This document shows positions 1-64,000 of a stretch of 64,000 nucleotides of DNA, piece by piece; position 1 is the stretch's first letter; each line of letters begins with the position of its first letter. The DNA is from Bradyrhizobium quebecense. GTDB lineage: Bacteria > Pseudomonadota > Alphaproteobacteria > Rhizobiales > Xanthobacteraceae. The stretch spans positions 5,518,001 to 5,582,000 of the forward strand of contig NZ_CP088022.1 in assembly GCF_013373795.3 (NCBI RefSeq). Direction: 5' to 3'. The position numbers were made by a program, and so were the translations under genes. The notes beneath the pieces are model-generated. The model was not told the origin of the DNA and searched no databases. It saw nothing but the letters and a program-made list of their open reading frames with translations.

Positions 1-488
1 GCGCCGACCGCCATGCGGCCGATGCTGCGGTTTTCCGAAGCCATCAGCGAGGCGCGATCGCGCGTCGCCAGCAGCAGCGCACAGGCGGCGAAGCCCACCA
101 GCTGGAACAGCGCCAGCGCGATCGCATAGGGCATCACCAGGCGCTGCAGCCCGAACGTGCCGCCGAGGCCGAGCAGGATGCCGCCCGCAAGCGCCGCGAT
201 CTTGACCGCGCGCGGCGCGTGGCGGCGCAGGATACCTTCGGTGACGATCAGAGCGCCGAGCGGGATCAGCGAGGCCGGGATCACCGAGAGACGATCGAGC
301 AGCCAGCTTCCGCTCCACCACGCCAGGCCACGATCGAGGAACAGGGTTGCGATCACGCCGAGCGCGAGCAGCAGGCGGCGGGTCAGCGGGCTCTTGGGAT
401 CGCGCCGGTAGAACGTCATCATCGCCACCGCGACGCCGATGGCGCCGCAGAGATTGACGATGGAATCGGCGATCACCCCCGAGGTCAT
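1..488 (-). CDS. Integral membrane protein of unknown function (3' part lies beyond the window)
   Basis: An open frame starts at the ATG at 488-486 and runs without a stop to the window edge, giving about 162 residues. The protein is strongly hydrophobic, with about five candidate membrane segments separated by short Arg-rich turns (for example YRRDPKSPLTRR near residue 27). The start overlaps the stop of the ThiF-like gene in an ATGA arrangement (488-485), so it is probably translated by coupling as the third gene of the GNAT-ThiF operon. I do not recognise the family. The unseen C-terminus could carry a DNA-binding or enzymatic domain, so this may be only the membrane half of a larger protein. 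Confidence 0.7.
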   Translation of the reverse strand, partial: MTSGVIADSIVNLCGAIGVAVAMMTFYRRDPKSPLTRRLLLALGVIATLFLDRGLAWWSGSWLLDRLSVIPASLIPLGALIVTEGILRRHAPRAVKIAALAGGILLGLGGTFGLQRLVMPYAIALALFQLVGFAACALLLATRDRASLMASENRSIGRMAVG

Positions 489-1360
489 GCGACGCCCGTC
501 AATTGATCGATCGCCCGCCGCACCAGCGGACGCATCAGGGCCGCGACCAGCGCATTGCGCGGCTTCTCGATCGCGGGCCGATGCGGGTTGAGAAACCAGC
601 CGCGGCAATCGGTGCCGGAGGTGCGGCCCAGAATCAGCGCGACCGCCTCATAGGCCATCAGCATGCCGGTCGAGATCACCATCGGCGCGAACGACATCCG
701 GCTGCGGCGGCCGGCCGCGACTTCGCCGGCGATCGCGAGGTCGACATAGTTGCGCGACGAGGAATGCAGCATGACGTGCTCGATCTCGGCACGCATCGCG
801 GCGCGGCGGTCGTCCTCGGTGATGTCGGTCCAGTCCTTGGCCAGCGTGGGAAAGCCGAGGCGCTCCTCGGGTCTGGGATCGTGCGGGCGCACCACGATTA
901 CCGACGGCAGCGGCGACATGTAGGCGTCGATCACGGTTGCATCGGCGCGCTTGGCGGTCCGGTACAGATGCACGCCGGCGGCGATATCGTCCATGCCGTT
1001 GACGATGACCGGGCAGCGTTCGGCGATCCCGGCGAGCGCACTGGTCCAGTTCTCGCCGAGCACCTCGACCTCGATGGTCGGGTTGATGCGTCTGGCGGCT
1101 TCGGCCGCCACCGCCGCCTTCTCGCGGCCGACCTCGTCGGCGAAGGCGAACACCTGACGATTGAGGTTGGAGACCTCGAAGCGGTCGATGTCGGCGATCA
1201 CGAACTTGCCGACGCCGGCGCGCGCCAGCGCCATGAAGGCCGCGCCGCCCATGCCGCCGACGCCGCACACGAACACCCGCGCCTGGCGCAAGAGCTGCTG
1301 CTCTTGCTCGTCGATGAAGCCGATGTTGCGGCCGGTGAAGGAGTAGTAATCGAAGTTCAT
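485..1360 (-). CDS. ThiF/E1-like adenylyltransferase family protein
   Basis: The 291-residue protein has the E1/ThiF/MoeB Rossmann fold: a glycine-rich GVGGMGG loop at residues 33-39, the acidic strand end around D57-D59, and the NLNRQ motif with the arginine finger near residue 68. Family members adenylate the C-terminus of a small protein or a similar carboxylate using ATP. The paired CxxC zinc ligands of MoeB/ThiF are not visible, and no obvious catalytic cysteine follows the crossover loop, so it may adenylate without forming a thioester. The start at 1360 is set by an ATGA overlap with the upstream GNAT gene. No ubiquitin-like partner, JAB protease or E2 protein is seen in the visible part of the locus. 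Confidence 0.85.
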   Translation of the reverse strand: MNFDYYSFTGRNIGFIDEQEQQLLRQARVFVCGVGGMGGAAFMALARAGVGKFVIADIDRFEVSNLNRQVFAFADEVGREKAAVAAEAARRINPTIEVEVLGENWTSALAGIAERCPVIVNGMDDIAAGVHLYRTAKRADATVIDAYMSPLPSVIVVRPHDPRPEERLGFPTLAKDWTDITEDDRRAAMRAEIEHVMLHSSSRNYVDLAIAGEVAAGRRSRMSFAPMVISTGMLMAYEAVALILGRTSGTDCRGWFLNPHRPAIEKPRNALVAALMRPLVRRAIDQLTGVA

Positions 1361-2412
1361 CGCGCGGCCCCGCTCTCCTGCCTGCGTGGCCGCAGCGTGC
1401 CGAAGGCGCGGGTGTCGTCCATCCAGTAGACCACCGGCAGCACCAGCCGCTGCAATGCCAGCATTGCGGACGCCGCGAGCAGCGCCGGCAGCGAGCCCGG
1501 GGGCACCTCGCTCATCAGGTAGCGGCGCGCGCCGGCAAGATCGACGCGGCCGATCTGCAGCACATCGTCGCCGCGGCCGTAATCGAGCTCGTGCTCGCAA
1601 AATTCGTTGTAGACGGCGTCGCGATGCTTCGGCGCGATCTCGAAGGTCTTCTTCAGCGCATCCGAGCCGCCGGTATAGGCATTGGTGATCACCGAGCGCG
1701 CCTCGTCGAAGCCGGCCTCCTCGCCGACGCCGAACACCGCGCGATGCCTTGCCATGATGCCGCGGGCGAGTTGCAGATGCGCAAAGCTCTGCCGGGCGCC
1801 GGGCAACGGTGACGGGAATACGTCCGAGAAGGTGTCGCTGACCATGCCGACCACCGCCGGCACCTGGGTGACATTGGAGATCCATTTCGGCCGCAGGCCG
1901 TCGCGGGCAAACAGCACCAGCGCGGTCAGGCCATAGAGCACCCAGGACAGCCCCTGCCCGCGCACATCGGGATCGACCATGACGAGGCCGAGATGGGTGA
2001 CTTCAGTGGGCTCGCCGTCGAGCGGCACGTCCATCACCGACAGGGCGTTGAACGCGATCGGCCGCCCGGTGTCTTCCTCTGAGATCAGCGTGATGATGGC
2101 GCGCGACAGCCGCTCGGGCTCGCCGGAGAAGATGCCGTAGCTCAGACTCTCCTCGGGCAGCGTCTTGGCGGCAACGACGCGGAGCTGCTCGACCAGCGCG
2201 TCGAGCTCGTCCTTCGGCAGCGACAGGCCGGGCGATTCGACGATACGGGTGCGCTGGCCGGCCTGGGTGCGCAAGGTGAGATCGATGGTCGGCTGCGACA
2301 GCGCCTTCAGCCAGAAGCCGCCATGGCTGCGCAGGCCGTCAAAGGCCGCGCGCGCTTTGGCAAGGCTCCTGCTGCCGCGCGAAGCGGGGGTGCGATTGTC
2401 CGTGGACGCCAT
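1357..2412 (-). CDS. GNAT-fold N-acetyltransferase family protein
   Basis: The protein has 351 residues. The motif VDPDVRGQGLSWVLYGL in the middle of the chain matches motif A of GNAT acetyltransferases (R/Q-x-x-G-x-G/A, acetyl-CoA pyrophosphate binding). The chain is longer than a single GNAT domain, with a C-terminal part of about 150 residues that I cannot assign and a hydrophobic patch near its end. I chose the ATG at 2412 because GAGGGA lies about 10 nt upstream. The substrate is unknown. Its stop overlaps the ThiF start (ATGA), so the two products are likely made together and may act on the same target. Confidence 0.75.
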   Translation of the reverse strand: MASTDNRTPASRGSRSLAKARAAFDGLRSHGGFWLKALSQPTIDLTLRTQAGQRTRIVESPGLSLPKDELDALVEQLRVVAAKTLPEESLSYGIFSGEPERLSRAIITLISEEDTGRPIAFNALSVMDVPLDGEPTEVTHLGLVMVDPDVRGQGLSWVLYGLTALVLFARDGLRPKWISNVTQVPAVVGMVSDTFSDVFPSPLPGARQSFAHLQLARGIMARHRAVFGVGEEAGFDEARSVITNAYTGGSDALKKTFEIAPKHRDAVYNEFCEHELDYGRGDDVLQIGRVDLAGARRYLMSEVPPGSLPALLAASAMLALQRLVLPVVYWMDDTRAFGTLRPRRQESGAAR

Positions 2413-2554
2413 TTCTCTGTCCCTCGGGCGCGATCTCTGCACTTTGGCCTGTTAAAGAGCCATGAGCGCAACCTGGCGCGGTTTGCCGCAGGGTAAACAA
2501 GGCCTTCCGGAAACGGAACAAGTTGGTCGTAAGAGGCCTGCGACCTATCCACCC

Positions 2555-2670
2555 CTCATTGCGAGCGAAGCGAAGCAATCCATCCTTCCGCGCACGCGGC
2601 ACGATGGATTGCTTCGTCGCTTCAGCGCAAAATTGCTTTGCAATTTTGTCGCGAGCTCCTCGCAATGACG
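2555..2670. repeat. Interspersed palindromic repeat, rhizobial type
   Basis: The stretch opens with a CATTGCGAGCGAAGCGAAGC-type arm and closes with its imperfect reverse complement ending in CTCGCAATGACG. An inner pair of arms (AATCCATC / GATGGATT) and a short AAAATTGC/GCAATTTT hairpin sit between them. It lies in the intergenic space between the GNAT operon and yiaA and has no coding potential that I trust. This matches the kind of multi-copy palindromic element common in Bradyrhizobium-like intergenic regions. Confidence 0.75.
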
Positions 2671-2694
2671 CGGGAGGATCCCGCCTCCCAACAG

Positions 2695-2721
2695 AGCGGC
2701 GGGTGAAAACCACCCGCCGCT
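2695..2721 (-). terminator. Strong hairpin ending the pspA-yiaA transcript
   Basis: An 11-bp perfect stem (AGCGGCGGGTG / CACCCGCCGCT) encloses a 5-nt loop, 20 nt beyond the yiaA stop codon. A clean U-tract is missing on the minus strand, so termination is inferred from stem strength and position. Confidence 0.5.
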
Positions 2722-2740
2722 TCGTCCTGGCTAGGGCCTC

Positions 2741-3016
2741 TTACGCCGCCTTGGAGACTTCCATCAGCAGGCGCTCGGCCTTGGCGTCCTCGATGCGGTT
2801 CACGAACTTGCTGCTCTCGTAATTGTCGCGCACCGTTTTGGTCAGCGTGACGCAGGTCTGGACCAGCATCACGATGCCCATCGTGAGATAGCCCTTCATC
2901 CAGAGGTCGATCGGTAGAAAGAACACGCCGACGGCGACGAGGAAAGCGGAGGCTGCGAAGGACGCGTAGGTGAAGGTGACCCAGCTGCCGCTGTGGGGTT
3001 GGATGGTCTGGTTCAT
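2741..3016 (-). CDS. YiaA/YiaB-like two-helix inner membrane protein
   Basis: This 91-residue protein has two hydrophobic helices (roughly residues 13-33 and 40-60) joined by a short DLWMKGY turn, followed by a charged cytoplasmic tail. That is the layout of the YiaA/YiaB family of small inner-membrane proteins of unknown biochemical function. AAGGAG lies 8 nt upstream of the start. It follows pspA on the same strand with a gap of about 55 nt, so it probably shares the TetR-controlled promoter and a role in envelope maintenance. Confidence 0.8.
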   Translation of the reverse strand: MNQTIQPHSGSWVTFTYASFAASAFLVAVGVFFLPIDLWMKGYLTMGIVMLVQTCVTLTKTVRDNYESSKFVNRIEDAKAERLLMEVSKAA

Positions 3017-3072
3017 GGTCGTCTCCTTGATAATAGCTGATTTGAAGTTGGCTTGGTTTCAGGCTCGAGATT

Positions 3073-3765
3073 TCAGGCGGCGGCGCGCCTGGCTTTCAGC
3101 CGCGCCAGCACGTCGTCGGCAGTCGATTTCATTCGCGGGCCAAAGCCCTGCTCGGCGAGCCTTTCGGCGACGACAAGCGGACCCGAGGCGGTGTCGATCT
3201 CGAACAGCGCGTCATCCGCCGCCTGGGTCTCCATCTGCCGCTCGCGCAGCCGCTTCAGCGTCGCTTCCGCTTCCGGCAGCGTCGACTCATAGGGCCGCGC
3301 CGCCTCGATGCCGCTCCGGCGCAGCGAACGCACGGCTTCCGAGGCACGGGCGAGGCGCCGACCACGGTCGAGCTCGGCAATGCGCGCCTCGGCATTGGCG
3401 ACGTGGCGCTTCAGCCGGGTGATCTCGGTGGCGAACAGCGTGCGCGCGGTCATCGCGGCGTCGCGTTCGGCTTCGAGGTTGGCGATCGCCTGCGCGGCTT
3501 CGCGGGCGAGGTCGTCCCGGCCGCCCTCGAGCGCCGCCGACGCGCGCACCTCGAGATCGGCGATCCGGGCATTGGTCGCCTCAAGCCGCCGGCCCTCCTG
3601 CTGGTCGCCGGCAATGGCGAGCGCCAGGGTCCGTTTCGAGCGGTCGACCGCGGCGGCGGCATCGCGCATCTGCTGGTCGAGGACGACCAGCGCGGTCCGA
3701 TCTTGCAGTTCCTCCTCGGCTGCCGCCACGCTGCCGCGGAAAATCGTCAAAACAGTTTTGAACAT
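3073..3765 (-). CDS. pspA: PspA/IM30-family membrane stress protein
   Basis: The 230-residue, nearly all-helical, highly charged protein begins with an amphipathic helix (MFKTVLTIFRGSV) as in PspA/Vipp1, followed by long heptad-rich coiled coils. PspA-family proteins assemble on the cytoplasmic face of stressed membranes and limit proton leakage. I chose the start at 3765 because GGGAG lies 7 nt upstream. The canonical regulator PspF and partners PspB/C are absent here; instead the gene is divergent from a TetR regulator with palindromic sites between, and yiaA follows. The assignment rests on architecture and N-terminus. Confidence 0.8.
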   Translation of the reverse strand: MFKTVLTIFRGSVAAAEEELQDRTALVVLDQQMRDAAAAVDRSKRTLALAIAGDQQEGRRLEATNARIADLEVRASAALEGGRDDLAREAAQAIANLEAERDAAMTARTLFATEITRLKRHVANAEARIAELDRGRRLARASEAVRSLRRSGIEAARPYESTLPEAEATLKRLRERQMETQAADDALFEIDTASGPLVVAERLAEQGFGPRMKSTADDVLARLKARRAAA

Positions 3766-3782
3766 TTGGCCACTCCCTGTTA

Positions 3783-3851
3783 TGAGCATCGCTCATGAAT
3801 CTCTTGTACCACATAATGAGCGTCGCTCAAGATTTATTTGAGCAACGCTCA
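3783..3851. promoter_or_regulatory. Three palindromic operators (TGAGCNNCGCTCA) between pspA and tetR
   Basis: Three 13-bp near-perfect palindromes of the form TGAGCNNCGCTCA lie at 3783-3795, 3817-3829 and 3839-3851. Their variable centres read AT, GT and AA. They fill the 112-bp divergent interval between the pspA start (3765) and the TetR start (3878). The simplest reading is that the TetR dimer binds all three and controls both directions, including its own gene. Confidence 0.8.
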
Positions 3852-3877
3852 CGAATGTGATTAACGACGGGTGAAAC

Positions 3878-4486
3878 ATGTCCAAAGCATTGGAACGACG
3901 TGCAAAACTGCGCGAAGCGCTTATCGAGGCGGCGGAACGGGCAATTGCGGCAAAGGGCCTCGGCGGCCTGAAAACCCGCGAGTTGGCCCAGGAAATCGGC
4001 ATCGCCAATGGCGGCGTCTACAATCTGGTCGAGGATGTCGACGAGCTGATCCTGCGCGTCGGCTCGCGTACGCTGGCCCGGCTCGATGCTTCGCTGTCGC
4101 TGGCCGAGATCCGCGGCGCGGCCGCGCCGCGCGAGATGCTGGTGCGGATCGCGGTCGCCTATTGCGACTTCGCGGCCGACAATCTCGAACTGTGGCGCGC
4201 GTTGTTCGAGCACCGCATGCAGCCCGGCAAGCCGGTGCCGGAATGGGCGATCACCGAGCAGATGGAACTGTTCCGCCACATCTACAAGCCGCTCGCCACG
4301 CTGCTTCCGCAGCGCTCGCCGGCGCAGCTCGGCGTCACCGCGCGCAGCCTGTTCTCCGCCGTGCATGGCATGGTCGCGCTCGGGCTGGAGCACAAGCTGA
4401 TCGCGGTACCGATCGGCGCGCTGCGCAGCGAGATCTCGACCTTGACGCGCGCGATGGTCGACGGCCTGACGGCGACGAAGGCTTAG
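3878..4486 (+). CDS. TetR/AcrR-family transcriptional regulator
   Basis: The 202-residue protein has an N-terminal helix-turn-helix of TetR type (residues about 10-55, including KTRELAQEIGIANGGVYNLVEDVDEL) and a helical ligand domain with a TetR_C-type pattern. It is divergent from pspA-yiaA. Three matching palindromes between the genes make it the likely repressor of the envelope-stress pair. The inducing ligand cannot be read from sequence. Confidence 0.85.
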   Translation: MSKALERRAKLREALIEAAERAIAAKGLGGLKTRELAQEIGIANGGVYNLVEDVDELILRVGSRTLARLDASLSLAEIRGAAAPREMLVRIAVAYCDFAADNLELWRALFEHRMQPGKPVPEWAITEQMELFRHIYKPLATLLPQRSPAQLGVTARSLFSAVHGMVALGLEHKLIAVPIGALRSEISTLTRAMVDGLTATKA

Positions 4487-4726
4487 CGCAGGTGCCCGTA
4501 ATCGCACGGTATCCCCGCCGTGCGGTCAGGCAGAGAAAGGAGGAAGGCCCCTTGCGGAACGATCGAACTGTAGTTACTTACCTCGGATCGAGTTTCGGCC
4601 GAACGACTTGGCCTCGCCGCTGATAGCGTGCCTGACTGACGACCCTCACCCCCTGAACTTCGAATTAGCCTGCTGCGCCCTCGGGTGCGGCTCCAAACAC
4701 GCATCTATACTAAAGGACGATGTTCC

Positions 4727-4936
4727 ATGAGCTTGGGAACTGTGAAGTGGTTTAACGGCCAGAAGGGTTTCGGCTTCATTCAGCCGGACGACGGCGGCCA
4801 GGACGTTTTCGTTCATATCAGCGCCGTCGAACGCGCCGGCATGAGCTCCCTCAACGAGGGTCAGAAGGTTTCTTTTGAAATCGTTGCGGACCGCCGGACC
4901 GGCAAATCTGCTGCGGACAATCTCCGCGCGGTGTAA
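4727..4936 (+). CDS. cspA: Cold-shock domain protein (CspA family)
   Basis: This 69-residue single cold-shock domain carries both RNA-binding motifs: KGFGFIQP (RNP1, about residues 15-22) and VFVHISAV (RNP2, about 32-39). Such proteins bind single-stranded nucleic acid and melt RNA structure at low temperature or in stationary phase. AAAGGA lies a few nucleotides upstream of the ATG at 4727. A long non-coding leader (about 240 bp back to tetR) fits the family's habit of 5'-UTR control. A desaturase gene follows downstream. Confidence 0.95.
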
Positions 4937-4998
4937 GCTGCGACAATTAGCCATGCTGCTTTGACCACGGATGAACTGGCAGAGCCTCTGGTTACGCG

Positions 4999-5036
4999 AC
5001 CCCGCGACTGGTCACCCGGCCGCGGGGTTCTCTTTA
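4999..5036 (+). terminator. Intrinsic terminator-like hairpin after cspA
   Basis: An 8-bp stem ACCCCGCG (4999-5006) pairs with CGCGGGGT (5021-5028) and is followed by the pyrimidine-rich TCTCTTTA. It lies 62 nt after the cspA stop and should separate cspA transcription from the desaturase gene. Confidence 0.65.
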
Positions 5037-5126
5037 TCAACACCGCGCGCAATGCCCGCCAGGACCAGGACTTGAACCGTCTGCCGGCGAACCGGCCTGC
5101 GCATCGAAGCAGCTGAGGTCGCGAGC

Positions 5127-6287
5127 GTGTCCACCAGTATCGATCCGGCGCCGCAGCACGACGACATCATGTACCCGCAGGTCCTGCCGTTCGTGCTGGT
5201 CCACGTCGGGTGTCTCGCAGCGATCTGGTCGGGCGTCTCATGGCCAGCGATTGCAATTTGCGTCGCGCTGTATTGGCTGCGCATGTTTGCGATCACGGCC
5301 GGATATCATCGCTACTTCTCGCATCGAGCTTATTCGACAAGCCGGGCGTTTCAATTCATCCTTGCATTCCTTGCCCAAAGCAGCGCCCAGAAAAGCATCC
5401 TTTGGTGGGCCGCGAAACATCGACATCACCATCTTCATTCCGACACCGAGCAGGATGTGCATTCGCCGCTGCACAAGGGCCTCGTGTACAGTCATCTCGG
5501 CTGGATCTTCTATCGACAGCACGATGCAACTGATCTGACGAAAGTTTCGGATTTTGCCTCATATCCGGAGTTGATGTGGCTGCACAAATTCGAGGTTTTG
5601 CCGGCGGTCGTGGTCGCGTGTCTGTGCTTCCTCGTTGCCGGATGGCCGGGACTCCTGGTCGGTTTCTTCTGGAGCACCGTGCTGCTGTATCACGCAACGT
5701 TTTGCATCAACTCCCTCGCACATGTTCACGGACGCAAGCGGTATGTGACGGGCGATGACTCCCGCAACAATTGGCTGCTGGCGCTGGTTACGATGGGTGA
5801 GGGTTGGCACAACAATCACCACGCCTATCAAAGCAGCGCGCGGCAAGGCTTCCGCTGGTGGGAGATTGATGCGACCTATTATGTCCTGGTGACCTTGTCC
5901 TGGCTCGGTATCGTCTGGGATCTGAAGGCGCCGCCCACCCAGGTTCTCCAGAACGAGCAACGCCTCGGATCGCGCGTGATCAAGCGGACGGCCGAGCAGC
6001 TCGCCGGCCGTTTCAATCCCGAATACATCGCACAGGCGATCAAATCCTCAGTCCATGAAACCGGATTGTCGGTGCGGGACGCGCTTTTTCTGTTGCAGCA
6101 TCGTGCCGATTTGCATCTGCCCAGCATGCCGACGCGCGAGCAGTTGTTGGCTGAGGCCCAGGCCATGTTTGCGAAGACGCCATCGCTGGACGACATCGTC
6201 GACCGTGCACATGAGCTGCTGGTGGAATCGGTCTGCTTCCTTCTGGCCGTTCCGCCGCCGGTGGCCGGGGTAAACCCGAAAGCTTGA
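5127..6287 (+). CDS. Membrane acyl-CoA/fatty-acid desaturase (delta-9 type)
   Basis: The 386-residue integral membrane protein carries the three histidine clusters of membrane di-iron desaturases: HRYFSH (about residue 61), HRHHH (about 98) and HNNHH (about 233), between hydrophobic segments. These enzymes insert a cis double bond into saturated acyl chains using O2 and an electron donor, which raises membrane fluidity. The core resembles delta-9 desaturases; about 100 extra C-terminal residues are of unclear role. The assigned start is GTG at 5127, with an in-frame ATG at 5169 as an alternative. Its place after cspA suggests a cold-response role, although a hairpin lies between them. Confidence 0.9.
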   Translation: MSTSIDPAPQHDDIMYPQVLPFVLVHVGCLAAIWSGVSWPAIAICVALYWLRMFAITAGYHRYFSHRAYSTSRAFQFILAFLAQSSAQKSILWWAAKHRHHHLHSDTEQDVHSPLHKGLVYSHLGWIFYRQHDATDLTKVSDFASYPELMWLHKFEVLPAVVVACLCFLVAGWPGLLVGFFWSTVLLYHATFCINSLAHVHGRKRYVTGDDSRNNWLLALVTMGEGWHNNHHAYQSSARQGFRWWEIDATYYVLVTLSWLGIVWDLKAPPTQVLQNEQRLGSRVIKRTAEQLAGRFNPEYIAQAIKSSVHETGLSVRDALFLLQHRADLHLPSMPTREQLLAEAQAMFAKTPSLDDIVDRAHELLVESVCFLLAVPPPVAGVNPKA

Positions 6288-6330
6288 GAGAGCGGTAGCA
6301 TTTTGCCTCGGGCATCCCCATATAGAGTTA

Positions 6331-6498
6331 ATGACCAACTGGCAAAAACCGAGCAAGCGCGAACCACCCAAGACCAAGGCCGAATTGCGCGAGATGCTGA
6401 CCGAGGCCGTGCGTAACACGCCAAGCCCGGACCAGGCGTCGAAGCAGCGCCCGGCAAAAGTCAAGAAGGCCGCGGCTGGAGCCGCCGACATCGATTAG
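6331..6498 (+). CDS. Small basic hypothetical protein
   Basis: An ATG at 6331 opens a 55-residue frame rich in Lys, Pro and Ala that ends at TAG 6496-6498. The product is hydrophilic with no membrane segment and a Lys-rich C-terminal half. It sits 43 bp after the desaturase on the same strand, so it may be co-transcribed. I do not recognise the family; support is the uninterrupted frame, the position and the protein-like composition. Confidence 0.5.
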   Translation: MTNWQKPSKREPPKTKAELREMLTEAVRNTPSPDQASKQRPAKVKKAAAGAADID

Positions 6499-6590
6499 AG
6501 CGTTTTCGAGCGAAGTGGGACACCGGTTCGCGTGAAGAAAACGCGTCAAAACAAGAATCTAGAGCATTTTCTGACCTGGCGGAATCGGAA
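6499..6590. repeat. Interspersed repeat copy, left border of the IS block
   Basis: The segment beginning GAGCGTTTTCGAGCGAAGTG contains ACCGGTTCGCGTGAAG and continues to AATCTAGAGCATTTTC. Most of it recurs in inverted orientation at 63416-63481 near the other end of the window. It directly follows the small ORF stop codon and precedes the IS91-like element. Confidence 0.75.
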
Positions 6591-6700
6591 GGGATTGAAC
6601 TAAGCCGCTGCCGCGGCGTAGGGGGCAAGGTGGCATAGATCGCCTCCTGGCTGAGAGGATGTGGGTGTTGGAGCCCACCCCCTCAGACAGGAGTATCGAG

Positions 6701-7561
6701 ATGGCCGATTTGAGCCCTCTTCGCCGCCGCATGATCGAAGACATGACCGTCCGCAATCTGTCGCCGGCGACGCAAAGATCCTACATCAGCGCGGTTTCGA
6801 AGTTCAGCCGCTATTTTGGCCGATCGCCTGACCGGTTAGAGCTGGAAGACGTCCGCGCCTTCCAGGTGCATTTGGTCTCGACCGGCATCTCATGGCCGGC
6901 GCTGAACCAGATCGTCTGTGCGCTACGGTTTTTCTACGGCGTCACGCTCGGCGAGGCGCTCATCCCAGAGCGCATTCCCTATGCGCGAGAACCGCGCAAG
7001 CTGCCGGTCGTTCTCAGCGCCGACGAAGTGGTTCAGTTTCTTGAAGCGGTATCGAGCCTGAAGAGCCGCGCCGCGCTCACCACCGCCTATGCGGCCGGGC
7101 TCAGGGCCTCGGAGGTTGCGGGACTGCGGATCGAAGACATCGACAGCGCCCGCGGCGTCATCCAGGTGCGCCACGGCAAGGGCGCGAAGGATCGCAACGT
7201 GATGCTGTCGCCCCAGCTGCTGGGCATCCTGCGCACCTACTGGCGGCTCGCCCGGCCGCGGCTTTATCTGTTCCCTGGTCGTGACGAAGATCATCCGATC
7301 GATCAGACCGTGCTGCATGCCGCCTGCCGGTCGGCGGTGAAGGCTGCGGGCCTGACCAAGCGCGTCACGCTGCACACGCTGCGCCACAGCTTCGCGACAC
7401 ATCTTCTCGAGAACGGAACCGATATCCGGATCATCCAGGTCTTGCTCGGGCACAATAATTTGTCGTCGACAGCGCGCTACACGCAGGTCGCCACCGATAC
7501 GATCCGAGCGACGCAGAGCCCGCTCGATCGCCTGTCGCTGGAGGTGACGCCACCTGGATGA
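6701..7561 (+). CDS. Tyrosine recombinase (XerC/D-like integrase)
   Basis: The 286-residue protein has a SAM-like core-binding N-domain and a catalytic domain with the R-H-R-H-Y set: Arg in AAGLRASEV, HTLRHSFATH, and GHNNLSSTARYTQ with the final His and nucleophile Tyr. I chose the ATG at 6701 because CAGGAG lies just upstream. Its stop overlaps the transposase start (ATGA, 7558-7561), so the two are translated together. It probably helps resolve or integrate the element rather than the chromosome dimer, because it sits inside a transposon-like unit. Confidence 0.9.
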   Translation: MADLSPLRRRMIEDMTVRNLSPATQRSYISAVSKFSRYFGRSPDRLELEDVRAFQVHLVSTGISWPALNQIVCALRFFYGVTLGEALIPERIPYAREPRKLPVVLSADEVVQFLEAVSSLKSRAALTTAYAAGLRASEVAGLRIEDIDSARGVIQVRHGKGAKDRNVMLSPQLLGILRTYWRLARPRLYLFPGRDEDHPIDQTVLHAACRSAVKAAGLTKRVTLHTLRHSFATHLLENGTDIRIIQVLLGHNNLSSTARYTQVATDTIRATQSPLDRLSLEVTPPG

Positions 7562-8808
7562 CCCGCAGCGGGATGCGGGTCATGACCCGCTCCGACATCC
7601 GCTCCAACAGGCCCGCCATCGAGATTGCCGATATTCTGTGCCGGCATGGCGACGCCTATCGCCGTGTACATGCCGGTCATCTGGGGCGGGTCGAGCGGCG
7701 CGTGATGAGCGCGATCGTTGCGTGCCGGACCGAGGCGCTCGGCGGCCACATGCAGGCTTGCGACGACTGCGGCACGACACGCGTTGCCTATAATTCCTGC
7801 CGCAATCGGCACTGTCCGAAGTGTCAGGGGAGAGCCCGAGCCGCGTGGCTCGCCGCGCGTCAAGCCGACCTGCTTCCGGTTCCCTATTTCCACGTCGTCT
7901 TTACACTTCCCGCACCGATCGCCGCGATCGCTTTCCAGAACAAGGCCGTCGTCTATGCCATCCTGTTCAAGGCTGCCGCCGAGGCGATGACGACGCTCGC
8001 CGCCAATCCACGCCGGCTCGGCGGTGCGATCGGCGGCGTCGCCGTCCTCCACACCTGGGGACAGACGCTGATGCATCATCCCCACGTCCATTGCGTCGTT
8101 CCGGGTGGCGGCCTCTCGCCCGATGGCGCGCGCTGGACCGCTTGCCGACCGAACTTCTTCCTGGCCGTCAAACCGTTGTCCAGACTATTTCGCACACTTT
8201 TTCTCAAACGTCTGTCGGCAGCCTTCAACTCCGGTGCCTTGCGTTTCTTCGGCGATCTCGGAGCTCTGGCCGAGCCGGCTGCCTTTGCGGCCCACCTCGA
8301 CGCCATGCGACGCATCAACTGGGTTGTTTACGCCAAGCGGCCCTTCGGCGGACCCGCACAGGTCCTGGCCTATCTCGGCCGCTACACCCATCGCGTCGCG
8401 ATCGCCAACAGCCGGCTCGTCGCACTCGACGACGATCATGTCGCCTTCTCATGGAAGGACTATCGCCAAAACAGCGCGACAAAGATCATGAATCTCAAGC
8501 CCGATGAGTTCATTCGCCGTTTCCTGCTTCATACGCTGCCTGACGGCTTCCACCGCATCCGCCACTTCGGCTTCATGGCCAACCGCCATCGCGCTGCCAA
8601 GCTCGCCCTTTGCCGCGAACTTCTCGATCATGAGCGAACAGCCCCAAACGATGGCCAGCCGTCGCCTGTGGATTCGGAGGCTCAAACCCGGGCCGAGGTT
8701 CCTGCCTGTCCCGATTGTGGTGGCGTCATGCGCATCATTGAGCGCTTTCGACATAGCTTCAGACGCCCCAGCCCTCGAACATCACCGTTCCGATGCGACA
8801 CATCGTGA
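7558..8808 (+). CDS. IS91-family (IS801-like) HUH transposase
   Basis: The 416-residue protein starts with a cysteine-rich zinc-binding region (CDDCGTTRVAYNSCRNRHC then PKCQ, about residues 68-93). It has the HUH signature HHPHVHCVVPGGG (about 175-187) and the two candidate tyrosine nucleophiles in YLGRYTHR (about 275-282). This is the rolling-circle transposase type of IS91/IS801/ISCR. Starts slightly downstream (7579 ATG) are also possible. The C-terminus contains a second CPDCGG motif. It appears intact. Confidence 0.9.
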   Translation: MTRSGMRVMTRSDIRSNRPAIEIADILCRHGDAYRRVHAGHLGRVERRVMSAIVACRTEALGGHMQACDDCGTTRVAYNSCRNRHCPKCQGRARAAWLAARQADLLPVPYFHVVFTLPAPIAAIAFQNKAVVYAILFKAAAEAMTTLAANPRRLGGAIGGVAVLHTWGQTLMHHPHVHCVVPGGGLSPDGARWTACRPNFFLAVKPLSRLFRTLFLKRLSAAFNSGALRFFGDLGALAEPAAFAAHLDAMRRINWVVYAKRPFGGPAQVLAYLGRYTHRVAIANSRLVALDDDHVAFSWKDYRQNSATKIMNLKPDEFIRRFLLHTLPDGFHRIRHFGFMANRHRAAKLALCRELLDHERTAPNDGQPSPVDSEAQTRAEVPACPDCGGVMRIIERFRHSFRRPSPRTSPFRCDTS

Positions 8809-9156
8809 GCCAAGTCATGTCGTGCACGACGATCATCATTCGTCATTTCGCTCCCAGCGTCTCGATCATCGCGGACGATGTCGAATCCGTGCTGTCACAC
8901 TGCGCGACAACAACCGTCCGATGCAGCAAAAGGCCTATCGCGATCTCAGGCGAAGCGCGTCTGATCTCAACTCTTCCAGGATGCGCACTCCTGTGTCTCT
9001 GCCTCACGCGCCGAGCCAGCAGATCGGGCATGGCGATCTCGAACAATCCCCATAGCTGCAAAACCGCGAATAGCCTCCCGCGCCTTCGTTCAATCCGGCT
9101 TCAATGAGGTCGCGTCATAAGCGCCTGCCGCGCCCTCGCGTGAGCGCGACCTCACA
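8809..9156. other. Non-coding right end of the IS91-like element
   Basis: No credible gene is seen. The stretch ends with the inverted repeat TGAGGTCGCG (9105-9114) / CGCGACCTCA (9145-9154), a plausible terminal hairpin for rolling-circle initiation, followed at once by GAAC. Confidence 0.5.
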
Positions 9157-9165
9157 GAACCCTCC

Positions 9166-10187
9166 AGATTCCCTTGTGAGGCAAATCGTGATTCACCCTG
9201 AGGGCTGGTGATGGAGGCCAGCCCCCATGGCTAAGCCGCTCTCGCCGGACCTTCGCCTTCGCATTATTCGGGCTGTGGAAGAGGAAGGCATGAGCTGTCG
9301 GGGCGCCGCCGGCCGGTTCGGCGTAGCGCCATCGACAGCGATCGAACTGGTCAACGAATGGCGCAGCACCGGCGCTTGTGAGGCGGGAGCGCAGGGCGGA
9401 GACAGACGTTCAGCTCGGATCGAGGGTCATGCTGCGGAGATCCTCTCCCTGGTCAAGGCTACGCCTGACATGACGCTGGCCGAGATCGCTGACCATCTCC
9501 TCAAAGTCCACGGCGAGCGTTTCGTGCCGAGCGTGGTCTGGCGATTCTTCGATCGCCGCAACATCACGTTCAAAAAAAACATCGCACGCCAGCGAGCAGG
9601 ATCGGCCGGACGTGGCCGCTGAACGCGCGGCGTGGAAGGCATCTCAGCCTGAGATCGGCATCCATCGGTTGGTGTTTATCGACGAGACGGGAGCCTCGAC
9701 CAAGATGGCGCGGCGCTATGGCCGCTCGCCGTACGGCCAGCGCTGTGTCGCAGCGCTCCCGCATGGTCATTGGAAGACGACGACCTTCGTCGGCGCGCTC
9801 AGAGCGACCGGCATGACTGCGCCGATGGTCCTTGACGGTCCCATGGATGGTCTGGCGTTCGAGGCTTACGTGACGCAAGTCCTCGTGCCGACACTCAGGC
9901 CCGGCGACATCGTGGTGATGGACAATCTCGCAGCACACAAGCGCGCCGAGGTCGGCATCGCAATCGATGCCGTGGGCGCCCAGCTCCTCTATTTGCCGCC
10001 TTATTCGCCCGACCTCAATCCGATCGAAATGGCCTTCGCCAAGCTCAAAGCCGCACTTCGAAAGGCCGCCGCCAGATCAATCGAGGCTTTGGACAACGCT
10101 ATTGCCACCGCCCTGACCGCCTTCACCGCCCAAGAGTGCCTGAACTTCTTCGCCGCAGCCGGTTATGACCGTGTCTGATCAGAATCT
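9166..10187 (+). mobile_element. IS630-family insertion sequence
   Basis: The unit of about 1.02 kb has the size expected for IS630. Candidate terminal repeats are AGATTC at 9166-9171 and GAATCT at 10182-10187; similarity beyond the first six bases is weak, and no flanking TA duplication is obvious. The left end lies only a few bases from the IS91-like border, so the two elements abut. Confidence 0.6.
9227..10178 (+). CDS. IS630-family transposase in two frames (frameshift at an A8 run)
   Basis: The first frame (9227-9622) encodes the HTH half ([20 protein letters not shown], residues 4-23). The second (open before 9612, ending 10178) encodes the DDE half with VFIDET, the [11 protein letters not shown] motif and YSPDLNPIE. 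The frames join at eight consecutive A residues (9572-9579). Read past the run in the new frame, the sequence gives [10 protein letters not shown], a typical IS630 junction. A shift of +1 (or -2) restores the whole protein of about 316 residues. This is either programmed slippage, as known in several IS families, or a one-base expansion of the run. Confidence 0.85.
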
Positions 10188-10235
10188 GCTCTAGAGCTTC
10201 GGTTCTGATTCAATCAGAACCGAAAATGCTCTAGC
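10188..10235. repeat. Perfect palindrome, right border of the IS block
   Basis: TTCGGTTCTGATT (10198-10210) pairs with AATCAGAACCGAA (10212-10224) around a single C, flanked by GCTCTAGAGC on the left and GCTCTAG on the right. Read on the minus strand it begins CTAGAGCATTTTC, the same words as the end of the repeat at 6499-6590, so related repeat ends face each other across the IS block. Confidence 0.7.
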
Positions 10236-10325
10236 CCTCGCGCGCCACCCGACCGGATCGCCCGCCCCGGGGATACGACCGAATTCCATTCGCGACGAGC
10301 GCGAAGATTTCCGTGAAGGAGCAGC

Positions 10326-10562
10326 ATGCGCAAGCTTCCCAAGCCTACCGAACAAGAGATCAATGAAGGACCCCAAGCGGTGTCTTTTCAGATTGCGAAC
10401 GGAAACGCGCGGCAGGACTGCATCCTGCAAACCACATTCCCGACGAAGATGCAGGCGCACAAATATCTGCTCGCGAATTGGCCGACCTTCGAAAAGATGG
10501 CTCGCGATGCCCTTGCGGCGGGAACCATTGAAGGCGGCCGGATCAAGCTCGCGATGATCTGA
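10326..10562 (+). CDS. Small hypothetical protein (78 aa)
   Basis: The 78-residue soluble protein has a mixed charged composition and no signal peptide or membrane helix. A purine-rich GAAGGAG lies about 6 nt upstream of the ATG. The central part (FPTKMQAHKYLLANWPTFEKM) looks like a helical segment. I do not recognise the family. It stands alone between the IS block and a convergent cupin gene. Confidence 0.55.
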   Translation: MRKLPKPTEQEINEGPQAVSFQIANGNARQDCILQTTFPTKMQAHKYLLANWPTFEKMARDALAAGTIEGGRIKLAMI

Positions 10563-10586
10563 ACAGCCCACGGAAACACCCAGACC

Positions 10587-10958
10587 TCACGGCTCCATCG
10601 TGTAGGCGCGGCCGGGTTCGAGCGCATAGATCGTCAGAAAGCGCAGCGGCCGATGCGGGTCGCAATTGCGAAACAGCGTGTGCGGAACATCGGCCCGATC
10701 CTGCAGGGTCTCGCCTGCCCGATATTGCCGTGGCGCCTCGTCGCCATAGGCGGACTCGGCAACGCCCTCGACGATGAAGATCACGCCGCCGACCGGATGC
10801 CGGTGCAGCGGAGCAACCCCGCCGGGCGGATAAGTCACCTCGGCAACGACAAGCTCGCGCTGATCGCCGGGTAGAGCAAGTCGCTCAAGGGTCTTGCGCG
10901 TGACGCCGGCAAAGCCGGTTTGCTGAGCGTTGGCCTGACCGTTGTTGCTTTCAGTCAT
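10587..10958 (-). CDS. Cupin-domain protein
   Basis: The 123-residue protein is a single small cupin barrel. Motif 1 is seen in GGVAPLHRHPVGGVIFIVEGVAE (residues about 46-68, with the two metal-ligand histidines of HRH and the downstream Glu) and a motif-2-like stretch in ADVPHTLFRN. Single-domain cupins of this type often sense or turn over small molecules, but the substrate cannot be read. The start at 10958 has AAGGG upstream. It is convergent with the small ORF before it. Confidence 0.8.
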   Translation of the reverse strand: MTESNNGQANAQQTGFAGVTRKTLERLALPGDQRELVVAEVTYPPGGVAPLHRHPVGGVIFIVEGVAESAYGDEAPRQYRAGETLQDRADVPHTLFRNCDPHRPLRFLTIYALEPGRAYTMEP

Positions 10959-11144
10959 TGGAACCCTTTCTTGTCATGCGAGCCCTTGTCCCGATCGGAT
11001 CGGGCGCGACTATGGCGGCGCTCCAACGACGCAACAAGCGCCAAGCATTTCAACCCATGTCACACAGCTGAGGCTAGGCCCTTGCCATCCCTGCTTCCAC
11101 GTTGCAGGATTCCGACGCCGAACATCTTCAGCAGTGGGCCTTGC

Positions 11145-11525
11145 ATGAAAACGGGTATCGTCGTCGCCGCCCTGGCGTTCATCTTTGCGGCATCAAGTGT
11201 CACGCCGGCGTCATCGGCGCAGGCCGTGCCGGACTGCTCGATGTCGGTGACGTTGGCGGATTGGGGCGAGAATTCGACCGGCGATATCGACGTCGCCTCG
11301 GGCGAAAGTTGCCAGATCCCGATCGGAATCCGCGGCACGGTGACGGACTCGTCGATCTCGCAAAAGCCGATCTATGGCAAATTGAAGAAGATCAACGCAT
11401 CGACCTTCGAATACAGGGCGAAGGCCAAATACAAGGGTAACGATACGTTTGCCATCAAGGCAACAGGTCAGGGACCGAAGGCCTCCGGCACCTCGGTCAT
11501 CACCGTGCACGCCACGATCAAGTAG
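11145..11525 (+). CDS. Exported protein with Ig/cadherin-like fold signature
   Basis: The frame encodes 126 residues with a clear Sec signal peptide (MKTGIVVAALAFIFAASSV..., cut near ASSAQA, about residue 26). The mature part is beta-rich. Its end, with spaced Gly/Tyr and a KGNDTFAIKATG...SGTSVITVHAT pattern, resembles the last strands of bacterial Ig-like (Big_9/cadherin-like) repeats. There are two cysteines (about residues 30 and 56) that could pair in the periplasm. Longer upstream readings of the frame lack a signal peptide and were not chosen. The function is unknown. Confidence 0.7.
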   Translation: MKTGIVVAALAFIFAASSVTPASSAQAVPDCSMSVTLADWGENSTGDIDVASGESCQIPIGIRGTVTDSSISQKPIYGKLKKINASTFEYRAKAKYKGNDTFAIKATGQGPKASGTSVITVHATIK

Positions 11526-11742
11526 TCGCCGATCCAGTTAGATTGCCGCGCGCCGGGCAGGCACGTTTCAAGCTCCGCCGTCGTGTTTGCCATGAGAAAC
11601 GTCCTTGCTCCAATGCCTGGCATTGTTGTCGTCGGCCCGCGACATCCGAACCGGTCTCGACCGGCGGCGCGCGGGGCCGGCTCTCAAGACGCCATGGCAA
11701 TAATGTCGCGCGGCTGGCGCCTATTTTGCCGGCCGCCAGGCC

Positions 11743-13047
11743 TCACGCGTCGGTCGCCGGCAGCTTGACGGTCACGCGCAGGCCTGAACGTCCGGCACCG
11801 GTCACATTTTCGAACAGGACCGAACCGGCGGCACGATCGACGATGCGCTTCACGATCGAGAGCCCGAGCCCGGCGCCCTCTCCGCTCGGCTGGCCACCGC
11901 GAAAGAACGGCTCGCCGATCCGCGCCAGATCCTGCGGCGGAATCCCCGGCCCGGTGTCCTCGATCTGGATGACGGCCATTCCGTCCTCCCGACTGACGGC
12001 AAGATCGACGGACCCTCCGTTGGGCGTGAACTTGATTGCGTTCTCCACCAGGTTCCGGACCGCCGAGATCAGCGACAGCTCATCAGCGTTCACCGCGACC
12101 ACCTCGACCGTCGTGAAACCGAGATCGATGTTGCGCGCTGCCGCCTCAGGCAGCAGATCGGCGACGACGCCTTTTACGATCTTGTCCAGCTCCACCGCTA
12201 CACGCGCGATGGACGGCGCAGCGTCCTGACGCGCCAGCGCCAGGAGTTGCTCGAGCAGATGCTTGGTGCGCCGCATGCCGCTCTTCAGCGCATCGAGCCG
12301 GTCACGCGTCTCCGCCGGCATGTCGAGGGAAGCGAGATTTTCCGCCTGCAGGCTGAGCGCGGTGACCGGCGTTCGAAGTTCGTGGGCCGCGTCGGCGATG
12401 AAACGCCGTTGCTGGTCCATCATGACGCGCACCCGCCCCAGCAACCCGTTGATCGAGCCAAGGAACGGCTGCAGCTCGCTCGGCGCGCCCGTCGCCGGCA
12501 ATGCACCGACGTCATCCACCCTGCTCGCATCGAGATCGCCGGCGAGGCGCAACATCGGCCGGAACGATCGGGCGATCACGAATGCCGTCATCAGCAAAAG
12601 GCACGGCACCAACGCAGCGATCGGCAACAGCGTACGTACGGCCATATCGCCCGCGATCTCGGTGCGTATCTCGGTCTGCTGCGTCACCGCAAAGCGGCTG
12701 CCGTCCGGCCGCGTCCGAAGCAGCACGCGGACCGGCTGGCCGCGATAGACATCATTGTGCAGCCCATCCGTCAGTCCCCAAAGCCGGCGATCGTCGGCAG
12801 AGCCGCGCGCCACCTCACCGAGCTCGACGACGGCGACCTCGGCATCCGCGTCGACACCGGTGACCGGGCGGCTTTGCCGGATCGGAGCGCTGAGCGCAAA
12901 GCTGCCGATCTGGATCAGGACGGAGTCCTGCATCTCGATCGCTTCGCTGTAGGCCCATCTGTACGCCAGAATTCCGCCGACGGCACCCGTCAACAGGATG
13001 ATCGCGGTGAGTCCGACGAACAGGCGTCCGCGCAGCGATCTCATCAT
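11743..13047 (-). CDS. Sensor histidine kinase (QseC-like)
   Basis: The 434-residue membrane kinase has an N-terminal membrane helix, a periplasmic region of about 120 residues, a second membrane helix (around TLLPIAALVPCLLLMTAF), a HAMP-like linker, the H-box FIADAAHELRTPVTAL, the N-box NLVENAIKFTPNGG, and ATP-lid boxes DTGPGIP and GAGLGLSIV. I chose the start at 13047 because it gives an ATGA overlap with the regulator gene; an upstream ATG at 13068 is possible. It forms an operon with the response regulator. Confidence 0.9.
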   Translation of the reverse strand: MMRSLRGRLFVGLTAIILLTGAVGGILAYRWAYSEAIEMQDSVLIQIGSFALSAPIRQSRPVTGVDADAEVAVVELGEVARGSADDRRLWGLTDGLHNDVYRGQPVRVLLRTRPDGSRFAVTQQTEIRTEIAGDMAVRTLLPIAALVPCLLLMTAFVIARSFRPMLRLAGDLDASRVDDVGALPATGAPSELQPFLGSINGLLGRVRVMMDQQRRFIADAAHELRTPVTALSLQAENLASLDMPAETRDRLDALKSGMRRTKHLLEQLLALARQDAAPSIARVAVELDKIVKGVVADLLPEAAARNIDLGFTTVEVVAVNADELSLISAVRNLVENAIKFTPNGGSVDLAVSREDGMAVIQIEDTGPGIPPQDLARIGEPFFRGGQPSGEGAGLGLSIVKRIVDRAAGSVLFENVTGAGRSGLRVTVKLPATDA

Positions 13048-13706
13048 CTCGAACGATCCACCATCCATCCGACGCCGCGCACGTTCCTGATCGCCGCGGC
13101 GCCGAGTTTTCTGCGCACGGCGTGAATCAGAAACTCGACCGCGTTGCTCTCGACCTCCTCGCGCCAGCCATAGATCTGCCGTTCGAGCTCGGCACGGGAC
13201 AGGATCGTTCCCGGCCGCGCCAGCAGCGCCTGTAGCAGGGCGAACTCGCGAGCGCTGAGCACGGCCTTCTCTTCGCAGAATGTGGCTTCCCGCGTCGCCG
13301 GATCGAGATGAAGCTCGCCGTTCGTCAGCACCGGCGGCGTTCCGCTGCCCTCGCGCCGCAGCACCGCGCGCATGCGCGCCAGCAACTCGGCGATCTCGAA
13401 CGGCTTGACCAGGTAATCGTCGGCGCCGAGATCGAGCCCCTGGATGCGATCGTTCAGCGCATCGCGTGCGGTGAGAATGATCACGGGAAGGCGCGAGGCG
13501 CGCTCCCGGATCGTCTTGAGGACGTCGAGACCGTCAGTCAATGGCAGGCCGAGATCGAGCAGCGCAATGTCGTAGGTCTCGCTGCGGCTGGCTTCGATGG
13601 CGAGATCGCCATTGCGCACCCAGTCGACCGCATAGGCGGCATCCCTCAGCGCCTCGACGACGGCGGCGCCGATCATCCTGTCGTCCTCCACCACGAGCAC
13701 CCGCAT
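13044..13706 (-). CDS. OmpR/QseB-type response regulator
   Basis: The 220-residue protein has a receiver domain (MRVLVVEDD acidic pocket, phospho-acceptor Asp in ALLDLGLP at about residue 51, the switch Thr in ILTARD, Lys in LVKPF) and a winged-helix C-terminal DNA-binding domain ending GVGWMVDR. The order regulator-kinase and the sequence type match QseBC/PmrAB-like systems. I chose the start at 13706; an in-frame ATG at 13721 is an alternative. Two CTTAG-N6-CTTAG boxes lie 99-168 bp upstream, so autoregulation is likely. Confidence 0.9.
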   Translation of the reverse strand: MRVLVVEDDRMIGAAVVEALRDAAYAVDWVRNGDLAIEASRSETYDIALLDLGLPLTDGLDVLKTIRERASRLPVIILTARDALNDRIQGLDLGADDYLVKPFEIAELLARMRAVLRREGSGTPPVLTNGELHLDPATREATFCEEKAVLSAREFALLQALLARPGTILSRAELERQIYGWREEVESNAVEFLIHAVRRKLGAAAIRNVRGVGWMVDRSR

Positions 13707-13804
13707 CGCCTGGCAATCCATTCCGATCCGCGCCGGGAGTAGGCCCGGCGAAACTGCGTCGCACCGAACAACCCGCGACGCCTGCGCGATCATATCAGTT
13801 TCGA

Positions 13805-13873
13805 CTTAGCCGCGGCTTAGGGGCTTTCGGCGCCCAAATGGCGGCCGCTCCGCCCACCTAAGCCGGGGCTAAG
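13805..13873. promoter_or_regulatory. Pair of CTTAG-N6-CTTAG boxes upstream of the two-component genes
   Basis: CTTAG occurs at 13805-13809 and 13816-13820 with a 6-nt spacer. CTAAG (the same word on the other strand) occurs at 13858-13862 and 13869-13873, again with 6 nt between. Direct half-sites on an 11-bp pitch are the classic arrangement for OmpR/PmrA/QseB-family dimers, so this is probably the operator of the adjacent regulator. The two boxes are inverted relative to each other, which would suit control of genes on both sides. Confidence 0.7.
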
Positions 13874-13940
13874 TCTCGCAGTGCACGCTCGCTGTCGAAC
13901 TCGGCGGAACCGCCGACCCTGTCAAAGCGGAGCGATGGAG

Positions 13941-14951
13941 TCACGTTTGAAGTGCAACGATTGATTTGAGTTTGGAGAATGCCTCGGCGGGGGTCTTGAA
14001 GTCGAAGCATTTGCGTGGGGTATCGTTGAGGCGCTGAACGAGCCGCCTGAGGGCGGCTGCCGTGATGAACCTGAGGTCAGTTTTGCGTGGCAGAGAGCGT
14101 CGTAAGCGCCCGATGGAGTTTTCCACGCCGCCTTTTTGCCAGGGACTATGGGGATCGCAGAAGAAGGTTTGGACGCCGAGGGCGTTATGAAGCCTGTGAT
14201 GCTCGGCGAACTCGGTTCCGTTGTCGAAGCTGATGGTTTTACGGATCGCCTGTGGAAGCTTGCCGAGTTGACGGGCGATGGTCCGAGCGGTGAGGACAGC
14301 TTTCCGATCGCGTGGGTGCAGCACGATGCTGAAGCGGGTTTGGCGCTCGTGGAGAACCAGCAATCCTTGGCCATATCGCGCGAACAGCATGAAGTCGGCT
14401 TCCCAATGACCCGGCGTCCCGCGGCCTTCGACCTCGGAGGGTCGTTCATCGATCGAGCGCCGTTGTTTAATGAAGCTGGCAGGGCTGCCGCCTGGGCGTC
14501 GCCGGCGCCCTCGCCTGAGTTTATGGCGCGGCAGCAGGCGGTGCCAGTAATCCTTCTGGGCCGTACGATGATAGATGAAACGATAGATTGACTCGTGGCT
14601 GATCATGACGCGACCATGTTCTCGCGCCAGTCGACCAGCGATCTGCTCCGGCGAATGTCCCATCGCAAGGCTTTTGCCGACGCAGTCCCGCAGGGCCGGC
14701 TGGCGCGCCAGCTTGAAGCGGCCATCCTGCCGTCGCCGACGTTCGGCCAATTGTTGAGCCCGGACCGGTTCGTAACCGCCCTTCCAGACCTTGGTCGGCC
14801 GCGAGTTGCGCTTCAGCTCCCGACTTATCGTCGACGTCGCGCGGTCAAGCGCAGACGCAATATCGTTTTGAGATTTACCATCTGCATGCAGGTGGTAAAT
14901 CTCAACGCGCTCTTCAAGGCTGAGCTGGCCATAACATTGTCCCATCGCCAC
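13941..14951 (-). CDS. IS30-family transposase
   Basis: The 336-residue protein has an N-terminal HTH (LSLEERVEIYHLHADGKSQN, then ATSTISRELKRN), typical for IS30, and a DDE domain with GHWEADFM, the second Asp in ISFDNGTEF, and SPWQKGGVENSIGRLRR with the catalytic Glu. The frame is intact and the length normal. The start is at 14951, or at the second ATG two codons later. Confidence 0.95.
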   Translation of the reverse strand: MAMGQCYGQLSLEERVEIYHLHADGKSQNDIASALDRATSTISRELKRNSRPTKVWKGGYEPVRAQQLAERRRRQDGRFKLARQPALRDCVGKSLAMGHSPEQIAGRLAREHGRVMISHESIYRFIYHRTAQKDYWHRLLPRHKLRRGRRRRPGGSPASFIKQRRSIDERPSEVEGRGTPGHWEADFMLFARYGQGLLVLHERQTRFSIVLHPRDRKAVLTARTIARQLGKLPQAIRKTISFDNGTEFAEHHRLHNALGVQTFFCDPHSPWQKGGVENSIGRLRRSLPRKTDLRFITAAALRRLVQRLNDTPRKCFDFKTPAEAFSKLKSIVALQT

Positions 14952-14983
14952 AACACCCTAGCAGGTGTTGCACTTGTGTCGTG
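13942..14983 (-). mobile_element. IS30-family insertion sequence
   Basis: The ends carry an imperfect inverted repeat: CACG-N5-AGTGCAAC at 13942-13958, and its complement GTTGCACT-N5-CGTG at 14967-14983. The unit of about 1.04 kb contains one transposase gene reaching into the left repeat. I see no clear 2-3 bp target duplication. It lies between the two-component operators and the COG4705 genes. Confidence 0.85.
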
Positions 14984-15002
14984 AACCCAAGAGCTTCACA
15001 CC

Positions 15003-15788
15003 GTGCTGGATATCAGACCCATCGGCCGCAGCGTGCTGAACAAGGTCCCCGAAGTCACTCTCATCTTCTGGCTGATCAAGATCATGTCGACCACGGTCGG
15101 CGAGACCGGCGCCGATTATCTCGCTGTCCATGTCGGCCTCGGAACAAGTGTAACGGGGCTGCTGATGATGACGCTGCTAGCCGCAGTGCTGGCCATCCAG
15201 CTGCGGATGGACCGTTACGTGCCATGGGTCTACTGGCTGACGGTCGTGCTCGTCAGCATCGTCGGGACGCAGATCACTGATGCACTGACCGACAAGCTCG
15301 AGATCAGCCTCTACGTCAGTACGGCCGCCTTCGCGATCGCCCTGGCCGCGACCTTCGCGATCTGGTTTTCGGTCGAGCGGACGCTGTCGATCCACAGCAT
15401 CGTGACGAAACGGCGCGAACTGTTCTACTGGGCCGCGATCCTCTTCACATTCGCGCTCGGCACGGCTGCGGGCGATCTTGCGACCGAAGCGCTGGGCCTT
15501 GGCTTCAACGTCGGGGTGGTCGCGTTCGCGGCACTGATCGCGGCGATCGCGGCAGCCTACGCACTCGGCGCCAATGCGGTGCTGACCTTCTGGCTCGCCT
15601 ACATCCTGACGCGTCCACTCGGGGCATCGTTCGGCGACCTGCTGTCCCAGGCCCGTGAATACGGCGGGCTCGGCTTCGGCACGATCTACACCAGCCTCGC
15701 CTTCCTGACGGTGATCGTCGCGCTGGTCGTCTGGCTGTCGTTCGAAGGCGACGCCGGCGGAAAGCCCGAGGCGTCGCGCGGCGCGTGA
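15003..15788 (+). CDS. COG4705-type multi-pass membrane protein (copy 1)
   Basis: The 261-residue protein has about eight membrane segments and an internally repeated motif: FWLIKIMSTTVGETGADY near residue 24, FYWAAILFTFALGTAAGDLA near 139 and FWLAYILTRPLGASFGDLL near 198. The recurring TxxGxxxGD pattern is typical of the uncharacterised COG4705 membrane-anchored proteins. The acidic residues inside the membrane could bind a cation, but this is a guess. A paralogue with the same motifs lies two genes downstream. The IS30 sits directly upstream, so the native promoter may be displaced. Confidence 0.8.
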   Translation: MLDIRPIGRSVLNKVPEVTLIFWLIKIMSTTVGETGADYLAVHVGLGTSVTGLLMMTLLAAVLAIQLRMDRYVPWVYWLTVVLVSIVGTQITDALTDKLEISLYVSTAAFAIALAATFAIWFSVERTLSIHSIVTKRRELFYWAAILFTFALGTAAGDLATEALGLGFNVGVVAFAALIAAIAAAYALGANAVLTFWLAYILTRPLGASFGDLLSQAREYGGLGFGTIYTSLAFLTVIVALVVWLSFEGDAGGKPEASRGA

Positions 15789-15845
15789 ATTCGACATGCG
15801 CCCCGACGGACACCAATCGAAGCCCCTCACACAGGAGAACCACCC

Positions 15846-16244
15846 ATGAACAAGACGACACTCGGCCTTGCGACGGCGATTGTCGCGCTCGCAGTCATCC
15901 AGCCGCTCCCCGATGCCAACGCAGGCCTCAGGCTGCTGCCGCACACGCAGACAGCCGCCTCCAGGCTCGGCGACCTGGCGCCATTTCGCAGCATCGCCAC
16001 CGATGTCGCGGCACTGCTCGACAAGGGCGACCTGGCCGGCGCCAAGACGCGGATCAAGGATCTCGAGACCAAATGGGACGAAGCGGAAGCCGGATTGAAG
16101 CCGCGCGCGGCCGCGGACTGGCACACGGTCGACAAGGCGATCGATCGCGCGCTCGAGGCGGTGCGTGAGACCAATCCGGATGCCGCCAAATGCAGGAAGG
16201 CGCTCGCCGAGTTGCTGTCGATCATGGACTCGATGAAGGCCTGA
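15846..16244 (+). CDS. Small exported helical protein between the COG4705 paralogues
   Basis: The 132-residue protein has a Sec signal ([20 protein letters not shown], cut near ANA, about residue 26). The mature part is charged and helical with a Lys/Asp/Glu-rich stretch ([20 protein letters not shown]). AGGAGA lies about 10 nt upstream of the ATG. It has no catalytic motif that I recognise. Being sandwiched between two COG4705 membrane genes, it may be their periplasmic partner. Confidence 0.65.
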
Positions 16245-16321
16245 TCTCTCCATCCAGCATTTCGACCATCCGCCAGTGGCATCGCCCGCTGGCGGTCCTG
16301 CCTCCCGGAGCGAAGAACCCC

Positions 16322-17092
16322 ATGGAATTATTGTTGCACGACACCGCCGCGGACGACCGCGCGGGAAAAGTCCCCGCCGTCACGCTCGGCTTCTGGGTCA
16401 TCAAGATTCTCGCCACGACGCTCGGCGAAACCGGCGGCGACGCCGTCACGATGTCGATGAATCTCGGCTATCTCGTCGGCACTGCGATCTTCGCGGTCAT
16501 CTTCGCTGTTGCCGTCGCGGCGCAGATGGCGGCGAAGCGCTTTCATCCGCTGCTCTACTGGACGGTGATCATCGCGACGACGACCGTCGGCACGACCTTT
16601 GCCGATTTCGTCGACCGCTCGCTGGGGATCGGATATCTCGGCGGCTCATCGCTGCTCGCCGGACTGCTCGTTGTGTCCCTCGCCGCATGGCATCGCACCA
16701 TGGGAACGGTCTCGATCGCATCGATCGACAACAAGGCGGCCGAAACCTTCTACTGGATCACGATCCTGTTCTCGCAGACGCTGGGAACGGCGCTTGGCGA
16801 CTGGATGGCCGACTCCACCGGCCTCGGCTATGGCGGCGGCGCCATCGTGTTCGCCGCCGGCATCGCCATCGTCGCCGCCGCCTATCTCTGGACGCGGGTG
16901 TCGCACACGGTGCTGTTCTGGATCGCCTTCGTCCTGACCAGGCCGCTCGGCGCGACCGTCGGCGATTTCCTCGACAAGCCGCTCGATCACGGCGGCCTTG
17001 CGCTCAGCCGCTACACGGCATCGATCGCTCTCGCCGCTGCGATCGCGGCACTGGTCTTCATCCTGCCGCAGCGGGCGGGTGAGCATGCGTGA
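16322..17092 (+). CDS. COG4705-type multi-pass membrane protein (copy 2)
   Basis: The 256-residue protein is paralogous to the one at 15003-15788. It has GFWVIKILATTLGETGGDA near the N-terminus, FYWITILFSQTLGTALGDWM mid-chain and FWIAFVLTRPLGATVGDFL near residue 209. I chose the ATG at 16322 because the upstream part of the frame overlaps the previous gene and lacks a membrane segment. The two paralogues probably form one operon with the small exported protein. Confidence 0.8.
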   Translation: MELLLHDTAADDRAGKVPAVTLGFWVIKILATTLGETGGDAVTMSMNLGYLVGTAIFAVIFAVAVAAQMAAKRFHPLLYWTVIIATTTVGTTFADFVDRSLGIGYLGGSSLLAGLLVVSLAAWHRTMGTVSIASIDNKAAETFYWITILFSQTLGTALGDWMADSTGLGYGGGAIVFAAGIAIVAAAYLWTRVSHTVLFWIAFVLTRPLGATVGDFLDKPLDHGGLALSRYTASIALAAAIAALVFILPQRAGEHA

Positions 17093-17182
17093 ACGCTCGC
17101 ACGGTTCTCCGGACCCCGGCGCGTTCCGCGAGCTTCGGACAAAGGACCGGCGCGCCTCAGCAAGACCTGCTCGAACTGTCGA

Positions 17183-18166
17183 TCAGGCCCTGTTCGGCGT
17201 GAAGATGACCTTGCCCTTGAATGCTGCCGCCTTGGCGATGGCTTCCGGGAATCCTTCGAGGGCATAGGTCCCGACAACCGGCGCGCTGATCGCACCGGAT
17301 GCGACCATCGGCACGAGATGGTCGTACATCCTGGCCAGGGTCTCGTCGGTTGCGGTCTTGCCCCAATGGCCGAGCCAGAAGCCGCGCACGGACACTTCAT
17401 TGAAGATCACGCTCAAGGCCGAGCCGGAGAACGGCTGTCCGCTCATCGCGCTGTAGATGACGAGCACCGCCTTCGGCGCCAGGCAATTCATCAGGTTCAA
17501 GGCGGACGTGCCGCCGACGACGTCGAGCGCCAGCGGGATCGGCGCTCCGCCGGTCTCCTTGGCCACCCGCTTGGCGAGATCCGGCCCGTCGACCAGCACG
17601 ACATCACCGCCGACCGACTTGACCTCGTCCACGACCTCCTCGCGCCGGACGACGTTGACGGTCTTCAGCCCGAGCGACTTGGCGACGGCGATCACCGCCC
17701 GCGCCGTCGCTGAATTGGCGCCGTTCTGGATCACCCAGCCGCCGTGCGGAATCTTCACGAAATCGGTCAGCAGCAGATAGGCGGTCGCCGGGTTGACCCC
17801 GATCATCGAGAGTTGCTGGATATCCGCTTTCTCTGGCAACGGCCGCTGCCAGGACGCCGTGAACTTGACGCGTTCGGTCCAGGTCGGGACCGTGAACGGG
17901 ATCAACGTGCGATCGCCGACCTTCAGGTTCTTGACCTGCGATCCCGCGGCAACCACCCGCCCGACGCCTTCGATCCCGAGCGTCGCCGGCGGCGTCGGCA
18001 GATAGCCGTAGCGCCCGGCGATGATCATGAAATCCGAGTTGTTGATCGGCGCAGCCTCGACGACGACCACGACCTCGTTGGGACCGGGGCTGCCGACGTC
18101 GGGCACCTCATTGAGCTTGACCACATCCTGGGCACGTCCGAACGCAACCACCTGAACAGCCTTCAT
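17183..18166 (-). CDS. Medium-chain dehydrogenase/quinone or trans-2-enoyl reductase family protein
   Basis: The 327-residue protein has the MDR fold: an N-terminal GroES-like domain (SPGPNEVVVVVEAAPINNSD) and a Rossmann domain in which the usual GxGxxG loop reads NGANSATARAVIAVAK, as in mitochondrial enoyl reductase (ETR/MECR) relatives. No structural or catalytic zinc cysteines are seen, so it should be an NADPH-dependent enoyl or quinone reductase. GGGAGA precedes the start. It is divergent from a TetR regulator with a palindrome between, so it is likely the regulated target. Confidence 0.85.
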   Translation of the reverse strand: MKAVQVVAFGRAQDVVKLNEVPDVGSPGPNEVVVVVEAAPINNSDFMIIAGRYGYLPTPPATLGIEGVGRVVAAGSQVKNLKVGDRTLIPFTVPTWTERVKFTASWQRPLPEKADIQQLSMIGVNPATAYLLLTDFVKIPHGGWVIQNGANSATARAVIAVAKSLGLKTVNVVRREEVVDEVKSVGGDVVLVDGPDLAKRVAKETGGAPIPLALDVVGGTSALNLMNCLAPKAVLVIYSAMSGQPFSGSALSVIFNEVSVRGFWLGHWGKTATDETLARMYDHLVPMVASGAISAPVVGTYALEGFPEAIAKAAAFKGKVIFTPNRA

Positions 18167-18189
18167 CGCACGATCTCCCGGTTTCGTTA

Positions 18190-18205
18190 TGTACTAGTAA
18201 GTACA
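18190..18205. promoter_or_regulatory. Palindromic operator TGTACT-N4-AGTACA
   Basis: A perfect 6+6 inverted repeat with a 4-bp centre lies 24 bp upstream of the reductase start and 86 bp upstream of the TetR start. A related half-site (AGTACAT) lies at about 18274. It is the likely binding site of the adjacent TetR protein. Confidence 0.65.
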
Positions 18206-18291
18206 GAATATGGATGACGTCAATGGCCCCAACTGCCTTCACGGCAAGGTGAAGGCTTCACATCCGACGCGGGAGTACATAAAATAGCGAG

Positions 18292-18867
18292 ATGGCAAGG
18301 CCGCGCAGCTTCGATCCGGACGATGTCCTGGAAATCGCCCGTCAGGTGTTCTGGCAGAAGGGTTTTCAGGCGACCTCGCTCGACGAGATCACGGCGGCGA
18401 GCGGCGTCGCGAAGCCCAGCCTCTATGCTGCGTTCGGCGACAAGAACGCGTTGTTCCTCAAGGTGCTGGACCGCTATCATGACGGCATTCTGGGCTGGGC
18501 CGAGCGCGTGCTGGCACAGCCTGTGCCGGCCCGTGAGGCGATCAGGCAGTGGCTGACCGGCTTCATCCCCTACTGCTCGGGCGAGAAAGGACAGCGCGGC
18601 TGCCTGTCGATCAATTCCGCGACCGACGGCTCGCTCGATCAGGCCGAACTCCGCAAGAGCATCGAACGCTACAACCGGCGGCTCGAAGAGCTGTTGCGCG
18701 CGCGGCTGCGCGCCGACCGCGCCGAATTCAGAAAGGGCTTTGACCCCGACGTCACCGCGCACACCATCATGGTCGTGCATGCCGGGCTGCTGGCGCTCGC
18801 GCACCAAAGGCCGGATCCAAAACGGGTGAAGGCCGTGATCGACCAGGTGATGGGCCTGCTCGCCTGA
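18292..18867 (+). CDS. TetR-family regulator
   Basis: The 191-residue protein opens MARPRSFDPDDVLEIARQVF and has a TetR HTH (TSLDEITAASGVAKPSLYAAF, residues about 27-47). The C-terminal domain carries a GEKGQRGCLSINS motif, common in TetR proteins that control reductase or SDR genes. A single cysteine in that motif could be redox- or electrophile-sensing. It is divergent from the enoyl/quinone reductase, which it probably represses. Confidence 0.88.
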   Translation: MARPRSFDPDDVLEIARQVFWQKGFQATSLDEITAASGVAKPSLYAAFGDKNALFLKVLDRYHDGILGWAERVLAQPVPAREAIRQWLTGFIPYCSGEKGQRGCLSINSATDGSLDQAELRKSIERYNRRLEELLRARLRADRAEFRKGFDPDVTAHTIMVVHAGLLALAHQRPDPKRVKAVIDQVMGLLA

Positions 18868-18997
18868 GTTTGCTGGCCCGGCGGTACACTGCGCCCTCGC
18901 ATGAATGTGAATATATGATATACATCATCTTATTGATGTCGCGCGTGCGATGACCATGTCCGGATTGGCTGCTGGGCCTTTCCGGATCTGGGATCAG

Positions 18998-19351
18998 ATG
19001 AACAAACCGTTTTGGCGTGCGATGCTTTTTGCCACCGGCTTGCTGGCGCTGCCGGCGCTCGGCCCAGTGCGAGCCCATGATCACCAGCATCCCGAGTTGA
19101 ACGGCTGGTACGAGAGCCTGCATAGCGGCAAGGGACCCTGCTGCGACGGCAGCGACGCGCAGCGCGTCGACGATGCCGATTGGGACACCAAGGACGGCCA
19201 CTATCGCGTCCGCCTCGAGGGTGAATGGGTCGACGTTCCCGACGAGGCCGTCGTTGCCGGCCCGAACCGCGCCGGCCGCACCATGGTCTGGCCGTATTAC
19301 CTCGATGGCCACCCACGGCCGCGCTGCTTCATGCCGGGCAGCATGGGCTGA
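18998..19351 (+). CDS. Exported hypothetical protein with GPCCDGSDA motif
   Basis: From the ATG at 18998 the protein has 117 residues with a signal peptide (WRAMLFATGLLALPALGPVRA), then an HDHQHPELNGWYESL start to the mature form. A vicinal cysteine pair in GKGPCCDGSDA and a further Cys near the C-terminus (RPRCFMPG) may form disulfides or bind metal. An upstream ATG at 18950 is possible but would bury the signal. The family is uncharacterised. The AT-rich stretch 18900-18940 may be its promoter. Confidence 0.6.
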   Translation: MNKPFWRAMLFATGLLALPALGPVRAHDHQHPELNGWYESLHSGKGPCCDGSDAQRVDDADWDTKDGHYRVRLEGEWVDVPDEAVVAGPNRAGRTMVWPYYLDGHPRPRCFMPGSMG

Positions 19352-19402
19352 GCAGCCGCGACGGCGCGCCGCGCGGATTGCGTGGTCGGCGAACTCGGCT
19401 GA

Positions 19403-21478
19403 TCAAAGATCCAGCTGGACCCGGCCCTCGTCGTCGCCATCCGGCTTCGCCGGCACGGCGCAGCAGATCAGCACCTCCTCGTCAGCCACCTCGGCAGTCG
19501 GCTCCTTCAGATAGGTGACGGCGCCTGCCGACAATCGGGTTCGACAGCTTCCGCAATTGCCTTCACGGCAACTGAACGCGGGGCTGAGGCCGCGCTCCTC
19601 TGCCAGTTCGAGCAGTGTTCCCGACTCCGGCGTCCAGCGCGCTTCCTTCATCGATGCAGTGAAGGCGACCGGGACCGGCGTGGTCGCAGCCGGCCGGCGC
19701 GGCGGCACTGTTGTGACCACGTCCGCCTTCCTCACCAGCGGCGATGGACCAAACGCCTCGGCGTGAATCCTGCCGTCGGCAATGTTGTAGCGGCGCAGGG
19801 CGTCATAGAGTGATTGCGTGAACTGCGGCGGCCCGCACAGATAGAAATCGTAATCGTTGAACGGCAGGACGCGCGACAGCAGCGCCATGTCGATCCGTCC
19901 CGCGGCATCGTAGTCCGTGCCCTGCTCGGCGCCATCGACGTCGCTGAGGACGCGGATGATCCGGACTGCGCCGCCGGCGGTCTCAGCCAGCTGCTGCAAC
20001 TCGTCACCGAACGCGCGCTCGGCCCTGGCATGCGCAGCCTGGAACAGGAATGTCGGCCGGATGCCGCGGGTGCGCAGCCCCTCATAGACCAAGTGGCGCA
20101 GCATCGCGAGCATCGGCGTGATGCCGACGCCGCCGGCAAGCAGCACCGCCGGCCGCTTCTCGCGCGCATCGATCGTGAAGCCGCCGCCCGGCGCGCGCGC
20201 CTCGATGATGTCGCCGACATGGATCGTGTCGTGGAGATGCTGCGACACCAGCCCGTCGCGCTTCACGCTGATGCGGTACATGGCGTCCGACGGCGCGACC
20301 GACAATGTGTAGGTGCGAATGACCGGCTTGTCGGAGCCGGGCAATGTGAGGCGGATCGGCAGATGCTGTCCGGCCTGATGCGGCAGCAGCCCTGCGCCAT
20401 CGTCCGGCTGCAGATGAAACGAGCGGATCGAACGGCTCTCGTCGACAATCCTGGTGACCTTGAACGGGCGCCACTGCGTGGCGCGCTCCGCCGCACGGAG
20501 CCGGTCGGCGGCCTGCGCCCAGTCGCCGGTCATCAAGGCATTCGGCGACCAGCCTTCGGCCCGGAGCGCCCAGCGCAGCGGCAGCGCACCGCGCCTGCGC
20601 ACCATGCGGCGGGCACGAAAACTCCACAGCCGTTCGGCGCCCTGGAACGCCGCGATCTCGGGCGAGTCCAGGACCACCTCGGCGTCGCCGGTCAGCTGCA
20701 GCATGTCGCCGGTTTCGAAATCGACGAACACCAACCCCGCCTTGCCGTTGACGAGGATGTTGCCGAGCGTGTTGAAGAAAAGATTGCCGGCGAAATCGGG
20801 GATCGTGAGCGCGCCGTCGGCGGCGACGCGGACGAAACCCGCTCTGCCGCCGCGATGCGAGACGTCGACCTGGCGACGATCCTCGCGCTCGGCATAGGAC
20901 GCCACGAAGAACGTATCCGCCGCCGCGATCGTGTCGCGCGCGGCCTGATCCAGCGTCGTGCTTTCCTCAATTTCTCCCTTGAACGGTTCATTCGGCTCGC
21001 GCACGAAGGCGAAATCGCGCAGCTGGATATATTGCGGACAATTGCCGAAGCTCTGGTCGAGCTCGAAGCTGAGCGCCTTGCCTGACGATGCACGGAGCAG
21101 CCCGTTGGCACGGTTGCGACGCCGCGTGTGCAATTCGATTCCCAATATTCCGATCGCATCGCCCTCGCGCATGCCCTCGCTGACGGGATCGCTGGCGTCA
21201 GGCCGCGCATCGATCTCGAGGCTGCGCGGCGTCGGCGAGGCGATGAAGCCGGGCCGGCCGGCCAGCAACGAGGCCCACACGTCACCGCTCCGGTCGACGC
21301 TGCCGACCACGACGAAGGGAATCTGCGCGAAGAAATCGCGATGCTGGTCGGGCATGAAATCGCGCACCGCGCGCTGGCCGACCGCCGCCATCTTCTCGGC
21401 GACACCGACCTTCTGCTGGATCGCCATCTCGCCGGCGTGCCAGGTCGCGAGCTTGCTCTTGGTTCGCCTGTCGCTCAT
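19403..21478 (-). CDS. Three-domain flavoprotein: PPOX-like + ferredoxin reductase + 2Fe-2S ferredoxin
   Basis: The 691-residue chain has three parts. Residues about 45-320 form a pyridoxamine-phosphate-oxidase-like split barrel (FFAQIPFVVVGSVDRSGDVW, IPDFAGNLFFNTLGNIL). Residues about 340-575 form an FAD/NAD(P)H reductase (RTYTLSVAP for FAD, LLAGGVGITPMLAMLR for NAD(P)H, YLCGPPQF). The C-terminus is a plant-type ferredoxin with CREGNCGSC and a last Cys in LICCAVP. It should pass electrons from NAD(P)H through FAD and the cluster to a partner or to the barrel domain. GGGAGGG precedes the start. A GST and a Rieske protein lie upstream on the same strand. Confidence 0.88.
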   Translation of the reverse strand: MSDRRTKSKLATWHAGEMAIQQKVGVAEKMAAVGQRAVRDFMPDQHRDFFAQIPFVVVGSVDRSGDVWASLLAGRPGFIASPTPRSLEIDARPDASDPVSEGMREGDAIGILGIELHTRRRNRANGLLRASSGKALSFELDQSFGNCPQYIQLRDFAFVREPNEPFKGEIEESTTLDQAARDTIAAADTFFVASYAEREDRRQVDVSHRGGRAGFVRVAADGALTIPDFAGNLFFNTLGNILVNGKAGLVFVDFETGDMLQLTGDAEVVLDSPEIAAFQGAERLWSFRARRMVRRRGALPLRWALRAEGWSPNALMTGDWAQAADRLRAAERATQWRPFKVTRIVDESRSIRSFHLQPDDGAGLLPHQAGQHLPIRLTLPGSDKPVIRTYTLSVAPSDAMYRISVKRDGLVSQHLHDTIHVGDIIEARAPGGGFTIDAREKRPAVLLAGGVGITPMLAMLRHLVYEGLRTRGIRPTFLFQAAHARAERAFGDELQQLAETAGGAVRIIRVLSDVDGAEQGTDYDAAGRIDMALLSRVLPFNDYDFYLCGPPQFTQSLYDALRRYNIADGRIHAEAFGPSPLVRKADVVTTVPPRRPAATTPVPVAFTASMKEARWTPESGTLLELAEERGLSPAFSCREGNCGSCRTRLSAGAVTYLKEPTAEVADEEVLICCAVPAKPDGDDEGRVQLDL

Positions 21479-21538
21479 TGCGTCGCCCTCCCTTTCGGGG
21501 TTGGACGGGCGCGCCCGCAGGCACGCCCGGTCGACCTA

Positions 21539-22156
21539 TCACGCAGCCGCCGCCAGACCGGCGGGCGTCTTGGCAAAGGGCACGAAGCCCGGCAGCGCCT
21601 CGATCCGGCGCAGGAACGCGTTGACGCGCGGGTAGGCGGAGAGATCGACGTTGCCTTCGGGCGCGCTCGACAGATAGCTGTAGAGCGCGACATCGGCGAT
21701 GGTCGGCTGCGCGCCGACCAGCCAGTCGCGCTCGGCGAGATGGGCTTCGAGCCGCTTCAGCAGGACGTGGGCGCGAGCGATCACGTCGTCCGGATTGAAC
21801 TTCGCGCCGAACACCGTGATCAGCCGCGCCGCGGCGGGACCGAATGCGAGATCGCCGGCCGCGACCGACAGCCAGCGCTGCACCATGGCCGCGCCTTTCG
21901 CATCCTGTGGCAGCCAGTCGGTGCGGCCGAGCTTGGTTGCGAGATAGACGAGGATCGCATTGGAGTCACAAACGATGGTGCCGTCATCGTCCAGCACCGG
22001 CACCTGGCCGAACGGATTGAGCGCGAGAAACTCCGGCGTCTTCTGCGCCCCGGACTTGAGGTCGACGTCGACCAGCTCGTGCGGAATGCCCAGCAGGGAC
22101 ATGAACAGGCGGGCGCGGTGCGCGTGGCCGGAGAGAGCAAAGTGATAAAGCTTCAT
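21539..22156 (-). CDS. Glutathione S-transferase family protein
   Basis: The 205-residue protein has the thioredoxin-like N-domain ([32 protein letters not shown] with the cis-Pro, [10 protein letters not shown] for the glutathione gamma-Glu) and the all-helical C-domain with an N-capping pattern near [12 protein letters not shown]. The catalytic Ser/Tyr is probably S9 in ALSGHAHR. It lies 60 bp upstream of the PPOX-reductase fusion on the same strand. Confidence 0.92.
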
Positions 22157-22325
22157 GGTGCCGTTCCTGATGTCGTGGGCGGGGTCATCCCGACCGCGAC
22201 CTCAAGGTGGCCTATTGCATTCGATATTATAATTACTGCCGTTGGAACTTCATTATTGCGAATATTGCAATAACACCGTCAATGGCTGGGCTTGTCCCAG
22301 CGTGAAGGGTTTTACGACGCAGCCC

Positions 22326-22739
22326 TTACACCTCAACGATCACGTAATCATCTTCGATATGGACCGGAAACGTCTCGGCGACATACGGCCCCTTCTGCAA
22401 CTCGGCGCCGCTTTCGACCGCGACCGGATAGGAGCGGATCCTGAACCGCTTGGGATCGAACCAGGACTGGCCGTTGCGCATGTCGAATTCCCAGCCGTGC
22501 CACGGACAGCGCAGCATCTCGCCGACACGGTCGCGCTGATAGATGCCGGGCTCCGGCGACGTCAGGCGCGCCACGCAGGCCGCCTTCTCCAGCGGCGCGC
22601 CCTCATGCGGACAGCGATTGAGCAGCGCGAAGAACTCACCATTGACGTGGAACACGACGATGTCGCGGCCCTCGAGGCCGAACACCTTGTTGCCGCCGGC
22701 AGGAATCTCACTGGTGCGCGCGACGATGTGACGGGCCAT
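22326..22739 (-). CDS. Rieske 2Fe-2S ferredoxin-like protein
   Basis: The 137-residue single-domain Rieske protein has cluster ligands in CPHEGAPL (about residue 43) and CPWHGWEF (about 77), that is C-x-H and C-x2-H. A small protein of this type usually feeds electrons to a ring-hydroxylating or similar oxygenase. I chose the start at 22739 (MARHIVARTSEIP) because the upstream extension is not Rieske-like; AGGA lies upstream. No oxygenase alpha subunit is adjacent. Two amidohydrolases follow upstream on the same strand. Confidence 0.88.
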   Translation of the reverse strand: MARHIVARTSEIPAGGNKVFGLEGRDIVVFHVNGEFFALLNRCPHEGAPLEKAACVARLTSPEPGIYQRDRVGEMLRCPWHGWEFDMRNGQSWFDPKRFRIRSYPVAVESGAELQKGPYVAETFPVHIEDDYVIVEV

Positions 22740-22797
22740 CTGAATCCTAGCGCAGGGTGAGGTCAGCTTGAAACGGTTCGGCAACAGACGCGCTGCA

Positions 22798-22927
22798 CCT
22801 CTCCCGCTCGCGGGGGAGGTCGTATCGCATCGCTAGATGCGATACGGGTGGGGGCTCTCTCCACACGAAGAGTGTCGCAAGCGGCGACACCCCCACCCCA
22901 ACCCTCCCCCGCAAGCGGGAGAGGGGG
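22798..22927. repeat. Nested palindromic repeat (CCTCTCCCGC family)
   Basis: The outer arms CCTCTCCCGC and GCGGGAGAGG enclose further palindromes, including GTATCGCAT/ATGCGATAC and GTGTCGC/GCGACAC. It fills the gap between the amidohydrolase and the Rieske gene. A relative with the same CTCCC...GGGAG outer arms lies at 31412-31581. Confidence 0.75.
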
Positions 22928-22969
22928 CTCGGTTCCGTCGCGGTTGCTACTCGTCCTAATCTCATGATC

Positions 22970-24082
22970 CTAAAACTTGTAGACCGCGCGGGCGTTGCTG
23001 TTGAAGATCTTGCGCCGCTCGGCGTCCGTCAGCGGCGTCTTGAAGGCGTAGCGCGCGTCGTCATAGTCCCAGTGCGGATAGTCCGACGAGAACAGCAGCC
23101 GGTCGATCCCGACCCATTCGATCAGCTGGCGCAGGTGCTTCGCTTCATCCGGCTCGTCGATCGGCTGGGTCGTGAACCAGAAATGCTCCTTCACATATTC
23201 GCTCGGCTTGCGCTTTAGATGCGGCACCTCGCTGCGGAAGCGCTCGAAATGCTGGTCCATCCGCCACATCGTGGCGGGGATCCAGCCGAAGCCACCCTCG
23301 ATGAACACGATCTTCAGTTTCGGGAAGCGCTCGGGAACGCCTTCCAGCACAAGGCTCGTGAGGTTCGAGGCCACCGTATGCGCGTTCGACTGATGCTCCT
23401 CGCAGTAGTAGGACGGCCAGCCGCCGCCGGTCGGCGCATGCCCGCCATAGCCGCCAACATGGATACCGAGCGGCAGATCGAGCTCTTGCGCACGCTCGTA
23501 GATCGGCCAGTAGCGCCGGCGGCCGAGCGGCTCGTTGGCGCGCGGCGACACGTTGATCTGGATATACTCACCGGTTTTGGCGCAACGGTCGATCTCGGCG
23601 AGGCCGAGGTCGGAGCCGTCCTGCCCGACCAGGATCGAGGCCTTCAGGCGCGGATCGCGGTGCGCCCAGAAGGCGAGCTGCCAGTCGTTGATGGCGCGCT
23701 GGATGGCGGCGCCGAATTCCAGATTCTGCTGCGAGAAGATGAAGAGGTCGAGCACCTGCAGGATGCCGAACTCGACGTCGAACGGGTCGAGATGCTGCTT
23801 GCGCATGAAATCGAGGTCGGAGCCCGGCACGCCGCCGGTCGGCGGCCAGGCATCGCGCCGCGCGATCAGCGGCGAGGAGCGCGGATATGGCGTGGTGCCG
23901 ATATAGGGCGTGCGCAGATGACTGCCATATTCCTTGAGATGCTGCTGCCAGCGCTTTGGCAGGAACTCGTTGAGGTCGCTGTGCGCATGAATGCTCGGAT
24001 GGATGTCGCAATCGATGATCTTGAGCCGCGTCGCGGCGGCGGTCTCCAGGTCGAGCATCGGGCGGTCGATGACGTCACTCAT
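22970..24082 (-). CDS. Amidohydrolase_2 (ACMSD-like) metal-dependent hydrolase/decarboxylase
   Basis: The 370-residue TIM-barrel protein has the family metal signatures: IIDCDIHPS near residue 22 (D-x-H), LGIHVGGYGGH (His), FIEGGFGWIP and LLFSSDYPHWD with the metal-binding Asp. ACMSD-type members hydrolyse or decarboxylate small acids, often in aromatic catabolism. GGAGGA lies about 8 nt before the ATG at 24082. A paralogue lies 17 bp upstream, so both are one transcription unit. Confidence 0.88.
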   Translation of the reverse strand: MSDVIDRPMLDLETAAATRLKIIDCDIHPSIHAHSDLNEFLPKRWQQHLKEYGSHLRTPYIGTTPYPRSSPLIARRDAWPPTGGVPGSDLDFMRKQHLDPFDVEFGILQVLDLFIFSQQNLEFGAAIQRAINDWQLAFWAHRDPRLKASILVGQDGSDLGLAEIDRCAKTGEYIQINVSPRANEPLGRRRYWPIYERAQELDLPLGIHVGGYGGHAPTGGGWPSYYCEEHQSNAHTVASNLTSLVLEGVPERFPKLKIVFIEGGFGWIPATMWRMDQHFERFRSEVPHLKRKPSEYVKEHFWFTTQPIDEPDEAKHLRQLIEWVGIDRLLFSSDYPHWDYDDARYAFKTPLTDAERRKIFNSNARAVYKF

Positions 24083-24099
24083 GCGATCCTCCATTGAAT

Positions 24100-25164
24100 C
24101 TAAGAATCGAGCTTCAGGCGCGGAAACGTTTCCAGCGGATTATCCTGGCACATCCGCCTGACGATGCTGTCAGGCAGATATCGCGGGACCGGATCGTCGC
24201 CGTCAAACTGCCAGTGCGGATAGTCGGACGCGAACAGGAACATCTTGTCGGAGCCGATCTGGTCGATGATGTCGGCGACGCCGGTCGCATCCATCGGCGC
24301 GTCGAACGGCTGCATGGTGACGCGGAAATGGTCGCGGATGATCGCGGCCGGCTCGCGCTCGACCCACGGCACCTCGACGCGGACGCCGCGCCAGGTCTTG
24401 TTGGCGCGCCACATGAAGGCCGGCAGCCAGCTGACGCCCGACTCCATCAGCACGACCGTCAAGCGCGGATACTTCCCGAACACGCCCTCATAGATCAGGC
24501 TCAATGTCTGCGCCTGGAACGCCTGCGCTTCGGCGAGATAATATTCGTAGCGATAGGACGGCCAGCCGATCGAGCTCGGCGCGCCGCGATAGGCGCTGCC
24601 GGCGTGGATTGCGATCGGCAGTCTGTGTTTCTCCGCGGCCTGATAGATCGGCCAGTAGTGCCGCCGCCCGAGCAGCATCTCGCCTTGCGAGGGCACCAGC
24701 ACGGAGACGAAGCGGTTGTCACCGGCGCGGCGCTCGATCTCCTCGACCGCGAGGTCCGGTGCCTGGATCGGCACCACGATCGAGGCGCGCAGCCGCGTGT
24801 CCCTGGCAAGCCACTCCGCCGCGATCCAGTCGTTGATCGCCTTGCAGAAGTCCGCCGCCATGTAGGGATCGAACACCGCCTGCGCGCCGTAGACGACGTT
24901 GCAGATGGCGTGACTGGCGCCGAGCTGGTCGAACGCGCCGCGCTGCACCATGGCGAGATCGCTGCCGGGCTTGCGGCCGTCGGCCGGCCGCCAGTCGGCG
25001 CGGCCGGACAGCGGCATCGACGGCGGATAGGAATTGAGGTCCAGCCCGTCGATGGCGCGGCTGACCACCTGTTCCTTCCAGTGATCGCTGAGATAAGGCA
25101 GCAGCGTGGTGCGCGTTCCCCCCACCGCGGGATGGATGTCGCAGTCGATGCGCATGGCCGCCAT
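24100..25164 (-). CDS. Amidohydrolase_2 family protein, paralogue of the next gene
   Basis: The 354-residue protein shares the layout of the gene at 22970: RIDCDIHPAVGG at the N-terminus, IAIHAGSAYRG, VVLMESGVSWLPAF and FLFASDYPHWQFDG. GGGAG lies about 9 nt upstream of the ATG at 25164; upstream readings of the frame are not conserved-looking and were rejected. Two tandem paralogues may form a heteromer or act on successive or related substrates. Confidence 0.88.
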   Translation of the reverse strand: MAAMRIDCDIHPAVGGTRTTLLPYLSDHWKEQVVSRAIDGLDLNSYPPSMPLSGRADWRPADGRKPGSDLAMVQRGAFDQLGASHAICNVVYGAQAVFDPYMAADFCKAINDWIAAEWLARDTRLRASIVVPIQAPDLAVEEIERRAGDNRFVSVLVPSQGEMLLGRRHYWPIYQAAEKHRLPIAIHAGSAYRGAPSSIGWPSYRYEYYLAEAQAFQAQTLSLIYEGVFGKYPRLTVVLMESGVSWLPAFMWRANKTWRGVRVEVPWVEREPAAIIRDHFRVTMQPFDAPMDATGVADIIDQIGSDKMFLFASDYPHWQFDGDDPVPRYLPDSIVRRMCQDNPLETFPRLKLDS

Positions 25165-25415
25165 GATGCTCCCTAGATGTTCCGTTCCTCGGACTGAACT
25201 TCTTGTCTTGGTTGTTGGCGGCATCGCTGCCGCGGAGCGGACTGTGACGCCGATGGCGCGATCGCGCAAGCCGATCCGCGCGGGGCCGCCCTGCCCTATG
25301 CGCGCACCGGCCTCACGTGAAGTTGCGGGATCGCGTGTGAACGGCATCACCCATTCAGGTCACAAGGCGTGCTAGCGATTCCGCGCCGCGGAAAGCGCAG
25401 ATACAGGAGACGGGA

Positions 25416-25907
25416 ATGAGACTTGGAATGAGACTTGGCCGATTGACGATCCTCGCATGTTCATTGTCGCTGGCCTCGTCAGCCGCATGGGCTGCGCCCG
25501 CGACCACGTCCGGCTCGGTCGCGCTGGCGCTCGTAGGCGTGGTGGCACCCTATTCGCCGCTGCCGGCCAAGGAGAAGAAGGCGGTCGCCGCGTTCTTTGG
25601 CGGCAACAGCAATGTTCGCTATGCCAGGAAGATCACCGTCACCGCCGACAAGGTCGTCTGCCGCGCCAGCAATGTCGACATCACCTCGCGCTCCTGCGCG
25701 CTGACCTTCGGCAGCAGGACCCACACCGTGAAGGGCAGCGAGGCCAACGCGATCTACGCAACCGTGGCGCTGGCCGGCGTGCCGCCCGACGGCGCCGCAG
25801 GCACGATCTACGAGGCGCTGTCGAAACTGTCCTGCACACTCGATCCAAAGGTGATCAAGGACAAGGCCGGCGGCGGCGCCGACTGCACTTTCGAGCCGGG
25901 AAATTAG
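25416..25907 (+). CDS. Exported hypothetical protein (163 aa)
   Basis: The protein has a signal peptide (RLTILACSLSLASSAAWA, cut near AWA-AP). The mature part holds four cysteines, in VVCRAS, SRSCAL, LSCTLDP and ADCTFEP, suggesting two disulfides. AGGAGA lies about 6 nt before the ATG at 25416; a second ATG four codons later is also usable. No known domain is recognised. It stands alone between convergent and divergent neighbours. Confidence 0.7.
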   Translation: MRLGMRLGRLTILACSLSLASSAAWAAPATTSGSVALALVGVVAPYSPLPAKEKKAVAAFFGGNSNVRYARKITVTADKVVCRASNVDITSRSCALTFGSRTHTVKGSEANAIYATVALAGVPPDGAAGTIYEALSKLSCTLDPKVIKDKAGGGADCTFEPGN

Positions 25908-25928
25908 AGCGCACCTGAAGCGCGGCTC

Positions 25929-26642
25929 TCAATCTCCCTGCACCACGACACCCAGCCTGGCGGCCACGCGGCGTGCGGTCTCCTCCCGCTGCGCCGTGAT
26001 CGCGCGCACGGCCTCGCGCGACTGCTGCAGGATCTCGGGTGGCGCGGTCTCCGGCGTGCCGCAGTCGAACGGCGGCTCCGGCGCATACACCATATAGAGC
26101 TGGATCGCGCGCGCGGCATCATCGCCGCGCAATTCGGCGGCGAGCCGCAATGCCCCATCGATGCCTGCCGTGATTCCGGCGGCGAAGACAAAGCTTCCGT
26201 CCACCACCACGCGTTGGTTCACGGGCGTAGCGCCGAAGAACGGCAGCAGATGAAACGACGCCCAATGTGTCGTCGCCCTGCGCCCCTTCAGAAGCCCGGC
26301 CGCGCCGCAGATCAGCGCACCCGTGCAAACCGAGAAGATGCGGCATGCCCCCGCCGCCTGCCGGCTGATCCAGCCGAGCACTTCGGCGTCCTCCATCAAG
26401 GCTTGCTGACCGAAGCCGCCCGGCACATGCAGCACATCGAGCGGCGGTGCATCGGCCAGCGTCGCATCTGGTGTCAGCCGCAATCCCTTGATGTCGCGGA
26501 CAGGCTCGGCGGTCTTGCCGTAGATGCGGTAGGTCGAATGCGGAATCCGCGACAGCACCTCGAACGGCCCGGTCAAGTCGATTTGATCGACGCCTTCGAA
26601 CAGCAGTGATCCGATCCGCAAGTGGACATCATGAGCAATCAT
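25929..26642 (-). CDS. DJ-1/PfpI-family protein, isonitrile-hydratase-like
   Basis: The 237-residue protein has the DJ-1/PfpI fold with the nucleophile elbow FSVCTGALICGAAGLLKGRR and the following THW, as in isonitrile hydratase InhA (isonitrile to N-formamide). The start LLFEGVDQIDLTGPFEVL is also typical. GAGGGAA lies about 8 nt before the ATG at 26642. It is divergent from a GlxA-type regulator that carries the same amidase-like domain. The substrate is not certain. Confidence 0.85.
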   Translation of the reverse strand: MIAHDVHLRIGSLLFEGVDQIDLTGPFEVLSRIPHSTYRIYGKTAEPVRDIKGLRLTPDATLADAPPLDVLHVPGGFGQQALMEDAEVLGWISRQAAGACRIFSVCTGALICGAAGLLKGRRATTHWASFHLLPFFGATPVNQRVVVDGSFVFAAGITAGIDGALRLAAELRGDDAARAIQLYMVYAPEPPFDCGTPETAPPEILQQSREAVRAITAQREETARRVAARLGVVVQGD

Positions 26643-26670
26643 CGAACTTCCCTCAAACTTCGCTTGAACT

Positions 26671-27702
26671 ATGGACAAAGCGAATCTAGCGCGGCACGTT
26701 TCGGCGATGACGCCAACCAGCCCACGTTTCTCGCCAAAAGATCGCCGCCTGATCGAAGTGCTGGCCTATCCGGCGGTGCAATTGCTCGATGTCACCGGGC
26801 CATTGCAGGTGTTCGCATCCGCCAACGCGCTGGCGGCCAGGGCAGGCAATGCCGAGCCTTATGAGGTCCGCGTCGTCGCCAAGGATGGGCCCACGATCGA
26901 AGCATCGGCCGGCGTCGGGCTCGCGGTGCACCCGCTGCCCGCCGTCAGCACTGCGGTCGACACGCTGGTGATTCCGGGCGGCGACGGCGTCAACGCAGCG
27001 GCGGCCGATCGCGTCCTGGTGGACTGGGTGCGCGGACGCGCCGGGCAAGCACGCCGCACCGCGTCGGTCTGCACCGGTGCGTTCCTGCTCGCCGCATCGG
27101 GCGTTCTCGATGGCCGTCGAGCCGCGACCCACTGGCAATTCTGTTCGGAACTCGCCGAGCGCTTTCCCGATGTTCGTGTCGAGTCCGATCCGATCTTCGT
27201 TCGCGACGGATCGTTCTGGACGTCGGCCGGCGTCACGTCCGGCATCGATCTCGCGCTCGCACTGCTGGAGGAAGACCTCGGCCGCGCGGCGGCGCTTGCC
27301 GTCGCCCGCTATCTCGTGGTGTTCTTCAAGCGGCCGGGCGGACAGGCGCAGTTCAGCGAAATCCTGTCGCTGCAAACGACCGACGACAGGTTCGGCGCGC
27401 TGCATGACTGGATCAGCGGCCATCTGGCCAACGACCTCTCGCTTTCGACATTGGCGAAACAGGCCGGCATGAGCGAGCGCAGCTTCAGCCGGCACTACGC
27501 TGATGCAACCGGGTTGACGCCGGCCCGCGCGATCGAGCGGTTGCGGGTCGAGGGCGCCCGGCACCTGCTCTCGGAGACGCGCTTGCCGGTCAAGCGAATC
27601 TCGCAGCGCTGCGGCTTCGGATCCGAGGAGACGATGCGCCGCAGCTTCCTGCGCGTGCTGTCGACCACACCGCAGGATTACCGCGCCAGATTCGCGCGCT
27701 GA
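26671..27702 (+). CDS. GlxA-family regulator: DJ-1/PfpI domain + AraC-type HTH
   Basis: The 343-residue protein has an N-terminal DJ-1/PfpI-like domain (VLAYPAVQLLDVTGPLQVF, SVCTGAFLLAASGVLDGRRA, ATHW) that probably senses a ligand. The C-terminal double HTH is of AraC type (LSLSTLAKQAGMSERSFSRH, then RISQRCGFGSEETMRRSFLR). The start is either 26671 or the ATG at 26707. The divergent hydratase gene starts only 28 bp away, so this regulator very likely controls it. Confidence 0.88.
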   Translation: MDKANLARHVSAMTPTSPRFSPKDRRLIEVLAYPAVQLLDVTGPLQVFASANALAARAGNAEPYEVRVVAKDGPTIEASAGVGLAVHPLPAVSTAVDTLVIPGGDGVNAAAADRVLVDWVRGRAGQARRTASVCTGAFLLAASGVLDGRRAATHWQFCSELAERFPDVRVESDPIFVRDGSFWTSAGVTSGIDLALALLEEDLGRAAALAVARYLVVFFKRPGGQAQFSEILSLQTTDDRFGALHDWISGHLANDLSLSTLAKQAGMSERSFSRHYADATGLTPARAIERLRVEGARHLLSETRLPVKRISQRCGFGSEETMRRSFLRVLSTTPQDYRARFAR

Positions 27703-27759
27703 AGCGCACGCCGGCCACGCGGCCAGCGTGCAAGTGATTAGCGCCCAGGCGAGAACCCG

Positions 27760-28308
27760 TCAGCCATTCCAGGCATGCGCCTGCAATCCCGGCTCCAGCG
27801 GCGGATTGGTCACGCTGCCGGTGTAGTTGGTGATGGTCGATGCCGCCACGATGGTGATCACCTCGAGCACGAGGTCCTTGTAGAACCCGGCCGCCAGGAA
27901 TCGTTCGATCTCCTCGTCGTCGAGCCGCCCGCGCTTTTCGATCAGCGATCTCGCCAGCGTCGAGAGCGCGCCGAGGGTCTTGTCGGCGGGCGAGCGGCCG
28001 GCACGCATCGCGTCGACGTCAGCCGGATCGAGACCGGCCTGCAGGCCGAGCGCGGAATGCAGTGCGACCGCCCAGGTGCAGCCATTGGTCACCGCATCGG
28101 TGAGCAGCACGGTCTGGATCTGCTGCTCGGTGAAGCTGCCGCTGTGAACCTTGTCGAAGATGCCGATGAAGCTCTGGATCAGCACCGGTGACGTCGCCAT
28201 CGTCGCGGCGAGGTTAGGGATCATGCCAAACCGCGCCTCGACGTCACGCAGGCCCGCCTTCGAGGCTTCGGGGGCGGAGTCAAGCGTATGGACAGGGAAA
28301 CGTGCCAT
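27760..28308 (-). CDS. Carboxymuconolactone decarboxylase/AhpD-like protein
   Basis: The 182-residue helical protein has the CMD/AhpD arrangement around TDAVTNGCTWAVALHSAL (about residues 70-87). AhpD-type peroxidase/reductase members need CxxC-x3-H; here only the first Cys is kept (C-T-W-A-V-A-L-H), so thiol-disulfide chemistry of the AhpD kind looks unlikely. The gene is monocistronic. Confidence 0.8.
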   Translation of the reverse strand: MARFPVHTLDSAPEASKAGLRDVEARFGMIPNLAATMATSPVLIQSFIGIFDKVHSGSFTEQQIQTVLLTDAVTNGCTWAVALHSALGLQAGLDPADVDAMRAGRSPADKTLGALSTLARSLIEKRGRLDDEEIERFLAAGFYKDLVLEVITIVAASTITNYTGSVTNPPLEPGLQAHAWNG

Positions 28309-28502
28309 TGAACTGCCTTTCGCTGTGGTGATTGAACCCGAGGCCCCCGGACACGACTGAGCTGTTGCGATCGACGCACCGGCATCAGAGTTCGATGGGA
28401 GCTATCTAGCCGCGCCCGGACGCGCGCGTTCGCCAAACTCCCCACATTCCACGCCATCCGCGGGGCCTGCGCTGACGCCCGGCTACGTCGCGCGACACTG
28501 CC

Positions 28503-29432
28503 TCAAATGGCGGCCCGGTCCTTCACCCGCCGCGTCACGATCCCGAGCAAGCGGCCGAGCGTGCCGGCGGCGGGGCCCTTCTTGCGGGCCAGCGCGAGCG
28601 GCGCGACCAGGCCGGTGGCGCGGTCGAGCCGGAGATAGGACACGCCTGCGGTCTCCAGCCGCGCCATCGATTCCGGCACGATCGAAATGCCGAGCCCGGC
28701 CGCGACGAGGCTCAGCGTCGACACCATCCGCGTCGCCTCCTGCGCCACTTTCGGGCTGAAGCCCGCCGCGCGGCAGGCGGCGATGATGCTGTCGTAGAGG
28801 CCGGGCCCGGTCGGACGGCGGTAGAGGATCAGCGGCTCGTCGGCGAGCGCGGCCAGCGAAATCCGCCGGCGCGTGTCCTTGCGGGCGCGCGGATGATGGT
28901 CGGGCAACGCGACCAGCATCTCCTCGTCGAGCAGATGCGTGATCGTGAGGTTCTCCAGCCGCTCGCTCGGCGAGCGCACGAATGCGGCATCGAGCCGGTC
29001 GGCCTCGACCGCTTCGATCAGCTCGCCGGTCGAGGCCTCTTCCAGCGACAGCGTGATCGCCGGCGCGCGCTCGCGCATTTCGCGCATCACGCCGGTGACG
29101 AAGGGATGGAAGGCGGCCGACGACGTGAAGCCGATCGCAAGCTGCCCTTCCTGGCCGCGGCTCGCGCGGCGCGCGGCTTCCACCGCGAGCTCGGTGTCGC
29201 GCAGGATCGCGCGCGCCTTGCCGACGAAGGCACGGCCGGCGGCGGTCAGCTCGACCCCGCGCGGCTGCCGGCGAAACAGCGGCGCGCCGATCGCGGCTTC
29301 CAGCGCGCGGATCTGCTGGCTCAGCGGCGGCTGCTGGATGCCGAGCCGCGCGGCGGCGCGGGTGATGTGACCCTCGTCGGCGACCGCGACGGCATAGCGG
29401 AGATGGCGCAGCTCGATCATCAGGCGATCCAT
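28503..29432 (-). CDS. LysR-family regulator next to the chromate transporter
   Basis: The 309-residue LTTR has an N-terminal winged HTH (ELRHLRYAVAVADEGHITRAA, RLGIQQPPLSQQIRALE) and a periplasmic-binding-like effector domain (GQLAIGFTSSAAFHPF...). I chose the start at 29432; an ATG at 29420 is an alternative. It is divergent from two chromate-transporter half genes with a TATCCA-N5-TGGATA palindrome between, so it probably controls them and itself. Confidence 0.9.
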   Translation of the reverse strand: MDRLMIELRHLRYAVAVADEGHITRAAARLGIQQPPLSQQIRALEAAIGAPLFRRQPRGVELTAAGRAFVGKARAILRDTELAVEAARRASRGQEGQLAIGFTSSAAFHPFVTGVMREMRERAPAITLSLEEASTGELIEAVEADRLDAAFVRSPSERLENLTITHLLDEEMLVALPDHHPRARKDTRRRISLAALADEPLILYRRPTGPGLYDSIIAACRAAGFSPKVAQEATRMVSTLSLVAAGLGISIVPESMARLETAGVSYLRLDRATGLVAPLALARKKGPAAGTLGRLLGIVTRRVKDRAAI

Positions 29433-29473
29433 ATGCAATAGATATGCAAATTCCCTTATCCATATATTGGATA
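29431..29473. promoter_or_regulatory. LysR operator candidate between lysR and the chr genes
   Basis: A perfect palindrome TATCCA-TATAT-TGGATA spans 29457-29473. Next to the lysR start, ATATGCAA is repeated directly at 29431-29438 and 29442-29449, one 11-bp turn apart. The region is AT-rich in a GC-rich genome. This fits a recognition site plus an activation site of an LTTR. Confidence 0.6.
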
Positions 29474-29532
29474 TTTGGCACGCGGCCAACTAGAGTCGGT
29501 TCAACAACGAACGAACCGGAGCCGCCCCGCCG

Positions 29533-30099
29533 ATGGACGCCATACCCGCCGCACAGACCGCCAAGCATGACGCACCTGATGTCGGCGAGTTGTTCATGGG
29601 CTTCTTCATTCTCGGACTGACCGGTTTCGGCGGCGTGCTGCCGCTGGCGCGCCACATGATGGTGGAGAAGCGCGGCTGGCTGACCGGCGCTGAGTTCACC
29701 GACCTGCTCGGGCTCTGCCAGTTCCTGCCCGGCGGCAACATCATCAACATGTCGGTGGCGGTCGGGCTGAAGTTTCGCGGCATTCCCGGTGCGTTCGCTT
29801 CGATCCTCGGCCTGATCGCGGTGCCGACCGCGGTCGTGATCGGGCTCGGCGTGATCTATGGCCGCTTCGCCGACGACCCGGTGGTGCGTCATCTGTTCGG
29901 CGGCCTCGCCGCCGCGGCAGCCGGGCTCCTGATCTCCACCGCGATCAAGATCGCCTGGCCGTTGCGCCGCGATGTGCTCGGCCTCGTCATCGGCGCGCTC
30001 TGCGTGCTGGCGATCGCGGTGTTCAGATTGCCGCTGCTGCCGACGCTATTGACGCTCGCGCCGCTCAGCATTCTCCTCAGATCGAGGCAGGCGTCATGA
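29533..30099 (+). CDS. Chromate transporter half-protein (first ChrA domain)
   Basis: The 188-residue membrane protein matches one half of the ChrA chromate efflux family: GELFMGFFILGLTGFGGVLP at residues about 18-37, and LLGLCQFLPGGNIINM, the Pro-Gly motif near residue 70. It is encoded as a separate half, followed by the second half with an ATGA overlap (30096-30099). Such short-chain pairs work together as heterodimers. It is probably LysR-controlled. Confidence 0.88.
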   Translation: MDAIPAAQTAKHDAPDVGELFMGFFILGLTGFGGVLPLARHMMVEKRGWLTGAEFTDLLGLCQFLPGGNIINMSVAVGLKFRGIPGAFASILGLIAVPTAVVIGLGVIYGRFADDPVVRHLFGGLAAAAAGLLISTAIKIAWPLRRDVLGLVIGALCVLAIAVFRLPLLPTLLTLAPLSILLRSRQAS

Positions 30100-30626
30100 C
30101 CGGAACCCTGGTCACGCTCGCACTGATCTTCGCCGAGCTCTCGCTGCTCGCCTTCGGCGGCGGCAACACCATCCTGCCTGAGATGCAGCGCCAGGTGGTC
30201 GATATCCATCACTGGATGACGGCACAGGAATTCGGCGCGCTGTTCGCGCTGGCGCAGGCCGCACCGGGACCGAACATGATGGTGGTCCCGCTGGTCGGCT
30301 GGCATGTCGCCGGCTTCTCGGGCGTATTGGTGACGTCGCTCGCCAAGTTCGGGCCGTCGTCGCTCGTCACCGGCTTCGCGCTGCGGCTCTGGGAACGCTT
30401 CAAGGACCGGCCGTGGCGCCGCACGGTGCAGGCCGGGCTGGTTCCGGTCACCGCCGGCCTCGTCACCGCCAGCGCCATCGTCATCACCCATGCCTCCGCC
30501 TCGAACTGGGGCACCATCCTGATCGCGGCAATGGTCGCGATCGCCACCACCACCAGCCGCATCCATCCGCTGCTCGCGCTCGCCGCCGGCGCGGTGCTCG
30601 GCCTCACCGGCATCGGCCAGCCCTGA
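30096..30626 (+). CDS. Chromate transporter half-protein (second ChrA domain)
   Basis: The 176-residue membrane protein is related to its partner: LALIFAELSLLAFGGGNTIL at the N-terminus and LFALAQAAPGPNMMVVPLVG, equivalent to the Pro-Gly motif. Translational coupling with the previous gene suggests equal synthesis of the two halves. Whether the substrate is chromate or another oxyanion is not visible. Confidence 0.88.
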   Translation: MTGTLVTLALIFAELSLLAFGGGNTILPEMQRQVVDIHHWMTAQEFGALFALAQAAPGPNMMVVPLVGWHVAGFSGVLVTSLAKFGPSSLVTGFALRLWERFKDRPWRRTVQAGLVPVTAGLVTASAIVITHASASNWGTILIAAMVAIATTTSRIHPLLALAAGAVLGLTGIGQP

Positions 30627-30944
30627 CGCCAAGCTGTTGCTGCGATGGCGCGTCGTTCCACCCGGCGCGTGCGCGCTTTCGCCGCAATGGATGCGACGTC
30701 GCGAGCGGCTATGTTGATGATGCCATGATCGACATGTTGAGCATCGACACCCGCATTGCGCGCCTCGGTTTGCGCGCTGGACGTCTGCACGCAGGCAATT
30801 AGCCGGCCGGCGATCGCGCGCCGTCCGGATTCTCGACATCGTCAAAATCATAACATCATCAAAATCATTCGGCCCGTCGCATCGCGCGAGACATCCGCGC
30901 GCCGGCGTCGCCGCGCCCGCGATCAACCGCAAAGATCATCCGAC
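30627..30944. other. Intergenic stretch before rnk
   Basis: No gene is supported. Two near-identical 14-mers, ATCGTCAAAATCAT (30838-30851) and ATCATCAAAATCAT (30855-30868), lie 17 bp apart about 80-105 bp before the rnk-like start. They may be part of its promoter or a regulator site. Confidence 0.4.
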
Positions 30945-31364
30945 ATGACCCGAACCATTCAGAACGACTTTACCGCTCCTGCATTGCCGCCGATCGTCAT
31001 CACCGCGAGCGAGGCGCATCGCCTCGGCGCGCTGGCCGATTCCAGCATGGCGGTGTTTCCGCGCGTGGCCCAGTTCCTTGCCCGCGAGACCGACCGGGCC
31101 CGGGTCGTCGCCGACGATTCCGAACTGCCCGACGTGGTCCGCATGGGCTCGCGCGTGCGCTACCGCGACGACGAGACCGGCGACGTCAGGGAAGTCGTGC
31201 TGGTGTATCCGCACGAAGCCGACATCGCGCTGCGGCGCATCTCGGTGCTGACGCCGGTCGGCGCCGCGCTGATCGGGCTTTCAGTCGGCCAGACGATCGA
31301 TTTCAAGACGCCGAGCCACCAGACCCGCGCGGTAACGATTCTGGCCGTGAAGCAGCAGAGCTAG
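30945..31364 (+). CDS. rnk: Rnk-like nucleoside-diphosphate-kinase regulator (GreA/GreB C-terminal fold)
   Basis: The 139-residue protein has the Rnk arrangement. A short N-terminal part (PPIVITASEAHRLGALADSS) is followed by a GreA/B-type FKBP-like C-domain with MGSRVRYRDDETGDVREVVL, ISVLTPVGAALIGLSVGQTI and a final TRAVTILAV strand. Rnk proteins bind RNA polymerase and affect nucleotide metabolism. The start at 30945 is the first ATG giving the family N-terminus. The gene is monocistronic. Confidence 0.85.
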   Translation: MTRTIQNDFTAPALPPIVITASEAHRLGALADSSMAVFPRVAQFLARETDRARVVADDSELPDVVRMGSRVRYRDDETGDVREVVLVYPHEADIALRRISVLTPVGAALIGLSVGQTIDFKTPSHQTRAVTILAVKQQS

Positions 31365-31411
31365 CGGCGCGACCTCTCTAGCTTCAACGTGATGGAGCCA
31401 CCGGCGGAAGG

Positions 31412-31581
31412 GCTCCCTCCCCCCTTGCGGGGGAGGGTTGGGGAGAGGGGTGCCGCACGGCGGACTCTCTCGGCAGAATCTCGAGCGAGACACGCCATCG
31501 GTGTTGCGATAGCGATGCGCATTCAATCATCTCGCCCGGGGCACCCCTCTCCCCACCCTCTCCCGCAAGGGGAGAGGGAGC
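31412..31581. repeat. Nested palindromic repeat (GCTCCCTC...GAGGGAGC)
   Basis: The outer arms GCTCCCTC (31412) and GAGGGAGC (to 31581) pair, with inner arms GGGGAGAGGGGTGC / GCACCCCTCTCCCC. It is related in its arms to the repeat at 22798-22927. It follows rnk and may also stop transcription. Confidence 0.75.
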
Positions 31582-31636
31582 CTGACCGGCGCGCTCACCT
31601 CACGTGCTGGCGATATCAGAATGCTCAGCGCGTTGC

Positions 31637-31831
31637 CTACGCCGCCAGACCACACTGCCCTATCTCCAGCCCGTGCCTGCGCCCGCGCGCGATGCCCTCG
31701 GCGATCGCCTTCACGACGATCTCGGCATCATCGGGCGAAAGCTGGTCGAGCGGCTGCCAGGCGCGCATGATGTCCCGCGCGCGATCCAGATCGCCATAGA
31801 TTGCAAGAAGAGGAAGCGTTTTGATCGGCAT
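31637..31831 (-). CDS. Small hypothetical protein (64 aa)
   Basis: The frame from ATG 31831 (GGGAG about 10 nt upstream) encodes 64 residues. It is a helical, charged protein with the segment GDLDRARDIMRAWQPLDQLS and no membrane segment. I do not recognise it. The RBS and amphipathic sequence support a real gene, but the short length leaves doubt. Confidence 0.5.
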   Translation of the reverse strand: MPIKTLPLLAIYGDLDRARDIMRAWQPLDQLSPDDAEIVVKAIAEGIARGRRHGLEIGQCGLAA

Positions 31832-31971
31832 GTCCGTGGCTCCCAACCGCAACTGCGCGAGCCTATCTCAGCTGGGGAGGCGGAGCCATGCGTTCGGCAG
31901 TCGCGGTTCTGCACTTTGCTGATCACCGATGCATGGCGAGGGCGCTCCCGCCCCCGCCAACGCGCGCTCTG

Positions 31972-33036
31972 TCACTCGGCGCCCGAGCCGCCCTGCACGA
32001 TCTTCTCGTTCAGCTTCTGATCGACGGTCTCCACGGTGCGGTCGATCTCGGCGCTCGGCGTACCGAGCTGATGCGAGATCAGCTTCACCAGCAGATCGAC
32101 GCGCTCGATGAAGGGCGCGCCGGCGGCGACCGCGCGGGCCGCCGAGGACGGCTTGAGCAGGCTTTCGGCCGCCTTGGCGTATTTCGCGAACGGCACCTGA
32201 TCGGCAGGGTCGGCGCCGAGCTTCCGCGCGATGGCGTCGACATGGTCATAGATCGCCTGCGAGCGCTTGAGGTCGCCGTGCACGGCGTCGCGGATCGATT
32301 GCGGCTCAGTCGGCGTGATGCAGCGATAATTGCCGGTCAGCAGCATCGACCACTTCGCCAGCGGCACGAACAGCGAGTCAAACACTTTCAGCTTCACCGG
32401 AACGTCCTGGCCGTCGAGCGTCACCGCGTCGATGTCGGCTTCGAGCTCGCGCAACACCATGTTGTGCTTGTCGTCGGCGAAAACCGAAGCCTTGAAATTG
32501 GTCGGCAGGCCGACATGCAGCACGTTGGCCTTCTCCTCCGGCGGACGGAACGCCTGCGGATCCGGCGAGCAAAGCGTGACGTGGCCCGGCTCGAAGCGCT
32601 CCCAGACCTGGGCGTTGGTGTAGGCCTCCTCGAGGTCCATGCCGGCGAGCGCGGGGATCCGCTTCAGATACGGCAGCGGCGGCATGTTCATGATCGACAG
32701 GCAGGGCAGTTTCGCCGCCGCGATCTTGATCATCAGTACGCGAACCGTGTGGTTGGTGTATTGCGGCTCCTGCATCGCCAGACCGACCATGTCGTAGCGC
32801 GACACGTCGACATCGGCGGGCGTAACGGCGTCGAGCTTGCCCGGCAGGTCGCGCGAGAAGATCGAGCGATGCTCCCTCTCGTCACGCAGCTTGATGCGCA
32901 CCTCGGTGCCGTCGCGGTTGATCAGGTCGGCGGTGTTCTTCCGGCACACCAGGGACACGTTGTGCCCCGCCATCAGAAGCTTGGTCCCCAGCAGGGAGCC
33001 GTAGGAAGCCCCAAGGATCAGAATGTTGCGCGCCAT
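31972..33036 (-). CDS. Ketopantoate-reductase (PanE/ApbA)-like oxidoreductase
   Basis: The 354-residue protein has an N-terminal Rossmann start ILILGASYGSLLGTKLLMAG, a variant of the GxGxxG loop, and the length and two-domain layout of ApbA/PanE-type NADP-dependent 2-ketoacid reductases. The C-terminal helical domain carries a conserved-looking Lys/Asn/Ser set (KWSMLLTGNY). It is unlikely to be the housekeeping PanE because it diverges from its own regulator. GGAGAG lies before the ATG at 33036. Confidence 0.75.
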   Translation of the reverse strand: MARNILILGASYGSLLGTKLLMAGHNVSLVCRKNTADLINRDGTEVRIKLRDEREHRSIFSRDLPGKLDAVTPADVDVSRYDMVGLAMQEPQYTNHTVRVLMIKIAAAKLPCLSIMNMPPLPYLKRIPALAGMDLEEAYTNAQVWERFEPGHVTLCSPDPQAFRPPEEKANVLHVGLPTNFKASVFADDKHNMVLRELEADIDAVTLDGQDVPVKLKVFDSLFVPLAKWSMLLTGNYRCITPTEPQSIRDAVHGDLKRSQAIYDHVDAIARKLGADPADQVPFAKYAKAAESLLKPSSAARAVAAGAPFIERVDLLVKLISHQLGTPSAEIDRTVETVDQKLNEKIVQGGSGAE

Positions 33037-33061
33037 GCTCTCTCCAAAAGCCGCTGGTGTA

Positions 33062-33071
33062 TGGTATACCA
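33062..33071. promoter_or_regulatory. Palindrome TGGTATACCA, candidate operator
   Basis: A perfect 10-bp palindrome sits 25 bp upstream of the PanE-like start and 86 bp upstream of the double-TetR start, in a narrow divergent region. It is a plausible binding site of the adjacent two-domain regulator. Confidence 0.5.
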
Positions 33072-33157
33072 ACGTCTATCGCAGATCGACAAGCTGCTGC
33101 CAAGGGGATTATCTCGCGTACGGATTTTCGTTCCGCGATCAGGAAGGGCATTCGAGC

Positions 33158-34384
33158 TTGCAAGTCGCCGCCGACCCGACGGATCGGGCTGAAGAAATCC
33201 TCCTCTCAGCTTCCCGGCTGTTTGCCCGCCACTCCTACGCGAACGTGACGATGGAGCAGGTCGCGGCGTCCGTGCGGGCCGTGCCGGGCGCGCTGTACCA
33301 CTATTTCCGCGACAAGGAAGATCTGATCTTCCACTGCTATCTGCGCGGCCTCGCGATCTATCGGCACGAGATTGAAACGGCGGCCGAGCCCGGCATCGAC
33401 GGGCTCGAGATTATCAGACGCTTCGTGCGCGGCAGGCTGCGGTCTGAAGCCCAGCGCATGATTCTGTTCACTGACATCGATGCGCTTGCTGCGCCCTACA
33501 GCAGCGAAGTCCACGCCAAGCGCTGGCAGAATGCCGCGCGGCTTGCGGAAATTCTGGATCGGGGCGTAGCGGACGGCTCGATCGCCTGCGACGAACCGCT
33601 GCTCACGGCGGTGGCGCTCATCTCCATCCTGGACTGGGTTCCGTTCTGGCTGTCCGAACGCGACTACTACACGCGCCAGCAGGCGATCGATGCCATCGAC
33701 GACATCATCACGCACGGCGTTTACCGGCGCGAGATCGCGGTCCCCGAGATGCCCGAACCGCTCAGCCTTGCCCCATTCCTGGAATCTCGCGCGGCGTTGA
33801 ACAAGCGGGCTGCAAAGTTCGACAGGATGCTTTCGATTGCCTCCGACAGCTTCAACCGCAGGGGCGCGTCAGGCACGTCGCTCGAGAGCATCGCCGTGGA
33901 TGCGGGCATGACCCGCGCCGGCATCTACTATCACTTCAGCGAAAAGGAGAGCCTGCTGCTGGCTTGCCTGCGACGCGGGCTCGCCGGCGAGATCAGCATT
34001 CGCGAGCACCTGCAAGACCAGCGCCTCGGCGCATTCGATCACATCGTGCAGAGGATCCGCTTGCTGTTGATGCTGCACGACACGCCCTGCGGCCCGAAGG
34101 CGACCTACCACAACATCAACTATCTCAACGACGTTGACCGGAAGGCCTATGTCGGTCAGGTGCTGGCGACGATCCGGCAGGACCAGGACAGCTATCAGCG
34201 CTGGATCGACGAGGGCCGCTTCCGCCGCATCGATACCTACTTCGCGGAGCGTATTCTGACCGGAATGGGCCACTGGTATCCGATCTGGTTCAAGACCACG
34301 CGTGACTGGTCTCCGGCCGAGATCGCCGATCATTTCGCGCGGTTGTTTCTTTCGGGACTCAAGCCGCGCCGGCATCCGGCCTGA
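33158..34384 (+). CDS. Tandem TetR regulator: two TetR modules in one polypeptide
   Basis: The 408-residue protein contains two TetR-type HTH domains. The first is near residues 10-56 (ILLSASRLFARHSYANVTME, ALYHYFRDKEDL). The second is near 225-271 (MLSIASDSFNRRGASGTSLE, GIYYHFSEKESL). Each is followed by its own helical region. I chose TTG at 33158 as start because AGGAAGGG lies about 9 nt upstream and the HTH begins soon after; longer readings overlap the divergent gene. Each chain would contribute two DNA-reading heads. It probably regulates the PanE-like gene and perhaps the downstream Liv operon. Confidence 0.8.
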   Translation: MQVAADPTDRAEEILLSASRLFARHSYANVTMEQVAASVRAVPGALYHYFRDKEDLIFHCYLRGLAIYRHEIETAAEPGIDGLEIIRRFVRGRLRSEAQRMILFTDIDALAAPYSSEVHAKRWQNAARLAEILDRGVADGSIACDEPLLTAVALISILDWVPFWLSERDYYTRQQAIDAIDDIITHGVYRREIAVPEMPEPLSLAPFLESRAALNKRAAKFDRMLSIASDSFNRRGASGTSLESIAVDAGMTRAGIYYHFSEKESLLLACLRRGLAGEISIREHLQDQRLGAFDHIVQRIRLLLMLHDTPCGPKATYHNINYLNDVDRKAYVGQVLATIRQDQDSYQRWIDEGRFRRIDTYFAERILTGMGHWYPIWFKTTRDWSPAEIADHFARLFLSGLKPRRHPA

Positions 34385-34688
34385 GCCGCCAATTCGCCTC
34401 CCAGTTGCTTTAGCGATGCTGGAGCATCGGCCCGCCTATATGGAGGGGACGACATCGGTTCCAGATGATGAGCCAAGCGGGCGAGCGCAGGCCTCATCCA
34501 AAAGTTTACCTGTAATTCAAAACAGCGACCAATTCCGAAGGCAAATAGCCTATAACATCATACTACCTTTCGCTAAAACTTGACGCCATATTCAAAGCGA
34601 AAGTTGCGGAGGCGCGGCAATTGGGGTTATTGAGACGGCCTCGATCGCTGAAGATCAATCAGAAACATGAGCATGGGAGGAACGCAGG
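34385..34688. other. Leader region of the first Liv operon
   Basis: No gene is supported. The stretch is AT-richer than its surroundings, with AGGC-AAATA-GCCT (34539-34551) as the only clear short palindrome. GGGAGGAACG precedes the binding-protein start. Promoter elements are probable but not identified. Confidence 0.4.
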
Positions 34689-35927
34689 ATGCGTAAGCTG
34701 ATCGTTGCCGCTGCGGCAGCGTTGACGGTGTTGGGAGGCGCGGCGTCCGCGCAGGAAACCATCAAGATCGGCTATATCGATCCGCTCTCCGGCGGCGGCG
34801 CCAGCGTTGGCGAAGGCGGCCTGAAGACGTTTCAGTATCTCGCCGACGAATTGAACGCCAAGGGCGGCATCCTCGGCCACAAGGTCGAGATCGTCCCGCT
34901 CGACAACAAGACCAATCCGCAGGAAAGCCTGGTGCAGGCGCAGAAGGCGGTCGACGCCGGCATCCATTACATCACCCAGGGCAACGGCTCGTCGGTCGGT
35001 GCAGCGCTGGAAGACTTCGTCACCAAGAACAACTCGCGCAACCCCGGCAAGGAAGTGCTCTACTTCAACTACGCCGCGGTCGATCCGAGCATGACCAACG
35101 AGAAGTGCAGCTACTGGCATTTCCGCTGGGATGCGAACTCGGACATCAAGATGGAAGCGCTGACCAACTACATGAAGGGCCAGCCGTCGATCAAGAAGGT
35201 CTATCTGATCAACATGGACTATTCGTTCGGCCAGTCGGTGCGCACCTCGGCGCGCAAGATGCTGGGCGAAAAGCGGCCCGATATCCAGGTCGTCGGCGAC
35301 GAATTGCACCCGATGCTCAAGGTCACCGACTTCTCGCCCTACATCGCCAAGATCAAGGCATCCGGCGCCGACACGGTCGTGACCGGCAATTGGGGACAGG
35401 ACTTCGCGCTGCTGCTGAAGGCCGCGGCCGATGCCGGCCTCAAGGTCAACTGGTACACCTATTATGCCGGCGGCGCCGGCGGACCGACCGCGATCAAGCA
35501 GACCGGTCTCGACCACCAGGTGTTCCAGATCAGCGAGGGCATCCCCAACTCCGGCAACAAGGCGGCGATGGATTTCGAGAAGGACTTCCGCGCCAAGACC
35601 GGCATTTCCGTGTGGTATCCGCGCGCCGTCAACGAGATGCGGATGTTCAAGGCCGCCGCCGAGAAGGCCAATTCGATCGATCCGGTGAAAGTCGCGGCCG
35701 CACTCGAGGGCATGAAGTTCGACGTGTTCGACGGCGGCGACGGCTTCATGCGCAAGGACGACCACCAGTTCTTCCAGCCGATCATCATCTCCTCGTTCGG
35801 AACGTTGGCCGACAAGGCCAAGGAGCCGTTCGACGAAGAGAACACCGGCTGGGGTTGGCACCCAGTCTCCAGGATCGACACCGATCAGACGATGCTTCCG
35901 ACCACCTGCAACATGAAGCGGCCCTGA
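34689..35927 (+). CDS. Liv-type ABC transporter substrate-binding protein
   Basis: The 412-residue periplasmic protein has a signal peptide (MRKLIVAAAAALTVLGGAASA, cut before QE) and the type I periplasmic-binding start IKIGYIDPLSGGGASVGEGG. It heads a full set of permeases and ATPases. The ligand may be a branched-chain amino acid, amide or aromatic acid; binding residues are not diagnostic. A stem-loop follows the gene, as is usual for the most abundant component of such operons. Confidence 0.9.
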   Translation: MRKLIVAAAAALTVLGGAASAQETIKIGYIDPLSGGGASVGEGGLKTFQYLADELNAKGGILGHKVEIVPLDNKTNPQESLVQAQKAVDAGIHYITQGNGSSVGAALEDFVTKNNSRNPGKEVLYFNYAAVDPSMTNEKCSYWHFRWDANSDIKMEALTNYMKGQPSIKKVYLINMDYSFGQSVRTSARKMLGEKRPDIQVVGDELHPMLKVTDFSPYIAKIKASGADTVVTGNWGQDFALLLKAAADAGLKVNWYTYYAGGAGGPTAIKQTGLDHQVFQISEGIPNSGNKAAMDFEKDFRAKTGISVWYPRAVNEMRMFKAAAEKANSIDPVKVAAALEGMKFDVFDGGDGFMRKDDHQFFQPIIISSFGTLADKAKEPFDEENTGWGWHPVSRIDTDQTMLPTTCNMKRP

Positions 35928-35943
35928 TCGGCCGCGGCAAGGC

Positions 35944-35971
35944 GCCTCCGCGACCGCAGGGTTGCGGAGGC
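35944..35971 (+). terminator. Intercistronic hairpin after the binding protein
   Basis: GCCTCCGC (35944-35951) pairs with GCGGAGGC (35964-35971) without a U-tract. It lies 16 nt after the binding-protein stop and before livH. It probably protects the upstream mRNA or trims readthrough, giving more binding protein than permease. Confidence 0.6.
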
Positions 35972-36062
35972 GTTCGCCTTCCGGCAGCGTAGTGGTGCCG
36001 TAGTCCATTTCACCGACAGGTTATTGATCACGTGAATCGTTCCAGTCTCAAGCGGGTGCGCC

Positions 36063-37010
36063 GTGGCTGAGCTCATCGTCATCTCGACGCTCAACGGCGT
36101 CCTGTTCGGCATGCTGTTGTTTCTGCTGTCCAGCGGACTGACCGTCATCTTCAGCATGATGGGCGTGCTCAACTTCGCGCATGCGAGCTTCTACATGCTG
36201 GGCGCGTTCTTCGGCTTTCAGCTCACCCGCTGGATCGGCTTTTGGCCGGCGCTGGTAATTGCACCGCTGCTGGTCGGCGTGGTCGGCATGGGCGTCGAGC
36301 GCTACGGCCTGCGCAACACCCACAAGCATGGCCATGTCGCCGAACTGCTGCTGACCTTCGGTCTCGCCTTCGCCATCGAGGAAATCGTCTCGATGATCTG
36401 GGGCAAGAGCCCGGTCGACTATCGGGTTCCGGCGGCACTCGACTTTCCAGCCTTCACCGTGTTCTCCACCAACTACCCCGCCTACAAGATCTTCATGCTG
36501 GTGGTCTCAGTCGTGATCTTCATCGCGCTCCTGGTCACGCTGAAGCGGACGCGGGTCGGCCTCATCGTGCAGGCCGCGCTGACCCATCCGAGCATGGTCG
36601 GCCATCTCGGCCACAATGTCGGCCGCGTGTTCATGCTGGTGTTCGGCGTCGGCAGCGCGCTGGCGGGTCTTGCGGGCGTCATCGCCGGGCCCTCGCTGGT
36701 GACCCAGTCCGACATGGCCGCGCTGCTCGGGCCGATCCTGTTCGTCGTCATCGTATTCGGCGGCCTCGGCTCGCTGCCCGGCGCCTTCATCGCTTCGCTC
36801 CTGATCGGGTTGATCCAGACCTTTGCGGTCGCGCTCAATGGTTCGCTCGCCAGCGTGTTCGGGCCGCTTGATCCGAGCCTCGGCGCCTCGCCGCTGACCG
36901 ACATCTGGAACGTCACGATCGCGCAGATCGCGCCGATCCTGCCCTATCTGCTGCTCGTGCTGGTCCTGATCTTCCGCCCCATGGGCCTGCTGGGGACGCG
37001 CGAGTCATGA
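36063..37010 (+). CDS. livH: Liv-type ABC permease (LivH family)
   Basis: The 315-residue integral membrane protein has about eight to nine helices and LivH signatures: LNGVLFGMLLFLLSSGLTVI, GVLNFAHASFYMLGAF and VIVFGGLGSLPGAFIASLLI. The start is GTG at 36063. Its stop overlaps the LivM start by ATGA (37007-37010). Confidence 0.92.
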   Translation: MAELIVISTLNGVLFGMLLFLLSSGLTVIFSMMGVLNFAHASFYMLGAFFGFQLTRWIGFWPALVIAPLLVGVVGMGVERYGLRNTHKHGHVAELLLTFGLAFAIEEIVSMIWGKSPVDYRVPAALDFPAFTVFSTNYPAYKIFMLVVSVVIFIALLVTLKRTRVGLIVQAALTHPSMVGHLGHNVGRVFMLVFGVGSALAGLAGVIAGPSLVTQSDMAALLGPILFVVIVFGGLGSLPGAFIASLLIGLIQTFAVALNGSLASVFGPLDPSLGASPLTDIWNVTIAQIAPILPYLLLVLVLIFRPMGLLGTRES

Positions 37011-38299
37011 GCAACGCTGTGACCCCCGCTCCCGCAGTGGCCAAAGAAGAGTCCGGCGGCGCCCTGAGCTTCTATGGCATCTGGCTGATCGCAGCCGCAG
37101 CGCTCGTCGTGCTGCCGCTGGTGTTCTCCTCCGGCGGCTCGCTGACCTCGTTCAGCCTGATCGGCATCGCGATCATCTTCGCACTGTCCTACAACATCCT
37201 GCTCGGCCAGACCGGGCTGCTGTCGTTCGGACATGCCGTGCAGTACGGCCTCGGCGGCTTCCTCGCCGTCCACGCCATGAACGCCGTCGCGAGCCACAAC
37301 TTGCCGATCCCGTTGCCGGTGATCCCACTGATGGGCGGCATCGGCGGCATGGCTTTCGCACTGCTGGTCGGCTGGGTGATGACCAAGCGCGCCGGCACGG
37401 TGTTTGCGATGATCTCGCTCGGCATCGGCGAGCTGGTCGCCTCGTCGTCGCTGATCCTGCGCAGCGTGTTCGGCGGCGAATCCGGCATCACCACCGACCG
37501 CACCTCGCTGATGCCGCTGTTCGGCTGGACCTTCGGGCCGCAGATCCAGGTCTACTATTTGATCGCGTTCTGGGTGATGGTTTCGGCGATCGCGATGTAC
37601 GCGCTGACCCGCACGCCGCTCGGGCGCATCTGCAACGCGGTGCGCGACAATCCGGAGCGGGTCGAGTTCATCGGCTACGATCCGCATGTGGTGCGCTATC
37701 TCGCCTACATGTTCGCCGGCTTCTTCGCCGGTATCGCCGGCGGCCTCGCCGCGATCAATTTCGAGATCGCCAACTCCGCCTATCTCGGCGCGACGCAGTC
37801 GGGCCTCGTGCTGTTCGCAGCCTTCATCGGCGGTACCGCCTATTTCTTCGGTCCGATCCTCGGCGCCATCCTGGTGACGTACCTGCAGCTCGGGCTGACC
37901 AACGTCACCTCGGTCTGGCAGCTCTATTTCGGCATCATCTTCATCGCCATCGTGATGTTCGCGCCGGGCGGCATCGCCGGCATCTTGATGAAGCACCGTC
38001 CGCTGATCCGCGCCGGCACCCTTGGCACCGTGATCCCGTCCTATCTGGTCGCGGCGATCCCGACGCTGGCGCTGGCGCTCGGCATCATCCTCGCCATCGA
38101 GACGGTCGCGCGCTTCTCGGGCGGCGACGCCATCAACCTGCTCGGCATTCCCTTCGTCGCCACGGCACCGACGACCTGGGCGGCCGCCGCGGTTCTGGTG
38201 GTCGGCGGCTTCTTGGTCGCGCGCATCACCTGGCGGCGCATTGCCGAAGCCTGGGATCGCGCCGCGACGGTGGCCCGTGATCGGGGGTATCTCGCATGA
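37007..38299 (+). CDS. livM: Liv-type ABC permease (LivM family)
   Basis: The 430-residue membrane protein has YNILLGQTGLLSFGHAVQYG and the EAA-like loop region RICNAVRDNPERVEFIGYDP, typical of LivM. A C-terminal extension with two further membrane helices (about residues 345-410) makes it longer than ordinary LivM. It is coupled to livH and livG by ATGA overlaps. Confidence 0.92.
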   Translation: MSNAVTPAPAVAKEESGGALSFYGIWLIAAAALVVLPLVFSSGGSLTSFSLIGIAIIFALSYNILLGQTGLLSFGHAVQYGLGGFLAVHAMNAVASHNLPIPLPVIPLMGGIGGMAFALLVGWVMTKRAGTVFAMISLGIGELVASSSLILRSVFGGESGITTDRTSLMPLFGWTFGPQIQVYYLIAFWVMVSAIAMYALTRTPLGRICNAVRDNPERVEFIGYDPHVVRYLAYMFAGFFAGIAGGLAAINFEIANSAYLGATQSGLVLFAAFIGGTAYFFGPILGAILVTYLQLGLTNVTSVWQLYFGIIFIAIVMFAPGGIAGILMKHRPLIRAGTLGTVIPSYLVAAIPTLALALGIILAIETVARFSGGDAINLLGIPFVATAPTTWAAAAVLVVGGFLVARITWRRIAEAWDRAATVARDRGYLA

Positions 38300-39045
38300 C
38301 CGCTGCCATCGAAGTCAACGCCGTCGAGAAGAGCTTCGGCAATGTCGCCATCATCCGCGACCTCAATTTGAGCGTCGCCAAGGGCGAGCGCCACGCCATC
38401 ATCGGCCCGAACGGCGCCGGCAAGTCGACGACGTTCAACCTGATCAGCGGCCACATCAAGCCGACCTCGGGCGAGATCCGGCTGAACGGAGAGGTCACCT
38501 CGGGGCTGCGGCCGTTCGAGATCAACCGGCGCGGCCTGTCGCGCTCGTTCCAGGTCACCAACGTGTTCGCCCGCATGACGGTGTGGGAGAACGTCCGCTG
38601 CGCCGTGCTGTGGGCGACCGGCCACCGCTATGCGTTCTGGAAGAACGTCGACAACCTGCCCGAGGTGAAGCAGCGCACCGCGCAGATACTCGACGACATC
38701 CATCTCAGCCATCGCCGCGACGTACCGGCGGGCTTGCTCACCTATGCCGAGCAGCGCGAGCTCGAGATCGGTATTACGATCGCGGGCGGCGCCAGCGTCA
38801 TCATGCTGGACGAACCGACCGCGGGCATGAGCCACGCCGAGACCGAGCGCGCCGTCGCGCTGATCCGCCGCCTCACCGAAGGACGCACGCTCGTCATCGT
38901 CGAGCACGACATGAGCGTGGTGTTCGGGCTTGCCGACCGCATCTCGGTCTTGGTCTACGGCCACATCATCGCCTCCGGCACCCCGGAGGAGATCCGCGGC
39001 AACCCGAAGGTCAAGGAAGCCTATCTCGGCGAGGAGGTCGACTGA
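38296..39045 (+). CDS. livG: Liv-type ABC ATPase (LivG family)
   Basis: The 249-residue ATPase has an intact Walker A GPNGAGKST, Walker B IMLDEPTAGM and the switch His in VIVEHDMSVV. The signature region reads LTYAEQRELEIG instead of LSGGQ, a degenerate form seen in LivG relatives. The start overlaps livM; the stop overlaps the next ATPase start by one base (TGATG). Confidence 0.92.
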   Translation: MTAAIEVNAVEKSFGNVAIIRDLNLSVAKGERHAIIGPNGAGKSTTFNLISGHIKPTSGEIRLNGEVTSGLRPFEINRRGLSRSFQVTNVFARMTVWENVRCAVLWATGHRYAFWKNVDNLPEVKQRTAQILDDIHLSHRRDVPAGLLTYAEQRELEIGITIAGGASVIMLDEPTAGMSHAETERAVALIRRLTEGRTLVIVEHDMSVVFGLADRISVLVYGHIIASGTPEEIRGNPKVKEAYLGEEVD

Positions 39046-39740
39046 TGCTCGAGGTCAGGAATCTCCACGCCTATTACGGCAAGAGCCACATCCTGCAGGG
39101 CGTCGATCTCGACATCGCCGCCGGCGAGGTCGTCAGCCTGCTCGGTCGCAACGGCGTCGGCCGCTCGACCACCGTCAAGGCGATCATGGGCGAGGTGCCG
39201 CCGCAAGGCACCATCCGCTTCAAGGGCAAGGACATCGCGGGCCTGCCGAGCCACAAGATCGCCCGCCTTGGGCTCGGCTATGTGCCGGAGCATCGCGACA
39301 TCTTCCCGAGCCTGACGGTTCGCCAGAACCTGATCCTCGGCATCAAGGACCCGCGCCGCCCCGGCAAGTGGCGGCTGCAGGAGATGCTCGACATGTTTCC
39401 CAACCTCGCCCGCCGCGCCGACACGCCGGCCGGCGTGCTCTCGGGCGGCGAGAAGCAGATGCTGACCACCTGCCGCACCCTGCTCGGCGACCCCGAATTG
39501 ATGATGATCGACGAGCCGACCGAAGGCCTCGCACCGCTGATCGTGCAGCAGGTCGGCGAGCTGATCGCGCGGATCGCCAAGGCCGGCGTTGCCATCCTGC
39601 TGGTCGAGCAGAAGCTCTCGATCGCGATGAAGATCTCGAACCGGGTCTACATCATGGGCCACGGCCGCGTGGTGTTCGAAGGCACCCCCGACCAGCTCAA
39701 GGCGAATGCCGCCATTCGCGAGGAATGGCTCGAGGTGTGA
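39045..39740 (+). CDS. livF: Liv-type ABC ATPase (LivF family) with Arg in Walker A
   Basis: The 231-residue ATPase has the LivF pattern: VRNLHAYYGKSHILQGV, signature LSGGEKQML, Walker B LMMIDEPTEGLAP and switch His-region VEQKLSIAM (Gln in place of the usual His, as in many LivF). Walker A reads GRNGVGRSTT: the catalytic-loop Lys is Arg (codon CGC). Its partner LivG keeps the Lys, so the pair may have one standard and one altered ATP site. It is the last gene of the operon; a LysR gene converges 1 bp after. Confidence 0.9.
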   Translation: MLEVRNLHAYYGKSHILQGVDLDIAAGEVVSLLGRNGVGRSTTVKAIMGEVPPQGTIRFKGKDIAGLPSHKIARLGLGYVPEHRDIFPSLTVRQNLILGIKDPRRPGKWRLQEMLDMFPNLARRADTPAGVLSGGEKQMLTTCRTLLGDPELMMIDEPTEGLAPLIVQQVGELIARIAKAGVAILLVEQKLSIAMKISNRVYIMGHGRVVFEGTPDQLKANAAIREEWLEV

Positions 39741-39741
39741 G

Positions 39742-40656
39742 TCAGGCCGGCGCGCGGGCGGGCTTCCTGTATTCCGCGGTCTCGGCGCGAAGCAGGTCGC
39801 AGAATTCCAGCGCGAGACGGCTGCGCGGCCGTTGCGACGGAAACAGCAGCACGGTGGTGATCTCCAGCCGCGGCGTGAACGGCTTGAGCACGATCCGGGC
39901 GCTGGCAAAATCCCGCGCCACGACGGGATCGACGATCGAGAAGCCCAGCCCCTGCGCAACCAGAGCGCAGCGCTGCATGCTGTACTGAATCTCCGCCACC
40001 GTTCTGACCTCGGCCCCGGCGTCTTCGAAGGCACGTTCGAGGCGCGATCGATGCGGCGCGCCCGGGGCTGCCGCAATCATCGCCTCGCCGTGCAGGTCCT
40101 TTGGCATGATCAATCGCTTGGACCGCAGCCGGTGCTGACGCGGCAGCACGCAGATGGCGTCGGTCGTCATCAGCAGTTCGTCGTCGACCGCTGCAAAACC
40201 CGACTGGGGTCGCGCCAGCCCGACATCGCACTGGCCCGCAGCAACCAGACTCCAGACTCGTTCAGGGCTATGCACGGCGACCGACAGCATGATGCCAGGG
40301 TTCTTCCTGGAGAACTTGCTGACGATCCGCGGCATCAACGAATAGGTGAATGCTGGAAGGCAGGCGATCCTCAGCGTCCCGCTGCCTCGCGCGCGAATGC
40401 CGCGCGCCGCGCGCGCCAGATACTCCAGCCCGACCTGGTTGCGCTCCACCTCATGCAGGAATATCTCGCCTTCCGGCGTCAACGTGACGCCGCCGCGCCC
40501 GCGTTCGAACAGCGCGAAGCCGATCTCGCGCTCCAGCCGCGCGATGGCGCGACTGACGAAGGGCTGCCCGATCCGCAGGCTCAGGGCCGCCTTGGTGATT
40601 CCGTTGTGACGCACGACCTCGCGAAACAGGTCAACGTGTCTCGGATTCAGGAACAT
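39742..40656 (-). CDS. LysR-family regulator
   Basis: The 304-residue LTTR opens with the HTH HVDLFREVVRHNGITKAALSL and IGQPFVSRAIARLE; its effector domain starts at GTLRIACLPAFTYSLMP. It resembles regulators of the opine/octopine and amino-acid catabolic type by its MNPRHVDLFREV-like start. It converges on the first Liv operon and is divergent from a GNAT gene 68 bp away. Its target is unknown. Confidence 0.88.
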   Translation of the reverse strand: MFLNPRHVDLFREVVRHNGITKAALSLRIGQPFVSRAIARLEREIGFALFERGRGGVTLTPEGEIFLHEVERNQVGLEYLARAARGIRARGSGTLRIACLPAFTYSLMPRIVSKFSRKNPGIMLSVAVHSPERVWSLVAAGQCDVGLARPQSGFAAVDDELLMTTDAICVLPRQHRLRSKRLIMPKDLHGEAMIAAAPGAPHRSRLERAFEDAGAEVRTVAEIQYSMQRCALVAQGLGFSIVDPVVARDFASARIVLKPFTPRLEITTVLLFPSQRPRSRLALEFCDLLRAETAEYRKPARAPA

Positions 40657-40724
40657 GACTAATCCGCATATGAACTGCCATTCCAGTCATTTGACGGCAT
40701 GTTGGTTCGATGCGTCAATAGGGC

Positions 40725-41342
40725 ATGCAATTCGTAGACAGCCATGCCGCCTTGGCCACCGACCGCATCCTGCTGACCAGGATCCACGGTTCTGAGATCT
40801 CGCGGGTAAAGCCGCTTGGGGACGCCGGCACGCTTCGGCAGCTCGATCGCGGCGGCTCCGGCCAGGCGGCGGCCGCACGCATGGCAGCCACGCTGAGCTG
40901 CACGAACGTCACGGCCGCGCTCGCGATCGAGGACGTCGGATCAGGCGACATCATCGGCCTTACCGCTTTCGCGGCGCTCGAGCCGGAGGAGAAGCGGGCG
41001 ACGCTTGCGCCGATCTGGAGCAGCGGACGATCGGACGAGGTCCTGCTCATCAGCCATGTCGCGCATCTCATGACGCGGTATGCTTTCGAGGTGCTCGCCG
41101 TCGAGCGGGCCGAGGTGCATCTGGATTGGCGCCTGCGGCGTACGCTAGAGCTCTACACCGGCCTCGGCTTCCACTGCGAAGGACGGCTTCGCGCCTATTT
41201 TGCCTGCGATGAAGGTCCATCCGCCGACGCTGCGGTCCTCAGCGTGGTACGCTCCGGATGGGCTGCCATCGCCGACCGACAGCGCCGGCTCCTTGCCAAC
41301 GAGGCATGGCGCTGTCGGCTTCCGTCCGATCGTCCCCCATAG
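40725..41342 (+). CDS. GNAT (RimJ/RimL-like) acetyltransferase
   Basis: The 205-residue protein starts ATDRILLTRI like ribosomal-protein-type acetyltransferases and has the C-terminal GNAT strand pattern RRTLELYTGLGFHCEGRLRAYF. The acetyl-CoA loop (motif A) is poorly conserved (SHVAHLMTRYAFEVLAVER), so activity is uncertain. It is divergent from the LysR gene and convergent with the carboxylase operon. Confidence 0.65.
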   Translation: MQFVDSHAALATDRILLTRIHGSEISRVKPLGDAGTLRQLDRGGSGQAAAARMAATLSCTNVTAALAIEDVGSGDIIGLTAFAALEPEEKRATLAPIWSSGRSDEVLLISHVAHLMTRYAFEVLAVERAEVHLDWRLRRTLELYTGLGFHCEGRLRAYFACDEGPSADAAVLSVVRSGWAAIADRQRRLLANEAWRCRLPSDRPP

Positions 41343-41385
41343 CGGTATGACAGTGCAGGACCGCAGCAGATGGACGCGGCCGAAT

Positions 41386-44300
41386 CTACTCCGGCCGGAT
41401 CAACGCCACCACGTCGCCCGCGCGCAGCGTTTGTCCGGGCTTGACCTGCACCGACGCAATGCGGCCCGCGCTCGGCGAATGCACTGATATCTCCATCTTC
41501 ATGGACTCGATGATGGCCAGCACGTCACCGGCTGCGACCACGGCGCCCTCCTCGACCAGGATCTTCCAGATATTGCCGGGCACCTCCGAGAATGCGCCGA
41601 TCTGGCCATCGGGAATGCCGGTCGCGACGGCACTTGCATCGATCGATTCTGCCGGCGTCTCGTCGAGCTTCATCTCGCGCCAGCGCTGGCGCTCGGCATC
41701 GAACGCGGCCTGCTGCGTCGCCTTGAACGCGGCGATCGACAGCCGCGCTTCGGCCAAGGACTTCGCATAGTCGGCGTAGGAGAACTCGCCCTCTTCGATC
41801 CTGATGCCGTATTGGCCGTGCGGGAATGCAGCGCGGGCGTCGAGCAGTTCGTCGGCGTCGACCGGGAAGAAGCGTATCTTGTCGAAGAACCGCAGCAGCC
41901 AGGGATGGCCAGGCTCGAACACCCGCGTGGTGCGCCAAGTGTTCCAGACCTGGATGGTGCGGCCGAACAGCTGGTAGCCGCCCGGACCTTCCATGCCGTA
42001 GATGCACATATAGGCGCCGCCGATGCCGACCGCGTTCTCCGGCGTCCAGGTCCGCGCCGGGTTGTACTTCGTGGTCACCAGCCGGTGCCGCGGGTCGAGC
42101 GGGGTCGCCACCGGCGCGCCGAGATAGACGTCGCCAAGGCCGAGCACGAAATAATCCGCGTCGAACACGATGCGGCGGACGTCGTCCTCACTGCCGAGCC
42201 CGTTGATGCGCCGGATGAACTCGACATTCGACGGACACCACGGCGCATCCGCACGGACCAGCTCCTGATACTTGCGCATCGCAAGCTCGGCTTCCGGATC
42301 GCGCCACGACAGCGGCAGATGCACGGTCCGGCTCGGCACCCGCATCGCATCGACCGGCGGCAGTTCACGCTCGGTCCGCCGCAGCACATCGAGCAGCTTC
42401 GTTCGCGACAGCGCCGTGCCGTCATAATGGATCTGCAACGAGCGAATGCCGGGCGTGAGGTCGATCAGGTCGCCAAGCTTCGCTTCCTCCAGCGCCTGCG
42501 CCAGCACATGCACGCGCAGCCGCAGCGCAATGTCGAGCTCCATTGGACCATATTCGACCAACAGATTGTCATCGCCGGCGCGCCGATACACCACCGGGAT
42601 CGGGCCATCATCATTGCGCCCGACGATCGCCGCGCCGAGTTCGGGCGCGCGCAGCACAGTAGGGCCGGCAACCGGATCGTCGCGTTTCACCGGAACGAAC
42701 CGAACCGTGTCGCCAGGCCGGAGCTGGCCGATCTTCCAGAGCTCGTCGCGCGCGACGACCGCCGGACAGACGAAGCCGCCGAGACTCGGTCCGTCGGGGC
42801 CGAGAATGATCGGCATGTCGCCGGTAAAATCGATCGAGCCGACCGCATAGGCGTTGTCATGAATGTTCGACGGATGCAGCCCGGCCTCGCCGCCATCGGC
42901 GCGGGCCCAGCGCGGCTTCGGACCGATCAGCCGCACACCGGTGCGGGCGCTGTTAAAATGCACTTCGTAGCTCGCCGCGAACAGCGTTTCGATGTCCTCG
43001 TCGAGGAAGAAGTCGGGCGCACCATGCGGGCCGTAGACGACACCGATCTGCCACGCCGATGCAAGCTGTGGCGGCTCGTCCTCCGTTGCGCGCCGCGGCG
43101 CCGCAAGATCTGACGGCTCGACACCGATATGCAGCACGTCGCCGGCCTTCAGCGAGCCCGTCGCATGGCCGCCGAACGCGCCGAGCGCGAACACGCCGCG
43201 CGATCCCAGGATCTCCGGCACATCAATGCCGCCACGCACGGCGAGATACGCGCGTTGGCCCGGGCCCTTGATGCTGCCGATGACGAGCGTCTGGCCTGCG
43301 CGTACCGCGACCGGCTCGTCATGGGCGACCTCGGCGCCCTCAAGCGATGCCTTCATCCGTGCGCCCGAGAGCGCGACGATCGCATCGGTGTTGAAGCGCA
43401 AGGTCGGCCCGTTGACCGTCAGCTCCAGCGCGGTCGTGGTTTCCGGATTTCCGACCACACAGTTGGCGACACGGAACGACCGCTCGTCCATCGGGCCGCT
43501 GGGCGGCACGCCGACATGCCAGAGATGCAGCCGGCCGGGCAATTCCTGCACGCCGCTCTGCGCACCCGGTGCGACGACGTCGATGGTGCGCGGGCGATAG
43601 GCGAAGGCGCCGAGCACGCTGGTCGCCACCTGCCCGCTGCGGAACACGTCAGACGCTGCGATCGCGCGGAGATAATCGAGATTGGTCTCGATGCCTGCAA
43701 CGATCGTGTCATCCAGCGCCTGCGCCAGCTTTGCGATCGCGGCCTCGCGCGTCTCGGCTGACACGATGATCTTGGCCAGCATCGGATCATAGAACGGCGA
43801 CACCTCGGTGCCAGTCTCGATCCAGCCGTCGATCCGCGCATCCGGCGAAAAGCTGACCTGCGTCAGCCGGCCCGCGCTCGGGCGAAAACTTGCGCCCGGG
43901 TTTTCGGCATAGAGCCGCACCTCGATCGACGCGCCCTTCGACGTCAGCGTGCCGGCCCTGCCGAGCACGTCCTCGCCGGCCGCCTGCCGGATCATCCATT
44001 CGACGAGGTCGACGCCAGTGACCTGCTCGGTGACGGGATGCTCGACCTGGAGGCGGGTGTTCACCTCGAGGAAATAGAAATCCTCGCGCGCGACGTCATA
44101 GATGAACTCCACCGTGCCGGCGGATTCATAAGCGACCGCCTTGCCGAGCGACACCGCGGCCGCGTGCAGCCGCCGCCTGATCTCGGCAGAGAGTCCGGGC
44201 GCGGGCGTCTCCTCAAAAACCTTCTGGTTGCGCCGCTGCAACGAGCAATCGCGTTCGCCGAGCGCGACCACATCGCCCCTGCCGTTGCCGAAGATCTGCA

Positions 44301-44928
44301 CCTCGATGTGGCGCGCCCGGGCGACGAACCGCTCGAGATAGACCCGGGCGTCGCCGAAGCTCGCCCGCGCCGTGCGCTGCACGGATTCAAAGCGTTCGCG
44401 CAGCGTCGCCATGTCGTGGCAGAGCTGCATGCCGATGCCGCCCCCGCCCGCTGTGCTTTTCAGCATCACCGGAAAGCCGATCGCTTCCGCCTGTTGCACC
44501 GCCTCGTCGATGGTCTCCAGCAGGCCGGAGCCCGGCAGCAGCGGCACGCCGCTGTTCTCGGCGATCTCGCGCGCACGGTGCTTGAGCCCGAAAGCGTCAA
44601 GGTGCTCCGGCCGCGGCCCGATGAATTTGATGCCGTACTCGGCGAGCCGTTCGGCAAAGCGGCGGTTCTCCGACAGGAAGCCGTAGCCGGGATGCACCGC
44701 CTGCGCGCCCGTCGCAAGACAGGCCGCCATGATCGCATCGACGTTGAGATAGCTCTCGGCCGCCGGCGCCGGACCAATGCGCACCGCCTCGTCGGCCTCG
44801 AGCACCGGCCGCGTGAAGCGGTCGGCATCGGAATAGACCGCGACAGACCCGATACCCATGCGGTGCAATGTTCTGCCGATCCGCCCGGCGATCTCGCCGC
44901 GGTTGGCAATCAGGACCTTGCTGAACAT
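41386..44928 (-). CDS. Urea-carboxylase-family enzyme, likely guanidine carboxylase
   Basis: The 1180-residue biotin enzyme has an N-terminal biotin carboxylase module (MFSKVLIANRGEIAGRIGR, ATP-grasp KSTAGGGGIGMQ, residues 1-450). A central carboxyltransferase module of KipI/KipA (urea-carboxylase) type follows, and a C-terminal biotinyl domain has ESMKMEIS with biotin-Lys near residue 1144. Family enzymes carboxylate urea or, as shown for riboswitch-linked members, guanidine, with ATP and bicarbonate. The operon's guanidine-I riboswitch points to guanidine. It is the last gene; no allophanate hydrolase follows in the window. Confidence 0.93.
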   Translation of the reverse strand: MFSKVLIANRGEIAGRIGRTLHRMGIGSVAVYSDADRFTRPVLEADEAVRIGPAPAAESYLNVDAIMAACLATGAQAVHPGYGFLSENRRFAERLAEYGIKFIGPRPEHLDAFGLKHRAREIAENSGVPLLPGSGLLETIDEAVQQAEAIGFPVMLKSTAGGGGIGMQLCHDMATLRERFESVQRTARASFGDARVYLERFVARARHIEVQIFGNGRGDVVALGERDCSLQRRNQKVFEETPAPGLSAEIRRRLHAAAVSLGKAVAYESAGTVEFIYDVAREDFYFLEVNTRLQVEHPVTEQVTGVDLVEWMIRQAAGEDVLGRAGTLTSKGASIEVRLYAENPGASFRPSAGRLTQVSFSPDARIDGWIETGTEVSPFYDPMLAKIIVSAETREAAIAKLAQALDDTIVAGIETNLDYLRAIAASDVFRSGQVATSVLGAFAYRPRTIDVVAPGAQSGVQELPGRLHLWHVGVPPSGPMDERSFRVANCVVGNPETTTALELTVNGPTLRFNTDAIVALSGARMKASLEGAEVAHDEPVAVRAGQTLVIGSIKGPGQRAYLAVRGGIDVPEILGSRGVFALGAFGGHATGSLKAGDVLHIGVEPSDLAAPRRATEDEPPQLASAWQIGVVYGPHGAPDFFLDEDIETLFAASYEVHFNSARTGVRLIGPKPRWARADGGEAGLHPSNIHDNAYAVGSIDFTGDMPIILGPDGPSLGGFVCPAVVARDELWKIGQLRPGDTVRFVPVKRDDPVAGPTVLRAPELGAAIVGRNDDGPIPVVYRRAGDDNLLVEYGPMELDIALRLRVHVLAQALEEAKLGDLIDLTPGIRSLQIHYDGTALSRTKLLDVLRRTERELPPVDAMRVPSRTVHLPLSWRDPEAELAMRKYQELVRADAPWCPSNVEFIRRINGLGSEDDVRRIVFDADYFVLGLGDVYLGAPVATPLDPRHRLVTTKYNPARTWTPENAVGIGGAYMCIYGMEGPGGYQLFGRTIQVWNTWRTTRVFEPGHPWLLRFFDKIRFFPVDADELLDARAAFPHGQYGIRIEEGEFSYADYAKSLAEARLSIAAFKATQQAAFDAERQRWREMKLDETPAESIDASAVATGIPDGQIGAFSEVPGNIWKILVEEGAVVAAGDVLAIIESMKMEISVHSPSAGRIASVQVKPGQTLRAGDVVALIRPE

Positions 44929-44931
44929 GCC

Positions 44932-45570
44932 TCACGCCTCCGGCACGAAGATCGTGACCTGCACCGGCGTCGGGAAGAAGCCGTTGCAGGGATTGTTGAT
45001 CTGCGGACAGTTCGAGATCAGGCACAGCACGTCCATCTCCGCGACCAGCTCGATCGCGTCACCGGGCTTGGAGACGCCGTCGACCACGGTGAAATTGCCG
45101 GCGGGATCGATCGGCACGTTCATGAAGAAGTTCAGGTTCGGCACGATGTCGCGCTTCGACATGCCGTACTTCGCGGCTTCGATCACGAAATTCTCGCGGC
45201 AGGCGTGCTGGTAGCGGGTCTGGTGCCCGAACCGCACGGTGTTGCTTTCGCAGGAGCAGGCGCCTGCGGAGGTATCGTGCAGGCCGCAACTATCAGCGGT
45301 GACGCGCAGCATCACGCGGCCTTCATTGGACATGATCCTGGTGCCGAGCCCGACATAGGCCGAGCCCTGCACGCGCAGCGTATCCTGGCCGCTGTAGCGC
45401 TCCTGATAGTCGTCGGCACGATAGAACAGCGTATCGACCGCCTGCTGGCCATGAGTGTCCGTGATCCGCAGCGTCTGCCCTTTGCGGATGATGGCCGACC
45501 ACGGCTTGCGCGCGGGAGTTTCCACGTCGAGAACGACGCGGCCACGGGTCTCAGCGGATTGCGTGGTCAT
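44932..45570 (-). CDS. DUF1989 protein, urea-amidolyase-associated protein 2; carboxyguanidine deiminase subunit type
   Basis: The 212-residue DUF1989 protein has conserved cysteine clusters (SCGLHDTSAGACSCESN and CPQINNPCNGFFPTPVQ) that bind metal in this family, and the FFMNVPIDPAGNF stretch. UAAP1/UAAP2 pairs beside such carboxylases are known to form a carboxyguanidine deiminase giving allophanate. The start at 45570 is set by an ATGA overlap with the UAAP1 gene; the carboxylase starts 3 nt after its stop. Confidence 0.88.
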   Translation of the reverse strand: MTTQSAETRGRVVLDVETPARKPWSAIIRKGQTLRITDTHGQQAVDTLFYRADDYQERYSGQDTLRVQGSAYVGLGTRIMSNEGRVMLRVTADSCGLHDTSAGACSCESNTVRFGHQTRYQHACRENFVIEAAKYGMSKRDIVPNLNFFMNVPIDPAGNFTVVDGVSKPGDAIELVAEMDVLCLISNCPQINNPCNGFFPTPVQVTIFVPEA

Positions 45571-46412
45571 CGCACGGCTCCTTCGCTCGTCTCGCCGAGA
45601 TACAGCGCATTGTTCTGAAAGGCGCGGATCGCCTCGGCGGTCGCGGTACGGCACAGATCATCGGCGTCGGGCTTGGCCGAGCGGTAGCGCACGATCTCCA
45701 CGCTCGCCTGCGGATAGCTTTCCGCCGGATCGAGCGAATGCGGACAGTTCGACAACGCAATCAGCAGGTCCATCTCCGCGCGCAGATCGACAAAATCACC
45801 CTTTTGCCGGCGCGCGTCGGACCAGACAAACTTGCCGCCCGCGTCGATCGCGACCGGCGCAAAGAAGCTGACGCAGGGATGCACGTCGCGGCGATCGAGT
45901 CCGAGCTTGGCCGCGGCGAGGATGAAATTGTCGCGCGTATTGCGGAAATTCCCTTCGCCATACTTGGCCAGGTTGGTCGCCGCAGTCGAGCCGCCGACCA
46001 CCGCATCATGCGCAGCGCTGCTGTCCTCGGTGATGCCGAGCAGCGCGCGCCCCATGTCCGAGAGCAGCACGCGCCCCTTCTGCAGCCGGGCCGCCCACTG
46101 CACCTTGATGGTGTCGGCGTGGTTGAGCCGCTCGGTGGTGTCGGCGCTGTTCCAGGCGAGCAGGCTGACGGTCGATGTCCCCGAACTGTTGACGATACGC
46201 AGCGTATCGCCGCGGTTCAGCCGCGTGGTCCAGTACCAGCCGGCCGGAATCACCTCGCGATGGATGATCGCGTCGGTGGCGATCGGCGCAGCGTCGCGCG
46301 CGGTCGGCGCCGGCAGCGCCCGCGGCGCATGCTCCTGCCCCGCTGCTTTCAACTCATTGTAGCGTCGGGTATGCACCGCGATCTCGGCCTTCTGTTCCTC
46401 TGTGAGGATCAT
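45567..46412 (-). CDS. DUF1989 protein, urea-amidolyase-associated protein 1; carboxyguanidine deiminase subunit type
   Basis: The 281-residue protein is paralogous to the next gene, with EVIPAGWYWTTRLNRGDTLRI, GNFRNTRDNFILAAAKLGLD and SFFAPVAIDAGGKF. It lacks the dense cysteine cluster of its partner, keeping CPHSLDP, so it is probably the non-catalytic or complementary half of a heterodimer. It overlaps the ATPase gene upstream and UAAP2 downstream, both by ATGA. Confidence 0.88.
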   Translation of the reverse strand: MILTEEQKAEIAVHTRRYNELKAAGQEHAPRALPAPTARDAAPIATDAIIHREVIPAGWYWTTRLNRGDTLRIVNSSGTSTVSLLAWNSADTTERLNHADTIKVQWAARLQKGRVLLSDMGRALLGITEDSSAAHDAVVGGSTAATNLAKYGEGNFRNTRDNFILAAAKLGLDRRDVHPCVSFFAPVAIDAGGKFVWSDARRQKGDFVDLRAEMDLLIALSNCPHSLDPAESYPQASVEIVRYRSAKPDADDLCRTATAEAIRAFQNNALYLGETSEGAVR

Positions 46413-47242
46413 GGTTGCTCCTTCAAGACGAGAGCGCCGGGCCGTCCCGGCTGATGCTCCGTGCCTGACCGGGTCGTCCCGATCGGAGCCGGTTGAACTG
46501 ATGACCGCGGCTCCGCGCTGCGGCGTGGGAAGATCTCGAGGTCGCGCGACACCGTGGCGCCATAGCGCTCGCGCTCCTCCGGCCGGTTGCGCTGCCGCTC
46601 CAGCGCGATTACGCGGGTCGCGAGCCCGAACGCCTCGCTGAGGTCGTGCGTCACCATCACGACCGTCAGATGGGTCTCGTTCCAGAGCCGCTTCATCAAC
46701 AGATGGATGTCGGCGCGAATCCCCGGATCGAGCGCGCCGAACGGCTCGTCGAGCAGCAGGATTTTCGGCCCGCGCATGATCGCCTGCGCCAGCGCGAGCC
46801 GCTGCTGCATGCCGCCCGACAGCGCCGACGGATATTTGCTCTCCTGACCGGCGAGCCCGACCTCGGCGAGTAGCTTCATGGCGTCGTCGGTGGCGGCGCG
46901 CCGCGCGGCGCCGAACAGCCGGGCCGTGAATTTGGCGTCGCGCAGTTCGCAGCCGAGCATGACGTTCTGCAAGACGGTCAGATGCGGAAACACCGAGTAG
47001 CGCTGGAACACCACGCCGCGATCGGCATCCGGCTCGGCGCGCAACGGCTTGCCGTCGACCATGATCTGGCCGCGGCTCGGCTGCTCCTCGCCGAGCAGCA
47101 TCCGCAGCAGCGTGGTCTTGCCGCAACCGGACGGGCCGACCAGTGCAATGAAGGCGCGCGGCTCGACCTCCATCGTGATGCGCTCGAGCACGATGTGGTC
47201 GCCGTATTCCTTCCAGACGTCGTCGAACCGGATCGCGCTCAT
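46409..47242 (-). CDS. NitT/TauT-type ABC transporter ATPase (guanidine/urea locus)
   Basis: The 277-residue ATPase has Walker A GPSGCGKTT, Q-loop VFQRYSVFP, signature LSGGMQQRLALA, Walker B ILLLDEPFGALDP and switch His in VTHDLSEAFG. The arrangement is that of nitrate/sulfonate-type importers. About 60 C-terminal residues are Arg/Pro-rich and look disordered. GAGGG precedes ATG 47242, which overlaps the permease stop. Confidence 0.92.
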   Translation of the reverse strand: MSAIRFDDVWKEYGDHIVLERITMEVEPRAFIALVGPSGCGKTTLLRMLLGEEQPSRGQIMVDGKPLRAEPDADRGVVFQRYSVFPHLTVLQNVMLGCELRDAKFTARLFGAARRAATDDAMKLLAEVGLAGQESKYPSALSGGMQQRLALAQAIMRGPKILLLDEPFGALDPGIRADIHLLMKRLWNETHLTVVMVTHDLSEAFGLATRVIALERQRNRPEERERYGATVSRDLEIFPRRSAEPRSSVQPAPIGTTRSGTEHQPGRPGALVLKEQP

Positions 47243-48057
47243 TCCGCCCTCACCGAGGCAAACCAGGGAAATAGCCTGCGCTGCGTGACGCGCAGGCCGA
47301 CATCGATCAGGAACGCCAGCAGCGTGATCCAGGCGACGTAGGGGATGATGACGTCCATCGCGAGATAGCGGCGCACCAGGAAGATCCGATAGCCGAGCCC
47401 GGAATCCGAGGCGATAGCCTCGGCCGCGATCAGGAACAGCCAAGCCGGGCCGAGTTGCAGCCGCAGCACGTCGATCAGCCGCGGCAGGGTTTGCGGCATC
47501 GCGACGCGCAGCGCGATCTGCCAGGTCGAGGCGCCGAGCGTCTGCGCCTTGACGATCTGCTCGCGCGGCAGCTCCTGCACCTTCATGGCGAGGTCGCGGA
47601 TCATGCAGGGCAGCGTCCCGATCACGATCAGCGCAATCTTAGAATTCTCCCCCAACCCCATCACGATGAACAGGATCGGCAACAATGCCAGCGGCGGCAC
47701 CATCGAAGTCACCGACACGAACGGCCCGAGCAAGGCATTGGCGCCCGGCAACAGCCCGATCACGATACCAAGGACGAGCGCCGCCACCGTCGAGATCGCC
47801 AGCGCCGACCCCAGCCGCCCCAGGCTGGCGACGGTGTCGGAGGCCATCAGATAGCCTCCGGTGCGCGGATCGACCTCGAACGCCATCTGCTTGACCGCCT
47901 GCACCATGCTGGGCAGCGCCGGCAGCAGCTTGTCGTTCGGGTTTTGCGTGAGCCGCGCGCTGGAGCCGGCGAAGTAGGCGATTGCGACCAATACGAACGG
48001 CAGCGCGAGCAGATAGAATCGCGTCTGCCGTCCCGGCCGTATGTTCACAAGTCGCAT
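47239..48057 (-). CDS. NitT/TauT-type ABC permease (guanidine/urea locus)
   Basis: The 272-residue membrane protein has about six helices and the EAA loop around VKAQTLGASTWQIALRVAMP that docks to the ATPase, typical of SsuC/TauC-like permeases. It starts with AGGAGC upstream and overlaps the ATPase gene by ATGA. The binding-protein gene is 46 bp upstream. Confidence 0.92.
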   Translation of the reverse strand: MRLVNIRPGRQTRFYLLALPFVLVAIAYFAGSSARLTQNPNDKLLPALPSMVQAVKQMAFEVDPRTGGYLMASDTVASLGRLGSALAISTVAALVLGIVIGLLPGANALLGPFVSVTSMVPPLALLPILFIVMGLGENSKIALIVIGTLPCMIRDLAMKVQELPREQIVKAQTLGASTWQIALRVAMPQTLPRLIDVLRLQLGPAWLFLIAAEAIASDSGLGYRIFLVRRYLAMDVIIPYVAWITLLAFLIDVGLRVTQRRLFPWFASVRAE

Positions 48058-48103
48058 GTCCGGCTCCTGCTTGAGGCAACGCGATGCGCGTCGGGGCTTG
48101 GCG

Positions 48104-49177
48104 TCAGAGCTTGCCCTTGGCGGCTTCGTCCATGTAGGTCGGGTCGAAGCGCAGCTTGACGTTCGACTTGTCGCCCAGCACCGACTTGTCGGCGAGCTCG
48201 ATCCCGACCGCGTCGACCGACTTCGCGCCCTTGCCGAGCAGGTCCTTCTCGAACAGGAACTTGCGGACGCGGTCCATGGTCACGCCGATGGTCCGGCTGC
48301 GCGTAAACGCTTCGGCGTCGGTTGCCTTGTCGAACAGTTTTGTGGTCGAGAGCTGGCTGTCGAAGCCGGCAAGGTCGGTGCCGGATGCCTTCGCCATCGC
48401 CTCCTTGGCGGCCTTCGCGGCGGGATCGTTCGCCGTCATCTTGGACAGCGTCTCGTACCAGATGCCGACCAGCGCCTTGGCGAAATCCGGATTGTCCTTG
48501 GCGACCGCGGTGTTGACCACCATCAGGTCCATGATCTCGCCGGGGATCTGCGAGGAGTCGAACACCTTCTTGGCGTCAGGTGAGCCAAGGATTTCGGTCA
48601 CGATCGGATTCCAGGTCACGACCGCGTTGACGTCGGGCGTCTTGTAGGCGGCGGCGATATCGGCATCGGAGGTGTTGACGACCTTGACGTCCTTCTCGCT
48701 CAGCTTGCTGGTCTCGAGCGCACGTGCCAGCAGATAGTGCGACACCGAGAATTCGACCAGATTGACCGTCTGTCCCTCGATCGCGGCCAGATCCGACTTG
48801 TTCTTGAGGATCACGGCATCGTTGCCGTTGGAGAAATCACCCATCACGACCGCGGTGGTGTCGACACCGCCTGCCGCCGGAATCGACAGCGCGTCCATGT
48901 TGGTGATGGTGACGGCATCATAGCCGCCGGCGGTGTACTGGTTGATCGATTCAACGTAGTCGTTGAACTGCTTGACCTCGATCGTGATGCCGTATTTGTC
49001 GGCCCACTTCTTGACGATGCCGGTGTCGGCCGCATAGCCCCACGGCATCCACCCGACATAGATCGACCAGGCGACCTTGAAGCTTTTCTTCGGTGCGGCG
49101 TCAGCGACGGATGCGGCCGCGAGCACGATCGCGCAGCCGGTGACAACAGAGCGGAGGAAGAAAGAGAACTTGTTCAT
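48104..49177 (-). CDS. NitT/TauT-type substrate-binding protein (putative guanidine/urea binding)
   Basis: The 357-residue exported protein has a signal peptide (FFLRSVVTGCAIVLAAASVADA, cut near ADA-AP) and a type II periplasmic-binding core (KVAWSIYVGWMPWGYAADTG, aromatic-rich around residue 40). It is often annotated as a urea-type binding protein. GAGGGAT precedes ATG 49177. It is the first gene after the guanidine-I riboswitch, so guanidine or a guanidino compound is the best ligand guess. Confidence 0.9.
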   Translation of the reverse strand: MNKFSFFLRSVVTGCAIVLAAASVADAAPKKSFKVAWSIYVGWMPWGYAADTGIVKKWADKYGITIEVKQFNDYVESINQYTAGGYDAVTITNMDALSIPAAGGVDTTAVVMGDFSNGNDAVILKNKSDLAAIEGQTVNLVEFSVSHYLLARALETSKLSEKDVKVVNTSDADIAAAYKTPDVNAVVTWNPIVTEILGSPDAKKVFDSSQIPGEIMDLMVVNTAVAKDNPDFAKALVGIWYETLSKMTANDPAAKAAKEAMAKASGTDLAGFDSQLSTTKLFDKATDAEAFTRSRTIGVTMDRVRKFLFEKDLLGKGAKSVDAVGIELADKSVLGDKSNVKLRFDPTYMDEAAKGKL

Positions 49178-49203
49178 TGCCGATCCCTCTTGCGAAACTT
49201 CAC

Positions 49204-49245
49204 AAAAAGGGACTGGCGAAAAGACCATCGCTCCGCCAATCCCTT
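49204..49245 (-). terminator. Riboswitch-controlled intrinsic terminator
   Basis: On the minus strand AAGGGATTGGCG pairs with CGCCAGTCCC and is followed by CCTTTTTG, forming a stem of about 11 bp with one mismatch and a U-tract. It sits 7 nt after the riboswitch 3' end and 27 nt before the binding-protein start. Termination without guanidine, and antitermination with it, is the expected mode. Confidence 0.85.
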
Positions 49246-49251
49246 GGCTAA

Positions 49252-49360
49252 CGAGGTCTCCCGGGCTTTTATCCCGCCGTGCACCTGCGGGGATGTCTCC
49301 CCCGCAAGCGGCTGCTCTCGGACCAGCACCTTGCTTCGCAAGATCGGAACCCTAGCGGCC
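49252..49360 (-). promoter_or_regulatory. Guanidine-I (ykkC) riboswitch
   Basis: The minus strand carries the conserved ykkC blocks in order: GCTAGGGTTCCG, CTGGTCCGAGAGC, then ACGGCGGGATAAAAGCCCGG followed by GAGA. The conserved segments and the hairpins between them match the guanidine-I class closely. It precedes a terminator and an operon of ABC transporter, UAAP1/2 and urea/guanidine carboxylase, which is the classic gene context of this riboswitch. Confidence 0.95.
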
Positions 49361-49376
49361 AACTCAGCGCCATTGA

Positions 49377-49392
49377 TGCACGAGGCGTGCCA
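49377..49392 (-). promoter_or_regulatory. Sigma-54 (RpoN) promoter candidate for the guanidine operon
   Basis: On the minus strand TGGCACG-N4-GTGCA differs from the TGGCACG-N4-TTGCA consensus at one base and has the required GG-N10-GC spacing. The -12 element ends at 49378, placing the start point near 49366, just before the riboswitch at 49360. This would tie the operon to nitrogen status. Confidence 0.7.
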
Positions 49393-49406
49393 CAGCGCCG
49401 GCTTTT

Positions 49407-49422
49407 GAATCTCATGAGATTC
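49407..49422. promoter_or_regulatory. 16-bp perfect palindrome upstream of the sigma-54 promoter
   Basis: GAATCTCATGAGATTC is a perfect palindrome 14 bp upstream of the -24 element, enclosed by GGCGC/GCGCC arms. It may be a regulator site or a hairpin. It is not the NtrC consensus. Confidence 0.5.
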
Positions 49423-50097
49423 TTTGGCGCGGGTCGCGTCGCAACAATGGCCGCTTGCTCAAAAACTACGCAGGCCTGCCCAGAAATGGCTCTGTCATTT
49501 CGCCGGTGACATCAGCAGGATCAGGCCAAAGCTAATGTCGAGGGGATGTTCGGTGCGCAAGCTTTTGAGTGCCCTGTGCGACGGCCTCTGGCGCGGCCTG
49601 CATGGCCGCTACGGCCTGGCGCCGCGATGCGACGTAGGCAGTCCAAACAAGCGAACCGTCAGGCCTTTGCTATCTACCAACCCATGAATTTTGCTCGTCG
49701 AGCCGGCACGCCCGCACGGCAAGAATTCAATTTGGCGGCAGCATGCTCGAACCTGGGGCTCGCAGATCGAACGACGGAGAATCCGCTCTCGCGCTCAGGC
49801 CGCCAAACGTGAGGCTTGCCGGGCATTGGGATTACCCCCTCTGAGCCGATCAGCGTCCGCTTGCTGGCAGAAACTTCTTTGATTGGTTTGGCCGTAAGAT
49901 CAGCTTCGGGAATTGGCGGCCAGTCCGCATCCCCGAAGCGTGGCCCCGCGGAAGATCTAGCAATCTGGGACTTGTAGGGCTCTCGATCCGCTGTCATGCT
50001 GGAGCATGCGGAACTCGCATGGCTGCCACCCAAAAAAGGGCGGCATCACCATAAGCAGGGGCGAACCAACGCACCGGTTTTTGGGATCGAGACCGAC
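49423..50097. other. 675-bp stretch without a recognisable gene
   Basis: Short open frames on both strands have no recognisable protein pattern and no good ribosome binding site. The stretch should contain the upstream activator region for the minus-strand guanidine operon and the promoter of the plus-strand acyl-CoA ligase operon. No clear NtrC-type site is visible. A decayed gene remains possible. Confidence 0.4.
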
Positions 50098-52064
50098 ATG
50101 GCCGGCGGCGGATCGTTTGACACGTTCCCCAAATTGCTGCTGCGAAATGCTTCGCGGTTTGGCACGCGTCCGGCGTTTCGTCATAAGGATCGTGGCATCT
50201 GGCAAACCTGGACTTGGGCCGAAGTTGCCGAGATCGTGCGCGCCTATGCCGCGGGCTTGCATCGGCTTGGTTTGCGGCAGGGTGAGATAATCGCGGTCGT
50301 CGGCTCCAATCGGCCGAAGCTTTACTGGACCATGATGGCAGCGCAGACGCTGCGCGCGATTCCTGTTCCGGTTTACTCGGATGCGGTGGCCGACGAACTT
50401 GCTTTTGTGCTCGCTCACGCGGAGGTGAAGCTCGTCGCAGCGCAAGACCAGGAGCAGGTCGACAAGGTCTTGTCTGTGGCCGACCGGCTGCTGCAACTCG
50501 ACAAGATTGTCTATGACGAGCCGCGCGGCCTTGATGGCTATGATGACGGTCGACTGATCGCAATCGGCGATGTCATCGAAGACGGCCGCGCAGCGCTTGC
50601 GGCCGACATGGCGCTTGGCGAACGGATCGATGAATACGTTCAGGCGGGCAACGGTTCGGACATCGCAGTCATCCTCTACACCTCGGGAACGACCGGCGCG
50701 CCGAAGGGTGTCATGCTGTCGGCGCGAGGCTGCATCGATGCTGCGACCGACACCACGCGGTTCGACAGACTGACCGACAGTGACGTAGTGCTCGCCTATC
50801 TGCCGCTGGCCTGGGCCGGCGATCATTACGTCAGCTACGTGCAAGGCCTCGTGGCCGGATTCTGCATGGCGTGTCCCGAGAGCGGCGACACGATTGAGCA
50901 GGATCGGCGTGAGATCGGACCAACCTTCTACTTAGCCCCACCGCGCGGTTTCGAGGCCATGCTGACGCGGCTGATGGTCCGGATGGAGGACGCAGCGCCG
51001 CTCAAGCGGCGATTGTTCAGCTACTTTCTAGACGTCGCGCGGCGGTATGGCGAGCAAGTCTTGACGGGACGTCCGGTGCCGCTGTCAGGCCGATTGCTCT
51101 ATGCGCTCGGGCGCTGGCTGGTCTACGAGCCTCTCAAGAACGTTCTTGGCCTGTCTCTGGTGCGCGTTGCATACACTGGAGGCGAAGCGATCGGTCCGGA
51201 ACTGTTCGCGTTCTACCGCTCGATCGGACTGAATCTGAAACAGCTCTACGGCCAGACCGAAGCGTTCCTTTATGTAACGTGCCAGCCGGATGGCGAGATC
51301 TACTCGGATACGGTTGGTCCGCGGGCGCCCAATGTTGACATTCGCATTGCGGAATCGGGCGAAGTGCAGTTTCGATCACCCGGCATGTTCCTCGGATATT
51401 TCAAGGATCAGGCAAAGACCGCGGAAGCCATGACGTCCGACGGATACGTCAGGACTGGTGATGCGGGCTTTTTTGACGAGAAGACCGGGCATCTGAAGAT
51501 CATCGACCGCGCCAAGGACGTCGGTCGGCTGGCGGACGGCACGATGTTTGCCCCGAAATATCTCGAGAACAGACTGAAGTTCTATCCCAATATCAAGGAA
51601 GCGGTCACTTTCGGTGACTCCCGAGATTTTGTTTGCGCGATGCTCAACATCGACCCCGTCGCCGTCGCAAATTGGGCGGAACGCAACAACGTTGCCTACG
51701 GGTCATATCAGGAACTGGCCGGGCATCCGCTGGTCTACGACATGGTGGCGAAAGACGTTGCCGAGGTGAACCGCTCGCTTGCCAAGGAAACGGTGCTGGC
51801 GGGCGCGCAGGTTCGCCGCTTCCTCATCCTGCACAAGGAGCTCGACGCGGATGACGGTGAGTTGACCCGCACGCAGAAGGTGCGCCGCCGGTTCATTGCC
51901 GAGCGCTATGCGCCGCTGGTCACGGCCCTCTACAACGGCTCGCAGGAAGCCGACATTTCCACCGAGGTCACGTTGGAGGATGGTCGCAAAGGTACGATCG
52001 CGGCACGGGTCAAGGTTCGCGACATGCAAGTCATCGGTCCGGCAGAATCGCTGGGAAGAGCAGC

Positions 52065-52068
<4 letters not shown>
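50098..52068 (+). CDS. AMP-forming acyl-CoA ligase (long-chain type) in a Liv operon
   Basis: The 656-residue adenylate-forming enzyme has the P-loop YTSGTTGAPKG (about 194-204), the core motif LYGQTEAF, TGDAGFFDE and the hinge IDRAKDVGRLADG. It activates a carboxylic acid to acyl-AMP and then acyl-CoA. The long form resembles FAA1-type ligases. Its stop overlaps the LivG start (ATGA), tying it to a transporter operon, so import and CoA activation of the same organic acid is likely. The start at 50098 is chosen where homology-like sequence begins. Confidence 0.9.
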
Positions 52069-52850
<782 letters not shown>

Positions 52851-52859
52851 GGTGCGTCC

Positions 52860-53789
52860 ATGATCGCACTGGGTCAGTTTCTCGAGGTCCTTATCGGTGG
52901 ATTGATGTCCGGCGTACTCTATTCGCTGGTCGCGCTCGGCTTCGTGCTGATCTTCAAGGCATCTGGCGTATTCAATTATGCCCAGGGAGCAATGGTATTG
53001 CTCGCGGGATTGGCGCTGGTTCGCTCCCTCGACCTCCTGGTCGCCAACGGCTTTCCGCTTTGGGTCGCGGTCGTCCTCGCTGTCGGCTTTGCCGCCGTGA
53101 TCATGGCGGCAACGGCCTGGCTCATCGAGCGGTTCGTGATCGGACCTCTTGTCAACCAGGACGGCCTGACGCTGTTCATGTCGACGATCGGCGTGACATT
53201 CGTCATCGAGGGCGCCGCGGAGATGATCTTCGGATCGGATGTCTACCCGTTGCGTCTGTTCCCGACCGATGCCTGGTTCTTGTTTGAAGGCCTGTTCCCG
53301 GGTGGCATTCTGGTCAACAAGCTGGATGTCTGGGGCGCATTGATCGCAGGCATCCTGGTCGCCGGCCTCGCAATTTTCTTTCAGCGTACCAAGACCGGCC
53401 GCGCACTCAGGGCCGTGGCCGACGACCATTTGGCCGCGCATTCAGTCGGTATCCCGATCAGCTGGATCTGGTTCGTCGTCTGGCTTGCCGCCGGCCTCGT
53501 TGCGCTGGTCGCGGCGACCGTATGGGGGACCAAGCTCGGCGTGCAGTTCTCCATCACTTTTCTCGCGCTGAAGGCGCTGCCGGTTCTGATCATTGGAGGC
53601 CTCACCTCGATTCCGGGAGCCATCGTCGGCGGGCTCATCGTGGGGGCGGGCGAGAAGCTTGCCGAGGCGTATCTGGGGCCATCCATCGGTGGCGGTATCG
53701 AATATTGGTTTGCGTTTGTGCTGGCGTTGGCGGTGCTGCTCGTGCGGCCGCAGGGGCTGTTCGGCGAGCGGATCATCGAACGTATCTGA
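52860..53789 (+). CDS. livH: Liv-type ABC permease (LivH family), second operon
   Basis: The 309-residue membrane protein carries LivH signatures: LIGGLMSGVLYSLVALGFVL, GVFNYAQGAMVLLAG and LPVLIIGGLTSIPGAIVGGL, with the EAA-like loop TGRALRAVADDHLAAHSVGI. It is mid-operon. Confidence 0.92.
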   Translation: MIALGQFLEVLIGGLMSGVLYSLVALGFVLIFKASGVFNYAQGAMVLLAGLALVRSLDLLVANGFPLWVAVVLAVGFAAVIMAATAWLIERFVIGPLVNQDGLTLFMSTIGVTFVIEGAAEMIFGSDVYPLRLFPTDAWFLFEGLFPGGILVNKLDVWGALIAGILVAGLAIFFQRTKTGRALRAVADDHLAAHSVGIPISWIWFVVWLAAGLVALVAATVWGTKLGVQFSITFLALKALPVLIIGGLTSIPGAIVGGLIVGAGEKLAEAYLGPSIGGGIEYWFAFVLALAVLLVRPQGLFGERIIERI

Positions 53790-53804
53790 AACAAGGAGTT
53801 CGTC

Positions 53805-54932
53805 GTGCTTTATCGCGAGGCCGGCCAGTTCAAGACGAGCTACGCAGAGGACATGGCGATCTTTCCGATCCGCCAGGACCGTATTGCGCTCGCCGTCCTG
53901 CTCGCGATCGCTTTCGTTGGCGTGCCGCTGTTGGCCACCTTCCGTATCTGGCCGTTCAGCACCGACTATCTGTTGTGGGCGATCTTGCTGCCGTTCCTTA
54001 TCCTTGCGCTCGCCGCCATCGGCACGAACATACTTGTCGGCTATTGCGGCCAGATTTCGCTCGGCAGCGGCGCGTTCATGGCCATCGGCGCCTATTCCGC
54101 CTACAAGCTGGCGACAGGCGTCCATATCCCGCTTGCCTGGCTTGGCTTCGCGATCTCGATGCCGCCGTTGCCCGTGCTGGCATCCATTCTGCTCGGTGGG
54201 TTCATGGCGGCGGGTGCCGGAATCCTGTTCGGCATTCCCAGTTTGCGGATCAAGGGTCTCTACCTGGCGGTCGCAACGCTCGCCGCGCAGTTCTTCTTCG
54301 ATTGGGCGTTCCTGCGAATTCCGTGGTTCACCAACTACGCCCCGTCGGGATCGGTCAATGCACCGGCACTGGATTTCTTCGGCATGGTCGTTCGCACGCC
54401 GGTCGAGCGCTACCTGCTGTGCCTGCTCTTCGTGACCGTGATGGCGGTGCTGGCGAAGAATCTCGTTCGCGGCAATCTCGGCAGGCAGTGGATGGCGATC
54501 CGCGACATGGATATCGCCGCTGAACTGATCGGTATCCGGCCGCTCTATGCCAAGCTCACGGCCTTCGCAGTCTCTTCATTCATCATCGGGGTGGCGGGTG
54601 CGCTCTGGGCGTTCGTCTACCTCGGTTCATGGGAGCCGCTTGCGTTCTCGATCGACCGCTCGCTGGAACTTCTGTTCATGGTCATCATCGGCGGGCTTGG
54701 ATCGATCATGGGTTCGTTCATCGGGGCGGCTTTCATCCTCATCGTGCCGATCATGCTGAATGTGATTCCGACCGAACTCGGCCTGCCACTGTCGACACAA
54801 ACAATCACGCACCTCCAGTTCATCACCTTCGGATCTTTGATCTGTTATCTGCTGATCAAGGAACCCCATGGCTTCGCCCGGCTGATATCGATCGGCAAGG
54901 AGAAGCTCAGACTTTGGCCGTTTCCCTATTGA
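53805..54932 (+). CDS. livM: Liv-type ABC permease (LivM family), second operon
   Basis: The 375-residue membrane protein starts with GTG at 53805 (AAGGAG upstream). It has GTNILVGYCGQISLGSGAFM and the cytoplasmic loop GRQWMAIRDMDIAAELIGIR, typical of LivM. A hydrophilic N-terminal stretch of about 25 residues precedes the first helix. Confidence 0.92.
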   Translation: MLYREAGQFKTSYAEDMAIFPIRQDRIALAVLLAIAFVGVPLLATFRIWPFSTDYLLWAILLPFLILALAAIGTNILVGYCGQISLGSGAFMAIGAYSAYKLATGVHIPLAWLGFAISMPPLPVLASILLGGFMAAGAGILFGIPSLRIKGLYLAVATLAAQFFFDWAFLRIPWFTNYAPSGSVNAPALDFFGMVVRTPVERYLLCLLFVTVMAVLAKNLVRGNLGRQWMAIRDMDIAAELIGIRPLYAKLTAFAVSSFIIGVAGALWAFVYLGSWEPLAFSIDRSLELLFMVIIGGLGSIMGSFIGAAFILIVPIMLNVIPTELGLPLSTQTITHLQFITFGSLICYLLIKEPHGFARLISIGKEKLRLWPFPY

Positions 54933-55027
54933 AAGAGCGATCGCAACGCGGATGGCGGCCGCTGACAACGAAAAGGAAGGAAGCACCGCGGACGGGAAAG
55001 AGGGATTCTAAGGAGGAGGATATCAAT

Positions 55028-56353
55028 ATGGCAAGTATTGCACGCAGTTTACTGATACTAGCGACCGCCTTGGCCGGCGCGGCGTTTGGCCCACCGGCCG
55101 CAGCGCAAAACGAGCAGTTCATTCCAATTCTGTCCTACCGGACTGGACCGTACGCCGTGAACGGCGCGCCCTACGCAAACGGCGTTGCCGACTACTACAA
55201 CCTGATCAACGAGCGCGACGGCGGCATCAACGGCGTCAAGCTTCTGGTCGAGGAGTGCGAAACCGCCTACGCGACCGACAAAGGCGTCGAGTGCTATGAG
55301 CGTCTCAAGAGCAAGGGTCCAACCGGCGCGGCCTTCATCAATCCGCTGTCGACCGGCATCACCTTCGCGCTCACCGAAAAGACCGCGACCGACAAGATCC
55401 CGATCATCACGATGGGGTACGGCCGTGCCGATTCCAAGAACGGCGCGGTGTTCCCGTACAACTTCCCGCTGCTCGGCACCTACTGGTCCGCGGCGGATAT
55501 CGCGATCCAGCACGTCGCCAAGGAGCTCGGCGGGTTCGACAAGCTGAAAGGCAGGAAGATTTCGCTGCTGTATCACGACAGCCCGTATGGCAAGGAGCCG
55601 ATTCCGATGCTGCAGGTGCTGGCGCAGAAATACGGCTTTGAGTTCACGCCGATACCGGTCACGCACCCCGGTGTCGAGCAGAAATCGCAATGGCTGGCGA
55701 TCCGCCAGAATCGGCCGGACTATGTCCTGGTCTGGGGCTGGGGCGTCATGAACAGCACGGCAATCAAGGAAGCGGCGGCCGTCGCCTATCCGCGCGACAA
55801 GATGATCGGTGTTTGGTGGTCGGGCGCAGAGCCGGATGTGACGCCGGCAGGTGATCAGGCCGCCGGCTACAAGTCGCTGATGCTTCAGCATGGTGCAGGA
55901 AAATATCCCGCGCACACGGACATAGAGAAGTACGTCTACGCCAAGGGCAAGGGTTCGACGGAACCTGGCAAGATCGGTGAAGTTCTCTACAACCGCGGCA
56001 TGACGAATGCCATGCTCGGCGTGGAGGCGATCCGCAAGGCGCAGGAAAAGTTCGGCAAGAAACCGCTGACGGGCGAGCAGGTCCGTTGGGGGCTTGAGAA
56101 CCTCATCCTCACCGATGCACGTATCAAGGAACTCGGCTTTGAGGGGATGTTGAAGCCGGTCAGCATTTCCTGCTCCGACCACGAGGGCGCGCGCTACGGG
56201 CGCGTCCAGCAATGGGATGGCAAGGGTTGGAAAGTGATCTCCGACTGGTACACGGCTGACGAATCGCTCATCGAGCCGCTCGTCGCCGATGTGTCCGCGA
56301 AGTATGCCGCGGAGAAGAAGATCAAGCCGCGCGACTGCGCGAAAGAAACCTGA
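55028..56353 (+). CDS. Liv-type ABC substrate-binding protein, second operon
   Basis: The 441-residue exported protein has a signal peptide (SLLILATALAGAAFGPPAAA, cut near AAA-QN) and a type I periplasmic-binding core starting FIPILSYRTGPYAVNGAPYA. GGAGGA lies upstream of ATG 55028. The neighbouring acyl-CoA ligase suggests an aromatic or other organic acid ligand rather than an amino acid. Two Cys (in VEECETAYATDKGVECYE) may form a disulfide. Confidence 0.9.
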   Translation: MASIARSLLILATALAGAAFGPPAAAQNEQFIPILSYRTGPYAVNGAPYANGVADYYNLINERDGGINGVKLLVEECETAYATDKGVECYERLKSKGPTGAAFINPLSTGITFALTEKTATDKIPIITMGYGRADSKNGAVFPYNFPLLGTYWSAADIAIQHVAKELGGFDKLKGRKISLLYHDSPYGKEPIPMLQVLAQKYGFEFTPIPVTHPGVEQKSQWLAIRQNRPDYVLVWGWGVMNSTAIKEAAAVAYPRDKMIGVWWSGAEPDVTPAGDQAAGYKSLMLQHGAGKYPAHTDIEKYVYAKGKGSTEPGKIGEVLYNRGMTNAMLGVEAIRKAQEKFGKKPLTGEQVRWGLENLILTDARIKELGFEGMLKPVSISCSDHEGARYGRVQQWDGKGWKVISDWYTADESLIEPLVADVSAKYAAEKKIKPRDCAKET

Positions 56354-56365
56354 GCCCGTGCAAGT

Positions 56366-56399
56366 GATCCGGGAGGCAGGTTTGCCTGCTTCCCGGATC
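56366..56399 (+). terminator. Intercistronic hairpin after the second binding protein
   Basis: GATCCGGGA (56366-56374) pairs with TCCCGGATC (56391-56399), with a further inner GGCAGG/CCTGC stem. It lies 12 nt after the binding-protein stop and before livF and has no U-tract. It parallels the hairpin at the same place in the first Liv operon. Confidence 0.65.
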
Positions 56400-56419
56400 C
56401 CCAGTTTGGAGGTCTGCGC

Positions 56420-57262
56420 GTGTCAATCGCCAAGGTCGTCACCGCTGCGACGGAAGCGGCAGCTCTGATTCTATCGGTCAACAATATCGAGGTTGTCTAC
56501 GATCACGTCATCCTCGTGTTGAAGGGCGTCTCGCTGGAGGTCCCGCGAGGCGGCATTGTCGCGCTTCTCGGCGCAAACGGCGCCGGCAAGACGACGACGC
56601 TGAAGGCGATCTCCAATCTGCTGCACGCCGAGCGCGGCGAGGTCACCAAAGGTTCGATCCTGTTCAACGGCGTCGAGGTGAAGTCCCTGTCGCCAAACGA
56701 CGTGGTGCGACGCGGCTGCATTCAGGTGATGGAGGGGCGGCGCGCCTTCCCTCATCTTACGGTCGAGGAGAATCTCCTGACCGGCGCCTTTACGCGGACG
56801 GATGGCAAGTTCGCGATCACGCAGGACCTTGAACGGGTCTACGCCTATTTCCCCCGTCTCAGGGAGCGGCGCGGCTCCACTGCCGGCTATACGTCGGGCG
56901 GCGAACAGCAGATGTGCGTGATCGGGCGCGCGCTGATGTCGCGCCCGAAGATGATCCTGCTCGACGAACCTTCGATGGGGCTCGCGCCGCAGATCGTCGA
57001 GGAGATCTTCGAGATCGTGAAGGATCTCAACGTCAAGGAAGGTGTTTCGTTTCTTCTCGCCGAGCAGAACACCAATATGGCGCTCAGATATGCGAGCCAC
57101 GGCTACATCCTCGAGAACGGCCGCGTGGTGATGGATGGCGAAGCGCGCGCCCTCGCCGCCAACGAGGACGTCAAGGAGTTCTATCTTGGCATCGCCGGCG
57201 ACAAGCGAAAATCATATCGCGACGTGAAGCACTACAAGCGGCGCAAGCGTTGGCTCGCTTAG
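56420..57262 (+). CDS. livF: Liv-type ABC ATPase (LivF family), second operon
   Basis: The 280-residue ATPase starts with GTG at 56420. It has an intact Walker A GANGAGKTT, a variant signature TSGGEQQMCVIG, Walker B MILLDEPSMGLAP and LAEQNTNMAL at the switch. About 30 basic C-terminal residues (KRKSYRDVKHYKRRKRW) extend beyond the usual end. It closes the operon. Confidence 0.92.
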   Translation: MSIAKVVTAATEAAALILSVNNIEVVYDHVILVLKGVSLEVPRGGIVALLGANGAGKTTTLKAISNLLHAERGEVTKGSILFNGVEVKSLSPNDVVRRGCIQVMEGRRAFPHLTVEENLLTGAFTRTDGKFAITQDLERVYAYFPRLRERRGSTAGYTSGGEQQMCVIGRALMSRPKMILLDEPSMGLAPQIVEEIFEIVKDLNVKEGVSFLLAEQNTNMALRYASHGYILENGRVVMDGEARALAANEDVKEFYLGIAGDKRKSYRDVKHYKRRKRWLA

Positions 57263-57398
57263 AGCGGCCGGGGATCCTGGTCCGCTCATGACCCTTCTGC
57301 GACCTCGTGCGAGGCGTGCTTCCGCCGCTGTGGGGGGGGCGAGCGGACATCAGTCAGCCAGCCGCCCTATGAGTACACGCCCCAGGCTCTGACGCGTG

Positions 57399-58049
57399 TC
57401 ACCGATCAGACTTCACGGTGTTTACCGCGACGCTTTCCTTATAGGCCGGCCGCGCCGTGACGCGGTCGAGATAGGGCGTCGCAACGTCGCAGACCCCGAC
57501 GCCATAGTCGATCGCCCATACCAGGCAAGTCGCGAGCAGGATATCCGCGCTGGTGAATTGATCGCCCATCAGATATTGGCGGCCGTCCGACAGGGCGACT
57601 TCGACATGGCGGAGCTGCTGGCGGAAATACTCGGCCGCTTTCACGACCACATCCGGCGCATGGCCGTAGATATGGGCGAGGCCTTGGACGCCATGGCGGC
57701 GCATCACGTAGAGGCTGGTCGAGTCCAGTTCCGCGACGATGAAGAAGCACCATTCCAGCCATCGTGCGAAATCGCGCTCCTCGACGGGAACGAGCGAAAC
57801 ATTCGGGTTGGAGTAGTGGCGCGCCAGATAGGCGACGATGGCGGCACTCTCCCCGATCGTGAAGTCGCCATCCTGCAGCAGGGGAATCTTCTGCCGCGGA
57901 TTGAGCAGCGTGTATTCAGGTGTCTTGGTCTCGCCGGAGCGCGGCAGGATCGGCTTGCAGTGATAGTCCAGCCCCAATTCGTGCAATGCCCAATGGGCCC
58001 GAATCGTCCGCGATGTTCCCACCCCCCATAGCGTCAGCGTCTCCGGCAT
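57399..58049 (-). CDS. Glutathione S-transferase family protein
   Basis: The 216-residue protein starts LTLWGVGTSRTIRAHWAL (Ser/Thr/Arg region for glutathione activation) and has NPRQKIPLLQDGDFTIGESA with the cis-Pro and the gamma-Glu-binding ES. The C-domain is all-helical with FTSADILLATCLVWA. The gene is 4 bp downstream of the SDR, so the two are co-transcribed. The GST may open a ring or isomerise a thioester in the same pathway. Confidence 0.9.
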   Translation of the reverse strand: MPETLTLWGVGTSRTIRAHWALHELGLDYHCKPILPRSGETKTPEYTLLNPRQKIPLLQDGDFTIGESAAIVAYLARHYSNPNVSLVPVEERDFARWLEWCFFIVAELDSTSLYVMRRHGVQGLAHIYGHAPDVVVKAAEYFRQQLRHVEVALSDGRQYLMGDQFTSADILLATCLVWAIDYGVGVCDVATPYLDRVTARPAYKESVAVNTVKSDR

Positions 58050-58053
58050 GACG

Positions 58054-58797
58054 TCACCATTTCTCGACGGAGGGACGCAGATCGAGTTCATGGCTCCATC
58101 CGTCGCGGCTTTGCTGGTGCACGAACCAGTAAGCCTCCGCGATCGAGGATGTCCGGGTCAGCGTGTCAGGCGGGATCTCCGATGCTTCGACCCCCGTGGC
58201 GGCCTTCATCCGCTGGTGAATGGCCGGGCTGTCGACACCGGCATCGATCAGGAGATGCGCGACATGGATGTTCTTCGGTCCGAGCTCGCGCGCCATCGCC
58301 TGGGCAACCGCGCGCAGGCCGAACTTGGCGGATGCGAATGCCGCAAAGCCGCTGCTGCCGCGCACGCTCGCGGTCGCGCCGGTGAACAGCATGGTGCCGC
58401 GGCCATGCCGCAGCATGTGCCGGGTCGCCTCGCGTCCGACCAGGAAGCCGGCGAAGCAGGCGAGCTCCCAGGCCTTGAAGAACAGTTTTTCGCTGGTCTC
58501 ATGCAGCTCCTTCTTGACGTTCGAGCCGGCATTGAACAGGCAGACCTCGATCGGCCCGATCTCGCGCTCGACCCGCTCGCAAAGTTCCTGCACCTCGGTC
58601 TCGCGCCGCGCGTCGACACTGAGCGCATGCACCCGGCTTCCGGCGCCGGTCAGCTCCTCCACCAAGGCGCTCGATTTCGCCGCATCACGCCGCGCGATGC
58701 AGACGGTGTAGCCGCCGGCGGCGAAGCGCCGCGCCACTGCGGCGCCGATCGCATCGCCCGCGCCAACCAGCAAGGCAGTCTTGTTTGTCTCGGCCAT
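58054..58797 (-). CDS. Short-chain dehydrogenase-like protein lacking the catalytic Tyr
   Basis: The 247-residue Rossmann protein has a cofactor loop GAGDAIGAAVARRF (a variant of TGxxxGIG) and the NAG motif in LFNAGSN. The Ser is in FTGATASVRG. At the YxxxK position it reads FASAK: Tyr replaced by Phe, Lys kept. Classical SDR proton transfer would be disabled, so it may act by a different mechanism or bind only. GGGAG precedes ATG 58797. It is between a CoA-transferase and a GST. Confidence 0.85.
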   Translation of the reverse strand: MAETNKTALLVGAGDAIGAAVARRFAAGGYTVCIARRDAAKSSALVEELTGAGSRVHALSVDARRETEVQELCERVEREIGPIEVCLFNAGSNVKKELHETSEKLFFKAWELACFAGFLVGREATRHMLRHGRGTMLFTGATASVRGSSGFAAFASAKFGLRAVAQAMARELGPKNIHVAHLLIDAGVDSPAIHQRMKAATGVEASEIPPDTLTRTSSIAEAYWFVHQQSRDGWSHELDLRPSVEKW

Positions 58798-58861
58798 AGG
58801 ACATCTCCCACCGACGGCGGTTGTTCGGTTCAGCAATTGTGACGTTGCGCGGCGCGGTCGC

Positions 58862-60058
58862 TCAGACCGCGCGCACGGCCTTTTGCTCGATCATCTCTGC
58901 GATGGCAGCATCGCCATAGCCGAGGTCGGACAGCACCTGCCTGGTGTGCTGGCCGATGCGCGGCGCCGGGCCGCCGATCGCGGCGCTATCCACGTCGAAA
59001 CGCGCAGCAGGCTTGGGCTGCCGCACCGTGCCGACCCCGGGCTGCTCGAGCTCGGCGATCAGCTCGCGCGCGACCACCTGCTCGTTGGCGATGATCTCGC
59101 CGCGCCGCAGGATCGGCGCGCAGGGCACATCGGCCGCATCGAGCCGGGCGAGCCATTCGGCGGTGGTGTGCCTGCCGATATAGTCCTGCATCCTGTTGAT
59201 GCGCGCCGTTGCATTGACCGAGCGCGAAGCCGGCGTGGCGAAGCGCGCATCGTTGGCGAGCTCCGGATCACCGGTGGCCTTGCAGAAGCCCTGCCATTCG
59301 GAATCGGATATCGTCCCGCAGGTAAGATAACCGTCCGAGGTCTGGAACACGAGATCGGGCCGGTCGTTCGGATCGGCCGTCGCCTGCTCGCGGCCGACCA
59401 CCGTGTATTGCATCATGCCTTCCGGCCAGAGATAGGCGATCATCGCGTCGAGCATCGCCACCTGGATATGCTGGCCGCTGCCGGATTTTTCCCGCGCATA
59501 GAGCGCCGCCGTGATCGCCTGCGCGGCATAGACCGCCGTCGTCTTGTCGGCCACGATGGTGCGGATCATCTGCGGACGGTTGGTCACCGGCTGCGCCTGT
59601 ATATCGCAGAAGCCCGACAGGGCCTGCACGATCGGATCATAGACGCGCTTCTTGGCGTAAGGCCCGTCTTCGCCGACACCGCTGATCGAGACATAGATCA
59701 ACCGCGGGTTGTTCTTGCGCACCTCGTCCGGACCGAGCCCGAGACGTTCCATCGTGCCGGGCCGGAAATTCTGCACCAGCACGTCGGACTGCAGGACCAG
59801 CTTGCCCAGCACGTCCCGGCCGGCGGCGGTTTTCATGTCGATCGAGAGCGAACGCTTGCCGCGGTTCGACGAGATGAACAGCGCCGAGAACTCGCCGGTC
59901 TTGTCGACATTGGCCCGGCTGCGGCGGGTGATGTCGCCGCCGATCGGTTCGACCTTCAGGACATCCGCGCCCTGATCGGCCAGAAACATCGTCGCGAACG
60001 GGCCCGAAACGACACCGGTCAGATCAAGTACGCGAACTCCCGCCAATGGCCCTGGCAT
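58862..60058 (-). CDS. CaiB/BaiF-family (class III) CoA-transferase
   Basis: The 398-residue protein starts PGPLAGVRVLDLTGVVSGPF and has GADVLKVEPIGGDITRR and NRGKRSLSIDMK, the CoA-binding signatures of the family, with the active-site Asp probably in the VAMLDAMIAY region. It moves CoA between organic acids. GGAAG precedes ATG 60058. It lies upstream of the SDR and GST on one strand. With the acyl-CoA ligase operon nearby, this suggests acyl-CoA catabolism. Confidence 0.92.
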   Translation of the reverse strand: MPGPLAGVRVLDLTGVVSGPFATMFLADQGADVLKVEPIGGDITRRSRANVDKTGEFSALFISSNRGKRSLSIDMKTAAGRDVLGKLVLQSDVLVQNFRPGTMERLGLGPDEVRKNNPRLIYVSISGVGEDGPYAKKRVYDPIVQALSGFCDIQAQPVTNRPQMIRTIVADKTTAVYAAQAITAALYAREKSGSGQHIQVAMLDAMIAYLWPEGMMQYTVVGREQATADPNDRPDLVFQTSDGYLTCGTISDSEWQGFCKATGDPELANDARFATPASRSVNATARINRMQDYIGRHTTAEWLARLDAADVPCAPILRRGEIIANEQVVARELIAELEQPGVGTVRQPKPAARFDVDSAAIGGPAPRIGQHTRQVLSDLGYGDAAIAEMIEQKAVRAV

Positions 60059-60178
60059 GCTTTGCTTCCTTCTCCAATGCGCGGTCGCGACCAAACCCTG
60101 AGCGCAACTTCGGCATACGCTGGACCGTGCGCCGGCGCTTGCGGGAAAGCGCCTCGACTTGCAAAAAAGCGCCGAAAC

Positions 60179-61051
60179 TCACGCCCGTCCCTGTTGCCGG
60201 AACACCGACGGGCTGACACCCGTGACTTGCCTGAACGTCGACGAGAAATGCTGGGCGTGGCTGAACCCCGACGCCAGCGCGATGCTGGTCAGGCTCTCAT
60301 CGGTGTCGCTGAGGCGACGCTTGGCCACCTCAATGCGCAGGCCGAGCACATAGCGATGCGGGCTGGTGCCCATGCTCTCCTGGAACGCGCGCAGGAAATG
60401 CCGCTTGCTCAGGCCGGCAACATCTGACAGTGCCGACAACGAGATCGTCTCGCCAAGATTGGCCCGGACGAACGCCTCGATCCTCCGCAGCTTGAGCGCC
60501 GGCAAACCGCCGCGGCTCGGCGCTTTTGCCGGTTCCGCGCCGCGCGACAGCCGCGCCATATGGGCCAGCGCCTGGCTGGCCCAGCCTTCGGCGAACAGAT
60601 CGAACAGATTGTCCGGCGTGGTCGCTTCCAGGCAAAGTTCGGAGAGACCGCGACAGAGCTGGTCATGGCCGAACGCAATCGCGGGCGTTTCGATCAAGCC
60701 ATTGAGACGGCTCTGCACGAATTTTGGGTCGAGGAAGACGACGACATAGTCGAACGCCGGCCCGACCGACCACTCGCCCTCGATCTCGGTACCGGCGGGA
60801 AACAGCGCGAGATTGGCCGCCCTGGAGAATTCATATTCGACCGGACGGCCGTTGATCGTGGCCTGCAACCGCGAGCAGCCGTTGCGGAACCAGAACAACG
60901 TCAGTTCGGGCTGGCGGAAATGCCAGTTCATCCGCGGCCGCGAGGTCCGGCTGAGCAGCTCGACTCTGATCGGCTCCGACCGCGCGATGACGGACGACAC
61001 AAGCTCACCGCCGACCTTGCGGACAAACCGCTCCGGACGCGCTTCCTCCAT
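60179..61051 (-). CDS. AraC-family transcriptional regulator
   Basis: The 290-residue protein has an N-terminal cupin-like sensing part (LTLFWFRNGCSRLQATINGR, LFPAGTEIEGEW). The C-terminal AraC double HTH reads ISLSALSDVAGLSKRHFLRA and LTSIALASGFSHAQHFSSTF. GGAGGAG precedes the ATG. It is upstream of the CoA-transferase/SDR/GST genes on the same strand with a 120-bp gap and is their likely regulator. Confidence 0.9.
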   Translation of the reverse strand: MEEARPERFVRKVGGELVSSVIARSEPIRVELLSRTSRPRMNWHFRQPELTLFWFRNGCSRLQATINGRPVEYEFSRAANLALFPAGTEIEGEWSVGPAFDYVVVFLDPKFVQSRLNGLIETPAIAFGHDQLCRGLSELCLEATTPDNLFDLFAEGWASQALAHMARLSRGAEPAKAPSRGGLPALKLRRIEAFVRANLGETISLSALSDVAGLSKRHFLRAFQESMGTSPHRYVLGLRIEVAKRRLSDTDESLTSIALASGFSHAQHFSSTFRQVTGVSPSVFRQQGRA

Positions 61052-61237
61052 GGGACATCTCCTCCGCGTTTGGCACGGATGGTAAGTTCCAAATCAGAAT
61101 TGACGATCCGGAGCCGGAAATCCAGCCCTTTGATGGCTGATCGCCAAGATGTTAGTGGGCAGGCTTGGAGGTCAGCGCACGCGACCGTGATGTCAGCCAT
61201 TCTTGACTGATCATTCCAAATCCGTCATTTCCAAGCA

Positions 61238-61804
61238 ATGGCAAGACCGAAGGAATTCATTGCGGAAGAGGCGCTCGATGCCGCGATCGGCGTGTTCCGC
61301 GAGCACGGCTATGAGGGCACGTCGGCGGAAATGCTGGTACGGAGGCTCGGCATCGGCCGGCAAAGCCTTTACGACACGTTCGGCGACAAGTGGCAGTTGT
61401 ATGTTGCCGCGGTCCAGCGCTATGCCGCCCGGGAGACCGAGGCACATTTGTCAGCCCTGGCAAGCGAGCAGCGCGCGCTCGACGGTCTTCGCGCCATGGT
61501 CGAGCGCGTGGTGGATGACGCGGCGGAGGCGTGTCTTGGCGTCAATTCGATCTGCGAATTTGGTACCGGCAAGCCGGAACTCGGTGCTATTCGTGAGAGC
61601 TCCGGACGCGCGCTGACCAAGGCCATCGTGGCGCGAATCCGTGAGGCTCAGGCGCAGGGCGACGTGGCGGCCGAAATCGACCCGTCGAGCGCGACCGAAT
61701 TCCTCTACGCATCCTTTGCCGGGATCAGGGTCGCCGCCCGCGGTGGCGCCGGCCACCGGCGATTGCGATCACTCGGACAGTTGGCGTTGCGCGCGCTCGC
61801 ATGA
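61238..61804 (+). CDS. TetR-family regulator (BdcR/SDR-linked type)
   Basis: The 188-residue protein opens MARPKEFIAEEALDAAIGVF and has the HTH TSAEMLVRRLGIGRQSLYDT (residues about 28-48) followed by FGDKWQLY. The TetR_C part carries ACLGVNSICEFG, the cysteine-containing motif typical of this subfamily. It is directly upstream of a frameshifted SDR, with the palindrome TGGAATG-AA-CATTCCA between them and a CATTCCA half-site (61212-61218) before its own start. Confidence 0.9.
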   Translation: MARPKEFIAEEALDAAIGVFREHGYEGTSAEMLVRRLGIGRQSLYDTFGDKWQLYVAAVQRYAARETEAHLSALASEQRALDGLRAMVERVVDDAAEACLGVNSICEFGTGKPELGAIRESSGRALTKAIVARIREAQAQGDVAAEIDPSSATEFLYASFAGIRVAARGGAGHRRLRSLGQLALRALA

Positions 61805-61820
61805 TTTTTTTAGCCTATTA

Positions 61821-61836
61821 TGGAATGAACATTCCA
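61821..61836. promoter_or_regulatory. Palindromic operator TGGAATG-AA-CATTCCA
   Basis: A perfect 7+7 inverted repeat lies 17 bp after the TetR stop and 20 bp before the SDR start. A matching half-site CATTCCA at 61212-61218 lies just before the TetR gene. The adjacent TetR protein very likely binds here and blocks SDR transcription. Confidence 0.75.
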
Positions 61837-61855
61837 ATAAACAGGAGATACGGAA

Positions 61856-62585
61856 ATGATCGACACAACATCGGAGAGACCACGTGCCGCCCTCATATTC
61901 GGTGGCTCGCGGGGGATCGGCGCCGCGATTGCCAAGCGCCTTGCGGAGGAGAGGTTCTCGGTCGCCCTCACCTATGTGAGCAGGCCCGACAAGGCACGCG
62001 AGGTGTGCGATGGGATTTCCGGGGCCGGAGGCAAGGCAGTCGCGGTCCACGCCGACAGCGGCGATCCGGCGCGCCGTGGCAGAGGCCACCGATCAGCTCG
62101 GACTGCTTGATGTCGTGGTCATCAATGCGGGCGTGCTTCGTCTCGGATCGATCGAGTCATTCAATCCCGACGATCTCGATCTGCTGCTCAATGTGAACAT
62201 TCGCGGCGTGTTCCTGGCGATGCAGGCCTCCACGGCCGCCATGCGTGACGGCGGGCGGATCATCACGATCGGAAGCAACACGGCCATCAGGACCGGCGCC
62301 GCCGGCGGCAGCGCCTATGCGATGACGAAGGCGGCGGTCGCTTCACTCGTGAAGACTGCGGCACTCGACCTGGCCCCGCGGCAAATCACGGTTAACAATC
62401 TGCAGCCGGGACCGACGGCCACGGACATGACCGCCGGCATGGCCGATTGGCTGAAGGAGAGGATTCCGTTGCGCCGCCTGAACAGTCCAGACGACGTCGC
62501 GTCGGCGGTCTGCTTTCTGGCTGGCACCGGCGCCAGCCTGATCACGGGCACCAGCATCACCATCGACGGCGGCTACGTTCTCTGA
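61856..62585 (+). pseudogene. SDR-family oxidoreductase (BdcA-like), frameshifted
   Basis: The first frame (61856 to about 62070) encodes the cofactor half, with IFGGSRGIGAAIAKRLAEER. The second frame (open from about 62067 to 62585) encodes VVINAGVLRLGS, the catalytic Ser in TIGSNTAIRTG, YAMTK and the end TGTSITIDGGYVL. The join is near 62065-62080, where skipping one base restores HADSG...IRRAVAEATDQLG. Catalytic Ser-Tyr-Lys residues are intact, so the lesion is recent or a sequencing error. The TetR neighbour and sequence style resemble bdcR-bdcA. Confidence 0.85.
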
Positions 62586-62618
62586 TCGGGCGGCGTCATG
62601 TATGCGAGAGCGGCTGCG

Positions 62619-63371
62619 TTAGCCGGCGACCCGGAGCGCGGTGACCGCGACGCAGGCGTTGCCGAACGGAATCAGCACCACCTGCGCGCCGTTCGGCAGC
62701 GCGATCGTCGCGAGATCACCGAGCGTGCCGTTCTGCCCGTTGAGCTTGGCGAGCTCCGCAGCAACCGTCGGGCAGCTTTCCGCGCTTGGCGTCACCCGCA
62801 CCAGATTGCCCTCGCAGGACGACCCGACCGGCGCGGCGAACACGATGCCGGCGGCACGCTGGGCAGCGCTGCCCTGGGGCGCCTGGTTTGGCGCGAGCGC
62901 GACCAGCGACTGCACCGAATGCGAATTTCCGGCCTTGGCATCCCACTGCGACTGCGCGGTGTAGTTGGAGTTGGTCGCGAGACCGCGGCCGAGCGTTCCG
63001 AACAGATTGGCGCAGGTCGCGATATTGCCCTGCCGCGCATGCTCGTCGAACACGGTCGGCTGCTGCCCCGCCTGCTGGGGCGGAACGGATGCGGCGGCCG
63101 CCGGTGGCGTCTGCGCCTCCTGCGGACGCTGTTTGTGCGGCTGCGGCTTCGCAGCGGCTGCAGGCTTCTTGACCGGCGCGGGCGTCCCCCCTTGCTGCAG
63201 CGGCATCGGCTGCGCCTGGGTAGGCTGCTGGGCATATCCGACGACGCCGGCCGCACTGAGCGCCGCCACGACGACCGCCGCGGAAATCAGGATGGGGGTC
63301 TTCAGTCGCATCGGCGTTTTCATCTTCTCGTCCTGCAGCTCGATGCGGATCTCCGAATGCCGGGTCCGCAT
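62619..63371 (-). CDS. Membrane-anchored, Pro/Gln/Ala-rich exported hypothetical protein
   Basis: The 250-residue protein has a short cytoplasmic N-terminus, one membrane helix (TPILISAAVVVAALSAAGVVG), a low-complexity Pro/Gln/Ala linker of about 70 residues, and a globular C-domain with cysteines in IATCANLFG, GSSCEGN, ESCPTV and NACVAV. AGGAG lies about 5 nt upstream of ATG 63371, which decides the start over the inner ATG at 63323. It follows the IalB-like gene on the same strand. The domain family is not recognised. Confidence 0.7.
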   Translation of the reverse strand: MRTRHSEIRIELQDEKMKTPMRLKTPILISAAVVVAALSAAGVVGYAQQPTQAQPMPLQQGGTPAPVKKPAAAAKPQPHKQRPQEAQTPPAAAASVPPQQAGQQPTVFDEHARQGNIATCANLFGTLGRGLATNSNYTAQSQWDAKAGNSHSVQSLVALAPNQAPQGSAAQRAAGIVFAAPVGSSCEGNLVRVTPSAESCPTVAAELAKLNGQNGTLGDLATIALPNGAQVVLIPFGNACVAVTALRVAG

Positions 63372-63390
63372 GCCTCTCCTGGAGCCTCTT

Positions 63391-63481
63391 CCGTTCCGAT
63401 TGAATCGGAACGGCGCTCTGGATTTTTTGTGTTGACACGCATTCTTCACGCGAACCGGCATCCACTTCGCTCGAAAACGCT
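63391..63481. repeat. Interspersed repeat copy, inverted relative to 6499-6590
   Basis: CCGTTCCGATT (63391-63401) pairs with AATCGGAACGG (63403-63413). The rest, read on the minus strand, begins AGCGTTTTCGAGCGAAGTGG and includes GCCGGTTCGCGTGAAGAA, matching the repeat at 6499-6590. It lies between the IalB-like gene and the following exported-protein gene. Confidence 0.8.
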
Positions 63482-63487
63482 GTTGGA

Positions 63488-64000
63488 TCATTTCAATTTC
63501 GCCAGCACGCCGGACAGTCCATCGAGCGGCGCCTCCAGCACGACCGGCCCGCCTTGCGGCAGCGGATAGGACACCAGGCACGGCGTCGCCGCGCGGATGT
63601 GCCGCCTCAGCACATTGCCGATCGCGATCGTGGCAAAGCAGAAACTGGCGTCGCAGCGATCGGTCTGCGCGACGATCCGATCGGGACTATCGCCCATTGC
63701 AAGCTCGATCTGCGCGCCGACGCCGGCGGCCGCGGGAATCCGCATCGCCATCAGCGGCTTGCCGTCGGCGGTCGCAATCAGCGACCAGTTGAAGGCGACC
63801 GCGCCCTGCGCGTTGACGATCGATTGCGTGATGTTGCAGACGCGGCGCTTCGATTTCAGGCTCTCGTCGCAGATCAAGGTCCAGTTCTTGAACGGCTGGA
63901 TCATCCGCCTGAACTCGCCGAGCGTCTCGCCTTCCGGCACCACGACGTCCGATGGCTTCACGGCATAGGCGGGTGGCGGCGCAGGCTGCGCGGTCGCGCT
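63488..64000 (-). CDS. Invasion-associated locus B (IalB)-like exported protein, N-terminus outside the window
   Basis: The frame is open to the window edge. The visible part starts within a Pro/Ala-rich linker (QPAPPPAYAVKPSD) and continues with FKNWTLICDESLKSKRRVCN, the two-Cys opening of IalB-family proteins, then GAQIELAMGD and CDASFCFATIAIG near the middle. IalB-type proteins are periplasmic and widespread in Rhizobiales. A GTG at 63961 could be read as a start, but the upstream linker codes in the same frame, so I treat the gene as truncated by the window. Confidence 0.8.
   Translation of the reverse strand, partial: SATAQPAPPPAYAVKPSDVVVPEGETLGEFRRMIQPFKNWTLICDESLKSKRRVCNITQSIVNAQGAVAFNWSLIATADGKPLMAMRIPAAAGVGAQIELAMGDSPDRIVAQTDRCDASFCFATIAIGNVLRRHIRAATPCLVSYPLPQGGPVVLEAPLDGLSGVLAKLK

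Follow-up and report, generated by a model that had tools for sequence, protein, structure and literature searches.

The window, which is the entire 64,000-nucleotide stretch of DNA analyzed, contains an operon located on the minus strand and preceded by a Guanidine-I riboswitch aptamer (RF00442; positions 49256 to 49366, minus strand; 93.1 bits for a cut-off of 63). The interval between the aptamer and the first gene harbors an intrinsic terminator hairpin assigned to the expression platform (49207 to 49245, minus strand), which comprises a 15-bp stem and a T run. This hairpin was missed by a simple terminator consensus scan and was revealed by folding (−27.2 kcal/mol; z of −2.9). The genes of the operon, all on the minus strand, encode the substrate-binding protein of a guanidine ('urea') ABC transporter (48104 to 49177; TIGR03427, 552.9 bits for a cut-off of 333.9), an ABC transporter permease (47239 to 48057; best matches to TauC, SaoP, and SsuC, all under the cut-offs), an ABC transporter ATPase (46409 to 47242; a scanned piece of 225 residues matched ABC ATPases, all those shown being under the cut-offs), UAAP1 (45567 to 46412; TIGR03425, 286.4 bits for a cut-off of 205.95), UAAP2 (44932 to 45570; TIGR03424, 325.2 bits for a cut-off of 284.7), and a 'urea' carboxylase of 1180 residues (41386 to 44928; TIGR02712, 1819.4 bits for a cut-off of 1303.85). 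A Guanidine-II riboswitch (RF01068; 46437 to 46485, minus strand; 43.4 bits for a cut-off of 32) covers the final codons of the gene for the ATPase, directly 5' of the gene encoding UAAP1.

We take UAAP1 and UAAP2 to be the subunits of carboxyguanidine deiminase, according to their published role. The context identifies the 'urea' carboxylase as a guanidine carboxylase, guanidine being the predicted substrate. The gene content is that of a guanidine carboxylase operon, with genes for an ABC transporter, UAAP1, UAAP2, and the carboxylase, and with an allophanate hydrolase gene elsewhere in the genome (806.9 bits). The operon is thus predicted to encode guanidine uptake and the carboxylase route of guanidine degradation. 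Binding of guanidine by the Guanidine-I aptamer of the window, and the resulting gene activation, are expected from the riboswitch family and from the adjoining carboxylase operon.

Upstream from the aptamer, the sequence TGGCACGCCTCGTGCA (49377 to 49392, minus strand) resembles a sigma-54 (−24/−12) promoter element. The first-pass annotation had described TGGCACG-N4-GTGCA at this position as a near-consensus promoter with one mismatch and an exact GG-N10-GC spacing. Both points were confirmed, since comparison with TGGCAYR-N4-TTGCW revealed a single mismatch, a G replacing the first T of TTGC, in the context of the correct spacing for a sigma-54 promoter. With the C of the −12 element at 49378, the spacing predicts a transcription start 12 nt after this residue, at position 49366 on the minus strand (± about 2 nt). 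The Guanidine-I match of Rfam begins at this very base, which lies 6 nt before the first paired base of the aptamer, in agreement with the annotated distance of about 6 nt between the start and the riboswitch. The transcript should therefore start with the aptamer. Taken alone, the motif match is weak evidence, not above chance: 26 matches with at most two mismatches were found in the window for 24.8 expected from shuffled sequence. In the whole genome, 240 sites with at most one mismatch were detected versus 156 for a reversed control pattern, and 36 elements matched the consensus exactly. Because the number of near-matches in the window was close to that expected by chance, the test of the promoter was its conservation at a fixed place.

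Guanidine-I aptamers were searched with RF00442 in 295 relatives (match in 69 genomes, above the Rfam cut-off in 54) and in a phylum-wide sample of 398 genomes (match in 43, above the cut-off in 41). Duplicates between the two samples were counted once, and the examination covered 107 aptamers scoring above the cut-off plus 14 scoring below it, which excludes six of the 76 matches obtained from the relatives, all of them sub-threshold. A sigma-54 element with at most one mismatch was present within 100 nt upstream from the aptamer at 92 of the 107 above-cut-off loci; among background windows of equal length, the count was 14 of 6374 (0.22%). The conservation in related genomes that had been proposed as a check of the promoter was therefore observed. 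Allowing two mismatches increased the count to 96, leaving 11 loci without the element instead of 15. At the one-mismatch threshold, the element was found at 34/34 loci in the genus of the window, 0/1 in the remainder of the family, 22/27 in the order, 1/5 in the class, and 35/40 in the rest of the phylum. Since related genomes are not independent, medians were also computed per genus: 31 of 45 genus groups had zero or one mismatch (30 of the 42 with a homologue of the operon downstream and one of the three without).

The geometry of the element was equally constrained. The pattern TGGCAY-N6-YGC occurred at 93 of the 107 loci, any other spacer (N2 to N11) at zero to eight, and the opposite strand provided no match. 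Among 45 representatives, which were picked by motif match, TGGCA was identical in all and the GC of the −12 element was present in 44, with mixed flanks. The distance between the C of the −12 element and the aptamer was 11 to 15 nt in the class of the window and 35 to 85 nt in the remaining phylum sample. A composite pattern combining the sigma-54 element and the conserved start of the aptamer was also run over genomes of named species and detected at least 119 stretches, the matches listed including Rhizobium, Mesorhizobium, Azospirillum, Devosia, Acinetobacter, and Solimonas. An Rfam scan of 18 of these stretches identified Guanidine-I in all 18 and, additionally, Guanidine-II in eight. Short spacing also occurs outside the class of the window, since a hand check gave 15 to 18 nt for two loci from Acinetobacter and one from Solimonas (L075, L080, and L106). 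Records entitled Mycobacterium sp. KBS0706 and Anaerolineae MAG (L127 and L193) also matched the composite pattern and are likely to correspond to mislabelled, contaminating, or transferred DNA.

Natural controls were provided by the 14 weaker ykkC-like RNAs scoring below the Rfam cut-off. None of them was preceded by a sigma-54 element, the best candidate having three mismatches, and 13 of the 14 were followed in 3' by a homologue of one EamA transporter. These RNAs (L058 to L070 and L247) scored 42 to 58 bits. Fifty-seven genomes outside the genus of the window had an aptamer above the cut-off. Two of them had no rpoN match, one had rpoN in two pieces, and one had only lower-scoring rpoN matches; the element was absent from all four. 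The association between absence of rpoN and absence of the element had a p value of 0.057 for the two rpoN-less genomes alone and of 0.0025 for the four genomes, a grouping made after the data were seen. In genome G338, rpoN was found as two overlapping pieces, as after a frameshift, and the Guanidine-I locus had no element. Together, the conservation, spacing, and strand of the element and its absence from the natural negative controls strongly support, on comparative grounds, the conclusion that the sigma-54 promoter is real.

In the 9.17-Mb genome, one Sigma54_DBD match (234.1 bits) identified rpoN, ntrC was identified by TIGR01818 (751.8 bits for a cut-off of 558.6), and several further NtrC-like proteins are encoded. 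One P-II gene is preceded by a one-mismatch sigma-54 element and, 160 bp further upstream, by a one-mismatch NtrC dyad; the second P-II gene has a one-mismatch element only, and the third has neither. The allophanate hydrolase gene, which has two candidate in-frame start codons, is preceded by an exact sigma-54 element, the first base of which lies 85 nt upstream from the GTG and 52 nt upstream from the ATG. No Rfam match was found near the latter element.

NtrC-activated promoters have TGCAC-N7-GTGCA-type binding sites upstream. In the window, the candidate dyad TGCGTAGTTTTTGAGCA (49456 to 49472, minus strand), centered near −98, is degenerate, as it deviates from this motif at 3 of 10 positions and misses the two-mismatch threshold. 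The evidence for NtrC at this locus is thus by kinship. Dyads with at most two mismatches, searched 20 to 220 bp upstream from the sigma-54 element, were found at 39 of 92 loci versus 5.9% in the background, and at 19 of the 45 representatives versus 31 of 578 background windows (5.4%; p = 2.5 × 10^−11), leaving 26 representatives without a dyad at this threshold. Among the representatives, spacers of 5 or 6 led to no enrichment. Three other controls were raised to various extents: a spacer of 8 slightly (6/45 versus 4.8%; p = 0.03), swapped half-sites more clearly (10/45 versus 6.1%; p = 0.0007), and a spacer of 9 at 22% of loci versus 12% in the background. In the genus of the window, nine loci had the dyad centered near −98, and others had it near −76 or −116. 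NtrC is therefore the probable activator, and nitrogen limitation the probable signal of the RpoN layer, as judged from the sequences.

An alternative is that the sigma-54 promoter is real but depends upon an enhancer-binding protein other than NtrC (NifA or a local regulator), in which case the first signal would not be general nitrogen limitation. The additional NtrC-like proteins, the 36 exact sigma-54 elements of the genome, and the degenerate dyad of the window are compatible with this alternative. A further argument comes from a Caballeronia record, in which a sigma-54-interacting regulator is encoded a few genes upstream from the operon. The plasmid in question, from the family of Burkholderia cenocepacia, carries like-named genes (encoding an ABC transporter, UAAP1, UAAP2, and the carboxylase) and also counts in favor of the preferred interpretation below, as the sigma-54 element TGGCACGCTTATCGCA is located 35 nt before Guanidine-I and Guanidine-II lies before the carboxylase gene. 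Against the alternative, NifA sites (TGT-N10-ACA) were present at only two of the 45 representatives, which is not above background and argues against NifA as the activator, whereas correctly spaced NtrC dyads were enriched. Likewise, no gene for an enhancer-binding protein was recognized by eye among the open reading frames listed around the operon of the window. Finally, in B. cenocepacia H111, genes I35_7283 to I35_7286, encoding a 'urea carboxylase' and a related ABC transporter, are reported to be NtrC-dependent under nitrogen limitation in the available part of the article, with a log2 change of −6.0 for the carboxylase gene in the ntrC mutant and 'na' for two others owing to the read number in the mutant (PMC5491218). 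We therefore consider an activator other than NtrC unlikely.

The interval between the promoter and the putative enhancer contains a perfect 16-bp palindrome, GAATCTCATGAGATTC (49407 to 49422), centered near −48. It was conserved with changes in the nearest relatives, the right half being better kept than the left. A role as a genome-wide regulator site was discarded since the genome contains only one copy at a threshold of one mismatch, and a resemblance to IHF sites, considered by eye, was not established.

It could also be proposed that transcription mainly originates from an unrecognized sigma-70 promoter, the sigma-54 site adding little and the riboswitch exerting the real control. Such a design exists for the weaker ykkC-like RNAs, since a TTGAC box was present within 80 nt upstream at 12 of the 14 loci. 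In addition, outside the genus of the window, 10 genomes at one mismatch and six at two mismatches lack the element despite an ordinary rpoN. However, no sigma-70-like promoter was detected between positions 46300 and 49900 in a crude consensus scan for which only 0.6 match was expected by chance, and the sigma-54 element is retained in 31 genera. This explanation is accordingly highly improbable. The probability that the match is a chance resemblance is negligible, as the near-chance number of matches in the window is outweighed by the conservation, the fixed spacing, the strand, and the controls, which contradict it.

Our preferred interpretation, to which we assign a probability of roughly 0.8, is that a sigma-54 promoter opens the operon at the Guanidine-I aptamer, thereby generating an AND gate responding to nitrogen shortage via RpoN, most likely with phosphorylated NtrC, and to guanidine. 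RNA polymerase containing RpoN would remain in a closed complex that only an enhancer-binding protein can open. This protein would most likely be phosphorylated NtrC, made under nitrogen limitation and binding about 100 bp upstream. The first bases of the transcript would be those of the aptamer. According to the known behavior of this riboswitch class, the terminator hairpin located between the aptamer and the first gene would stop the transcript in the absence of guanidine, and the presence of guanidine would allow read-through into the genes encoding the transporter, the carboxyguanidine deiminase, and the guanidine carboxylase. The operon would thus be on only when nitrogen shortage coincides with the presence of guanidine. 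Since the promoter is followed by an intact riboswitch and, behind it, by a terminator hairpin, this logic is the natural reading of the locus. The first-pass annotation had proposed a combination of RpoN, as a sensor of nitrogen limitation, and guanidine: the promoter, the riboswitch, and the terminator support the two-layer logic, whereas the link to nitrogen limitation through NtrC is probable only.

The mode of action of the riboswitch may differ between genera. Hairpins resembling the terminator of the window were present in some relatives, and a U-run terminator at −15 kcal/mol or better was found at 8 of the 42 loci tested versus 4 of 252 in the background. A single terminator common to all genera was not found, and the riboswitch may therefore act on translation elsewhere.

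More generally, we regard it as likely that guanidine assimilation in much of the Pseudomonadota is controlled by a conserved coincidence detector consisting of a sigma-54/NtrC promoter at or near a guanidine riboswitch, and that the 'urea carboxylase' genes of published regulons are mostly guanidine genes. In the class of the window, the promoter would be locked to the aptamer and the messenger would begin with it, the riboswitch reporting on the substrate and the promoter on nitrogen hunger. If assimilation operons are headed by a nitrogen-control promoter, the cells would use guanidine as a nutrient under nitrogen shortage. In the available part of a 2025 review, the physiological role of guanidine sensing was termed elusive (PMC12186494). 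The AND gate is a two-input circuit amenable to direct testing. Guanidine riboswitches of this kind may seem silent in ammonium-rich media, in which the promoter is expected to be off.

Several components of this circuit are already in the literature, where the name 'urea carboxylase' is used. The B. cenocepacia H111 operon, whose genes have like-named counterparts in the window, was interpreted as serving urea use in the available text (PMC5491218), and the AND gate may explain its presence in the NtrC regulon. Sigma-54 control has been predicted for COG3665 genes across bacteria in an article whose available text does not contain 'guanid' and contains 'riboswitch' in one reference title only (PMC12316311). 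In rpoN mutants of Bradyrhizobium sp. DOA9, expression of atzF and urea-transport genes was strongly decreased, with no occurrence of 'guanid' in the available text (PMC13207237). Conversely, the guanidine-carboxylase operon of Vreelandella boliviensis contains, as does that of the window, a Guanidine-I riboswitch at its start, a second guanidine riboswitch (Guanidine-II) inside, and the carboxylase route, although Guanidine-II is located differently in the window, in which it lies before the UAAP1 gene. Vreelandella uses guanidine as a nitrogen source, and expression of its operon, high on guanidine and low on ammonium, was ascribed to the two riboswitches; 'NtrC' does not occur and 'sigma' occurs once in the available text (PMC12508155). 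NtrC is not mentioned in the available part of PMC11410670 either. Searches for sigma-54 together with guanidine riboswitches or ykkC, in mostly open literature, identified no joint report among the best matches, as judged from titles and the beginning of abstracts. The suggestion that the combination had not been described therefore holds for the literature searched, whereas its parts were already known from the portions of these sources that were available: a like-named operon under NtrC control and COG3665 genes predicted to be controlled by sigma-54. What appears new, as far as this literature reaches, is the conserved coupling of known parts.

Guanidine-I aptamers were also found in other gene contexts. 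Among loci without the element, L042 and L043 have the aptamer directly before the UAAP genes, the genome of L043 containing a second Guanidine-I locus (L040) at which the element is present, and the aptamer of L237 precedes an amino-acid permease gene. At L220, in a genome containing rpoN (G377), Guanidine-I precedes a gene of the arginase (ureohydrolase) family and no sigma-54 element is present. In the genus of the window, L041, L045, L050, and L054 each have a nitroreductase-type gene, identified by Pfam for L041 and by eye for the three others, that is preceded by Guanidine-I and a mismatch-free sigma-54 element. An amino-acid-type binding protein is encoded next at L041 (Pfam), L050, and L054 (both by eye), and no homologue of the operon proteins of the window was found within the stretch searched at these three loci. 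The nitroreductase-type loci are possibly involved in the use of hydroxyguanidine or canavanine.
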